From IMG/VR virus record IMGVR_UViG_3300009488_000008, positions 1 to 41,109 of that record: a stretch of 41,109 nt of DNA. One strand, written 5' to 3'. Both the position numbers and the translations under genes were made by a program. Below, in pieces: positions 1 to 41,109 of this stretch. Numbering within the stretch: the stretch's first letter is position 1; each line of letters opens with the position of its first letter. The notes under the pieces are model-generated. The model was given only the letters and a program-made list of their open reading frames with translations, searched no databases and was not told where the DNA came from. Origin of the DNA: a virus.

Positions 1-76
1 AAGCGATCAAGCTCAGTTGAGCATGTATCCAATCCTTGATTATTCTCCAGGCAACTCGATACGCTTTCGCCTCCCG
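1..76. repeat. Terminal direct repeat, left copy (assembly overlap of a circular genome)
   Basis: The first 76 bases are identical to the last 76. The gene that reads leftward off position 1 continues in frame from position 41033, so the duplication marks where a circular sequence was opened and is not a real terminal repeat of the virion DNA. The unique genome length is 41,033 bp. Confidence 0.95.
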
Positions 77-334
77 GCTCCTAATCAAGGCCTCCCTGCC
101 ATAGTCCTTCTTTCCCTCAAACAGGGCGGCTTTGACACCCTTCACATTTGCGGGGAGCTTGAAGGTTTGTTTCTCCAATCTAAAACAAAGAACATCAATC
201 CCTCCATTCGATGAAAGCTCCTTCATTATCGCCGTTGCTCCGAACAAGGCGAGCAGCTTTTCAATCTCTCCGATGCTCTTTTCTGCCGGGACGTCGGTCG
301 TGTAATTTTTAACGTTGAATTTCTTGACTGTCAT
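1..334 (-). CDS. Conserved phage protein of unknown function, N-terminal part (gene continues at 41033)
   Basis: Joined across the circular junction with 40915-41033 this gene encodes 150 residues. ATG at 334 overlaps the TGA of the upstream gene (ATGA). The protein begins MTVKKFNVKNYTTDVPAEKS. This opening (KNYTT, then a short helix with GEIEKLL and a GATAIMKE stretch, then FKLPANV) is one I recognise from small proteins common in tailed phages of many bacteria, always without a known role. No membrane segment or catalytic motif is visible. The C-terminal half (AYRVAWRIIKDWIHAQLSLI) is helical and basic. It lies in the early operon between a small alpha-helical protein gene and an Hjc-like nuclease gene, so a DNA-metabolism role is plausible but unproven. 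Confidence 0.85.
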   Translation of the reverse strand, partial: MTVKKFNVKNYTTDVPAEKSIGEIEKLLALFGATAIMKELSSNGGIDVLCFRLEKQTFKLPANVKGVKAALFEGKKDYGREALIRSREAKAYRVAWRIIKDWIHAQLSLIA

Positions 335-696
335 TTCTCCACCTCAAATCCTGCCTCAACGAGCCAACCAGTAATCCTTGCCATCGCCAATATCACCCCT
401 GTTTCTTTCTTGGAAACATCCAATAAGAGATTCTGAAATTCTATTATTCGTTTCTTGCTCACCTTCGGCTTGCAATCCCTGACGATGGTACGAATGAAGT
501 CCTCGCACTCGGCAATAGTCATTGCCCACGATTCTCTTTTGTGATGGTCATAATAAAAAAGATACTTATGCAATTCTCTCCCTTTCTCCTTCACATAATC
601 TTGCTGTTTATTCATTTCTTTCCTCTCTCGTTCAGATACCCCGATATAATCCAAATAGGGCTGAGCTGAGCAGTGTTTTCTTTTACTCATCTTCAT
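331..696 (-). CDS. Hypothetical early protein, 121 aa
   Basis: Not recognised. ATG at 696 (MKMSKR) has a GGGG-type ribosome site five bases upstream and overlaps the end of the zinc-ribbon gene. A second ATG two codons in is equally possible. The product is Lys/Arg/Glu-rich and predicted helical, with two scattered cysteines and no membrane segment. The stop overlaps the next ATG, so translation is coupled to the junction-spanning gene. Confidence 0.7.
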   Translation of the reverse strand: MKMSKRKHCSAQPYLDYIGVSERERKEMNKQQDYVKEKGRELHKYLFYYDHHKRESWAMTIAECEDFIRTIVRDCKPKVSKKRIIEFQNLLLDVSKKETGVILAMARITGWLVEAGFEVEK

Positions 697-898
697 TTTT
701 CCCCTTATTTTTCTTCTCAGTGCTACCTAAATCCTTCTCCACTTCATTTTTTGCCCAATCACCAAAATCTTCGTGTGTGAAATTTTCCTTTTGCCAGTCT
801 GGTAGATCGGGAAGCCCGAATTTCTTCTGGCAGAGTGAACAGTATTTGTCGTACCAGCTCACCATGCTTTTACATTTAAGGCACACACTGTAACTCAT
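683..898 (-). CDS. Small zinc-ribbon protein, 71 aa
   Basis: The N terminus carries two CxxC knuckles (CLKC at residues 6-9 and CSLC at 20-23) separated by about ten residues, which is a compact zinc ribbon. The rest is an acidic/basic tail ending KNEDE with no fold I recognise. AGGAGGAATAGG precedes the ATG. The role is unknown; it could be a DNA- or protein-binding accessory factor. It is one of at least six small Cys-rich products in this genome. Confidence 0.75.
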   Translation of the reverse strand: MSYSVCLKCKSMVSWYDKYCSLCQKKFGLPDLPDWQKENFTHEDFGDWAKNEVEKDLGSTEKKNKGKNEDE

Positions 899-926
899 CC
901 TATTCCTCCTCGTTACGGTTTATTGT

Positions 927-1124
927 TCATTTGCCTGGCTCCTTTGGTTCAACATAGGTAATCCTTGCTTTTGTGACATAATCTCCTTTCTTTCGACACT
1001 CTTTCCACGATTTACCCAAATCTTCACAATGGTCACGAATAGCATCTCTACGCCTTAACCATTGACCAATATAAAGTCCATGATATTGACTCACAATAAC
1101 CCACCTGATTACACTGCTCATCAT
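927..1124 (-). CDS. Small conserved phage protein, 65 aa
   Basis: The sequence WVIVSQYHGLYIGQW, followed by a basic RRRDAI stretch, GKSWKECRKKGD and a C-terminal beta strand, resembles a short family of phage early proteins of unknown function that I have seen beside replication genes. It starts at ATG 1124 (or the following ATG), overlapping the upstream TGA by four bases. It is predicted alpha/beta and soluble. No function can be given. Confidence 0.65.
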   Translation of the reverse strand: MMSSVIRWVIVSQYHGLYIGQWLRRRDAIRDHCEDLGKSWKECRKKGDYVTKARITYVEPKEPGK

Positions 1125-1429
1125 CCCCTCCTCAGCAATTCTCGATATTCTTTGAACATCATTTTTACAGATAATTTATAATCTTTAAATACTTTAGGGG
1201 CTGTACGAAAATTACACATAATCTCTGCCCATTTATTGACTAACTCCTCAAGCTCTGCCTCGCTTGGCTTTTGTGCCGATGATTCGATGAGCTGACGGAT
1301 TTGCTTACGGACTTGCTTCATTATTAACATTCTATTTGAACCACATTGGATGTGTTTAAGATATTTCCAATAGAAATCAAATGCTCCTGTTAACTCTATT
1401 AATAACTCACCTTTACTCAGATTTTTCAT
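1121..1429 (-). CDS. Hypothetical early protein, 102 aa
   Basis: Helical, basic protein with no recognised domain. It overlaps the preceding gene by 17 bases and the following gene by four, in the coupled style of this operon. Base composition is A+T-rich compared with the replication genes to its right. The start at ATG 1429 follows GGAGGTCGGGA, a good ribosome site inside the end of the upstream gene. Confidence 0.65.
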   Translation of the reverse strand: MKNLSKGELLIELTGAFDFYWKYLKHIQCGSNRMLIMKQVRKQIRQLIESSAQKPSEAELEELVNKWAEIMCNFRTAPKVFKDYKLSVKMMFKEYRELLRRG

Positions 1430-1664
1430 TCCCGACCTCCTTCCACCGCCGATGGTTAAACTCGTCCTCTTTCTCCTGTCGCTCTCCCAAATGCTTTATT
1501 TCATCGGGCTGGTCGTAGCAGACGATTTCGTAGCTGTCTCCTCCGCCCAGGTCGAACCCGAGCTCGCAATTCTCAATCGGGTCTATGCCCTGCTCGTTGC
1601 AAAATATGATCCATTCAGGCCAACTGATTTGAAACGTCTTGCCCGCTCTACAATCTCTAATCAT
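1413..1664 (-). CDS. Hypothetical early protein, 83 aa
   Basis: ATG 1664 shares one base with the TAA of the HNH gene (TAATG), and AAAAGGAA lies just upstream, so this start is preferred to a longer in-frame extension that would lie inside the HNH gene. The product starts MIRDCRAGKTFQISWPEW and is acidic at its C terminus. There are three cysteines but no spaced zinc pair. The fold is not recognised. Confidence 0.65.
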   Translation of the reverse strand: MIRDCRAGKTFQISWPEWIIFCNEQGIDPIENCELGFDLGGGDSYEIVCYDQPDEIKHLGERQEKEDEFNHRRWKEVGNEKSE

Positions 1665-2167
1665 TAATTTATTCCTTTTCTTGCATTCTCGGCCCTCGTA
1701 ATCCACTGACAATTATCAGGTTCATAATTTCCATCGTTATCGATGCGATCTATTGTCAGATTATTTTGATAGCCAGATAATATAGCCCAGAATTTAAATG
1801 CGACAAAATTTTCTTTCCATTCTGGCCAGATATTGATGCCCCTTCCGCCATAGCGATGATATTTAATATGATTCGGATTAAGACAACGGTCTTTCATATG
1901 ATTCCAAATCCTATAAAGTCTCGTTCTTGTTCTTCCGTGTTTATACAAATGGCTAAGATTACCACTTCTTTTTTGAGAAATTTCTTTATGCAAACAACCA
2001 CAAGATTTTGTGTGTTCTCTCCTTAAATCATCAAGAGAAACTTCTGTTAAATTTCCACAATCACATCGACAGAGCCAGATTACACATCTTCCTCTTCTTT
2101 TTTCTGTGGGTATAATTGCAATAAGCCTTCCGAATCTTTGTCCAGTTAAATCAATTTTTAAAGTCAT
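1664..2167 (-). CDS. HNH endonuclease (probable homing endonuclease), 167 aa
   Basis: Residues 31-58 form a Cys-rich DNA-binding element (WLCRCDCG then SCGCL), as in many phage HNH enzymes. Residues 84-167 carry the family signature YRIWNHMKDRC, HRYGGRGI and the nuclease core IDRIDNDGNYEPDNCQW. It would nick or cut DNA at a specific site to promote its own spread. ATG 2167 has GAAGGAGAAG upstream and overlaps the previous stop (ATGA). A longer open frame to 2458 was rejected because it is the out-of-frame shadow of the upstream gene. The gene is visibly A+T-rich against its right-hand neighbours, a sign of separate origin. Confidence 0.9.
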   Translation of the reverse strand: MTLKIDLTGQRFGRLIAIIPTEKRRGRCVIWLCRCDCGNLTEVSLDDLRREHTKSCGCLHKEISQKRSGNLSHLYKHGRTRTRLYRIWNHMKDRCLNPNHIKYHRYGGRGINIWPEWKENFVAFKFWAILSGYQNNLTIDRIDNDGNYEPDNCQWITRAENARKGIN

Positions 2168-2430
2168 GGCTTCTCCTTCAAGCTCGCCCTTATTTTCTCC
2201 CGGAGATCGTTCCGGATTATCCGGATGCCTTTCTTCGTCTGCGGAAGCTCGACTCTCTCCTTGAAATGGGGATCCTCTATCGCCTCCTGGATCAGCTTCC
2301 TCTCGTTGACTGTCAGCTGCACGCTTTCCCCTGTGCATAGTCGATGGTTCATTTCCGTCAGGAGATGACTCTGGGCCTCGAGATACCGCCGCCTGTTCCT
2401 TTTCCGGAAGATCCAATCTATCAGCTTCAT
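2164..2430 (-). CDS. Hypothetical basic protein, 88 aa
   Basis: ATG 2430 follows GGAGACC and overlaps the upstream stop (ATGA), which is why the longer frame to 2553 is not used. The product begins MKLIDWIFRKRNRRRYLEAQ, is very basic and helical, and has no Cys pairs or membrane segment. Unknown function; operon position suggests replication accessory. Confidence 0.65.
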   Translation of the reverse strand: MKLIDWIFRKRNRRRYLEAQSHLLTEMNHRLCTGESVQLTVNERKLIQEAIEDPHFKERVELPQTKKGIRIIRNDLREKIRASLKEKP

Positions 2431-2657
2431 GGTCTCCGTCTCGGCCGATGCTGCGCATAGCAGGCTGCCAGCCTGAATTCCAGGCCCCTCCTTTCCTTTG
2501 GCTTTATTCTCAATATCTTTGTGATCCGGACCAGCTTTGCGCACCATGGACACTTCTCAACAACCGGTCTATTCAGGCCGTAATTCTTCGTATCCAGGTC
2601 GATGCCGATCCCACACATAGGGCAGGGGACTTGCTTCTCAGTCGGATTGAAAATCAT
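2427..2657 (-). CDS. Zinc-ribbon protein, 76 aa
   Basis: Two CPxC knuckles, CPMC (residues 12-15) and CPWC (residues 36-39), sit about twenty residues apart in the N-terminal half, a typical zinc ribbon. The C terminus is Arg-rich (RRGLEFRLAACYAQHRPRRR), suited to nucleic-acid contact. Its ATG overlaps the stop of the upstream membrane-protein gene by four bases. Function is not known. Confidence 0.75.
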   Translation of the reverse strand: MIFNPTEKQVPCPMCGIGIDLDTKNYGLNRPVVEKCPWCAKLVRITKILRIKPKERRGLEFRLAACYAQHRPRRRP

Positions 2658-2839
2658 GATTTCTCTTTCTCTACGAAGCCTTTTATGATCGCGTCTTTTT
2701 CTTCTGTCTGCTTCTTGTTGGCTATTCTCATTACGTCCATCTGATCATCGAGTTGCCTTTCTCTCTTCTTGGCAATAATTCTCCTGATCAACCAGCCGAT
2801 GATGAAGCCGATTATGAATCCTATGATTTTCAAACTCAT
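2654..2839 (-). CDS. Small membrane protein, 61 aa
   Basis: Residues 1-21 form a hydrophobic, glycine-punctuated helix (IIGFIIGFIIGWLI), followed by a basic stop-transfer patch and a charged cytoplasmic coil. GGAGGCATC precedes the ATG. It is a single-span inner-membrane protein of unknown role inside the replication module. Phage early membrane peptides can act in exclusion or host takeover, but nothing here shows that. Confidence 0.65.
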   Translation of the reverse strand: MSLKIIGFIIGFIIGWLIRRIIAKKRERQLDDQMDVMRIANKKQTEEKDAIIKGFVEKEKS

Positions 2840-2866
2840 GATGCCTCCTTGTGTTCTTCTAAGTTT

Positions 2867-3340
2867 CTAATCCTGAAGCCCCCCATAATGTTTCTCGTGG
2901 TATTCATAGGCTTTGACGATCCGCCTTCTATATGCGTCTATATGGCTCGGCCTCTTCTTCTTTGCCAATGCCTCCTTCGTCACGTTGTAGAGACATTGAC
3001 ATGGCCAGGCCACGAGCCGCCCGGACTTTTCCTTGCTCATTATCCAGGCGTTGCCCCCGCATCGCTCGCATCCGACTTTGCCTTCCGCCGGTGCTTCCTC
3101 CAGAATCCTCTCCGCCGCCGCCCTCGTCTCCTGCACCGTCAATGCCGCCCGAAACAGGTATGCATCATCTGGATCCCTGTCCCTCATGGCCTTTTCGATC
3201 GCCTTTGTCAGTGTCTTCAGGGGATATTCCTTTAGTTCGCTGTAAAAGAATTCGACGTCTTCCTGCCTGATGTTTTTGCCGACCTTCTTTCCCGCCCTTT
3301 CGAGCGTTGCCTTGAGCTCCGGTTTGTCCCCGTAATTCAT
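2867..3340 (-). CDS. Putative helicase loader / replication protein with C-terminal zinc motif, 157 aa
   Basis: ATG 3340 has GAGGAGGATTAAGC upstream; an upstream in-frame ATG lies inside the previous gene and was not used. Residues 1-90 are helical (KNIRQEDVEFFYSELKEYPL, then KTLTKAIEKAMRD) and resemble the helical domain of phage helicase loader/inhibitor proteins such as SPP1 gp39. This resemblance is by eye. A zinc site follows near residues 94-121 (CERC, then CQC). It lies directly after the initiator gene, the usual place of a loader. It could instead be a generic zinc-binding replication accessory. Confidence 0.5.
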   Translation of the reverse strand: MNYGDKPELKATLERAGKKVGKNIRQEDVEFFYSELKEYPLKTLTKAIEKAMRDRDPDDAYLFRAALTVQETRAAAERILEEAPAEGKVGCERCGGNAWIMSKEKSGRLVAWPCQCLYNVTKEALAKKKRPSHIDAYRRRIVKAYEYHEKHYGGLQD

Positions 3341-3342
3341 GC

Positions 3343-4077
3343 TTAATCCTCCTCTTTGAGCCACTCCTTGGAGCGTTTTTCATCCTTGCGCTTTCCGGCG
3401 TTCTTAGAGTCGAATTTTTCCTGTTCGTCGGATAACCAGTTATTTATGAATCGCGCATAATTCTTTTTTCTTCCCTTCCTTGGATTTGAAACAATCCATT
3501 CAATCATCCTGGTGAAAACGTGATACTCGACATCGACATCTGGAAAGGTCTTTTTCCAGCTCGCGAGATCCTCATCGATGATTCCCCGCCATTTTTTTTC
3601 CTTGAAGTTGAATTTTATCCGTAGGTGTGGGGGATCCTTCTCCTCTTCTCTTCTCTCCTCTTCTCTCCTCTTCTCTCCTCTACTCTTAGCGTCCGTTTTT
3701 CGGACATCATGTCCGTTTTTCGGACATCCTTCTTCACTGAGCCTTCTTTTGTGGCGTTTCGAGAGCTCATATTCCAGATGTGAAACGACGTAAAGAGTAC
3801 CGTCGGGCTCCCGCCTGAGTTTGTTCACTTCGGGATCGAGACACCGGTCGATCGTTCCTTGAATTAATTCTTCAGATCTATTCAGTAGCCCGGCCAGCCT
3901 TTTGAGCGGATAGGGGATTCCTACGTTCGCCCTGATGTAGCCTTCGTCCTTATAACTCAAGGCAAGGAAGTCTACCCACACCGCACACTGTTCGACGGTC
4001 AGCTCGTCTCTTGTGGATCCCAAAAGCCACTTATCAATCCAAAAGGGGAACCAGTCGTCTCCCGTTTTTTTCTTCAT
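3343..4077 (-). CDS. Phage replication initiator (replisome organiser-like), 244 aa
   Basis: The N-terminal 100 residues match the winged-helix replisome-organiser fold: KWLLGSTRDELTVEQCAVWV, then LKRLAGLLNRSEELIQGTID and a YVVSHLEYE strand. Such proteins bind origin DNA and recruit the host helicase through a loader. Residues 108-145 form a low-complexity E/R/K linker encoded by repeated DNA that may be the origin itself. The C-terminal 90 residues (WKKTFPDVDVEYHVFTRMIE and ARFINNWLSDEQEKF) look like the terminal domain that follows such linkers. ATG 4077 directly abuts the TAA of the ASCH gene. Confidence 0.75.
   Translation of the reverse strand: MKKKTGDDWFPFWIDKWLLGSTRDELTVEQCAVWVDFLALSYKDEGYIRANVGIPYPLKRLAGLLNRSEELIQGTIDRCLDPEVNKLRREPDGTLYVVSHLEYELSKRHKRRLSEEGCPKNGHDVRKTDAKSRGEKRREEERREEEKDPPHLRIKFNFKEKKWRGIIDEDLASWKKTFPDVDVEYHVFTRMIEWIVSNPRKGRKKNYARFINNWLSDEQEKFDSKNAGKRKDEKRSKEWLKEED
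3637..3728. other. Candidate replication origin inside the initiator gene
   Basis: Three exact tandem copies of TTCTCTCCTC (3651-3680) lie in a pyrimidine tract. Next come two copies of the 18-mer GTCCGTTTTTCGGACATC (3691-3708 and 3711-3728) at a 20-base period. Each 18-mer contains a perfect inverted repeat GTCCG/CGGAC around five T residues. The 10- and 20-base periods are not multiples of three, so the copies are read in different frames of the protein, which points to selection on DNA. Lambda and SPP1 carry origins inside their initiator genes in the same way. Confidence 0.6.
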
Positions 4078-4419
4078 TTAATTTCCTTTCAGCGTATAGC
4101 TCCTTTCTTCGGTCTCATAAATTCCCGGCCTTCCCTTTACCGGGAACGGCCTGATTCTCACCACTCCGCTGAGGATCCAGGAATAGAGCTCCGGACACCA
4201 TGGACACTTGGCCGCGTCTTCGTCGCCTCTCTTCATTCTCCTGCAGTCCGTGAGGTTTGCGATGGCCAGCGCCTGTCCGGCCGGTGCGATGTTCGGGATC
4301 TTGGACGATACAATCAGGATTCGGCCCCGATGGTTTGTTGGCCAGGTCCGGGTCTCTATGGTCTTTTTTCCTTCGGCGATAAGGTTCGCCCACGGCTGCT
4401 TAATTGAGATAGCTTTCAT
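4078..4419 (-). CDS. ASCH-domain protein, 113 aa
   Basis: The opening MKAISIKQPWANLIAEGKKT followed by IETRTWPT is the signature of the ASCH fold, a PUA-like beta barrel that binds RNA or modified nucleotides. A later segment has CPWCPELYSWILSG, and the end KGRPGIYE is also typical. ATG 4419 is coupled to the upstream stop; a longer in-frame extension to 4584 only shadows the neighbouring gene. ASCH proteins in phages may act on RNA or in nucleotide metabolism; the exact role here is unknown. Confidence 0.85.
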   Translation of the reverse strand: MKAISIKQPWANLIAEGKKTIETRTWPTNHRGRILIVSSKIPNIAPAGQALAIANLTDCRRMKRGDEDAAKCPWCPELYSWILSGVVRIRPFPVKGRPGIYETEERSYTLKGN

Positions 4420-4631
4420 TTTATTCCGAGGTGCCTTTTGATGGCCCTTATGTCTTTGTCGTGCTCCATGATCTTCTTCACGATCAGCCTCTTTTCCTTC
4501 CGAATGAGGCCCCAATATATCTGCTGATGTTTGGGTTTGCAGAAGTCCTGCCACTCCCTTTTTGGCACGAACCGTCTTTTGCATTTCCCGAGCTCTGAGA
4601 GCCGGCAGAGCTTGAGCGATGTCTCCTTCAT
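4416..4631 (-). CDS. Small zinc-finger-like protein, 71 aa
   Basis: The spacing CRLSELGKCKRRFVPKRE then DFCKPKHQ..YW is typical of small phage zinc-finger proteins (C-x7-C ... C-x3-H). ATG 4631 (MKETSLK) has AAGGAGAG at ideal spacing and overlaps a TGA by four bases, so it is preferred to the upstream ATG at 4670. The C-terminal half is strongly basic. It is a likely nucleic-acid-binding protein with no assigned role. Confidence 0.7.
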   Translation of the reverse strand: MKETSLKLCRLSELGKCKRRFVPKREWQDFCKPKHQQIYWGLIRKEKRLIVKKIMEHDKDIRAIKRHLGIK

Positions 4632-5207
4632 CGGGGTCTCTCTCCTTTTTCGCATATCATGCATGCACACGCGTTCTCGGACTATTCCTTGTGGTTTCTG
4701 AGGCTCCTTTTTATCTCTTTAATTAAATTAGCGATATTGATTGTCGAATAATTGGTCAAAAAACTTAGGTATTGATTTGACTTGTTGTAAGGCGGTTTAA
4801 ATCGTTTAATTAGCTTTGCTTCAACAAAGCTGGCTTCTTTCCATTCATTGAATCTGACAATTGCAATATCTGTGATTTTATTTTTATATGGAGAATTTGC
4901 ATATAAATGGTTTTTCAACCTTTCGCCGATATTCGAGGAACAACCGATATAGATGATTTCTTTTTTTGAATATAGGATATAAATCCCCGTAACTAAAACA
5001 AAATGAATGACCGAACGGTTAATTGGAACGAAAGTCAAAATTCCATAAGGGATGTATTTATCGATAATTTCATTGATTTCTTTTTTGAAATTTTTCATTT
5101 TTTCCTCCATGCACAAAAAAGAAGGGAGGGGAGAGGGCAAGAAAGATGGTGTCGGAAAAAACCCCTCTCCCGGGCCCGCTGGTGCCTGTCTTCTCAAACG
5201 TGCCCAT
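4628..5207 (-). pseudogene. Small gene apparently split by the GIY-YIG endonuclease gene
   Basis: Upstream of the GIY-YIG gene, GGGAGG and ATG 5207 open a G+C-rich frame beginning MGTFEKTGTSGPGRGVFSDT that then runs into A+T-rich endonuclease DNA. Downstream, the 54 bases 4681-4628 read SENACACMICEKGERPR and end in a TGA that overlaps the next ATG by four bases, the coupling used throughout this operon. The two ends fit the 5' and 3' remnants of one Cys-containing gene. Alternatively the left fragment is a tiny real ORF (5070-5207) and the right one is chance. Confidence 0.4.
4682..5098 (-). CDS. GIY-YIG endonuclease (probable homing endonuclease), 138 aa
   Basis: Catalytic landmarks are all present: GIY at residues 38-40, YIG at 50-52 (IIYIGCSSNIGERLKNHL), Arg60, His64, Glu93 in VEAKLIKRF and the PPYN end of the domain. 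ATG 5098 lies six bases after GGAGG; an ATG four codons earlier is possible. There is no obvious separate DNA-binding domain after residue 105, so this is a compact enzyme. It is markedly A+T-rich between G+C-rich neighbours and seems to interrupt a small gene, both signs of mobility. Confidence 0.88.
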   Translation of the reverse strand: MKNFKKEINEIIDKYIPYGILTFVPINRSVIHFVLVTGIYILYSKKEIIYIGCSSNIGERLKNHLYANSPYKNKITDIAIVRFNEWKEASFVEAKLIKRFKPPYNKSNQYLSFLTNYSTINIANLIKEIKRSLRNHKE

Positions 5208-5214
5208 GGCCTCC

Positions 5215-5481
5215 CTAAGCGTCATTCGGATTGCCCTGTGTGTCCCTCTTTATTTTCAGCTCGCCGGTCTTCGTGTCGTTGTCCTCCCTCACCGCCCCAC
5301 CTCTTCTCTTTCTTTCTCTCTCTGCGGCAGCAAAAACCTTTTCATCCGGCAGATAGTCGGCCGGGATCTCCTTCTCGCGCCGCTTCATCTTCCTTTGCAG
5401 GTGGGCCTTTCCGGACAGGAATCCCAGAATGTACGCGGCAGATATCACACATCCGAGCGCGATCACTCTTTCAATCCACAC
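5215..5481 (-). CDS. Small single-span membrane protein, 88 aa
   Basis: GTG start at 5481 preceded by GAGGAGGCTGAC. Residues 2-24 are hydrophobic (IERVIALGCVISAAYILGFL), followed by a basic, charged cytoplasmic tail. No known domain. The gene follows the coiled-coil protein by two bases. Function unknown. Confidence 0.6.
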   Translation of the reverse strand: MWIERVIALGCVISAAYILGFLSGKAHLQRKMKRREKEIPADYLPDEKVFAAAERERKRRGGAVREDNDTKTGELKIKRDTQGNPNDA

Positions 5482-5483
5482 CG

Positions 5484-6221
5484 TCAGCCTCCTCTCGAAC
5501 GAGTGTCAGTCTTTTGGAATACACGGATCCCCGGGATATTCGTCTTGTCTTTCTGATGCTGCACGATCTTGTTCGTACGGACGCGATCGAGAATCAAAAG
5601 GCTGCGGGGAACCAGGTCAATGTCCACGACTTCATATTCCCAGGTAGTGCGGATGTACGTTCCTTTAAGGTCTACCTTTTCCGGGACCACTATTTCTTCG
5701 GGAATGAAATCTTCCTCCTTAACGGGAACGACTTCGGTCTTCTTTTCTTCGAGGATCTTCTCTGCCTTTTCCAGCTCACCATCGTGGAGGGCCTCTCTTG
5801 CCTTGCGTTGTTTCTCTTCCTCAATGGCCAGGGCTTTGGCCTCGGCCTCTGCTTTGGCCCTCCTGAGTGCCGCCTCGGCCTCTGCTTTGGCCCTCCTGGC
5901 TGCCTCTTCGGCCTCTCTCCTTATGCGCGCCTTCTCTTCCAGGTACGGCGTCATCTTTCCTTTGACGATTCCTTCCGCTTCGCCCAGTGGATCCAGGAGC
6001 GCCTTCTCGTCGGCGATCAGGCCGTTCAATGCTTCTCGCGCCTTTGTCTTGTGCGGCTTGAACCATTCCCGGATCTTCTTTTGGAGTGCCTTATTGCCTT
6101 TAAGGTATCCGTCAGCAATGGCCAGCTCCCGATCGTTGGTCACGATGAGGGCCCGGGCGATCGGCGGATATTCACAGGCATCTTTGATAAGGGCGGTTTC
6201 AACTTCGATTTTTTCTTGCAT
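5484..6221 (-). CDS. Coiled-coil protein of the phage recombination module, 245 aa
   Basis: Residues 45-150 form a long Ala/Glu/Lys/Arg coiled coil with internal repeats (RRAKAEAEAALRRAKAEAEA). The C-terminal part (YIRTTWEYEVVDIDLVPRSL, then a VRTNK segment and IPGIRVFQ) matches the tail of coiled-coil proteins commonly found beside single-strand annealing and exonuclease genes in siphoviruses. AAGGAGGACAC precedes the ATG. It probably acts with the Cas4-like nuclease and the putative annealing protein, but its biochemical role is not known. Confidence 0.65.
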   Translation of the reverse strand: MQEKIEVETALIKDACEYPPIARALIVTNDRELAIADGYLKGNKALQKKIREWFKPHKTKAREALNGLIADEKALLDPLGEAEGIVKGKMTPYLEEKARIRREAEEAARRAKAEAEAALRRAKAEAEAKALAIEEEKQRKAREALHDGELEKAEKILEEKKTEVVPVKEEDFIPEEIVVPEKVDLKGTYIRTTWEYEVVDIDLVPRSLLILDRVRTNKIVQHQKDKTNIPGIRVFQKTDTRSRGG

Positions 6222-6230
6222 GTGTCCTCC

Positions 6231-6371
6231 TTATGGACTCCGGCGTTCGATCTTTGTCACTATGACCTCATCGTCGCCGGTATAGAATTTCTCTTTCTCT
6301 TCCGGTGGGATCTTGTATGATTTCCTCGCCTGATAGGTGGTGCTGATCTCGATGTCCTCGATGATCCCGTC
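6231..6371 (-). other. Coding-like frame after the amber stop of the Cas4-like gene
   Basis: Directly after the TAG at 6374-6372 the same frame stays open for 46 codons to a TAA, reading DGIIEDIEISTTYQARKSYK and onward with the G/C-rich third positions of the neighbouring genes. There is no ATG and no usable GTG or TTG at its start. AGGA lies 4-7 bases before two ATC codons (6365 and 6362). It is either the truncated end of the nuclease gene, a readthrough extension, or a separate small gene with a mutated or AUC start codon. Confidence 0.5.
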
Positions 6372-7298
6372 CTAGCCGTGGTATTTCCCGGGCTTTGACT
6401 TCGTGCCTATGAGCTCGGCGTGAAGCCCCTCGAATGTTTTTTTATGGTCCTTGAATTCCAGGTACTGCTCGAGCTTGAATATGTCGGTCGGGTCGATCTG
6501 GGTCATCTTGGTCGGGCTGATCGGCCGGCAGAGGTGGTTGAAATTACACATGCCGCAGACGGTCGCGTCGAACGGCATCGGCTCCGGATACGTCCCGGCC
6601 GCGACGTGAGCATTGACTTTGTGGGCCATGGCCTGGTCGCGATCCCACAGCTCCTGTGAGAATAGCATCGGCAGGATCCTCGGCTTCTTCCCGAACGTGG
6701 CGATGATCAGCAGGCCCCCCGGGCTCTTGGAAAGAACGATCCCGACGTTCAACTGGCTCGTCATTTTCTTTATCCAGAATTTAGGGTGTCGATTGATGTC
6801 CTCGATGGTCTTGGTCGAATCCCAGTAATTTGGATTCGTGGTCTTGACCTCCACCGGAATCTCTCTGAGTTTGCTGAAAGGTTCGGGGAATGTCCTGTTC
6901 ATTGGAGAAGCGCCGTCGACCTTGCAGCTTATGTGGAGATCGCGGTATTTCTCCAGGCCCGGGTCATCTGTGCTGTATCGTCTCTGCGACTGAGTAATCT
7001 CGAATCCGATATCGCCGAGCCACTTCTTGACCTCCCATTCAATCCTGATTCCCTCGTCGACTCTCCATCTCCCGCGGAGGTCCATCGGCTGCCGGTCTCG
7101 CCAGTCTACGCGGCAATGGACCAGGTTCTTCGCGCAAGGATGGGAGATCTCTGAGGCCCAGTTGTTGAGCGAGTGGTCCCACGGATCCTTCGCCGGCCGC
7201 GCGGCGTCGAGCTTGGCGCTCATCTCGGCCGCGACTTCGTTCAACTGTGAATAGAGCAGTTCCTCCGGAGTCGCTTTGGTTTGTGTGGCTTCTTTCAT
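6372..7298 (-). CDS. Cas4-like / RecB-family nuclease with Fe-S cysteines, 308 aa
   Basis: A PD-(D/E)XK core is visible: Asp128 (KVDGA), Glu150 and Lys152 (PVEVKTTNPNYW) and a following SQLNVG helix with Gln182. Four cysteines, Cys55 (HPCAKN) and Cys248, Cys251 and Cys257 (CGMCNFNHLC), are placed as in Cas4/AddB-type enzymes that hold a 4Fe-4S cluster. It probably resects DNA ends to give single strands for the annealing protein encoded just upstream. The ATG overlaps the previous stop by four bases. The gene ends in TAG followed by an open coding-like frame. Confidence 0.85.
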   Translation of the reverse strand: MKEATQTKATPEELLYSQLNEVAAEMSAKLDAARPAKDPWDHSLNNWASEISHPCAKNLVHCRVDWRDRQPMDLRGRWRVDEGIRIEWEVKKWLGDIGFEITQSQRRYSTDDPGLEKYRDLHISCKVDGASPMNRTFPEPFSKLREIPVEVKTTNPNYWDSTKTIEDINRHPKFWIKKMTSQLNVGIVLSKSPGGLLIIATFGKKPRILPMLFSQELWDRDQAMAHKVNAHVAAGTYPEPMPFDATVCGMCNFNHLCRPISPTKMTQIDPTDIFKLEQYLEFKDHKKTFEGLHAELIGTKSKPGKYHG

Positions 7299-8353
7299 TC
7301 CTTCTCTCCTTCTTCCGGCTGGAAGCTGGAATCCTCCGAAGGATCCTCCATCTCTGCGGGTGACTTTTTCTCCTCCGGCTTCTCCTCTTTCGTCTTCTCC
7401 TTCTTCGGTGGCTCTTCTTTGTCTTCCTTCGAGATGTCCTGGATGGCTTCCTTCTCATCCTCGACGGGCACTTCTTCAATGACCTCGGCCTGGACGTCGA
7501 TCGTTTCCTCTCCCTTCTCCAGCTGCAGCAGGATCTCCTTTATGTTCGGCGCTTCGAGCTCATGCCGGAATCCGTAAACCGGGACGTACGCGACCACCTG
7601 GTCGCCCTTTTTCTTTGGCTCGACCTTGGAGACAGAGATGGCCGGATGGTCCTTCAGGATGTTCCTCTCCACGATGGTTTGAGCGATGCGGTCCGCGAAG
7701 CGCTGCCGCTGGGTGTGCTCCTCCATGCAGTCGAGAATGGCGGGGTCGGCGTAATTCACCCAGATCCCGAGCGGAGGCTCGACCTTGAAGAAGGCCCAGT
7801 CTCCCTCTCCCTTCGGCTCTTTTTCCTCGATCCCCAGCTTCGCGCAGTTCGGATGGAGAAGTTTGTCGGTCATCTGTCCATTCTTCCATTCCGCCTTCTT
7901 CATCTTGCTTTGAATGCCCTGCAGGAAATAGGTCTTGATGTTGTAGCAGAGCGTTTTGTCGATGGCGACGATATTCCCGATCAGGCTATACCCGATGCCA
8001 ACCTTCCGGATCCAGACGATCTCGATCATCTTGGTCTCATCGTTCCGCTCGATGTAGGGATTCGGTTGATCTCTTCCGTCCACGATGACCTTCTCCGGCG
8101 TCGCGAGGCTGACAGAGGCCACTTTGTTCAGCAACCGGTATCCGGTGCTCGAGATAGAGTAAGAGTTTTTGATCTTGTAGAGATGACCCAGCTTGTGGTA
8201 AAGGGTGAAGTATCCCCGGACTGGCTTGAGGATCTGTCCGTTTCTGACTTTTACATAAAGATCACAAAAATCGGTCTTTAAGACGACCTTTGTTTCTTCG
8301 GCCTTTTTGAGCGGCCCGGCCGGTGATTCTTTACGGCTTTTCTTTTCTTCCAC
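7295..8353 (-). CDS. Putative single-strand annealing recombinase (RecT-type role, by context), 352 aa
   Basis: GTG start at 8353 with GAGAGGAGGCCAAC upstream. Residues 20-260 form an alpha/beta domain (GYRLLNKVASVSLATPEKVI, EIVWIRKVGIGYSLIGNIVA, TLCYNIKTYFLQGIQSKMKK, QRFADRIAQTIVERN) that I do not match confidently to RecT, Erf or Red-beta. Residues 270-352 are a disordered, very acidic Glu/Lys/Pro tail, as in several phage annealing proteins. It is the largest early protein and lies beside the Cas4-like nuclease, the position where an annealase is expected. It could be a new annealase family or another DNA-binding protein. Confidence 0.45.
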   Translation of the reverse strand: MEEKKSRKESPAGPLKKAEETKVVLKTDFCDLYVKVRNGQILKPVRGYFTLYHKLGHLYKIKNSYSISSTGYRLLNKVASVSLATPEKVIVDGRDQPNPYIERNDETKMIEIVWIRKVGIGYSLIGNIVAIDKTLCYNIKTYFLQGIQSKMKKAEWKNGQMTDKLLHPNCAKLGIEEKEPKGEGDWAFFKVEPPLGIWVNYADPAILDCMEEHTQRQRFADRIAQTIVERNILKDHPAISVSKVEPKKKGDQVVAYVPVYGFRHELEAPNIKEILLQLEKGEETIDVQAEVIEEVPVEDEKEAIQDISKEDKEEPPKKEKTKEEKPEEKKSPAEMEDPSEDSSFQPEEGEKE

Positions 8354-8633
8354 GTTGGCCTCCTCTCAATTTTTCGCGGATCTCTGCGGGAGTGAGATTG
8401 AATTTGATGGATTCCCCGGAGTTTCCGGCGAGATCTTCTCTCCCGCGCTCCTCAGATATGCGGATGTTCTCGTCCCTCAGCTTCCGGTTGAGCGCCTTCT
8501 TCCGCTCGGTGACCAGGCGAATCTTGACTCCACTTTGAAATTCCTGTAGGCTTCTATTAACCGTTTGTTTGTTCGCGCAGACAATGGTCGACCCGGCTTC
8601 TTCGGGGGTCGGGTTTTTCTTTTTCTCAGCCAT
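8331..8633 (-). CDS. Hypothetical early protein, 100 aa
   Basis: ATG 8633 has AAAGGAGGGACG just upstream, so the product starts MAEKKKNPTPEEAGS. A longer open frame to 8756 and a different frame at 8477-8800 are shadows. The protein is basic and helical (KKALNRKLRDENIRISEERG), with a possible short coiled coil. It overlaps the next gene by 23 bases. No function recognised. Confidence 0.6.
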   Translation of the reverse strand: MAEKKKNPTPEEAGSTIVCANKQTVNRSLQEFQSGVKIRLVTERKKALNRKLRDENIRISEERGREDLAGNSGESIKFNLTPAEIREKLRGGQRGRKEKP

Positions 8634-9129
8634 CGTCCCTCCTTTGCTCCTGCGATTCCCGGCGGACCAGACATTTGTTTCCCGGCTTGTCGGTCTCGAT
8701 CCCCTCGGGCCTTGTGCAGCACGGAGCGCCTGTCTTGATTCTTTCCGGATCCGCAAAGTGGCATCCGACGCAGTTCGCGACCTGGAATTCCGCCAGCCAT
8801 CTCTCGTCCTTCTTCTTTGCCAGCCAGGCCTTTATGTCTTCCTCTTTGATCTCGAGCTTACTGTCCGCACCCGCAATGAAATCCCACTTGAAGTCCTGGT
8901 AAAAGTCGTTCGCGTCTCGTTCTCCCACACAGTCATGAAGGATCGAAAGCGCCGCGTCCGCGGGTCCCGAGCCGCCGTATCCCCACTGGAATCCGTTCGG
9001 GCTGTGCCGGCAGATGTGCATCAGGATGTGCTTTATTCCCTTTGGAGTGGATACCCAAACGATTTGACTGCCAGGACCTGTGTTGTAGCCGGAATAGATT
9101 TTCCCCGTTTTTGTTGTTGCTTCATTCAT
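8626..9129 (-). CDS. DUF6166-like early protein, 167 aa
   Basis: The segment HSPNGFQWGYGGSGPADAAL (residues 43-62), followed by SILHDCVGERDANDFYQDFK, matches the short domain I know as DUF6166 in phage and plasmid proteins of unknown function. After residue 115 four to five cysteines (VGCHF, PCCTR, NKCLV) may bind metal. It is the first gene after a 220-base non-coding stretch and is preceded by GAGAGGTGAAAG. Confidence 0.7.
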   Translation of the reverse strand: MNEATTKTGKIYSGYNTGPGSQIVWVSTPKGIKHILMHICRHSPNGFQWGYGGSGPADAALSILHDCVGERDANDFYQDFKWDFIAGADSKLEIKEEDIKAWLAKKKDERWLAEFQVANCVGCHFADPERIKTGAPCCTRPEGIETDKPGNKCLVRRESQEQRRDDG

Positions 9130-9143
9130 CTTTCACCTCTCGT

Positions 9144-9224
9144 TTAAAATTCCCTTGCCCTGCATCCAGGAAGAGGGGTTCCGATGACCCTCTCCTCGCA
9201 GATACAACAAAAAGCCTGTCTCAA
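9144..9224 (-). CDS. Possible tiny Cys-rich ORF, 26 aa
   Basis: A TTG codon at 9224 opens a short frame reading MRQAFCCICEERVIGTPLPG then CRAREF. The CxxC and GC-R-A-R-E pattern looks like a minimal zinc knuckle. The ribosome site is weak (a perfect AGGAGGTGAT lies about 20 bases upstream), so this may be chance or a remnant. Confidence 0.2.
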   Translation of the reverse strand: MRQAFCCICEERVIGTPLPGCRAREF

Positions 9225-9297
9225 CTTTTTCCGTGGGAGCTATCACCTCCTCTCGTTTTGGATTTATTCTGCTAAAAATCATCAAAAATATTTCCTT

Positions 9298-9314
9298 TAG
9301 ACTTCGAAAGTCTA
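9298..9314. promoter_or_regulatory. 17-bp palindrome in the early intergenic region
   Basis: TAGACTTCGAAAGTCTA is a perfect 7-bp inverted repeat around CGA. A degenerate half copy (TAGACCCTCGAAA) lies about 20 bases to the right. It sits in the roughly 220-base gap between the CII-like gene and the DUF6166 gene. It lacks a U-run, so a protein operator is likelier than a terminator. Confidence 0.45.
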
Positions 9315-9356
9315 ATTTCTTCTCGATTTTTAGACCCTCGAAATCGTATGATTTTT

Positions 9357-9698
9357 TTATTCATCTTTTTTTAATTCAGTGGCAGACAACATGATCTTCG
9401 CTATCTGGATTACAGTCTCGGCGGTTTTTTTGTTTTTGATTTTATTGAGTAGCGTATATCCACAGGGGTCAGTGAAATATTCAAGAAGTTCCAGGTCTTC
9501 GGTTGCCCTCACTAAATCTGAAAACCTATCGATGGGAAAAGGCTTTTCCCCTCTTATCCAACGATATAGAGAGTCTATATGAACCCCCATTTTTTCGGCA
9601 CAGACATCTACTCGATATTTTTTCTTAATAACAAAATTTAAATAGAGTAGATTTTGAAACGTAAATTTATTAGTGTTTTTTAGATTGTTATTAGCCAT
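9357..9698 (-). CDS. CII-like phage regulatory protein, 113 aa
   Basis: Residues 30-80 hold a helix-turn-helix of the phage CII/CP76 type (EKMGVHIDSLYRWIRGEKPF then DRFSDLVRATEDLELLEYF). Such proteins bind as oligomers near early promoters and influence the choice between lysis and lysogeny. It is the third gene after the divergent switch, following Cro-like and excisionase genes, a typical place for a CII analogue. The gene is A+T-rich like the rest of the switch. Confidence 0.65.
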   Translation of the reverse strand: MANNNLKNTNKFTFQNLLYLNFVIKKKYRVDVCAEKMGVHIDSLYRWIRGEKPFPIDRFSDLVRATEDLELLEYFTDPCGYTLLNKIKNKKTAETVIQIAKIMLSATELKKDE

Positions 9699-9738
9699 TT
9701 AAGACCTTATATTCGAAGTGAGGAAAACGATGAAGATC

Positions 9739-9930
9739 TTATGCACTAAACGGCTCCCGAAGTGTATTCGCATTCGCATTCAAGAGCTTGACGACTTGCT
9801 CTCTGGGGATGATCCACTTTTCGCCCACGAACGAAGCGATGATGGTTCTGTCCTGGATATAAGACATGATCGTCCGTTTATGGCAACGGAGAATCTTCGC
9901 GGCTTCCTGGACAGTAAAGAATTCTGTCAT
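9739..9930 (-). CDS. Excisionase-like HTH protein, 63 aa
   Basis: The whole protein is one MerR/HTH_17-type winged helix: FTVQEAAKILRCHKRTIMSY, then GEKWIIPREQVVKLL, the form of phage excisionase and helix-turn-helix control proteins. It should bend attachment-site DNA and steer the tyrosine integrase toward excision. Its ATG overlaps the stop of the Cro-like gene by four bases, so it is made early in lytic growth. Confidence 0.8.
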   Translation of the reverse strand: MTEFFTVQEAAKILRCHKRTIMSYIQDRTIIASFVGEKWIIPREQVVKLLNANANTLREPFSA

Positions 9931-10136
9931 TGGATCAGAATCTCCAGAGGGATACCTGTTTCCCTATGGATTTTTAATGCAAGTTTTTTCCCGAATCCTC
10001 TTCTTCCAGTAAAGTAATGCGAAATAAGAGACTCAGATATTCCAAATAGATTCGCTAATTTCTTATTTGTGAGATGTTTATTTTTTTTAAATTCTTCCAA
10101 AGTTTTATATTTTGGTTTTTGTCTTGATAAATACAT
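9927..10136 (-). CDS. Cro-like XRE-family regulator, 69 aa
   Basis: Residues 20-60 form an XRE helix-turn-helix (LTNKKLANLFGISESLISHY), the fold of Cro. ATG 10136 is chosen because the sigma70 promoter at 10146-10174 predicts an mRNA start about three bases before it. An upstream ATG at 10223 or 10166 would lie in or before the promoter and cannot be transcribed from it. The message would be nearly leaderless. The protein probably represses the divergent repressor promoter by binding the shared operators. Confidence 0.75.
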   Translation of the reverse strand: MYLSRQKPKYKTLEEFKKNKHLTNKKLANLFGISESLISHYFTGRRGFGKKLALKIHRETGIPLEILIQ

Positions 10137-10145
10137 AGCGTAGTT

Positions 10146-10174
10146 AAAATAATGAAATAAGTACATTTTGTCAA
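10146..10174 (-). promoter_or_regulatory. Early (Cro-side) sigma70 promoter
   Basis: On the minus strand a perfect TTGACA (10174-10169), a 17-base spacer and TATTTT (10151-10146) make a strong promoter. Transcription should begin near 10139, about three bases before the ATG of the Cro-like gene. The -35 box lies inside the left operator-like repeat. Confidence 0.7.
10157..10174. promoter_or_regulatory. Operator-like repeat, left copy
   Basis: ATAAGTACATTTTGTCAA is repeated with one mismatch at 10271-10288. It contains an ACA-TTT-TGT dyad and overlaps the -35 box of the Cro-side promoter, so a bound repressor would block it. Confidence 0.6.
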
Positions 10175-10232
10175 GTGGTTTTTTTAAAATAATACAATTT
10201 ATTTTTAATCCTATTTGACTCAAAAAAAATGG

Positions 10233-10260
10233 TTGACAATGAAAATAAAAAATCTATTAT
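10233..10260 (+). promoter_or_regulatory. Repressor-side sigma70 promoter
   Basis: TTGACA (10233-10238), a 16-base spacer and TATTAT (10255-10260) face the repressor gene. Transcription would start near 10267, giving a leader of about 26 bases that contains the right operator-like repeat and no ribosome site at normal spacing. Confidence 0.65.
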
Positions 10261-10270
10261 TAGAGGAAGA

Positions 10271-10288
10271 ATAAATACATTTTGTCAA
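10271..10288. promoter_or_regulatory. Operator-like repeat, right copy
   Basis: ATAAATACATTTTGTCAA matches the left copy except for one base. It sits between the predicted start of repressor transcription and the repressor ATG, where protein binding could block repressor synthesis. Confidence 0.6.
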
Positions 10289-10292
10289 TTTT

Positions 10293-10649
10293 ATGAGTCC
10301 TAAAACGACTAAAATAATTACGGAACAATCCGATGTAGAAGTAGTCTGCAATAAGATAAAAAAACTTCTAAAACAAAAGGGGCTAACCTATGAATCCTTT
10401 GCCCAGGAATATTTCCATAAAACCGAAGGATGGTTTAGCCACATAATGAATAAAAAAAGAAGATTTACTGTCGATGTATTGCTTGAAATTGCGGAAAAAT
10501 TAGATGTAGATCCAACTTCTTTACTCCCAGGTAAAGACTCTCCTAAAACTCTTGATGAATATATTGATTTAAGGATCGATAAAAAGTTAGAAGAATTGAA
10601 ACAATTTATGGAAAAATTAATCAATAAAAAATTAACAAAAAATAAATAG
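10293..10649 (+). CDS. XRE-family lysogeny repressor (CI-like), 118 aa
   Basis: Residues 15-75 form an XRE helix-turn-helix (LLKQKGLTYESFAQEYFHKT, then a RFTVDVLLEIAEKLDVD recognition region). Residues 85-118 form a basic helix likely to be a short coiled coil for dimerisation. There is no S24 autopeptidase domain, so it is not induced by RecA-driven self-cleavage like lambda CI. ATG 10293 has no ribosome site at normal spacing, consistent with low-level synthesis. It is divergent from the Cro-like gene, the standard geometry of a genetic switch. Confidence 0.75.
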   Translation: MSPKTTKIITEQSDVEVVCNKIKKLLKQKGLTYESFAQEYFHKTEGWFSHIMNKKRRFTVDVLLEIAEKLDVDPTSLLPGKDSPKTLDEYIDLRIDKKLEELKQFMEKLINKKLTKNK

Positions 10650-10658
10650 GGGGTTTAA

Positions 10659-11117
10659 ATGAAAAGCAAGATTTTGATTTTGGGATTGATTTGCTTATTT
10701 ATGTTTGCTTGCTTTGGAGAGGAGAAATCTTCGCCTCCACAGAAGCTAACCCAAGAGAAGCCGACGCTTCTTACAAGTTCGTCTTTGCGGATTGGGGTAT
10801 GGGATTTGACAGAAGATAATCCCATTCATACAGGGGCGGAAATTTGGATTAGAGGCGTAGGTTCAAAGTATCTTAAAAGAGCTCCGTTCGTGGTGGGAAA
10901 GTTTTCTGTCGGAGTGAAGCAAGAAATTTTCTTTTACCCCGAGTCGAGAGAAGGGAAAGAGCTAATGTTTACCTTCATGATGACAGAAGATATGAATCCT
11001 AATGGAAGTGTTCGAGATACTCTCTGGATTTCATTTTACGATGAAGAAGTCGAAGTCTCTGGACAACCGATCACAGCAACAATAGGAAAACCAGAATTGA
11101 AATTTAAGAGAAAATAA
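10659..11117 (+). CDS. Predicted lipoprotein expressed with the repressor, 152 aa
   Basis: The first 18 residues are a lipoprotein signal peptide (MKSKILILGLICLFMFAC) with lipobox MFAC and Cys18 as lipidation site. The mature protein has a short polar linker, then predicted beta strands (IGVWDLTEDNPIHTGAEIWI onward) that suggest a small beta-sandwich. The gene follows the repressor by nine bases with AGGGGG as ribosome site, so it would be made in lysogens. Prophage-encoded envelope lipoproteins often block superinfection; that role here is an inference from position. The fold itself is not recognised. Confidence 0.75.
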   Translation: MKSKILILGLICLFMFACFGEEKSSPPQKLTQEKPTLLTSSSLRIGVWDLTEDNPIHTGAEIWIRGVGSKYLKRAPFVVGKFSVGVKQEIFFYPESREGKELMFTFMMTEDMNPNGSVRDTLWISFYDEEVEVSGQPITATIGKPELKFKRK

Positions 11118-11126
11118 AAATCGGCA

Positions 11127-12149
11127 ATGGGATTGATTCGTAGGGGTCGTCATTGGTGGCTCGATATCAGAATTCGGGGAAAGCGGATCCGTCGATCCTT
11201 GCATACCGCACATAAAACGATCGCCCTGGCTCGATATGGAGAAAAGAAGGAGGAGCTCGAGTCCGAGCTCGGCGGGGGGGAAATCCGCTTCTCCGACTTC
11301 TGTGACAAGTATCTCGAATGGGCCTGGTCCTCAAAGCCTGCCTCGGCACTCCGGGAACAACAGAGGTTAAGGAAAATCCAGGATTTCTTTCAGGGCCTGG
11401 AAATTGTCTATCTCGATGACATTACTTCTTATCACATAGAACAGCTCAAAGCTCATCTGAAAAAACAGGGTCTATCTAAGGCCACGATCAACCGCTATCT
11501 TCAAATCCTGAGAGGGCTGTTCTATAAGGCGATCGATTGGGAGGTCTATAATAAACCCAATCCCCTGAAGAAAATCCGCTTTTATCGCGAGGAGAGCCCC
11601 GTAGAGAGCCTTTCTCCCGAAGATATGCAGAAGATACTGTATGCTGCCAGGGCAATCTCAGAGAAGCCGGGCAGCAAACTCCAGGCATTATTCCATGATC
11701 TTGTGATGTTTGCCCTTAATACCGGGATGAGGAAGTCTGAGATATTGAACCTTACATGGGATGGCGTAAAAGGGGACACCGTATCCATAAGAGGCAAAGG
11801 AGAGAGGGGGCGAACTGTTCCTCTGAATCTCCGAGCAAAAGCGATCATCATTCGGCAACCCCGGAAGGACTCATATATCTTCGATATCCCGAATCGCCAT
11901 CAACCAGATCTATTCAGGCGAACAATCATAAGGATAAGGAAGGAGACGGGGATCAATTTCCATTTCCACTTGCTTAGGCATTACTTCGTTTCTGTGCTCC
12001 TGGAGAAGGGCGTTGACATCACGACCATAGGAGATATAGTTGGACACAGCCGGAAGATGACCTCTCTCCTTTATAGTCATACTAATAAGGAAAGGAAGAG
12101 AAAGGCCGTAAAATTACTTGACCTCGCAGGAGAAGAGGAATATTATTAG
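11127..12149 (+). CDS. int: Phage tyrosine integrase, 340 aa
   Basis: The arm-binding N terminus (residues 1-48), core-binding SAM-like domain (about 52-145) and catalytic domain are in the usual order and length. Catalytic residues are Arg202 (TGMRKSE), Lys224 (RGKGERGR), His281 and Arg284 (HLLRH), His307 (GHS) and the nucleophile Tyr316 (YSHT). It catalyses recombination between the attP core at 12631-12677 and a tRNA-Phe gene. It starts ten bases after the lipoprotein gene. It is more G+C-rich than its A+T-rich neighbours. The stop is TAG, followed in frame by the next ATG. Confidence 0.95.
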   Translation: MGLIRRGRHWWLDIRIRGKRIRRSLHTAHKTIALARYGEKKEELESELGGGEIRFSDFCDKYLEWAWSSKPASALREQQRLRKIQDFFQGLEIVYLDDITSYHIEQLKAHLKKQGLSKATINRYLQILRGLFYKAIDWEVYNKPNPLKKIRFYREESPVESLSPEDMQKILYAARAISEKPGSKLQALFHDLVMFALNTGMRKSEILNLTWDGVKGDTVSIRGKGERGRTVPLNLRAKAIIIRQPRKDSYIFDIPNRHQPDLFRRTIIRIRKETGINFHFHLLRHYFVSVLLEKGVDITTIGDIVGHSRKMTSLLYSHTNKERKRKAVKLLDLAGEEEYY

Positions 12150-12152
12150 GGC

Positions 12153-12404
12153 ATGAGAGAAGATAAAGCGAACGACAAACTGCTTGAAGGATTGTTTGAT
12201 TATGGGTTTTCAATTTTCCTGGTTTTACACATGCTAAGATATAGCAAAGAAAACAATATTAAAATTCCTGAAATTATCAAAATATTATCAGATGGAAAAA
12301 TTCCCGTAAAATATGCGTCATATATATCATTTAGCGGATATAATTCTTTCAAAAATATGATTAATCTATGTCAAGATTTTCCCATAGAAACTACGAGCGA
12401 ATAG
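12153..12404 (+). CDS. Hypothetical protein after integrase, 83 aa
   Basis: Starts three bases after the integrase stop and in the same frame, with the ribosome site (GGAGAAGAGG) inside the integrase end. The product is helical with a central aromatic stretch (KYASYISFSGYNSF) and is A+T-rich in DNA. No domain recognised. It may help integration or lysogeny because it is co-transcribed. Confidence 0.55.
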   Translation: MREDKANDKLLEGLFDYGFSIFLVLHMLRYSKENNIKIPEIIKILSDGKIPVKYASYISFSGYNSFKNMINLCQDFPIETTSE

Positions 12405-12433
12405 GAGTATGATTAAAATTAGAGGAAAATAAG

Positions 12434-12577
12434 ATGTATTATTTTATTGCTCTGTTGACTTATTTAGTAACGCTTGATTATATTCAAGGTGGAAATTTAG
12501 GAGCATCCTTAGGGCTTACAACCAAAGAAGCCGCTAATGCCCTTTATGAAGCCCTCGGAAGAAAAGACACAAATTAG
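12434..12577 (+). CDS. Small hydrophobic-leader ORF, 47 aa
   Basis: ATG 12434 has AGAGGAAAATA upstream. The peptide begins MYYFIALLTYLVTLDYIQGG, a hydrophobic helix, then GLTTKEAANALYEALG, a short helix-turn motif. It ends 54 bases before the attP core. No family recognised; it could be a small membrane peptide. Confidence 0.45.
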   Translation: MYYFIALLTYLVTLDYIQGGNLGASLGLTTKEAANALYEALGRKDTN

Positions 12578-12630
12578 GACACCCGTCCGAGATATCTTTA
12601 CTTGTTTTCTCTGATAACTTTCAAAATCTA

Positions 12631-12677
12631 AGAGACTGAAAATCTCTGCGTCGGCGGTTCGATTCCGTCCCTCGCCA
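12631..12677 (+). other. attP: attP core: 3' half of tRNA-Phe(GAA)
   Basis: The 47 bases fold as the 3' part of a tRNA: anticodon stem AGAGA/TCTCT around loop CTGAAAA (anticodon GAA, Phe), a five-base variable loop, T arm GGCGG-TTCGATT-CCGTC, acceptor strand CCTCGCC and discriminator A. No D arm or 5' acceptor strand (GGCGAGG) lies upstream, so this is not a functional tRNA. It is the core an integrase uses to enter the 3' end of a host tRNA gene while restoring it. Confidence 0.88.
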
Positions 12678-12715
12678 TCCCAACAAACCCCTGGAAACAA
12701 AGATTCGCAAGGGTG

Positions 12716-12842
12716 TATTCTGCTATATTCTGGTGCATTCTACCATGCTATTTTTGGTCACAAAATGGACACACTGGATATGAGTAAGTGGTTATTCTGG
12801 ATTGAATATGTGGAAAATCGGATGGTCACAAAATGGTCACAT
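12716..12842. repeat. Integrase arm-type repeats beside attP
   Basis: TGGTCACAAAATGG occurs at 12755-12768 and 12823-12836, each followed by a second CAC half (TGGACAC, TGGTCAC) 11 bases on. TATTCTG occurs at 12716, 12726 and 12793, the first two exactly ten bases apart. Such helically phased repeats to one side of a core are typical of arm-type integrase or excisionase sites. This fills the only gene-free stretch longer than 300 bases (12578-12913). Confidence 0.6.
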
Positions 12843-12854
12843 CATCAAAGGGAA

Positions 12855-12883
12855 TTGACTTTTTCGGGCAATTCATTTATCAT
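12855..12883 (+). promoter_or_regulatory. Sigma70 promoter of the second lipoprotein gene
   Basis: TTGACT (12855-12860), a 17-base spacer and TATCAT (12878-12883) lie just upstream of the lipoprotein gene, whose ribosome site AGAGG follows. It gives the gene an independent start outside the early and late operons. Confidence 0.6.
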
Positions 12884-12913
12884 TATATCTCAACCAGCAA
12901 GAGGTAAATAAAA

Positions 12914-13498
12914 ATGAGAGTCAAAATATTTATTTTGGGATTATTCTTTTTAATTCTGATCGCCTGTGAGAAAGGCATCAAGAATCCTTACTCGCCGGAG
13001 CTACCTGTCGATCCTGTCTTTGTTGGAGTTAAGGAATTTACCTTCAGGGTCTCTGTGGACTTCGCGGACATTCCAATTACTCCTCCGAATCCAGACTATC
13101 CGTATTGGAAAGTAGACGTTAGGATTCACATGAATGACTGGCCTGAACCCTTCGGTGCTATTCTTATTGAAGGGATTGGTATAGAGGACAGGGAATGGTC
13201 GGCATCAAGATTCTGGCAGTTTGAGGAAAAGAAGAATCAGGAAATCGGCGCCACATATCATTCTTCCCCCACGGCGCACCCAGCGAATGTTCCTTTAGAG
13301 TGGCAGGAAAGTATACGATGGAGATTTCAGATTATGGACGTCAAACTTGACAACCCTCAATTCAAAATAAGGATTTTTGTGGGCGAGAACGAAACGGCTG
13401 ATACCGGTTGGTTTGACGGATGGAAGGCTTTTACGCCAGATACGGAAGGAAGCAAAATAAAAACCCTATTCACTTTTCGGATAGAGAGCAATTATTAA
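12914..13498 (+). CDS. Second predicted lipoprotein (moron-like), 194 aa
   Basis: Residues 1-18 are a lipoprotein signal peptide (MRVKIFILGLFFLILIAC) with lipobox LIAC, lipidated at Cys18, followed by a Pro-rich linker (NPYSPELPVDPVF) and a predicted beta-rich domain (VKEFTFRVSVDFADI onward). It sits beyond attP with its own promoter and converges on the end of the late operon, overlapping the opposing stop by a few bases. This arrangement fits a lysogenic-conversion gene. In the integrated prophage it would lie close to one end. No fold assigned; it is not obviously a paralogue of the first lipoprotein. Confidence 0.75.
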   Translation: MRVKIFILGLFFLILIACEKGIKNPYSPELPVDPVFVGVKEFTFRVSVDFADIPITPPNPDYPYWKVDVRIHMNDWPEPFGAILIEGIGIEDREWSASRFWQFEEKKNQEIGATYHSSPTAHPANVPLEWQESIRWRFQIMDVKLDNPQFKIRIFVGENETADTGWFDGWKAFTPDTEGSKIKTLFTFRIESNY

Positions 13499-13689
13499 CC
13501 CTGATTTTTCTTCTCAAAATACTCGGCCTTATCATTCAATTCCCATTGACCTAATTCGGCCTCAGGAACGCCAACCTCCAGGGCAATAGATGTTAAGGTG
13601 TCTTGGAGGTTTACTTGTGCCTGCTCAATATTTGCCCGCCTGATAAAAAGAAGCTCTCTCTGAGATTTCAGTAATTTTTTCCTTTTCAC
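13495..13689 (-). CDS. Hypothetical last gene of the late operon, 64 aa
   Basis: GTG start at 13689 with AGGGGTGAATT upstream, the SD lying in the end of the HNH gene. The product is helical (RELLFIRRANIEQAQVNLQD then SIALEVGVPEAELGQWEL) with no known domain. Its position after the fibre suggests tail-fibre accessory or an unrelated late gene. Confidence 0.5.
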   Translation of the reverse strand: MKRKKLLKSQRELLFIRRANIEQAQVNLQDTLTSIALEVGVPEAELGQWELNDKAEYFEKKNQG

Positions 13690-13692
13690 AAT

Positions 13693-14115
13693 TCACCCCT
13701 TATTATGAAAACTTATGTGTTCCCCTCTACATGAAAATAATTTAAGATTTTCTGCCCTGTCATCATTTTTTGTTTCATTTCTATGATGGACAATTTCTTC
13801 TGGTAATAAATATCGACCTAAAATTTGTTCCATAATCAAACGAGAACGCTTAACATACCCATTATTTATTGCATATGGATGATTAGGATTGTGAACATAA
13901 ATATATCCATGACCATCTTTTGTTTTGCCACCTTTCCATCTTGGATTATTTTTCCCCTTATTAATTCCTTTCATTGTCTCGCTTATTTTTGTTTTTATTT
14001 TCCTTGAACGATGCGTGCCAAACATATGATTTCTTTTACCCCTTTGATAACAATCCCTGCAATAATTGCCATTATTTGACCTCTTCTCTTTTCCACAATC
14101 AATACAAAGTCTCAT
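13693..14115 (-). CDS. HNH homing endonuclease, 140 aa
   Basis: The N terminus has a zinc knuckle pair (CIDC at 4-7, CRDC at 19-22), then NUMOD-like basic segments (KISETMKG, NNPRWKGG). The C-terminal HNH_3 core reads LPEEIVHHRNETKNDDRAEN then FSCRGEHISFHN. ATG 14115 overlaps the stop of the zinc-ribbon gene (ATGA). Strongly A+T-rich. It sits between tail fibre and the last late gene and is probably selfish DNA. Confidence 0.9.
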   Translation of the reverse strand: MRLCIDCGKEKRSNNGNYCRDCYQRGKRNHMFGTHRSRKIKTKISETMKGINKGKNNPRWKGGKTKDGHGYIYVHNPNHPYAINNGYVKRSRLIMEQILGRYLLPEEIVHHRNETKNDDRAENLKLFSCRGEHISFHNKG

Positions 14116-14249
14116 TTTTCTTCCTCTATTTTTCTTGGCCTATCGAAATAGGGAGACTTGCATTTTGGGCAAATTCGGATTTCTTTTTTGCGGGGATTCC
14201 ATTTGTGGCCACAACGTTTACATTCAAGAGTTCTTATTTTTACTTTCAT
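14112..14249 (-). CDS. Zinc-ribbon protein, 45 aa
   Basis: Two rubredoxin-like knuckles: CKRCGHKW (residues 10-17) and CPKCKSPY (residues 27-34), separated by a basic PRKKEIRI turn. I recognise this short ribbon (ECKRCGHKW ... CPKCKSPYFD) as a frequent phage and archaeal ORF, often next to HNH genes. Its stop overlaps the HNH start by four bases, so the pair may move together. Function unknown. Confidence 0.75.
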   Translation of the reverse strand: MKVKIRTLECKRCGHKWNPRKKEIRICPKCKSPYFDRPRKIEEEK

Positions 14250-14281
14250 GCTTATAAGTATAACCTAAAAAGAGAAAAATA

Positions 14282-15631
14282 TCAAGGATCTTGTGACTGC
14301 ATACTAAATGGGTTTTGTGTTGTTATGGTAATGGGTGTACTCAGGGTACATGCACCGAGCATGTTGATTGCCCTATCATACCGGAACCGCATGTATCTTA
14401 CTTCAACAGATTGATTGCCGGTCTGCTTAGCATAAATCTGGATGAGATCCTGTGAATCACACGCTCCGATACCCTCATTAAAAGCATGCCAAGTATCCGT
14501 GTCCCATTCGTGTTCAATTCCCGATATCGGCACACCATTCTTGTAAATCTTTACATAGGCGGGATATTCGGGATAGATGCCGACGCTTCTCATCTCGAAA
14601 TATAAGCTCATCGCTCCCGTCGGCTCTCCCATCTTGACCTCTTTGATTTTCGTGTAGGTGCTTGAACCGGTACTCTTTATGCTATCATTGCTATTTCTGA
14701 CGGCAGTGCTTACTTTCGAAAGAATTTTTATGACGATCGAAGTCGAATCGTAAAGCCTCAGCCATGCGCCGTCCCCGGCAACGCATTCAGCAGGATGGCC
14801 TGAGAGCTTCCTCATAAGCCCGTGCCTGCTCTCCGAGACATTCAGGTCGATATTATTCTCTGGCTCGGCCAGGTCGTCCAGCCTTATAAAATCGGCCCCA
14901 CCCGCTTGATGTCTTGTTTTATGGACGGGCAAATCCGCTGCCGCGATCGCCGCCCAGGACGGGTCGGTTCCGTTCGACCTGAGAAAAGTCCCTGATGCCC
15001 CCTTTGCCAGCCTCGCCCATTTCGGGGTAGCATTCCCGATCATGATATCCCCTCGGACTACGGAAGCGGGAAGGGAGTCTGGGTGGTCAGCAGATAGAAT
15101 ATTATGATTCCTGGTGTGGTGCTGATTCTCTGTCACATCGGTCAACGCACTATGGGGCTTTGTGGAGTGAGAGGCTAAAGTATGCGACTGTGCGTGGTGT
15201 TGGTCAGAGGTCACGCCTGTAAGTTCGGAATGAGCTTTTGAGCTATGAGAGGCTAATGAATGAGATTGCGGGTGATGCTGGTCTGCCGAGACTCCGCCTA
15301 AATCAGAGTGCTGTAATTCCGCCCAAATGAAAGAAGTCGCCCCAGATGCCCTGACCACATGGCCAATGGTAAGTCCTGATGCCGTATGCTTTGCACCGGC
15401 TAAAGCGTGAGCAGAGGGGGTGAATGTTGCGGGCTTATTGGTGATACGATCCCAGTGAACTTGTTTTTTTCCTGCGTCCTCACCCTCAAAGAAATTGTCC
15501 AGTTCAGTTTTAGAATAGCCATAAGAGCCTGATAGATTTTTAATCTTAGGCCAGAGTCCATGCACAGTTCGCCATTCAGATTGAACGTGCTGACGCCACT
15601 CTTTCCTGGTTATGTATGCTTTTTCGAGCAC
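14282..15631 (-). CDS. Tail fibre / receptor-binding protein with HxH repeats, 449 aa
   Basis: GTG at 15631 shares its G with the TAG of the tip protein. Residues 60-185 carry His-rich repeats (VSADQHHPQSHSLASHS, VTSDQHHAQSHTLASHS, VTENQHHTRNH), the HxH pattern that binds iron along trimeric phage fibres. Residues 185-270 (ARLAKGASGTFLRSNGTDPS) are a common fibre module. The C-terminal 180 residues (VVIKILSKV... onward) form a beta domain that probably contacts the receptor. It is the last structural gene, the usual place of a host-range protein. Confidence 0.85.
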   Translation of the reverse strand: MLEKAYITRKEWRQHVQSEWRTVHGLWPKIKNLSGSYGYSKTELDNFFEGEDAGKKQVHWDRITNKPATFTPSAHALAGAKHTASGLTIGHVVRASGATSFIWAELQHSDLGGVSADQHHPQSHSLASHSSKAHSELTGVTSDQHHAQSHTLASHSTKPHSALTDVTENQHHTRNHNILSADHPDSLPASVVRGDIMIGNATPKWARLAKGASGTFLRSNGTDPSWAAIAAADLPVHKTRHQAGGADFIRLDDLAEPENNIDLNVSESRHGLMRKLSGHPAECVAGDGAWLRLYDSTSIVIKILSKVSTAVRNSNDSIKSTGSSTYTKIKEVKMGEPTGAMSLYFEMRSVGIYPEYPAYVKIYKNGVPISGIEHEWDTDTWHAFNEGIGACDSQDLIQIYAKQTGNQSVEVRYMRFRYDRAINMLGACTLSTPITITTQNPFSMQSQDP

Positions 15632-18600
15632 TAAACTTTCTCCAATGTGACGCCTGTTTTCCCTGTCTGTGGATTTTTCTCGACTCTTAGAATCCTTAAA
15701 GAGAGCTCACTTGCTGTGCCACTTATGTCGTAAAATCTCGTTCTACTAAATGGAATTAACTCCCCAGGAAATTGGTCAAAGAGAATCATCGGAAGCTCAT
15801 CGGTAATATAAGTCTTATTCAAATAATCGCTGAGTATCTTAGTTGCTAAAGCCTGAGCGTTTGAAGGGTCTCTGAAATAGGTATAGATTGACAGCTCTTT
15901 CTCGACTCCGAACTTGCGTTTAATATCATTGTCAGTCGCTTCCTTGACTTGCCATTCCTGGCTCTGACAATTTTCTCCATAGAACACCCGCACTTTCCAG
16001 TAGAGCGAATCCCTGTCCTTATTGTGCCGATGCCCTTTACTCTGAAAGTTCCAGATATATTTTGCCTTCGATGGGACTGTCGTTTGTAGCGGTCTCAATC
16101 CGAGCCGTGCGTCCCCGTCCTGTAGGATAAAGGCTTCTGTCGTATGCTCTAAAGTCTTTAATATCTCATCGTAAGGGGTGTCCTTATAGAACAGAATTGA
16201 CAGGCTTTTCGTATTCGCATCTCTCGTCTCGTATATCCAATCGACATTTAATTTAGTCGTGTCGATATTTGCCTCATTATTCAATATGTGTTTGAATATC
16301 TCAGCCCCATTCTCGACCACTTCATCGGCTGTATTGACCATTCCCGTGAAGGACACAAGGACAATATCATCCTCTCCGACATCAACACTCGCATCGAAAA
16401 CAATAATGCTTCGTTGGAGATCGCAATAATAATCGGTGTCCTTTGTTTTCTCGACATCGTTCACCGTGACCTTGCCAACAGTTTTCGATCGCCCATCATG
16501 ATAGCTGAATTTTGCCGACTCGTTCGTTGTGGCATCGTAACCTTTAATCGGGACAGGGGCAACGTCCTCAACGTATCCGTACGCCTTCGGCTTCTCCCGC
16601 CCTTCAAAATCCTCTTCCATGTCTGGGTAGTCGGTTATCCAGTATTTATTAAGAATCAAATCTCGCTCAAGTTCCTTCCTGGCATCCCTTAATGAGAATG
16701 TAATCTTTCTGTCCTCGATACTCTTATCCGAGATATGGGCTGAGAACATCTTTTTAAAATCAGCGAGAGCCGAGAAACTATCCTTCCCGCAATAGAGCGT
16801 AAGCCTCGAGCCTATCCAGGTGAACTTCTCGAACCGCTTATCGAAATAATATTCCCCTTTGCTTAGAGCGTTTATAAGCGATATAGAGCCTGTGGATAGA
16901 CGGAAGCTACCCTCGAAGCACGACTTAATCTCCTGTGTCACCTGGGGGATGCTCTGCGCCGATAGCCAGGGAGGAAGCGTACAGAGGGTGTCTGCATAGG
17001 TAAAATTCCTATTCGAGATAAGATGGGTGAATCCGCCCTCCATGAAGAAGTTGTCTGGGTCTGTCCCATCACTCGAATGGACATAGAGCTTCTGATTTGC
17101 GCTATCCCAGTACCATGTTAAGGCGGTAGCTTCGACTTGAGCGATAGATGCCTTCTCGGTCAGGGCAATTCCATCCTCCCAGATATTATCAAATTCAAGC
17201 CCTCGCTCATCCTGAAGGATAGGGTATTCTGCAATAGAAACATCATCAAAATAGATTGAAGATGAGGCGGCTGTTCCTCTTCGGAAATGAAATCGATAAT
17301 CTGAATAATCTGGATGAGTAATAAATTCTAATTCATATTTCTTCCAGGTTGTTGAATTTGGTAAATCAATCTCATAATTATCTACATTCCAAGTCCCGTC
17401 TTCTTTTAAATAAACATTATAACCAGAGTCTCGAAAATTAACTCTTGCTGTTTTTCCTGCCACAGAATTTTTGTACCAAATGACTATTTTATTTTTTTTC
17501 CCTATCCCCAATGTTATGCTCTCATAAATATATATATCGCTGTTACTCGCATCTACGTCAAATCGACAAGAATAAGAATCGCCATGCACCTCTACCGATT
17601 CCCTGTTAACTGTAGATGAACCCGTTATCGTTTCCGTCCAATGCGTCAAATCCGTAGCACTTGCCCAAACCTCCATCCTGCCGTCATCGAGCTTTTCTTT
17701 CTGTAGTTCATAGGTATATGACTGACCCGTTACCAGCGTAAATCCCGACAAGTCCATCTTCAAATCAATCCCTGCGATATAGACAGGCTCGATATTCGGG
17801 TCACGCACAAAGACCTCGAATTCCGTCCTCTCGTATTGAGCGTCAGTCGTATCGTTCTCTGAAGCCGTGAAGGCGGAGTCGCCCACGCCGTTATAGCTAC
17901 AGACACGAATCCAGTATTGGTCATTAGAGTTAAGCCCCTTAAAGAAGTATTCCGTCACATCGCTGGCTACGATATGCTCGGTTTCCTCTCCGCCGAATAC
18001 GCCAGTATCCGATATCTGGACTTTATATCCAGCAACCGCAAAGCCCGCTGCAGGGGCAGTCCAAGAGAATCGCATCTCCTCATCCGTAACTTCCGAGATA
18101 GTCGCACCAGTCGGGACATTGGGAATATTATTTGCCGTGACCTGTGTCCCTGTCGTATAGCCTGAATAATTCGCAGGATCTTCTTTAGCTCTAACTTGAT
18201 ATGTATAATTATTGCCAGCAACGGCGGTTGTGTCCCTATAGTATTCCATATTGGCTGCGACATTTCCTATCTCACCGAAAGCCCCTGCTCCCAATTTCCG
18301 TTCAATGCGAAATGAATCTTCAGCAGAAGAGTTATCCTTAAAGATTATCTCAATGAAGTCGGAGAAAACGAGGGTCTCGATATCCGTTGGGGCTTGGAGT
18401 AGAGCATAGGTCGTCTCGCAGTCCTCGGTACAGAAGTCCGTTTCACCTGGTGGTTCATACCATCCACCCAATGCTTTATAGCAATAATTAGTGCTTGGGT
18501 CTAAGCCATTAAGCCCATAATATTCAAGGTGTCCAGCAATAACTTCTTTGAGCACATAGCCTGCGGATTCTCGATTTTCCCACACCTCGATGTACTGGTA

Positions 18601-18684
18601 CTCATCCCCATTGACCCAAGTAAGGTGTCCCGTGTAGGGGCTGTCAACGATAAAATCGATATTAGAGGGCGCAACGCCGGGCAT
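15631..18684 (-). CDS. Large tail tip / baseplate hub protein with FN3 and CBM-like domains, 1017 aa
   Basis: Residues 1-281 hold three fibronectin-III-like domains (for example NVPTGATISEVTDEEMRFSW). Residues about 340-490 form a jelly-roll like family 4/9 carbohydrate-binding modules (SYSCRFDVDASNSDIYIYES to SSIYFDDVSIAEYP). Residues 500-1017 form the hub-like part (KEYYFDK, DARKELERDLILNKYWI, LSLRILRVEKNPQTGKTGVT). The order tape measure, distal tail, this gene, fibre supports a siphovirus tip. The CBM-like stretch (about 17214-17660) is visibly A+T-rich, suggesting a recent domain gain. Start at ATG 18684, overlapping TAATG. Confidence 0.8.
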   Translation of the reverse strand: MPGVAPSNIDFIVDSPYTGHLTWVNGDEYQYIEVWENRESAGYVLKEVIAGHLEYYGLNGLDPSTNYCYKALGGWYEPPGETDFCTEDCETTYALLQAPTDIETLVFSDFIEIIFKDNSSAEDSFRIERKLGAGAFGEIGNVAANMEYYRDTTAVAGNNYTYQVRAKEDPANYSGYTTGTQVTANNIPNVPTGATISEVTDEEMRFSWTAPAAGFAVAGYKVQISDTGVFGGEETEHIVASDVTEYFFKGLNSNDQYWIRVCSYNGVGDSAFTASENDTTDAQYERTEFEVFVRDPNIEPVYIAGIDLKMDLSGFTLVTGQSYTYELQKEKLDDGRMEVWASATDLTHWTETITGSSTVNRESVEVHGDSYSCRFDVDASNSDIYIYESITLGIGKKNKIVIWYKNSVAGKTARVNFRDSGYNVYLKEDGTWNVDNYEIDLPNSTTWKKYELEFITHPDYSDYRFHFRRGTAASSSIYFDDVSIAEYPILQDERGLEFDNIWEDGIALTEKASIAQVEATALTWYWDSANQKLYVHSSDGTDPDNFFMEGGFTHLISNRNFTYADTLCTLPPWLSAQSIPQVTQEIKSCFEGSFRLSTGSISLINALSKGEYYFDKRFEKFTWIGSRLTLYCGKDSFSALADFKKMFSAHISDKSIEDRKITFSLRDARKELERDLILNKYWITDYPDMEEDFEGREKPKAYGYVEDVAPVPIKGYDATTNESAKFSYHDGRSKTVGKVTVNDVEKTKDTDYYCDLQRSIIVFDASVDVGEDDIVLVSFTGMVNTADEVVENGAEIFKHILNNEANIDTTKLNVDWIYETRDANTKSLSILFYKDTPYDEILKTLEHTTEAFILQDGDARLGLRPLQTTVPSKAKYIWNFQSKGHRHNKDRDSLYWKVRVFYGENCQSQEWQVKEATDNDIKRKFGVEKELSIYTYFRDPSNAQALATKILSDYLNKTYITDELPMILFDQFPGELIPFSRTRFYDISGTASELSLRILRVEKNPQTGKTGVTLEKV

Positions 18685-19439
18685 TATTTAACCTCAACGA
18701 GCGAGGCCCTCCAATTCCAATAGTCTTTGTGCTGATAGGGCCGGGAGGCGATGCTCGCGAACTTCATCCAATGACTATCGTCGTTGGGATTATCGGGATC
18801 AAAAACAACGACGAAGGCCCACATTTTTTTATGGTATTTAATGAAAGTATTTATCGCATCCTTCGACGTGGTGTTAAGTCCCTTGAACGGCAATATCCGC
18901 GTGTCCAGGATCTCCTTCTCCTGGCCAAAGAATATCCCGGCCTCTGAGTAATCTCCTTCCGAGAGATCGTCGTTCCCCTCCTCGTAGGGCTTTACGAACG
19001 ATCTGTTCGGCTCGAGTTGTTCGCCACAGATGACGGTCGCGAATTGAGGATAGTCCGTGAAGTCCGATCCCTTCTCCAGCCGCACCCGAACATATTGTTT
19101 GGCTGCCCAGGCGGTGAAGGATTTGAAAATATTCACAGCATTGTAAGTTAATGTTTCTGTCACCACTCCGGTGGTAAATGCCGAATTCGTGGCCCCCTGG
19201 AACTTGATTGTCACTCCGCTCAGCTCGAAATTATGAGCGAGGATCGCAACGAAATCTATCACCTGAGCCGTTATTAAATCATTCGGTACGAGACAGGGTT
19301 GCGTCTTGACCGCGGCTTTATAGAACATCGATTTCGTATCCGCCTGCGTATCCGTCGCCGGATGCTTCACGTCCTCGCTCGAGGGCGTCAGCATCGTTCC
19401 CGCGCGCCAGAGGCTTTTGATGAGTCGTATGTTTGACAT
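18684..19439 (-). CDS. Distal tail protein-like, 251 aa
   Basis: It lies between the tape measure and the tip protein, the place of Dit in siphoviruses. The protein is beta-rich (VDFVAILAHNFELSG.. type strands, FVVVFDPDNPNDDSHW, ASRPYQHKDYWNWRASLVEV). The YWNWRASLVEV ending is typical of small tail proteins that join tube and tip. Assignment is by position and general look. Confidence 0.6.
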   Translation of the reverse strand: MSNIRLIKSLWRAGTMLTPSSEDVKHPATDTQADTKSMFYKAAVKTQPCLVPNDLITAQVIDFVAILAHNFELSGVTIKFQGATNSAFTTGVVTETLTYNAVNIFKSFTAWAAKQYVRVRLEKGSDFTDYPQFATVICGEQLEPNRSFVKPYEEGNDDLSEGDYSEAGIFFGQEKEILDTRILPFKGLNTTSKDAINTFIKYHKKMWAFVVVFDPDNPNDDSHWMKFASIASRPYQHKDYWNWRASLVEVK

Positions 19440-21778
19440 TATTTAAACACCGTCACTGGAAGTTTTATATCCCCGGCCTCGCCGCCGAGGTTCACGTTCT
19501 TGACAATCTCCTCGTATCTGTCCCCCACTTGGATGGGGATAATTATTCTTATAGAAGCGATGGTCTCTCGGAGCGTTTCCCGGAACGTCTCCCGCAACAT
19601 CGGCTGTGGGGCAAGAAGTTCGCCCTTGTGGGCCTGTACAAGCATATCTCGAGGGAGGAGCGCCCCCTCAGCCGCAGACGGCACTGCTTGCTTTTTAATC
19701 CCCTTGACCTGTTTAAATCCGGCAGCAAGGGCCAGTGCAACAAAAGGAATCGCCCAAGGAAATCCCAACTCGGCAATGGTTTTTGATGCTCCCTGATATG
19801 TATTCCAAACTGCAGAGGCCAGGGCAAACTCTTTTCCTGCTCCACTCAGAGATGACAGTCCGATCCCGATCTTATCCATCGCACTCAGTTGGGTCTCTGC
19901 CATAGCCGTAGAGCCCGCCTCGAATGCACCTATCTGGTTGTTCAGCCAGTTGTTGGAAGCCGCCTCTGCGCCTTCCATCGACTTGTCCCACTCGTAGAGG
20001 AAGAAATCACCGAACCCGGAGACGCCCGTTTCGAAAGCCTCGCCGATATCCGTGAAATCGATATCGGGAAGAAGCTCGCTTACGTCGGGAATAATCTTCA
20101 GCGCCTCAGCCTCTTTTATTATAGCTGCCCGCTCCTCTCGCGCGGCTGCCTCGGCAAGGATCTCCTCCTTCAATGCTTTATAGAGGACGATTGCCTGCGC
20201 GTTCATGTAGTTCTCTGCCCTCTGTGCCTCGGCGGCGGCCAACGTTTTGTCGGTCGTTAACACCAGCGCATCGCGGTATTCCTGCAACCTCGTGATCGCT
20301 TCGTCTGTGGTCTTTGAGTCCTCCATAATCCAATGAACCTTCTCCCGCAACGCTGCCGCTTGCTGTCCTATGATGCCGACAAAACCCGAGAAGGGTTCTT
20401 TCATGCGCGCTAACTGCGCCTCGGTCTCTATTAGCTGATTTTGATGATCCGCCCATGCTTGCGTGACGTGTCCCAGCGTCGGGAGTTGTTTGTTTTTTAA
20501 ACTAAGAACCATCCCATCGAAGAGCATTTTCAGCATTCCCACGTTGACATTGGTACTTCTCACTGTTTGCGAGAATTTTTCTACGCCGGCTACTGTTGGG
20601 CCTCCAATTATTCCGCCCATCGTCTCGGACGTACCCATTAATCTCTTCACCTCTTTATCCAAATCCTCAGATGATTTTATCCCGGCCTTTACCGGATCGG
20701 CAAAGCCTGTGTAAAAAGATTCTTTGAATTTATCCATCGAGGTTTCGGCTACATCAATCCAGAAAGTTAGGGAATCCTTCTGCTTGTCGAAGGCCTCGGT
20801 GGTGAGGCCAGACACATCTTTTAGGAACTCAAGATCATCCGCAAAACCCTGGGCCGCCGATCCGCACAATGCCATTGCTCCAGATAACGCCCTCACGTCC
20901 GGGATGAAAAGCTTCATTAATTCGGCGTTCCCCGCGGTGCCTTTTTTGAGATCGGCCAGGAAAGCCCCGAGCCCTTTTGCTCTGAGCGCTTGGGCGGAGA
21001 ATTCGAAACCCAAATCCTTCGCCTGCTGCTTCAGCGCGGGGGTCGCCTTGAGCACGGCCATCAAGACCTGCCTCAAATACATCGTGGCCTTCGATGCCTG
21101 AATCCCCTGTCGCGTGAGCGTAGCCGTGGCGGCTCCGATCTCTCTGAACTCAATCCCCAGCATAGAGGCTGCCGGAACGACGGTTCCGATGGATTGTGCC
21201 AACTCCTCGTAGGTTAGCTTTCCTTTTTTAACGACCCCAAACATTAGGTTCGAGACATGGGAGGCCGCCTCCGCCTCTAATCCGTAGGCGTTGATCACCG
21301 TCGTAAGAGCATCGACGGCTGTCCTTGTGTCCGTAACCCCTGCCGTTGCCGAGCGCGCCGCTGTGGCAAGCAACTCAATGGCCTTTGCCGGCTCCACGGA
21401 GGCAGAGAGCACTTGGTACATTCCTTTTGCCAGGTCAGCCGTGTCGCCCAGAGTCGGCGAGAGATATCGAAGCTCTTGTCGCAGTTTGCCCGTCTCTTCT
21501 TTTGAGATGGTGAGCATTGTCGTGACGTTTGCCCACTCGCGCTCGAACTCCCTACCTACGTCGATAGTGTCCATAAACTGCTGCCGCATCACCCGAATGC
21601 CGGAAGAGACGACTTGCGTGACTCCGAGGCCCATGGCCGTTTGCTTCCAGAGGCCCTGGATGCGAGATGATGTCTTGGTTGCTGTTTTATTGAGCCTATC
21701 CAGATGATCGTCAAACTTCTTTATCGCAGCCGTACCTTTCTTGGAGTCAAATACGACGATAAACTTCACGTCACCCAT
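19439..21778 (-). CDS. Tail tape measure protein, 779 aa
   Basis: The N-terminal 330 residues match the conserved TMP core: EFEREWANVTTMLTISKEET, ADLAKGMYQVLSASVEPAKA, TTVINAYGLEAEAASHVSNL and FREIGAATATLTRQGIQASK. Long helices follow, with a hydrophobic stretch near residues 660-690 (WAIPFVALALAAGFKQVKGI). It sets tail length and is packed inside the tube; 779 residues suggest a tail of very roughly 100-120 nm by the usual 1.5 Angstrom per residue rule. ATG shares one base with the frameshift product's TAA. Confidence 0.92.
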   Translation of the reverse strand: MGDVKFIVVFDSKKGTAAIKKFDDHLDRLNKTATKTSSRIQGLWKQTAMGLGVTQVVSSGIRVMRQQFMDTIDVGREFEREWANVTTMLTISKEETGKLRQELRYLSPTLGDTADLAKGMYQVLSASVEPAKAIELLATAARSATAGVTDTRTAVDALTTVINAYGLEAEAASHVSNLMFGVVKKGKLTYEELAQSIGTVVPAASMLGIEFREIGAATATLTRQGIQASKATMYLRQVLMAVLKATPALKQQAKDLGFEFSAQALRAKGLGAFLADLKKGTAGNAELMKLFIPDVRALSGAMALCGSAAQGFADDLEFLKDVSGLTTEAFDKQKDSLTFWIDVAETSMDKFKESFYTGFADPVKAGIKSSEDLDKEVKRLMGTSETMGGIIGGPTVAGVEKFSQTVRSTNVNVGMLKMLFDGMVLSLKNKQLPTLGHVTQAWADHQNQLIETEAQLARMKEPFSGFVGIIGQQAAALREKVHWIMEDSKTTDEAITRLQEYRDALVLTTDKTLAAAEAQRAENYMNAQAIVLYKALKEEILAEAAAREERAAIIKEAEALKIIPDVSELLPDIDFTDIGEAFETGVSGFGDFFLYEWDKSMEGAEAASNNWLNNQIGAFEAGSTAMAETQLSAMDKIGIGLSSLSGAGKEFALASAVWNTYQGASKTIAELGFPWAIPFVALALAAGFKQVKGIKKQAVPSAAEGALLPRDMLVQAHKGELLAPQPMLRETFRETLRETIASIRIIIPIQVGDRYEEIVKNVNLGGEAGDIKLPVTVFK

Positions 21779-22131
21779 TATTTTTTCCTTTTCTTCTCTA
21801 TCTCTTTTTTCGCCTGCTCATTGGAGATGGCTCTGTTGTTTTGATGAATCATATTTAAAGCCGTCAAGAAAAGCCTCCTTTTGAATCCTTTGAGGCCAAG
21901 CTCTTTGACCGCATCGCCAACCACGCCGGCCTCGAGGGCGAAGATGTTGACGTTCTCGTTATACCAGCGCCAGCAAAAACGCTCGAACTCCGTGAGCTTG
22001 AGCCTATATTCATTGAGTCGGCATTCGTCGCAATCGCAATCTCCTTCATGCTCTCCTTCCTCGGGCAGTTTATCCTCCTCATCTTGAAGGCTTGCCCAGA
22101 CCTCTTGACGCCATCCGAGGAAGGCTGCTAA
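21778..22131 (-). CDS. Tail assembly chaperone T-part, made only by -1 frameshift
   Basis: This 117-codon frame has no start codon near its beginning. It begins inside the AAAAAAT slippery heptamer at the end of the chaperone G gene and reads LAAFLGWRQEVWASLQDEED onward, with CDCDEC, FERFCWRWYNENVN and KELGLKGFKRRLFLTALNM, ending TAA. The placement between G-part and tape measure is that of lambda gpT. Joined to the G-part it gives a fusion of about 234 residues. Confidence 0.85.
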   Translation of the reverse strand, partial: LAAFLGWRQEVWASLQDEEDKLPEEGEHEGDCDCDECRLNEYRLKLTEFERFCWRWYNENVNIFALEAGVVGDAVKELGLKGFKRRLFLTALNMIHQNNRAISNEQAKKEIEKKRKK

Positions 22132-22481
22132 TTTTTTACGAAATTATCCAGATTTATGGCGTAAAGATAAACCTTCCATCCGAGCATTGTCGCCTCGCCC
22201 TTGAGCTTCGCAGAGAGCAAGGGACGAAGATGTCGCTGCTTGGTCTCTTTGTCGAGAGGAATCTTTTTGCCACCCTTTTCCAGATTCCACTCCTGGATGC
22301 ACTCAAGAATCGAGTTCGTGATGTTCGCCCTGCCTTCGCTGAAAATATAATCCAACGTATCGAAAGCATAGATGGGGCTCATTTTGAGCTTAATCTCCGG
22401 CGGGTCCAGGAGTTTATTGTCCTCGAATTCGAACCTCACCCACTCGGAAAAGGGTTTAAGTTCCTTCTTCAATTCTGGCAT
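22128..22481 (-). CDS. Tail assembly chaperone G-part, 117 aa
   Basis: Immediately downstream of the tail tube genes and upstream of the tape measure, this acidic/helical protein (FSEWVRFEFEDNKLLDPPEI, LDYIFSEGRANITNSILECI) ends ...NFVKN-TAG just after a run of six A residues. It is the more abundant product of a frameshifted chaperone pair that coats the tape measure during tail assembly. Confidence 0.8.
   Translation of the reverse strand: MPELKKELKPFSEWVRFEFEDNKLLDPPEIKLKMSPIYAFDTLDYIFSEGRANITNSILECIQEWNLEKGGKKIPLDKETKQRHLRPLLSAKLKGEATMLGWKVYLYAINLDNFVKN
22131..22137 (-). promoter_or_regulatory. -1 ribosomal frameshift slippery site
   Basis: On the minus strand the codons GTA AAA AAT TAG contain the heptamer A AAA AAT in the correct X XXY YYZ phase, directly before the G stop. 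Slipping back one base joins the G-part to a long open frame lacking its own start. Confidence 0.8.
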
Positions 22482-22541
22482 TCAAAAGCCTCCGTTAAAA
22501 TGGGATAGTCAAGAACCCTTCGGAGTTCGTTATATCCTTGA

Positions 22542-23576
22542 CTACGCCAACATGTCCGCTGTGCGCTTGTTCTGCACCTTCAGCTGAACGGGTTTTGTGA
22601 TCCCCGACATGCCCGTCGGCGCGGCGTCAGCCTCAAGCCCCCTCAGGGTGATTGTCGCGGGGATGATGTTCTCGTCCGGATAATCCACGTCCTCAATCTT
22701 CAAGCGAGGGAATTCGAATTTGAAGAAGTAGTAAGAGGTACCCGTAATCAGCGCGCCCGTGAATATCAGGTCAGCCTTCTTCTCGTTCTCAGAGGTCCAG
22801 TCACCGAAATAAACATCATTCACGTTGTCCATGCGATTCAGTTCCAGCGTCAGTTTGATTGCGATCTTCCCTTCCTCAAGCGCCTCAATAATAGAGTCCG
22901 ATCCACCCTCATGCTCGCCGCCTTCAGGCTTCCGTTCAATCTCGAGCGTGAAGTTCTTGACCTTGATCGCGTCGTCGCCATCAAGCGCATCTCCAGCCTG
23001 AGCGTTCATCCTGAACACCAACTGCTTTTTAAGAACGCGGTTATGCTTATCGGGGACAGTGACCGAAGCAAGAGTCGTGACAATCGCCGAATCATCGATG
23101 ACTTTGTCGCCCTTGAGATCGACCGTAAGTTTGAGCTTTCCTCCGTCCATCGTAAACGTCAACTTATAAGGTTTCGCGCTCGGCACGACGTGGTATTTAT
23201 CATGCTTCTCCGTCGCATAGGTGCCGAAGAGTGCTGCAATGGTATTCGCCAACGTGAGCGTGTGTAGCCGCGCAGTTCCCTCTGGCGTAGAGGGTGCGCC
23301 TGCCGCCCCAAATACTTGAGCGACAATGGGTCCCAGACCTTCGTAGCGGGCATCAAATTCGAGCGAGAAGTCTACGGGATCGAAATCACCCAAATCAAGA
23401 TCGCTCTCGAATGCACTCACGGGCGACTCCTCGGGAATCATAGCGATGGCCTGCTTTATTGCCCCCGCATTGAGGGGCAAGATTCCATTCCCTGCGGCAT
23501 TGGGGTCAATCTCCGTGCCCCAGGCGCTGGCCTTCTTCCAGGCGCTTTTGTTTAATCGTTTCTCAATGTCTGCCAT
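22542..23576 (-). CDS. Tail tube protein, short paralogue, 344 aa
   Basis: Paralogue of the next gene: both share MADIEKR, GILPLNAGA, DFSLEFD.RYEGLGPI.AQVFG, LFGTYATEKHDK, HVVPSAKPYKLTF, VTVPDKHNR and the C-terminal FKFEFPRL..EDVDYPDE.IIPATI.LRGLEAD. The shared body is beta-rich and lies just before the chaperones, the place of the major tail protein. Unlike the long copy it lacks the two inserted domains, so it may be the basic tube subunit. AGGTAAAAATG-type ribosome site upstream. Confidence 0.75.
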   Translation of the reverse strand: MADIEKRLNKSAWKKASAWGTEIDPNAAGNGILPLNAGAIKQAIAMIPEESPVSAFESDLDLGDFDPVDFSLEFDARYEGLGPIVAQVFGAAGAPSTPEGTARLHTLTLANTIAALFGTYATEKHDKYHVVPSAKPYKLTFTMDGGKLKLTVDLKGDKVIDDSAIVTTLASVTVPDKHNRVLKKQLVFRMNAQAGDALDGDDAIKVKNFTLEIERKPEGGEHEGGSDSIIEALEEGKIAIKLTLELNRMDNVNDVYFGDWTSENEKKADLIFTGALITGTSYYFFKFEFPRLKIEDVDYPDENIIPATITLRGLEADAAPTGMSGITKPVQLKVQNKRTADMLA

Positions 23577-23595
23577 TTTTACCTCCGCATTTTAT

Positions 23596-25302
23596 TTACG
23601 CTGATAACATATCAGTCGTTCTTTTATTCATAACGCTGAGACGGATAGGCTTCGTTATGCCTGTCATCCCGTACGGGGCAGAGTCGGCCTCTAACCCCCT
23701 CAGCACTATCGTTGCCGGGATTATACTCTCATCGGGATAATCTACGTCCTCGAGCGTGAGGCGCGGGAACTCGAACTTGAAATAATAATCATACGGGCTC
23801 TCAATCTCAGCGCCCGTGAAGACAATGTCCATCTTCTTCTCGTTCCCTGCCTTCCAGTCGGCGAAATAGGCATCGTTTGCGTCATCCATGCGATTAAACT
23901 CGAGCGTGAGCTTCACTGTGGCTTTGCCCTCCTCCAGGGCCTCGATTATCGTCAGCGCCCCGCTCTCGTGCGCCCCGCTCTCCGTTGCCCGCTCAATCTC
24001 AAGCGTCAGGCTCTTGGCCTTGATCTCGTCGCCCGTGGCGAAGGCTGATCCGCTCACGTTGTCGGCCACGTAGGAGGCCGATCCCGCATCATCTGCCGCG
24101 TCGCTATATCCGCAGAGATCTGAGATATCCGTGGCCTTATGGGACCCAGTGTTCCAAAGCAAAGAGAACGTAGAGGAGGCAGCTATCGTGAATTTATGCG
24201 TCGACGTGGAGTAGGTTATGGTGTAAGTGAAGCCTCCGATTGCTTCCAGTTGTTTTTTTATCTCTGCGCACAACTCGGTCGAGGTATAGCTTCCGAGATC
24301 AAGCTCTGCCGTCAACTCTCCTCCGCCTTCTGCGAAATCGATGTGTTTATTCGTGGCCACTACGTCGAACATTCTATTCGCTACGGCGTTTAACCTCAGC
24401 ACGGCCTGTCGCAAGAGTATCCGATTATGCTTATCCGGCACGGTCACAGAACCGAGATTGGCTATGACGCCCGAGTTGTCGATCAGCTCATCACCTTTGA
24501 GATCTGCCGTGAGTTTAAGTTTGCCGGCATCGATGCCAAAGGTCAGTTTGTAGGGTTTGGCCGAAGGCACGACGTGAATCTTATCGTGCTTCTCTGTCGC
24601 ATAGGTGCCAAACAATCCGCTCGTCTTAGCCCTCAAATCCAGCACATGAAGATAGGCTGCCGTGGCCCCTTGTTGCGTCGGCCCTCCCTTTGGGTAATGA
24701 AAGCGCGTGTAGTCTGCCGCATAGGTCGCAGCGCCCGTGTCGTTAGCAGCGTCGCTATATCCACAGAGGTCTGAGATGTCGGCTGCTTTGTTTGTTCCCG
24801 TGTCCCAGCGAATCGTGAAATTCGAGGGTGCCGCTATGGTAAATTTCCGAGTGGCTTTGGAATACGAGACCACATAGGCCAATGCTCCCTCCGCTCTCAT
24901 TAGAGTCTGTATATGCGCGCACAAGGCATCTGCGGTGTATGTTCCGAGCGTCAGCGTAGCCGTTAGCTCTGCGCCCCCCTCGTCGAAGTCGATATACTTG
25001 CACGTGGCGGCCACGACGAACCTCTCGTCCGTCCCAAAGACCTGCGCCAGGATCGGCCCCAGACCCTCGTAGCGTCCGTCGAACTCCAAGGAGAAGTCCA
25101 CCGGGTCCTTGTGTACGATATCCAGATCGCTCTCCATGGCGCTCACCGCCGACTCCTCCTCGACGAGAGGAACCGCGAGCTTCAGCGCGCCCGCATTGAG
25201 CGGGAGGATTCCAAGTAACGCCACATTTACGTCGACCTCCGTGCCCCACACGAGGGCAGGCTTAAAGGCCGCCTTATTTACTCTTTTCTCTATGTCTGCC
25301 AT
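23596..25302 (-). CDS. Tail tube protein, long paralogue with two inserted copies of one domain, 568 aa
   Basis: The same scaffold as the short paralogue, interrupted twice by a roughly 105-residue domain: residues 94-198 (KYIDFDEGGAELTATLTLGT ... DISDLCGYSDAANDTGAATY) and residues 311-416 (KHIDFAEGGGELTAELDLGS ... DISDLCGYSDAADDAGSASY). This domain is one I recognise from many phage virion proteins. The inserts fall where the short copy has small loops, so they probably project from the tube. It may be a minor, decorated tube subunit, the first or last rings, or the main tube protein. Confidence 0.75.
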   Translation of the reverse strand: MADIEKRVNKAAFKPALVWGTEVDVNVALLGILPLNAGALKLAVPLVEEESAVSAMESDLDIVHKDPVDFSLEFDGRYEGLGPILAQVFGTDERFVVAATCKYIDFDEGGAELTATLTLGTYTADALCAHIQTLMRAEGALAYVVSYSKATRKFTIAAPSNFTIRWDTGTNKAADISDLCGYSDAANDTGAATYAADYTRFHYPKGGPTQQGATAAYLHVLDLRAKTSGLFGTYATEKHDKIHVVPSAKPYKLTFGIDAGKLKLTADLKGDELIDNSGVIANLGSVTVPDKHNRILLRQAVLRLNAVANRMFDVVATNKHIDFAEGGGELTAELDLGSYTSTELCAEIKKQLEAIGGFTYTITYSTSTHKFTIAASSTFSLLWNTGSHKATDISDLCGYSDAADDAGSASYVADNVSGSAFATGDEIKAKSLTLEIERATESGAHESGALTIIEALEEGKATVKLTLEFNRMDDANDAYFADWKAGNEKKMDIVFTGAEIESPYDYYFKFEFPRLTLEDVDYPDESIIPATIVLRGLEADSAPYGMTGITKPIRLSVMNKRTTDMLSA

Positions 25303-25498
25303 TTGATTTCACCTTTGCCTTTTTCATGGATTTTTTCTTCGCAGGCTTGACCTTCTCGCACCATCCATCTCGCTCCCAATTAGCGATAATGTCGGGATGA
25401 ATTCCCCTCTCTCCGGGATCAAATACATCGCCTGCCTCGAATGGGCCGTAGTCCGTATATTGCTTCTCGCGAACCCATTTATAAAGTTGATTATTCAT
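25274..25498 (-). CDS. Small head-tail region protein, 74 aa
   Basis: ATG 25498 (MNNQLYKWVREKQYTDYGPF) has GTGAGGTG upstream. An N-terminal beta-like segment (EAGDVFDPGERGIHPDIIAN) is followed by a Lys-rich tail. It overlaps the start of the long tail tube gene by 29 bases. No known domain. Confidence 0.6.
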   Translation of the reverse strand: MNNQLYKWVREKQYTDYGPFEAGDVFDPGERGIHPDIIANWERDGWCEKVKPAKKKSMKKAKVKSNGRHREKSK

Positions 25499-25508
25499 AA
25501 CGCCCACC

Positions 25509-25715
25509 TCACTTCAGAATCTTGAAATATAGCCGGTCCAGATTCGCCTCCATTGCCTTCGGAGACGTGATGAAATCATGCCAGAACTGCTTGCGCTTCG
25601 CCTTCGACCAGCCCAAGACCTTTGTCATGTAGATGTTCAGCCACTGGTGGAAAAGCGTGAGCTTCTTGAGTCGTCTTTTGAAGCGCCAGTTTTTGAATTT
25701 CTTAATTAATTTCAT
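25509..25715 (-). CDS. Hypothetical basic late protein, 68 aa
   Basis: ATG 25715 overlaps the upstream TGA (TGATG). The product is Lys/Arg/Trp-rich and helical (KNWRFKRRLKKLTLFHQWLN, GWSKAKRKQFWHDF). Position between tail terminator and tube genes; no function recognised. Confidence 0.6.
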   Translation of the reverse strand: MKLIKKFKNWRFKRRLKKLTLFHQWLNIYMTKVLGWSKAKRKQFWHDFITSPKAMEANLDRLYFKILK

Positions 25716-26197
25716 CACAGTTCCCCAAAGTCTCCTGTGGATATCACTTTCACCCTCTGCTCAAAGTAACCGAAGCCCTGTGAGCTGAGGTATCCGTTAT
25801 CCGTGGTGGGGGGTTCCTCGAAGGTCGTTTGCACGCCCAGCGCTCCGAGGCTGCCCGCCGCGCCACTCTTAGAGTCATCGTTAATGGCTTTCTGGATGTC
25901 GCGGATCGCCCGCTCAAGTGGCGTCACGGTGTCCGAGTTGTGTTTGACATAGCCTTTTATGTTAATGAACCAGTGTTCGTCGTAGAGATCCGTGCCAGCG
26001 AACTCCGTCCGCCCGCCACTGTCCCGAAAGACCATATACAGAGGCTTATCGGCCTTCACGCTCGCCTCCTCCCAGTGGACGAACTTCTTCTCCACCGCAT
26101 AAGGCGTATAGAAGTAATCGTCCCCTGCCACGATGGCTTTGAGGACAGTTATTATCCGCTCAATTATCCGTAGCGAGAGTGGCGCTGTCGGGCTCAT
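25715..26197 (-). CDS. Putative tail terminator / tail completion protein, 160 aa
   Basis: It follows the gp10-like gene and precedes the tail tube genes, the standard place of the tail terminator. The fold looks alpha then beta: IERIITVLKAIVAGDDYFYT, then strands (KPLYMVFRDSGGRTEF, HWFINIKGYVKH), TPLERAIRDIQKAI and a C-terminal FEQRVKVIST. That pattern resembles gpU-type proteins. Coupled to the upstream gene by a four-base overlap. Confidence 0.6.
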   Translation of the reverse strand: MSPTAPLSLRIIERIITVLKAIVAGDDYFYTPYAVEKKFVHWEEASVKADKPLYMVFRDSGGRTEFAGTDLYDEHWFINIKGYVKHNSDTVTPLERAIRDIQKAINDDSKSGAAGSLGALGVQTTFEEPPTTDNGYLSSQGFGYFEQRVKVISTGDFGEL

Positions 26198-26676
26198 TTG
26201 AATCCCATCTCCTTCATAATATCGTTCTTTAATTTAAGCTCATCCAACAGATGAAGCTCATCCTTCACGGCAAGTCGGAACCACTTGAACTCGGGGATGA
26301 TCACTTCCTTCTTCAGCCGGATAGAGCCATCGGGCATCGGGATTGCAAGATACGGCGCAGTCTTCGGTCTGATAATCCCGCCCTTATCCAAGATCTCTGC
26401 ATACTTTACGCTACTCTTTCCGAGGCCTATTCCCGTGCCAAGGATCAGTTCAAAGAGCTCTGCCCGGCGCTCAAGCTCGTGGCCCACGTTCCGGCCCAGC
26501 GCACCCGTGGGATTGGCCCACTTGTATTTTCCAACCACCTCGCCCGTCGCATTCCTCTTCGCCTGTTTTATAACCTGACCGGCGAAGTGCACGAGCGTGT
26601 TCTCTATCGCCTCGGGCATCCGTTTCAGCTTCGCGGTTTTTCGCTTCGCTCCACGGATGTCAACAATCTGCCTCAT
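26194..26676 (-). CDS. HK97 gp10-like tail/neck protein, 160 aa
   Basis: The run RKTAKLKRMPEAIENTLVHF, then AGQVIKQAKRNA, TGALGRNV and YAEILDKGGIIRPKTAPYLA fits the HK97 gp10 family of tail completion proteins. It acts in joining the tail to the head. ATG 26676 overlaps a preceding TGA. Confidence 0.75.
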   Translation of the reverse strand: MRQIVDIRGAKRKTAKLKRMPEAIENTLVHFAGQVIKQAKRNATGEVVGKYKWANPTGALGRNVGHELERRAELFELILGTGIGLGKSSVKYAEILDKGGIIRPKTAPYLAIPMPDGSIRLKKEVIIPEFKWFRLAVKDELHLLDELKLKNDIMKEMGFK

Positions 26677-26741
26677 AACGCCTTCCTTGTATATTTTCTA
26701 AGCACATCCTCCACGTAGGGTAAGATGTTCTTCTCTGTCAT
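26673..26741 (-). CDS. Ultra-small coupled ORF, 22 aa
   Basis: The frame MTEKNILPYVEDVLRKYTRK-AL fills the 61-base gap between two structural genes. Its ATG overlaps the stop upstream and its TGA overlaps the ATG downstream, both as ATGA. It may be a real micro-gene, a remnant of a head-closure gene, or a device keeping ribosomes moving between cistrons. Confidence 0.4.
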   Translation of the reverse strand: MTEKNILPYVEDVLRKYTRKAL

Positions 26742-27502
26742 TTTTGATATCGAGCCATCGCCGAAGCTACGAGAGAGTTCTCCGTGTTCCTTCTTTGTCG
26801 CCTTTTATGTTCGATGGCCACCTGCTCGTTGCAGGCGAGCTTGAGGTCGTCGGGAATCCCCGAGCATTGCTCCGCCGAACCCGCAGGCTCGTTCACGGTC
26901 AGAACATTAGGGTTACCATCGGTTATGCTGACTTCCTCGTTGTCTGCGAACTCGCCCGTGATGGAGACGAACTCAACATATCCCACGGCATCCTCTCCTG
27001 CCCAGGTCCCGCTGGCGACTTTAATTGCCGATACGACGCCCGAGCCAGAGGCGCTCGTGAGCGTCTTGCCTATCGCCGGCTCCTCGGAGCCTGAGTCGAA
27101 TGCCATCCTCGAGACATCGGCCCAGCCCGCTTTGTATGTGAGCTTGATATTCCTCCGGATATCGGCCCAGATGCCCGCCTCCTTCCAGAGGATGCCCCAC
27201 TCGTAATCGACGGTGAAGTGCGTGTTCTCCGTCAGCGTGGCCCCTGCCTCCGTTATCTCGGAGATTGAGACCACAGGGAAATTCGGAAGCAGGAGATACG
27301 TTTTGCCCGAGCCGTCGAGGTATTTATCCGTATACGTAGTCTCTTTGAGCTGCTTGTCTCCCTGACCTCTCAATATCCCTTCGATTAAAGTGGAGATGGC
27401 GTTTATGAGAATCTCCAGAAGAGAGTCCTGCTCCGTGCCTGCCTCCTCCTGATAGACCTTCTGCTCCTGGAGTGTGACGATCGCATTCGCTTCAAGGGTC
27501 AT
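26738..27502 (-). CDS. Head-tail connector protein (gp6-like), 254 aa
   Basis: The N-terminal half is helical (NAIVTLQEQKVYQEEAGTEQ, LLEILINAISTLIEGILRGQ) then gives strands (TYLLLPNFPVVSISEITEAG, IKLTYKAGWAD), and the last 40 residues (PDDLKLACNEQVAIEHKRRQ) resume the helix of gp6-like adaptors. Between them residues about 135-200 hold an extra beta domain (IGKTLTSASGSGVVSAIKVA) likely exposed at the neck. Confidence 0.7.
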   Translation of the reverse strand: MTLEANAIVTLQEQKVYQEEAGTEQDSLLEILINAISTLIEGILRGQGDKQLKETTYTDKYLDGSGKTYLLLPNFPVVSISEITEAGATLTENTHFTVDYEWGILWKEAGIWADIRRNIKLTYKAGWADVSRMAFDSGSEEPAIGKTLTSASGSGVVSAIKVASGTWAGEDAVGYVEFVSITGEFADNEEVSITDGNPNVLTVNEPAGSAEQCSGIPDDLKLACNEQVAIEHKRRQRRNTENSLVASAMARYQK

Positions 27503-27506
27503 TGCT

Positions 27507-28751
27507 CTATCTCCTTCTCCTCGTCGTTATTAGTTGAGGGGGCTTATCGTCCACTCTCCCCGCAGGGGCTTGGCCTATAAGACGAGGCTTTTCCTCTTCA
27601 TCGGTCTCGCGAGGCGGGAATACCATCGGGTCCCACGTGCGCAAGGCCCTGCTCGTTGGAACCAGAGAGAAAGCAATCTCGCCCGAGTATAGCCTACTCA
27701 ACATCAACGAATGCTCGGGCAGGATCGACAGCGGAATCTCTCCGTTATAAACAAACTCCGTCAGCTGCGCTATCAACTCGTAGACCGAGGCCGGAAGAAG
27801 GGCCAGCCCGATCTCGCCGTTGTAGAATTTCTCCATCATAGAGTCGCAGGAGGGAAGAATTGAGAGCGACATAGCACCCGCATAAACGGCCTCCACGAGA
27901 GCACTGTAGGTCGGCAGCATCACTAAACCGACGTCGCCATTGTAGAGGAATTCATTCGCCTCACCTTCCGTTAGCTCGTAAATTGAGTTGGGCAGGAGCA
28001 CGAGTCCGACGTCACCTCCGTACGCCTTCTCGAGAACCGCTTTCTCGAAATCGGGTAGCATCATCAACGGAGTCTCCCCACCATAGACCCTGTCAAGCGC
28101 CGAGATATAGCCAGGAAGCGCCATGAGGCCGACGTTGCCTAAGTAAACCCGATCGAGGGAGGAGATATAAGAGGGGAGCAGATTAACTGCCACATCGCCA
28201 CCGTAGATCATGCCCAGAATTCCTTTCGGCATATCGGGAGTTGGAGTCAATGGAACGTTTCCAGCGTAGATGAATTCTCCGCCTGACGTATAATCAACAT
28301 TCCACTCGACCGCCCCGACTTCAATTGTGGCCCTCTTGGCCGGCGCACCTCCTGCTTTCGTTCCATAGATTCGACACTCGACAAGACTACCATCCGGCGT
28401 TCCAAGTTCATTCGCATTCCAAGTAAAAGCGAGAACCGTATCCGTTGTGATGTCAATATCAGAACCCGCGCGAATCAAGATACCGTTTTCGTATAACTCC
28501 ACTCGCGCCGTGGGAGTGCCCGTGCCTCCAAACTTTCTAACCAGGGCACGGAATTCCTGAAGATCGGCTCCGATGTTGGGTGCACCCGTAGGCGTAGGAA
28601 AGCTCACTCGACAGATGGAATTTGCATTGTTGCTAATCGCTGTCAGCCAAGCACCATCTGGAGAGTCGGGATCATCCTGAATGTCCGCAACAACCCCATT
28701 GAGGTTAGTCTGGACTATAAGGACATCCGGAGCCTTTCGCTCGGTTGCCAT
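27507..28751 (-). CDS. Virion protein with ten YxG beta repeats, 414 aa
   Basis: Residues 1-155 form a jelly-roll-like domain I recognise from other phage structural proteins (QTNLNGVVADIQDDPDSPDG, RVELYENGILI, FTWNANELGTPDGSLVECR, EVGAVEWNV). Residues 160-375 are ten repeats of 20-25 residues with core Y-x-G-(D/E/N)-(V/I)-x-L-x-x-LP, such as VYGGETPLMMLP and FVYNGEIPLSILP. The end is charged. It is encoded between head and tail genes and is probably a head or neck decoration or fibre. Confidence 0.65.
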   Translation of the reverse strand: MATERKAPDVLIVQTNLNGVVADIQDDPDSPDGAWLTAISNNANSICRVSFPTPTGAPNIGADLQEFRALVRKFGGTGTPTARVELYENGILIRAGSDIDITTDTVLAFTWNANELGTPDGSLVECRIYGTKAGGAPAKRATIEVGAVEWNVDYTSGGEFIYAGNVPLTPTPDMPKGILGMIYGGDVAVNLLPSYISSLDRVYLGNVGLMALPGYISALDRVYGGETPLMMLPDFEKAVLEKAYGGDVGLVLLPNSIYELTEGEANEFLYNGDVGLVMLPTYSALVEAVYAGAMSLSILPSCDSMMEKFYNGEIGLALLPASVYELIAQLTEFVYNGEIPLSILPEHSLMLSRLYSGEIAFSLVPTSRALRTWDPMVFPPRETDEEEKPRLIGQAPAGRVDDKPPQLITTRRRR

Positions 28752-28765
28752 TCTGCCTCCTTAAA

Positions 28766-29221
28766 TTATTGAACAGTGACTTTCGGCGTAACCTTCACGC
28801 TCCATCCATCATTGACCGTGTAGGGTCCATCCGAGAAGTGCTCGACGTTTATCAAAAGCCCAGCGGTTCCGGTCAAGGCTGTGGTCACGAAATAGCCGTA
28901 GACCTCGCCCCAAGCTCCGCCTGCGGCTTCAAATAGCTTCTGTACGTTCAGGAATTCGCCCTTCGTTGCCTGCTCCGTCCAATCGCCGTCTGCGAGTTGA
29001 ATCCTCGCATAGCCATTGGCAGCCGGGACTTCTGTGAGATCACCTACAACTGCATCCTCTGCCGGTTCGGTCACATCCAGGTAGAGTCCGAGATAGAACC
29101 CTGCGGGCCGGGCTTGTCCTTTCAGGTAGACGTTGCCCACATCTGTCTCACCCTCGTTGCACCACTTCCCTGCCATGCCGAACACAAGCATCAAGATTGC
29201 TAATAGCATTAACCAGTCCAT
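28766..29221 (-). CDS. Structural protein, 151 aa
   Basis: Residues 1-18 are hydrophobic. The rest has the pattern FYLGLYLDV, GDLTEVPAANGYARIQLADG, then AAGGAWGEVYGYFVT, which recurs in small virion proteins encoded next to capsid genes. Predicted beta-rich. Start ATG 29221 is preceded by GAGGAGGATTAG. The hydrophobic start could mean membrane targeting or a buried helix. Confidence 0.55.
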   Translation of the reverse strand: MDWLMLLAILMLVFGMAGKWCNEGETDVGNVYLKGQARPAGFYLGLYLDVTEPAEDAVVGDLTEVPAANGYARIQLADGDWTEQATKGEFLNVQKLFEAAGGAWGEVYGYFVTTALTGTAGLLINVEHFSDGPYTVNDGWSVKVTPKVTVQ

Positions 29222-29245
29222 TCTAATCCTCCTCTGTGTGCCTTT

Positions 29246-29608
29246 TTACTTCGTCTCCGAGGGACCGGGATGATCACGGACCTCCTCGGCTGCCCCGCTC
29301 TTCAGCCAGGCTCTGGCCGTGTCGACAGAGACGTCCTTTCCCACCACATAGGTCTGCGACTTGGAGTAGGATGCGTCCTGATTCGCAAGGCCCATGAGCA
29401 TCCTGATTCTCTTGGGAGCGGGTGCGACCTTCGGTTTTGCCTCTTTGGTGACCTTTGCTTTCGCAGTTGCCTTCTCGGCCTTCTTCTCCTTCTTCGTCTT
29501 CTCTTTCGGCTCTGGCTCGACCTTCGCCGTCGGATCAACCGTCGGTTCCTTGCTCTCTTCTGGCTCCTTGATCTTTGTTTCCTCGGCCTTTGTTTCTTTT
29601 GTCTCCAT
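29246..29608 (-). CDS. Head-region protein with K/E-rich leader, 120 aa
   Basis: Residues 1-65 are a disordered, Lys/Glu/Pro/Ala-rich segment. Residues 66-115 form a small domain (RMLMGLANQDASYSKSQTYV then DTARAWLKSGAAEEV) like short phage head-tail genes that place a one-domain protein after the capsid gene. GGAGATTTATAG precedes the ATG. Confidence 0.6.
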   Translation of the reverse strand: METKETKAEETKIKEPEESKEPTVDPTAKVEPEPKEKTKKEKKAEKATAKAKVTKEAKPKVAPAPKRIRMLMGLANQDASYSKSQTYVVGKDVSVDTARAWLKSGAAEEVRDHPGPSETK

Positions 29609-29633
29609 TCTATAAATCTCCTTTAAAGGGAAT

Positions 29634-29661
29634 CAGGAGGGGCCGTGAAAGCCCCCTCCTG
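29634..29661 (-). terminator. Strong hairpin after the capsid genes (attenuator or processing site)
   Basis: A perfect 9-bp stem CAGGAGGGG/CCCCTCCTG closes a 10-base loop (29634-29642 with 29653-29661). It lies in the 90-base gap after the 272-residue head protein. The transcript after it is only mildly U-rich, so it is better read as an attenuator or an mRNA-stabilising hairpin than as a full terminator. Confidence 0.5.
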
Positions 29662-29698
29662 CTATTGCTAAGTGCAATTCTACCTGTCTCTGGTTCAA

Positions 29699-30517
29699 TT
29701 AGAGCTTGAGATCCACCAGCATGAAGTTCTCACCATCCCAACTATCCACGGCCATCGGAAGTAGAATTCCGATTGTCTGGTATCCGTGGGCTGCTCTGAG
29801 CACGCACTCAGAGCCAGCAAGTGTATTGGCAACGATATCATGCTCTCCGTCGGCTGCGCCTTTGTCGCTCTGGGAACTCAGAACTGCGGCGGGTCCTTTG
29901 ACCTGAATCCACATGTAAGAGTTCTTCACCGCGTATATCTGCGGTATCCCCACAACGAGTCCCGGGATCGCGCTCTCGCCTCCGCTTCTGCTGAAAACGT
30001 TGGCATATTTATTCTCCACGAGCATTGCGCTTCTTCCGGCTGCGATAGTAACGTCATGGTAGTTCTCGTGGCAGGTCAAATTGACTACGGCAGATTGAGC
30101 TCCGGCGGGATGGGATTTGATCCTCAGGACGATTCCGCCCTGGCAAAGAATGTGACCCTCTGCGAACTGATTTGCTAAGATTCCACCAGCGCCCTGGACG
30201 GTCCAGGGGATGATGTTGCTCCCGTTCGTGAGGGCACCAAGTCCCGCTCCTTTCTCCGTTGCTGCCGTATTATAGGCAATGGCGGCCTGGCCTCGGCCAA
30301 TCTCTGTGCCGAAGTTGCGGATGTGGACGTAAACGAACTCGCGCTCTGCGCCTTCCAGGATTTTCCTGGTCCCCAGAATATAATTCTGCGTCAGGCTCAC
30401 CTCGTCGATCTCCTGCTCCACCCCTGCTGCAAGCATGTTGCCCGTTCTCAGCTCTCCGCCGACAATTAGGACATCATTGCCCCGTCTTTCATCATAGCTT
30501 TTGTGGTTCTTACCCAT
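29699..30517 (-). CDS. Head accessory / decoration protein, 272 aa
   Basis: Placed directly after the major capsid gene. Mostly beta: GNDVLIVGGELRTG, SLTQNYILGTRKILEGAERE, GRGQAAIAYNTAATEKG, VNLTCHENYHDVTIAAGRSA and a C-terminal ENFMLVDLKL. I do not match it to a named family. Its abundance signals (good ribosome site, downstream hairpin) fit a highly made virion protein such as a capsid decoration or second shell subunit. Confidence 0.55.
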   Translation of the reverse strand: MGKNHKSYDERRGNDVLIVGGELRTGNMLAAGVEQEIDEVSLTQNYILGTRKILEGAEREFVYVHIRNFGTEIGRGQAAIAYNTAATEKGAGLGALTNGSNIIPWTVQGAGGILANQFAEGHILCQGGIVLRIKSHPAGAQSAVVNLTCHENYHDVTIAAGRSAMLVENKYANVFSRSGGESAIPGLVVGIPQIYAVKNSYMWIQVKGPAAVLSSQSDKGAADGEHDIVANTLAGSECVLRAAHGYQTIGILLPMAVDSWDGENFMLVDLKL

Positions 30518-30529
30518 TTCATGTCCTCC

Positions 30530-31819
30530 TTACAAGGATGTCAGCTCTTGGAGAATCCGAAGGGCATCCGGGCGGATAACGCCTCCGGTCTCTCTTGCAC
30601 TGACTAAGATTCCGACCAGCCCGGCTGTGGCGTAAAGCTCCCGCAGCCATTGAATGGTCATGCCCAGACGGTCGAGGATTCTGTAGCCTGCCCTGAGGTC
30701 GCCGAAGATAACAACGTCAGCCTTGTCTTTAGACTTGAGTGCGTCGATGTCTTCCTGCGCCTCAAGCGGATAGCCAGCAAAAGTTGCGGGCTGTCCCGCC
30801 TGGACATTCGGCTGCCAGAGATAGAGCTCCTCGGTCGCACTTTTCAGCTTCCTCAGTGCCAGTTCCGTAGTAGAGGGAACAAGAAACCTTCCATTCCTTC
30901 GATACTGTGCGGGGACGGCATAGAGTAGGTTGAGCATGTCGTCGACGGCAATAGCATCGGCGGCTGCTGTAGAGACTCTCGTCACTGTGGTGCCGTTAAG
31001 AATTCCATCCGGCTGTTCGTTCGCATGGCCTGTGCCTTTGATGTAGGCCGTCTCTTCTGCCTCTGCCTTCGCTCGGCTGAAGCTGTCAACGATGATAGCT
31101 TCGAGCGCAACGTCTGTGTCCGCAAGCTCATCCTTGCCGATTTTCGCCAGACCCTCAAGGTCTTCCACATGCTGGTAGTCCTCGGAGGGGACCATGTCGG
31201 TCTCTACGACCTCTTTTCCGAGCTCAAGTTTGCCCCAGCCCATCTCCACCTCAGTCATGCTCCGTCTGCGGATTCTGTTGCGCGCGATGGTTCGGATCGT
31301 GGCATACTTCCTGATGATGTTGATCTTGGGAAGCTCGCGGTAGATCTCGGCCTCAAGTTCCTCGGGAAGAAGAATCTGGCCCGTAGTATCCGAGACGAGT
31401 GCCTTTCGCTCCATGATGTACTTCTCTGCCTTCTCGTCGAGTTCAAGGCTGCCTTTCTCTTGACCAGAGAATGTCCGCATGAACTGGAAGAATGCTTTCT
31501 TATACTCCGCTTGACCCTCTTTCAGCTCCTTCGTCTCCCCGCCTGCACCTCCGCCAGCGGTATCGCTTACGGGAGCGGGACGCTTCATCGCGGTCTCAAG
31601 CTCCTTGAGTTTCTCTTTGTTGGCCAGGATCTCGGCTGCAATCTTTTTATCCTTCTCCTCGTAGTCGCTCTTTAACATCACGCCCTTCTCGAACTTCTCG
31701 AAATTGTCTCGGAACTCCTTCGTCAGCTTGGCATCCTCATCGAGAGCCTTCTTGATCTCTGTATTCGTAGGCTCTTCGGGTGTCCCTCCGTCAGGTAACA
31801 ATACGTATTTGTTTCGCAT
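30530..31819 (-). CDS. Major capsid protein, HK97 fold, 429 aa
   Basis: Residues 1-115 form the coiled-coil delta (scaffolding) domain with KLTKEFRDNFEKFEKGVMLK and KKIAAEILANKEKLKELETA, followed by a Gly-rich linker where the protease would cut. The mature part has the HK97 landmarks: DTTGQILLPEELEAEIYREL, DLEGLAKIGKDELADTD, AYIKGTGHANEQPDGIL, RFLVPSTTELALRKLKSATE and a P-loop-like YPLEAQEDID. It forms the icosahedral shell. Delta domain plus the S78 protease upstream explain the lack of a separate scaffold gene. Confidence 0.93.
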   Translation of the reverse strand: MRNKYVLLPDGGTPEEPTNTEIKKALDEDAKLTKEFRDNFEKFEKGVMLKSDYEEKDKKIAAEILANKEKLKELETAMKRPAPVSDTAGGGAGGETKELKEGQAEYKKAFFQFMRTFSGQEKGSLELDEKAEKYIMERKALVSDTTGQILLPEELEAEIYRELPKINIIRKYATIRTIARNRIRRRSMTEVEMGWGKLELGKEVVETDMVPSEDYQHVEDLEGLAKIGKDELADTDVALEAIIVDSFSRAKAEAEETAYIKGTGHANEQPDGILNGTTVTRVSTAAADAIAVDDMLNLLYAVPAQYRRNGRFLVPSTTELALRKLKSATEELYLWQPNVQAGQPATFAGYPLEAQEDIDALKSKDKADVVIFGDLRAGYRILDRLGMTIQWLRELYATAGLVGILVSARETGGVIRPDALRILQELTSL

Positions 31820-31839
31820 TGTCTTTTTACCTCCGTTTT

Positions 31840-32850
31840 TTAAGATTTTTTCCTCGCGATTTTCTCGCGATTGAACATTGGCAACAACGAGTGGTCTCCC
31901 GGCTCGTCATCTTTATGCGACGGCTCCTCGCCTGCTGCGGGAGTGCCTTCTGGCGGCTCCGCTCGCTCGAGGAGTGCCTCGAGAGACTTAATCGCTCGCG
32001 CAACTAAGCCCGACTCTTCTGGTGATAAATAAACTGGACAATCCTTGCTTTCCTCGTCCAGTGTGATTGCTTCGTTTGCGATCCGCTCGACGGCCTTCAC
32101 GGCAGCCTCGAACGTCCCTTTATGACCCTTGCAATGCGTCCGAGCTTCGGTTGCGGACCACGAGGCCACGGGGTAGAAGTATTCATACTCCTCCCACTTC
32201 GTCGAGCTCTTGATCCTCCCGTAGCGCACGGTATAGGGCTTGCCGTCGCTCGTGCGCTTTGCGCTGCGAAATTTATCATGCTCCTTCGTGCTCAGCCGGC
32301 AGATGTGATTGTCTGCCGAAGGTTTGCCCTCAAAGACCTCCGTCTCCGCATAGAACGTGGCAATGGACTTATCCTCGTCGGGTGGCGTCTCCTCCTCCTC
32401 CGCTTTAACGTTAGAGATGATTGCGCCCTGATCCATGCCAAAGGTGACGATGCTGACCTCATAGAGCTTAATCTCCTTCAACACGCGCACGTCGCCATCG
32501 TATTCCTTCTTCACGGCATCGTAGCCGATTGAGAGTTGACGGGCCACGGTGTCTGTCTTCTTCATCGCAGCATAAAGCTCCTTTGCCTTCAAGATGTCAT
32601 CTATAAGCAACTCGCCGACGCTCTTTAACCCATGCGAGTCCTCTTTGAGCTCAATCTCCCCGAGCGGAACCCTCACGTCATGGTACCAGTGGATGGGGAA
32701 TCTCTTCTTCTCTCGGAGCGTCTTCCTAAAGGCGCCAGGCAGGATTTTATCCCCGCCCGCATCGATGTTGTTGAACGTGGCGGCGTAGCCCTCAAAGGTC
32801 CCGTCATCGCTCAGCTTCTTAATCTCGAATTCAAATACTTTTCTTTCCAT
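31840..32850 (-). CDS. Prohead maturation protease (S78 family) with extra domain, 336 aa
   Basis: Residues 1-155 are the HK97-type protease: GYAATFNNIDAGGDKILPGA, catalytic His54/His57 (RFPIHWYHD) and Ser107 (RQLSIGYD), with YEVSIVTFG. After a Glu-rich linker, residues 180-275 hold an extra domain (HICRLSTKEHDKFRSAKR, EEYEYFYPVASWSATEARTH) that recurs in phage capsid-linked proteins. The C terminus is acidic. It cleaves the delta domain of the capsid protein during maturation. Confidence 0.88.
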   Translation of the reverse strand: MERKVFEFEIKKLSDDGTFEGYAATFNNIDAGGDKILPGAFRKTLREKKRFPIHWYHDVRVPLGEIELKEDSHGLKSVGELLIDDILKAKELYAAMKKTDTVARQLSIGYDAVKKEYDGDVRVLKEIKLYEVSIVTFGMDQGAIISNVKAEEEETPPDEDKSIATFYAETEVFEGKPSADNHICRLSTKEHDKFRSAKRTSDGKPYTVRYGRIKSSTKWEEYEYFYPVASWSATEARTHCKGHKGTFEAAVKAVERIANEAITLDEESKDCPVYLSPEESGLVARAIKSLEALLERAEPPEGTPAAGEEPSHKDDEPGDHSLLPMFNREKIARKKS

Positions 32851-32851
32851 T

Positions 32852-34951
32852 TTAAGCCTCCCTGACCTCTGGATAAGTGGAACAGAGGCAGTTCACTATA
32901 TTCTCAACGCTTGCACTCGGATCGAGGGGGAATTGCATCAGCTCCCCCCCCACCTCGAACGCATCGTTCAGCGGGATCGGATTCTCGCTGTAATTGACAT
33001 CCGCCTCCTGGTGCGTCAGCCGCGAGTCGGCAACAAAAGAGCAGAGCCAGCCTTTACGCTCCACGCGCGGGGCTTGCTTATAGCCCTCTACTTGCCCCCA
33101 GTTCTCGGTCTTCGCCACCTCCGTGCGCGCTATCGCCCGCGCGCGTGAGGGAGCAAAGTTATCGAGTCGTTCAAAGACTCGCTGTGCCACCTCATCTACA
33201 GTCCAGTTCTCGTATTTGCCCTCTACGACGAGAGCGGCAATCTTCTTCAACGAGGTGCGCGAGATATGCGCCCCCGACTCTATTATCAGAGCCTCAAGCT
33301 TCGCTCGGATGTCGGGGGGTATCTCGAACTCCTTCTCCTCCCGTTTCGTCGCATTGAGGTCCATGAGCTTCCCCTCGCCTGCCTGCCGTCCTGCCTCGCC
33401 AGCACTCAAGAAGTTCTCGTAGTATTGTCGTTTATATTCCTCGGCATACGTCTTCGCCTCCTCCTCTACGTCGATGATAGCCTCAGGATTGATCTCCGCA
33501 GTGGCCGTTGCGCCGAGGATGGCCTCTCTCACGACCCTTGCCTGTTGTCTCAGCCGTTGCTCAAGCGAGCCTATGAGCGTGCGCTCCTTCATCTGAACGC
33601 GCTTGACGAAGTGCTGCCAGAGCAAAAGTTTGCGCTCCTTCTTCTGCCAGAAGGATTCATGCTTATCTGACTTTGTGCCCGCCTCCTCTGCTGGCTTCGC
33701 TGCCCCCGCTGCGGTTATCGGCACGAGGTTCATCGGCAACCACGGCAGATCGGCCTCGGGGATCGGAAGCTCATCCTTGCCACACATCACGCGCTGCTCG
33801 TTCAACGTCAGCCAGTGCGCCTTTGACGCCCTCTCGAAGACGGCTGAACGCTCCTCCTTTAGTGCCTCAATCTCATCGCGGTTATAATCCAGCACGAGGT
33901 TATCTCCGAATTTCGGCGTAAGCCAGTTGTTGAGCTCATCGCGCAGATAATCCATGTACGGGAGCGTCGTCTCCTCGTAGAGCGCCTTCCTCGACTCCTT
34001 CTGGTTCGAGTACGTTTTTGCCTCCGTGTCGCCCATCAGAGCGGGATCGATACCGAGCGTTATGCAGCAAAAGCGGAGCGTTAGTTTTATCGAATTAATC
34101 CAGTCCGCATCCTTCGGGTTGATGGAGAAGGGCATCCACTCCTGTGCGCCCTCGAGCACCATCGGCATGCTCGCATTCTCGTAGCCGGCCTTCTCCTCCA
34201 GGAGCATCTTGGTCAGGTTCTTCCTCTCTTCCGGGTCCAGGTTCCCTGAGACCTTGATCGCCCCGGGCGGCTTCATGTCGTTCTGTAGGAGCTTCATGTT
34301 CCAGTGGAGTGCCATGTTGAGGATATCTATACCTTTGGCCGCCGCCTTCAGAGGCGGGTAGCCGTAGAAGTCGTCCAGGGGACTAAAGGTTTTGAGTTGC
34401 AAGATGTCCTCGGGCGGATATTCCTTCGGTTTGCTCGGGTTGCTGAAATATTTATACGCTGCTATCGGGAAGGCCGAGGTGCCTGGGATTATAGTCATGA
34501 CGTGCGGATAGAGGTAATAGAGCTCCGACGGCGCTGGCCCCTGCTCCCTCTCTTCCTCTGCCTTGCCCCCTGCCCCAACGCCGAGAATGTAGGCGTTGCC
34601 CGCTATGTAATAGAAACCCGTGATTGCCTCGATAAAGGCCGCCAGACCGTGTCGTGGGTTAGGTCGTTGGATCGTATCAAGTAGCGGGTGCTCGAAGAGC
34701 TCCACGCGCTTCTCGCCCGCCTTCTTCGGCTTCTCGAACAACTGCCACGGGATGCCTCCTGCTGCCTTCGAGAGCAGGGTGACGCAACGGAACATCGTCA
34801 TGCAGTTCTGGAAGCCTGCCTCTGTCAGATTCCTCAGGTTCGTCGACGTCCAGAGAGGGTTGCGACCGAGGAACGTCATCATTGCATTATAGGGCCGCGC
34901 CTGCGCTTTGCGTCGGAAGATGTTGGGAATCTTCAGCGTAAACGTATCCAT
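32852..34951 (-). CDS. Portal protein fused to a MuF-like minor head domain, 699 aa
   Basis: Residues 1-400 are a HK97/lambda-type portal (SKAAGGIPWQLFEKPKKAGE, PLLDTIQRPNPRHG, DILQLKTFSPLDDFYGYPPL, KLLQNDMKPPGAIKV, ADWINSIKLTLRFCCITLGI). A linker leads to a helical region and a C-terminal MuF domain, residues about 590-699 (RARAIARTEVAKTENWGQVE, SRLTHQEADVNYSENPIPL, ASVENIVNCLCS). The portal forms the DNA gate; MuF proteins sit on it in the head. Usual portals are 400-500 residues, so this length reflects the fusion. Confidence 0.88.
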   Translation of the reverse strand: MDTFTLKIPNIFRRKAQARPYNAMMTFLGRNPLWTSTNLRNLTEAGFQNCMTMFRCVTLLSKAAGGIPWQLFEKPKKAGEKRVELFEHPLLDTIQRPNPRHGLAAFIEAITGFYYIAGNAYILGVGAGGKAEEEREQGPAPSELYYLYPHVMTIIPGTSAFPIAAYKYFSNPSKPKEYPPEDILQLKTFSPLDDFYGYPPLKAAAKGIDILNMALHWNMKLLQNDMKPPGAIKVSGNLDPEERKNLTKMLLEEKAGYENASMPMVLEGAQEWMPFSINPKDADWINSIKLTLRFCCITLGIDPALMGDTEAKTYSNQKESRKALYEETTLPYMDYLRDELNNWLTPKFGDNLVLDYNRDEIEALKEERSAVFERASKAHWLTLNEQRVMCGKDELPIPEADLPWLPMNLVPITAAGAAKPAEEAGTKSDKHESFWQKKERKLLLWQHFVKRVQMKERTLIGSLEQRLRQQARVVREAILGATATAEINPEAIIDVEEEAKTYAEEYKRQYYENFLSAGEAGRQAGEGKLMDLNATKREEKEFEIPPDIRAKLEALIIESGAHISRTSLKKIAALVVEGKYENWTVDEVAQRVFERLDNFAPSRARAIARTEVAKTENWGQVEGYKQAPRVERKGWLCSFVADSRLTHQEADVNYSENPIPLNDAFEVGGELMQFPLDPSASVENIVNCLCSTYPEVREA

Positions 34952-34953
34952 TG

Positions 34954-36234
34954 CTATGCCTCCGGTCTCCAGAAGTGTACAGTTACACTCGATGTGTGAG
35001 TCGCAAAAGCATAAATGACAGTCTCGGCTATGTCCGGACTGATCAGTCCCTTCTTCTTCATCTCTTCCTTTGAAACAATCTCAATCTGTCCCGCCGAGTT
35101 AATTTTATAAAGACAAGAAGTGAGCTGCGCCTGGAGTTCCGGAAGTGCGGGCAGGTCGACGTTCCCGTCCAGGAGACGCTCGCGGAAGCCCCAATAGATC
35201 TCAGCTTTGATGTTCTTGAACTTTTCGGGATCCCGGGCTTTCCCGCCTGAATGGATTTCCATTATCGAGTAGCCCTGCTCCTTCAACCTATCCACAACTC
35301 CAGCTCCTATCCCGTCGGCGTCGAGCTTCACCTTCTCTGGCTTGTACTTCTTGATGTCCTGGACATAGAGGCCCGCGATTGTCATGAGATCAATCTTCTT
35401 CTTTCTCCAGAGGATCTCAACCTTCGGCCCCCGCCTTAATCCGGACACGCTCTCATCATCACCGTAGCGTGCGATATCGCCTCCAAGCTCAACGGGTTTG
35501 CCAGGTTTCAGCTCCCGTGCTATAGCAGCCTGGATGGCGGCAAAAGGATAGACGTTGTTGATGCCCTCGAACGCCGTCCAATCACCCTTGAGGAATCGAT
35601 TTATCCAATCCTCAGGAAATATTTCTCTCAGTCGTTCCACATAGCCCTCCGGAAGGTTCGGGTTGTCCGTAGGCAGCGCTGGAATGAATTCATGGTCCGG
35701 CAGGGCTTGGTCAACAAACCTCTGCTTAAGCCAACCCGGGTCTGGATTGGAGCCCATAACGCCAAAGTATTTGATACCTGGAAGCTGGAGTCTTAACCGA
35801 GACAAAAGCATAAGAAAGAAGCTCTCTGTCGTTTCCGAAGCCTCGTCTATAGCGAACCAGCCAAGCTCCATCGATTTCAGGCCCTCGATCGCCCTCACGT
35901 CATCACCCAGTCCCCCGTAATAGATCCTCGAGCCGTTCAGCAGCTCATAATAAGCAGGCTGTGATTGGTAGTGTTTTGCGATATATCCCGTCTGCTGGAT
36001 CATTGCATCAAAGACAAGGAACGTCGTGCGCATAAAGTCTTTATTCGTATGCCTGCAGAAATAGCCGCGGTTGCCCGGGTAGTCGCAGGACAGCGCTATC
36101 GCTTCAGCACAAAGGGCCCAGGTCTTCCCCCCTCCCATGGCGCCACCATAGAGTTTATACATGGCAGGAGAGGAGTGGAACTGAGCCTGCTTGGTGGTCT
36201 CTTTGTAAATAATCCTGTAATTAGTCGGTATCAT
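34954..36234 (-). CDS. terL: Terminase large subunit, 426 aa
   Basis: ATPase motifs are clear: Walker A GGAMGGGKT (residues 30-38), Walker B WFAIDEAS (Asp130, Glu131) and the coupling motif GVMGSNPDPG. The C-terminal nuclease has acidic clusters GGDIARYGDD and VKLDADGIGAG plus a late ISPDIAETVIYAFA helix. It powers DNA packaging through the portal and cuts the concatemer. It overlaps the small subunit gene by 14 bases. Confidence 0.95.
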   Translation of the reverse strand: MIPTNYRIIYKETTKQAQFHSSPAMYKLYGGAMGGGKTWALCAEAIALSCDYPGNRGYFCRHTNKDFMRTTFLVFDAMIQQTGYIAKHYQSQPAYYELLNGSRIYYGGLGDDVRAIEGLKSMELGWFAIDEASETTESFFLMLLSRLRLQLPGIKYFGVMGSNPDPGWLKQRFVDQALPDHEFIPALPTDNPNLPEGYVERLREIFPEDWINRFLKGDWTAFEGINNVYPFAAIQAAIARELKPGKPVELGGDIARYGDDESVSGLRRGPKVEILWRKKKIDLMTIAGLYVQDIKKYKPEKVKLDADGIGAGVVDRLKEQGYSIMEIHSGGKARDPEKFKNIKAEIYWGFRERLLDGNVDLPALPELQAQLTSCLYKINSAGQIEIVSKEEMKKKGLISPDIAETVIYAFATHTSSVTVHFWRPEA

Positions 36235-36802
36235 TATTTTTATTCTCGTTGTTCTTAGATCTTGACATTATGAAAAGAGGGACTTTGACCTCCCCGCTGT
36301 GTTCGTGTCTTTCGGGGAACATTCCCAAATGCTTTCCGAGAAGCTCGAGCGGTTTTATCTTGTCATGGAGCTTCAGACTCATCGAATGGCTTTGTGCTCC
36401 GTCGACTTCCTTCATGCTCTTTATGGCCCTCGTCTTCTCTCCCTCTATATCTTCGAAGGGATAAAACTCTACGCCTCCGTCCTTGTTGATTTGACCGTAG
36501 TGTTTGAAGTCGGAAAAGCCCACAGCTGCAAGTTCCTTTAGGACCATATCCTGGGTGATTCCCGTTCGTTCAGACCGGTCCTTTTTCAGCTGCTGAATTC
36601 TTTTCTGGATGTTAGCTTTTGTTAACAGTCGACAGGCGGAGACCCTGGCCGACTTTTTAGCGAAGCCGGCATCTCTTGCCGCTCTCGTACCGTTGAGATC
36701 GATGATATATTCCTGACAGAATTTTTCGTGTCTTGCGGGCAGAATTACTCTCTTCAATTCTGGCCTTCGGACCTTTGCTTTTGTCTTGGCCTTCGGCTTC
36801 AT
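36221..36802 (-). CDS. terS: Terminase small subunit, 193 aa
   Basis: The DNA-binding domain of the Terminase_2 family is at residues 23-75 (RHEKFCQEYIIDLNGTRAAR, GFAKKSARVSACRLLTKANI), followed by KRIQQLKKDRSERTGI, a central oligomerisation region and LHDKIKPLELLGKHLGMFPE. It recognises the packaging site, which may lie in or near this gene, and hands DNA to the large subunit. Confidence 0.9.
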   Translation of the reverse strand: MKPKAKTKAKVRRPELKRVILPARHEKFCQEYIIDLNGTRAARDAGFAKKSARVSACRLLTKANIQKRIQQLKKDRSERTGITQDMVLKELAAVGFSDFKHYGQINKDGGVEFYPFEDIEGEKTRAIKSMKEVDGAQSHSMSLKLHDKIKPLELLGKHLGMFPERHEHSGEVKVPLFIMSRSKNNENKNNDTD

Positions 36803-36803
36803 T

Positions 36804-37001
36804 TCAATTCACGGTTCCCTCAAGAGGCACGCTACCCTTCTGGATCCGATAATTGTCTATGAATTTCGCATAGCAAACCGGATGCATGACGACGAAACCT
36901 CCTCTGACGAGCAGGATGCTTGCCTTCTCGAACTTCACTTTGCGTACGCAACGGAAACACTGCGGATCCTCTCCGATTACTTCTTCCTCTTTCTTGCTCA
37001 T
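36804..37001 (-). CDS. Small Cys-containing protein before terminase, 65 aa
   Basis: CFRC (residues 15-18) and a later HPVCY (around residue 43) could make an incomplete or His-supported zinc site. The middle (KASILLVRGGFVVMH) is a beta hairpin. It is coupled to the upstream gene by ATGA overlap and ends one base before the small terminase ATG. Function unknown. Confidence 0.6.
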   Translation of the reverse strand: MSKKEEEVIGEDPQCFRCVRKVKFEKASILLVRGGFVVMHPVCYAKFIDNYRIQKGSVPLEGTVN

Positions 37002-37306
37002 TTCCTGTTCAGCTTATCGAAAATCTTGTTGTGATCCTCCCTGTTATTCTTCTCAAGTTTTTTAAAGTCTTCGTCCAGGTTCTTCATCTCGGTCTCCAGT
37101 TCTGTCAGTGCTTTGCCGTGTTCTATGCATTTCTCTTCTTTGCCTGGGATGAGTTGAACGCCGGGATTGTCGGGTTCTGGAGCATCAGCCACCATTCTTT
37201 TGTTGTTTCTCTTGTTGCCGAGAATCTTCAATGCAATGATTATTGAACTGCCCATCAAGGACATGCCAATCGCGACCCACTGGATAATCTCCTCTGCTCC
37301 CATCAT
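36998..37306 (-). CDS. Membrane-anchored coiled-coil lysis protein (XhlA/spanin-like), 102 aa
   Basis: Residues 8-29 are a transmembrane helix (VAIGMSLMGSSIIIALKI), residues 30-58 a polar linker and residues 60-102 a heptad coiled coil (TELETEMKNLDEDFKKLEKN). It sits in the lysis block after amidase and holin-like genes. Haemolysin XhlA-type or spanin-type proteins have this make-up, but orientation of the span is not certain. Confidence 0.5.
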   Translation of the reverse strand: MMGAEEIIQWVAIGMSLMGSSIIIALKILGNKRNNKRMVADAPEPDNPGVQLIPGKEEKCIEHGKALTELETEMKNLDEDFKKLEKNNREDHNKIFDKLNRK

Positions 37307-37312
37307 CCACTC

Positions 37313-37516
37313 CTACTTCTCATTGAATCCCTTCTTCTTCTGCCAGAGCCGCTTCCCGGTAATCACCGTCAGTCCTGCCGTCAGGGCACCAACATAGGTC
37401 GCATATTGCGCCATTGGCTTGAATCCCGTGTAATAGAATCCAGCCGTTACCAATACGGCCCAAACAATAACCGCAATGGAAGTGGTCACTACAATTTTTT
37501 TCTTTTCTCCCATCAT
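37313..37516 (-). CDS. Holin-like membrane protein, 67 aa
   Basis: Two hydrophobic spans (IVVTTSIAVIVWAVLVTAGF and YATYVGALTAGLTVITG) flanked by basic ends (MGEKKK, KRLWQKKK) give a small class II-type holin layout. ATG 37516 overlaps the amidase TGA (TGATG) and AAGGAG lies upstream. It would form the membrane holes that release the endolysin. Confidence 0.65.
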   Translation of the reverse strand: MMGEKKKIVVTTSIAVIVWAVLVTAGFYYTGFKPMAQYATYVGALTAGLTVITGKRLWQKKKGFNEK

Positions 37517-37965
37517 CAACTCTCCTTCCCGACAAGCATTTTCAGGTGCTCCATGTCAAAGAGCTTGCCCGGGCATGATTTATGGATATTGAAATTATGA
37601 TGCGAGTAAATGTCGTCGACTGAAAGACCGTAAAGCTTGAGCCAGAGAGCAATAACTTTGGCTCCAACTTTGAGCATCTCTTTTCTGGGTGCGATTTTGT
37701 CGTAGTTGCCGATGAAGCAGATACTGAGAGAGTTGTGATTGTGACCCCGGGTGTGCGCTCCGGAGACGTCCCACATTCTGCCGAGCAGCGCCTCATAGTT
37801 CAATTCGCCCCCGCTCATAATCTGTTCCACTCCGCAGTGATATCCGATCCCGGCCCACTTCAACGTCTCTGTGTGATACCGACGGATTGCGCCCCAGCTG
37901 ACGGTCCCGCTATCTCGCGTCGCCGAGTGGTGGATAATTATTCTCTTCGGAATGAGCAGAGCCAT
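37516..37965 (-). CDS. Endolysin: N-acetylmuramoyl-L-alanine amidase, 149 aa
   Basis: Single Amidase_2/PGRP domain of T7 lysozyme length. Zinc ligands are at the usual places: His12/His13 (IIIHHSAT), His122/His123 (DIYSHHNF) and Cys131 (HKSCPGK). Other landmarks are GIGYHCGV and SLSICFIGNYD. It cuts the amide bond between muramic acid and the peptide stem. No signal peptide, so it depends on the holin-like protein. Confidence 0.92.
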   Translation of the reverse strand: MALLIPKRIIIHHSATRDSGTVSWGAIRRYHTETLKWAGIGYHCGVEQIMSGGELNYEALLGRMWDVSGAHTRGHNHNSLSICFIGNYDKIAPRKEMLKVGAKVIALWLKLYGLSVDDIYSHHNFNIHKSCPGKLFDMEHLKMLVGKES

Positions 37966-38008
37966 ATCACCAATAATATAAACCCTGTTTTTTTGGGGAG
38001 ATCTGAAT

Positions 38009-38066
38009 GTTTCACGGAATCGGGAAAACGTTTCACGAAATGGAACGAATGTTACGGTTTCGTGAA
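38009..38066. promoter_or_regulatory. TTTCACGRAA repeats before the lysis/late genes
   Basis: GTTTCACGGAA (38009-38019) and GTTTCACGAAA (38030-38040) are direct repeats exactly 21 bases (two helical turns) apart. TTTCGTGAA (38058-38066) is a third copy inverted, giving a 9-bp perfect inverted repeat with 38032-38040. They fill the 121-base gap upstream of the endolysin gene. A TATATT element nearer the ATG could be a -10 box. This looks like the control region of late transcription. Confidence 0.5.
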
Positions 38067-38086
38067 CTTATTTTTACTTGACAAAC

Positions 38087-38365
38087 CTATTTGATTTCTT
38101 CCAGTTTGGCTTTTATGGCCCCTTTCTTGTAAGTCTGGACCTGGATTATCGTATCTTCCGAGCAGTCTTTTTTGAATTCTATCAGTTCGCTTTTTGTCTT
38201 ATCCGTCAGCTCATCCAGTTCCACTCTGACGAACATCTTAGCTTTGGGGCAGTAGAAATGGACCGGCTCCGGAACCGGCATGACGATCCGGTAGACGCCA
38301 AGAAGATTGCTGAGAGTGCGCTTTTTCGCACGCCATAATCTCAATCTTTCTGCGTTGTCAGCCAT
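38087..38365 (-). CDS. Hypothetical protein before the lysis genes, 92 aa
   Basis: ATG 38365 (MADNAERLRLWRAKKRTLSN) has AAGGAAAGGA upstream and overlaps the HNH gene by eight bases; the longer frame to 38383 lies in HNH coding sequence. Basic N terminus, then beta (VYRIVMPVPEPVHFYCP) and a Lys/Glu-rich helix. Function unknown. Because it precedes the putative late control region, a late regulator is possible but not shown. Confidence 0.6.
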   Translation of the reverse strand: MADNAERLRLWRAKKRTLSNLLGVYRIVMPVPEPVHFYCPKAKMFVRVELDELTDKTKSELIEFKKDCSEDTIIQVQTYKKGAIKAKLEEIK

Positions 38366-38882
38366 TCCTTTCCTTGGATTCATAGAATCCCTCTTTATAA
38401 TGGTCGATTAATAAATGATGATTTGCACACAAAACGACCACGATTTCCTCATCATCTGGAAATAAATGATGAGTCATTAACATATATCGGTCCTCAATTT
38501 TGCATCCATTAAATTGACAACAGCCACCGATTTTGTGAAGGCGTGATGGTCTAGTGTCTTGATAATTTTTTCTTCTCCTTGCGTTTATTTCCGCCCTATT
38601 TTTTTGATAACGCTTCGCTTGCTTTTCTTTTAATTCTTCCCTATGTTCTCGATAATATTTTCTGCCATAATTAATCCGTTCTTCCCTATGTTCTTGACGA
38701 TTTTTCCTTACTCTTTCTCTGCATGCCTTCTTGTTTTCACGATAATATTTTCTGCCAGAATTAATTAACTCTTCTCTATGTTCTCGATGATATTTTCTAT
38801 TATATTCTCTTATTTTTCCCCTGTTTCTTTGGCGATATTCTCTTTTCTGTTCTTTTCTCTTTTCAATGTCTTTGTTTGGCAT
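38358..38882 (-). CDS. HNH endonuclease with Lys/Arg/Tyr repeat arm, 174 aa
   Basis: Residues 5-110 are repeats of the type YYREHREEL / RKYYREN, matched in DNA by a 26-base direct repeat with one mismatch (38650-38675 and 38740-38765). The C terminus holds the nuclease: CCQFNGC, then THHLFPDDEEIVVVLCANHH and LLIDH (His-Asn-His with Cys pairs for zinc). The repeat arm probably lies along DNA. A+T-rich; likely a mobile endonuclease. GAGGAG precedes the ATG. Confidence 0.82.
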   Translation of the reverse strand: MPNKDIEKRKEQKREYRQRNRGKIREYNRKYHREHREELINSGRKYYRENKKACRERVRKNRQEHREERINYGRKYYREHREELKEKQAKRYQKNRAEINARRRKNYQDTRPSRLHKIGGCCQFNGCKIEDRYMLMTHHLFPDDEEIVVVLCANHHLLIDHYKEGFYESKERNG

Positions 38883-38902
38883 CTATAATCTCCTCAACCT
38901 AT

Positions 38903-39010
38903 CGGCGATGACCCCGGAAGACGAACAGAAACCGGGACTCCAGGAAATAAGCAAACATGGGATTAGCCTCGGAATGTCTTTTGGTGGGGAACGTCTTTTT
39001 GTCATCGCCG
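38903..39010 (-). ncRNA. Possible structured RNA element
   Basis: A perfect 10-bp inverted repeat CGGCGATGAC/GTCATCGCCG (38903-38912 with 39001-39010) is extended inward by AAGACG/CGTCTT (38918-38923 with 38992-38997). An alternative inner hairpin CCCGG/CCGGG competes with it. The region fills the gap between the zinc-ribbon gene and the HNH gene and has no convincing ORF. It has no terminal U-run on either strand. The RNA call rests on the pairing alone. Confidence 0.35.
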
Positions 39011-39016
39011 TCTTTT

Positions 39017-39421
39017 CTATTTTTTTGATTTCGTTTTTTTACCCAGTTGACAGGGAGTACATATCCCCGTCTTGTTGTGGGCTGCGATCTTGCGCCCGCA
39101 TTGGCTACATTTGGGCCCTGGGCCCGGTTGCCAGTTTTCTAATTTTTTACTTTTAATCGTTTCCGTCTCTTCGGGAATGGGGACGACTGCCTCTTCTGCC
39201 TCTTTCTCCGCCTTGCGCCCTGGCCTCCTTTTGGCCGGCTGCAGGCGCAAGTCGTATTTCACCTCATATTCCACGGCCTCCTTGAGGACTTCGTGGACCT
39301 TGAAGCCTTCGGTCTTAAAATTGACCATCAGAAATGCGATCAGGCCCTTCTCTGTGTTGAATTCATAATATTTTTTGTCGATTAATTCGCCTCGCGTGAA
39401 ATCAGCAAGTAAATAATCCAT
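39017..39421 (-). CDS. Early protein with C-terminal zinc ribbon, 134 aa
   Basis: Residues 1-65 are alpha/beta (YLLADFTRGELIDKKYYEFN, FKVHEVLKEAVEYEVKYDLR), residues 66-95 a disordered linker and residues 104-125 a zinc ribbon (CSQCGRK ... GICTPCQ). The tail is Lys-rich. GGAGGAATC precedes the ATG. Possibly a nucleic-acid-binding or regulatory protein. Confidence 0.65.
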   Translation of the reverse strand: MDYLLADFTRGELIDKKYYEFNTEKGLIAFLMVNFKTEGFKVHEVLKEAVEYEVKYDLRLQPAKRRPGRKAEKEAEEAVVPIPEETETIKSKKLENWQPGPGPKCSQCGRKIAAHNKTGICTPCQLGKKTKSKK

Positions 39422-39431
39422 GATTCCTCCT

Positions 39432-40097
39432 TTATCTTTTCAAAAGCACTTTCAATGTGACCGTTATGATCACGCCGGCGACGAATCCCTTCCAAAGCCC
39501 GTCGAACCAGCTCTTTTTCCTCTCTTTCGTGGCCAGCGAGAATTGCTCATCTTTCTCCTTGTACTTCTCTTTCCAGTTCGAAATCTGCCAACTCTGGGCC
39601 CAGGAGAGTCTCCAGACATTGAATGTGGCCATCTTCTGGAATTGCAGGGCCCCCAGCGCCTCGTCCCGCTGATCCTCAACGAATGGCAGTCTCTTCAGCA
39701 TCATCAGGTTCTTCTTTGCACATTCGAGCGTGAAGACGACCTCTTCGTTTTGGATCCATACGCCGTCCGGACAGCCGAGGATCTCTGCGGTCAGGAGTAC
39801 GACCTCGATCGAAGGTAGCACTTGGACCTCCTCCTCGACCTTTTCCTCCTCTTGCATGAGTTCTTCGATTATCTCCTCTTTCTCTGCGACCTTCGCCTCC
39901 GCCTTCACGGCCATTTTCGCCGTCTCCAGGATCACCTTGTCCTTTTTCGCATTGTCCTTGTCGAGTTCCTGGATCCGCTTGTCGCTCTCTCGGATATCTT
40001 TCCTGAAATCGGAGTCCTTGGAGAGCCGGTCGAAGACGAAGATCCCGATGAAGAACAGGAGAATGATCAGCAGCCAGTTATCACGTAGAAATTTCAT
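39432..40097 (-). CDS. Membrane-anchored coiled-coil protein with two terminal spans, 221 aa
   Basis: Residues 8-24 (WLLIILLFFIGIFVFD) and 201-218 (FVAGVIITVTLKVLL) are membrane helices. Residues 30-95 form a charged coiled coil and the middle (PDGVWIQNEEVVFTLECAKK onward) a helical region with Trp-rich segment. It could be a spanin-like or exclusion protein, but it lies among early genes away from the lysis block. Coupled by ATGA to the nuclease gene upstream. Confidence 0.6.
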   Translation of the reverse strand: MKFLRDNWLLIILLFFIGIFVFDRLSKDSDFRKDIRESDKRIQELDKDNAKKDKVILETAKMAVKAEAKVAEKEEIIEELMQEEEKVEEEVQVLPSIEVVLLTAEILGCPDGVWIQNEEVVFTLECAKKNLMMLKRLPFVEDQRDEALGALQFQKMATFNVWRLSWAQSWQISNWKEKYKEKDEQFSLATKERKKSWFDGLWKGFVAGVIITVTLKVLLKR

Positions 40098-40918
40098 AAT
40101 GACACCAATAATTTGTATGGCTGTGATTTCCTGCTTCTATCCTTGGGTGCGAGAAGAAGCCGATATTCAATTCCAATTCCCTTCGGAGTTGATGCTAATA
40201 TGGGACTTGCATTAACAGATTGACATAATTCATAAAACTCATTCCATTCATTCACACCAAAAGCACCACCTCTTTTGCATTGGATAAAAATTATTTTTCC
40301 CTTTTTTATACAAACTAAATCTACAGGTGATCCAGAGCGTGGTGATCTCAAAACAAAATAACCTTTTTTTCTCATATCGTCCCGTACTCGATATTCAAAC
40401 TGTCTTCCTATTCTATAAAAAGTTTGTTTTGGCGTTTTTAATTCAATCACATAATCGTATTCATCAGAGAAAAAGTTTTTCATGGTTCTGGAAAACCCCA
40501 AATCATCATATCCATATCTTTTACAGAATTGACCTAATCCCAATTTGGATTTTTTAAATTTATTGAAAATAATTTCAGCAACCTCAAAGGACATATATTT
40601 CCAAGTGCTAAGCCATGGAGCCTTCCGCTTTCTATCTGTAAGCCCTAACTTTCCTGCTTGGCGACACATAAAAGGCTTTGTTCTATTTAGCTTTTTTGCC
40701 AATTCGTCAAGTTTGCCACCATCTCTGTATATTAGGTATTCTCTTTTTAAGATTTCTTTCTCTTCTTTTGAAAAAGGTTTGTTTTTTCTGTCTATTCCTA
40801 ATCTGACCAATCTCTCATGGACAGAAGAATGGTTTAATCTAATTTCCTTGCCAACTTTATGAACATTACCCAGTCTCTTATATGATTCTATTAAGACTTC
40901 ATCGCTTACTTTTTTCAT
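40094..40918 (-). CDS. HTH plus Hjc-like PD-(D/E)XK nuclease, 274 aa
   Basis: Residues 1-95 hold two helix-turn-helix segments (NVHKVGKEIRLNHSSVHERL; KLDELAKKLNRTKPFMCRQA) of the kind found in phage endonucleases. Residues 165-260 match the archaeal Holliday-junction resolvase Hjc core: Glu175 (RQFEYRVRDD), RSPRSGSPVD with Asp200, and Gln213-Cys-Lys215 (IIFIQCKRG) in place of the usual ExK. It could resolve recombination or replication junctions for packaging, or be a homing-type nuclease. A+T-rich. The ATG overlaps the stop of the junction-spanning gene. Confidence 0.75.
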   Translation of the reverse strand: MKKVSDEVLIESYKRLGNVHKVGKEIRLNHSSVHERLVRLGIDRKNKPFSKEEKEILKREYLIYRDGGKLDELAKKLNRTKPFMCRQAGKLGLTDRKRKAPWLSTWKYMSFEVAEIIFNKFKKSKLGLGQFCKRYGYDDLGFSRTMKNFFSDEYDYVIELKTPKQTFYRIGRQFEYRVRDDMRKKGYFVLRSPRSGSPVDLVCIKKGKIIFIQCKRGGAFGVNEWNEFYELCQSVNASPILASTPKGIGIEYRLLLAPKDRSRKSQPYKLLVSL

Positions 40919-41109
40919 TTTTTCTCCCCTTTTCCTTGAGACAATAATTTCCCTTCCGTATACGCCTGATAGAGTGTCTGTTTACCATCAAACATATAGG
41001 GCAGGAAAATCTCATGGGGATGTGCCTGGCCGGAAGCGATCAAGCTCAGTTGAGCATGTATCCAATCCTTGATTATTCTCCAGGCAACTCGATACGCTTT
41101 CGCCTCCCG
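40915..41109 (-). CDS. Conserved phage protein, C-terminal part of the junction-spanning gene
   Basis: Continues from position 1: after LSLI the frame reads ASGQAHPHEIFLPYMFDGKQ and ends GKGEKK with a TGA that overlaps the next ATG by four bases. Bases 41034-41109 duplicate 1-76. The join restores a 150-residue protein with no frame break. Confidence 0.9.
   Translation of the reverse strand, partial: REAKAYRVAWRIIKDWIHAQLSLIASGQAHPHEIFLPYMFDGKQTLYQAYTEGKLLSQGKGEKK
41034..41109. repeat. Terminal direct repeat, right copy
   Basis: Identical to 1-76. Removing one copy gives the circular genome. The length is close to common assembly k-mer sizes, which supports an overlap artefact over a biological terminal repeat. 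Confidence 0.95.

Follow-up and report, generated by a model that had tools for sequence, protein, structure and literature searches.

Tail tubes are usually viewed as polymers of one protein, with optional terminal decorations of the Ig type. What, then, does a phage gain from two tube genes placed side by side, one of which carries the same extra domain twice? The question is raised by IMG/VR virus record IMGVR_UViG_3300009488_000008, analysed here over a stretch of 41,109 bases (the window). Two adjacent genes of this record had been read from sequence as copies of a common tube scaffold, the long copy decorated and the short copy not, and alignment together with a second, independent pair confirms that description. 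Here we trace the pair from its fold and inserted domains to its relatives, and weigh what a plain and a decorated tube subunit may do in a single virion.

A tandem pair of tail-tube genes

The two genes lie on the minus strand, the long copy upstream of the short copy with a gap of 19 nt, in a tail operon whose order is adaptor, tail terminator (a weak match), long tube, short tube, one small gene, tape measure and phrog_8610 protein. The features concerned are:

26738..27502, minus strand: head-tail adaptor (phrog_442, E 2e-19)
23596..25302, minus strand: decorated tail-tube paralogue, the long copy, 568 aa (open reading frame; scaffold model Z 27.3 to 8ed0; orthologue in contig L001)
24709..25023, minus strand: inserted domain D1 of the long copy, residues 94-198, at site 1, which follows helix alpha1 in tube domain 1 (E about 1e-59 to the domain profile; DSSP of the model)
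24061..24372, minus strand: inserted domain D2 of the long copy, residues 311-414, at site 2, where it separates strands 1 and 2 of tube domain 2 (profile match; DSSP)
22542..23576, minus strand: plain tail-tube paralogue, the short copy, 344 aa (Pfam Phage_tube_2, phrog_290, strong Shine-Dalgarno sequence)
19439..21778, minus strand: tape-measure protein, 779 aa (PHROG tape measure, E 1.7e-38)
18684..19439, minus strand: phrog_8610 protein, without the domain that most of its relatives carry at residue ~53 (profile searches, PHROG)

Each tube gene is a complete, separate open reading frame with its own start, and the inserts of the long copy are internal. Outside these two inserts the alignment of the proteins runs over their full length, with 231 of 344 aligned residues identical in a global alignment and 66% identity over scaffold codons. 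D1 and D2 are themselves paralogous (61 of 105 residues identical, 58%), their alignment scoring 316 against a mean of 0.4, a standard deviation of 10 and a maximum of 35 in 1000 shuffles. The same pair in the same order occurs in contig IMGVR_UViG_3300029813_000061 (L001), where the long copy is 83% and the short copy 85% identical to that of the window. This independent contig and the shuffles rule out an assembly artefact or a chance repeat. The initial annotation had placed D1 exactly; its D2 (24055-24372) differs by two codons, at the lower coordinate, from that given above.

Two neighbouring observations concern the wider genome. A 1017-aa protein encoded at 15631-18684, downstream of the tail-tip genes, combines an Fn3 domain with a match to a family of Hoc-like head-decoration proteins, and an integrase (11127-12149; PHROG, E 5e-54) lies on the strand opposite to the virion genes, from which the phage is probably temperate.

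Tube fold and ring architecture

The short copy matches Pfam Phage_tube_2 at 31 bits, above the curated cut-off of 27, and phrog_290 at E 6e-11. The long copy is not listed for Phage_tube_2 in Pfam, probably because of its inserts, and an in-house tube profile, which has the long copy among its own rows, matches its scaffold over the full length (E 7e-141). An AlphaFold2 model of the long copy, built from an 18-sequence alignment (mean pLDDT 71), matches the tubes of P74-26 (8ed0, Z 27.3, 307 residues aligned), SH-Ab15497 (8xan, Z 24.7) and T5 (pb6, 9iny, Z 23.1, 310 residues aligned). P74-26 and SH-Ab15497 provide the nearest solved scaffolds, at 13-14% sequence identity to the long copy. A 293-residue chain of the T5 tail-tip complex, the size of p140, also matches the model (9ioz_A, Z 19.9). 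With one protein above the Phage_tube_2 cut-off and the other at Z 23-27 to three tubes, the proposal that both are tube folds holds, and the Pfam match and the model's fold matches rule out a reading as non-tube proteins.

The structural matches extend over both tube domains (model range 5-561), and on the strength of the model the long copy is a predicted double-tube-domain subunit of the T5 and P74-26 kind. Such subunits form trimeric, pseudo-hexameric rings in T5 (PMC10038345). By analogy of subunit architecture, the ring here probably consists of three double-domain subunits and not of six single ones; the initial annotation had spoken of a hexameric ring.

Two insertions of one domain

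Within the model, D1 is preceded by the helix of tube domain 1 at residues 82-88, and D2 is flanked by strands 300-306 and 431-437. Sites 1 and 2 thus fall at non-equivalent positions of the two tube domains, and internal duplication of the tube therefore does not account for the double insertion. Site 1 is also occupied in L013, L028, L030, L035, L045 and L064, and a search of the short copy with the domain profile gave no match. Grouping D1 and D2 as a single clade receives a p-AU of 0.25, which neither supports nor rejects their origin by a simple internal duplication. Double insertion of one mobile domain into one protein had been considered unusual, which stands for tubes; it is not unique for the domain, of which L027 carries three copies in one 1020-aa protein (L027:5422-8484).

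In YSD1 the counterpart of site 1, which lies between alpha1 and beta4, holds an extra outer domain; in lambda, the beta1-beta2 loop adjoins the external Ig domain (both reviewed in PMC8718954). On these comparisons D1 and D2 are likely to be displayed outwards.

Across 30 domain members, searches of PHROGs and NCBIfam gave nothing at E 0.01; Pfam gave no Ig, Big or Fn3 match and one sub-threshold match (AglB_L1). A helix of 15 residues lies among the beta strands of the domain. An Ig-like or Fn3 decoration domain was thus rejected for want of any Ig, Big or Fn3 match in the 30 members.

An exchangeable module with giant-virus likenesses

The tube is not the domain's commonest carrier: that is the phrog_8610 protein, whose gene follows that of the tape measure, with the domain at residue ~53. 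The head-tail adaptors of L064 and L036 carry it too, as do long fibre-like proteins in L018 and L027, and two MAG contigs (L037 and L038) carry it in tail loci. Judged from this distribution among sequences, the domain is apparently an exchangeable module on several tail proteins, much as carbohydrate-binding modules (CBMs) swap among carriers in the 936 phages (PMC6669499). The labels of the two MAG contigs, Candidatus Zixiibacteriota and Aminicenantes, hint at the host phyla of the relatives.

The carriers have some features of their own. The model of a phrog_8610 relative (L010:9763-10860, pLDDT 91) has a CBM32/F5-8C discoidin-like core (Z 15.7), and from this core fold the phrog_8610 protein, in its tail-tip position, may bind carbohydrate. 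The window's adaptor has an extra stretch at about residues 140-210, with GTWAGEDAVGYVEFVSITGEFADNEEVSITDG, that is poorly matched in two relatives; those two instead have the tube's inserted domain near their N-termini, and the stretch is possibly another mobile insert.

A structural likeness lies outside the phages. The domain superposes on residues 285-400 of EhV-201 chain 8rbs_K, which we take to be the penton protein, with Z 13.8, rmsd 2.3 and 24% identity over 105 residues, 8rbs being an AlphaFold2 model fitted to density; the long tube model also matches this chain (Z 9.1). The EhV-201 penton insertion domain consists of five small globular domains (PMC11006232). A first domain profile of 4 rows found no match in the PDB; a profile of 30 rows found PBCV-1 P1v1 best (8h2i_bG, residues 90-177, E 0.0033 for the whole sequence and 0.013 for the stretch), the next best lying at E 0.22. 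The match falls inside insertion domain I of P1v1, which forms a channel holding the spike at the one unique vertex where P1v1 is used (PMC9617893). Penton insertion domains have a similar fold and are likewise loop-inserted and outward-facing; they differ in their carrier, a jelly-roll penton of a eukaryotic virus. Because fold and profile comparisons independently point to the same kind of protein, homology between the phage domain and giant-virus penton insertions is plausible, not proven.

Recurrence and ancestry of plain and decorated tubes

A search for homologous pairs in other phages, suggested in the initial annotation, found them in L001, L045 and L064, so that with the window at least four of 43 distinct tube-bearing contigs hold a plain/decorated tandem pair, a minimum since some contigs are fragments. 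Both other arrangements have a single insert at site 1: in L045 the decorated copy comes first, and in L064 the order is reversed, with the plain copy first. L063, a near relative of L064, has one tube. A decorated tube, with its insert at site 1, is the only one found in L028, L030 and L035, from which insertion is compatible with tube building; L013 also has a decorated tube, on a contig that begins inside the gene. Nearly all single-tube relatives are plain.

In scaffold trees the two long copies of the window and L001 pair off, as do the two short copies, within one clade whose nearest neighbours are the single plain tubes of L065 and L010. On these trees the duplication came after the split from L010 and L065 and before the window and L001 parted, and the long copies have the longer branch. 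Decorated copies as a whole do not form one clade (p-AU 5e-61; without L045, 2e-9), each being nearer to the group of its own plain partner. For the scaffold, this rules out one ancient decorated lineage that spread to all, with the proviso that gene conversion of the scaffold could mimic such non-monophyly. This leaves three or more origins of the pair, or homogenisation of the scaffolds, and both suggest that one plain and one decorated subunit are favoured.

Further afield, tblastn against named phages found no match for the long copy, the short copy, D1, D2 or a relative's domain, and no relative of the long tube was found in bacterial genomes. In the literature consulted, largely outside subscription journals, no plain/decorated tube gene pair with this internal double insertion is described.

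Selection and expression signals

Comparison of the window with L001 gives a dN of about 0.1 for long and short genes alike, with synonymous distances that are large or beyond the estimator's range, i.e. near or at saturation; D1 and D2 taken separately are as constrained as the whole genes. By this measure both copies are under purifying selection. Residues specific to each paralogue separate long from short and are fixed in both genomes, and divergence between long and short in the ring-contact loops is not clearly above average.

The two genes have different translation signals:

25310..25316, minus strand: weak Shine-Dalgarno sequence AAAGGTG of the long copy, dG -4.3 (the same weak site in L001)
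23581..23586, minus strand: Shine-Dalgarno sequence GGAGGT of the short copy, dG -10.8 (comparable site in L001, -9.4)

Fourteen single plain and two single decorated tubes range from -7.3 to -12.6, and the long copy's -4.3 falls outside this range. From the strong site of the short copy and the weak site of the long copy, we infer that plain subunits would dominate, with decorated subunits in the minority. The start of the long gene overlaps its upstream gene, and translational coupling through this overlap could offset the weak site. L045 and L064 have strong Shine-Dalgarno sequences at both copies, which with the reversed order in L064 means that a minority role for the decorated copy is not general.

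What the two subunits may do

We think it somewhat probable that the plain copy forms the bulk of the tube and that the weakly translated decorated copy, derived from a duplicated tube gene, supplies a minority of the subunits, with domains displayed for docking or adhesion. On this account, duplication of an ancestral plain tube gene gave two versions of one subunit, which would assemble together into pseudo-hexameric trimer rings around the tape measure. A ring made entirely of long copies would show six domains outside, at two non-equivalent sites per subunit, and the domain may bind weakly and multivalently to the host surface or to other proteins of the virion, a role suggested by analogy with the domain's carriers and relatives. 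The second gene would then do the job performed by a translational frameshift in SPP1 gp17.1* and lactococcal TpeX. More tentatively, duplication with unequal translation may set how densely a docking domain is displayed on the outside; the domain itself may be a mobile module of virion surfaces, passed between tailed phages and giant eukaryotic viruses and able to anchor fibres or spikes.

The decorated copy could alternatively be limited to a single ring or a small number of rings at the tip or the neck, for instance as fibre anchor or collar, with the plain copy making up the remainder of the tube, a possibility we regard as real without leaning towards it. T5 offers the precedent of paralogous double-domain tubes, one decorated and one plain, that occupy separate zones (PMC10038345), and the p140-sized tail-tip chain is among the model's matches (9ioz_A, Z 19.9). 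The long copy's weak Shine-Dalgarno sequence fits a low-copy part, the profile-matched P1v1 of PBCV-1 serves one unique vertex and holds its spike (PMC9617893), and the paralogue-specific residues are fixed in both genomes. Yet the single-ring copy of T5 is the plain one, decorated tubes stand alone in three other phages, and the ring-contact loops are not clearly more diverged than average.

The T5 arrangement (PMC10038345) could also be taken literally, with the decorated copy as bulk tube and the plain copy as a minor terminal ring, and L028, L030 and L035 do manage with a decorated tube only. This is unlikely: in the window and L001 it is the plain copy that has the strong Shine-Dalgarno sequence typical of single tubes and the decorated copy that lacks one, the decorated copy has the longer branch, and single-tube relatives are nearly all plain. 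Least credible, and disfavoured, is a redundant duplicate of no distinct role heading for loss. Tandem duplicates are common, and L063 has one tube where its near relative L064 has two; but genes and domains alike combine low dN with near-saturated synonymous sites between the window and L001, and pairs recur in three lineages.

Decorated and dual tail tubes compared

A bulk plain tube with a decorated minority has its closest parallels in SPP1 (gp17.1/gp17.1*) and the 936 phages (MTP-TpeX), where one scaffold likewise exists as two forms, the one plain or with less decoration, the other with more. In SPP1 the decorated form is the minority, at 3:1, and its decoration is proposed to bind the host surface (PMC8718954), as binding assays have shown for TpeX; Dit and neck proteins of 936 phages share modules of this kind (PMC6669499). 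However, both SPP1 and TpeX derive their two forms from one gene, by a programmed frameshift that adds a C-terminal extension, whereas here there are two genes and two internal insertions, and SPP1 assembles single-domain hexamers in place of double-domain subunits. With two complete open reading frames and internal inserts, the pair would work alike but is not a member of that frameshift system.

The pb6/p140 pair of T5 resembles this one in uniting paralogous double-domain tubes, one decorated and one without decoration, p140 making the one ring that adjoins the distal tail protein (PMC10038345). It differs in that the decoration of pb6 is one C-terminal Ig-like domain, against two non-Ig domains in internal loops here, and in that pb6 and p140 are 9% identical, against 66% for the scaffolds of these adjacent genes.

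The pair thus extends a known theme of decorated and dual tail-tube proteins with a domain that has no curated family in the libraries used. The likeness to penton insertions suggests that virion-surface modules are common to different virus realms, and a plain/decorated pair that can be separated genetically, present in three lineages, provides a clean way to ask what tail decoration does.
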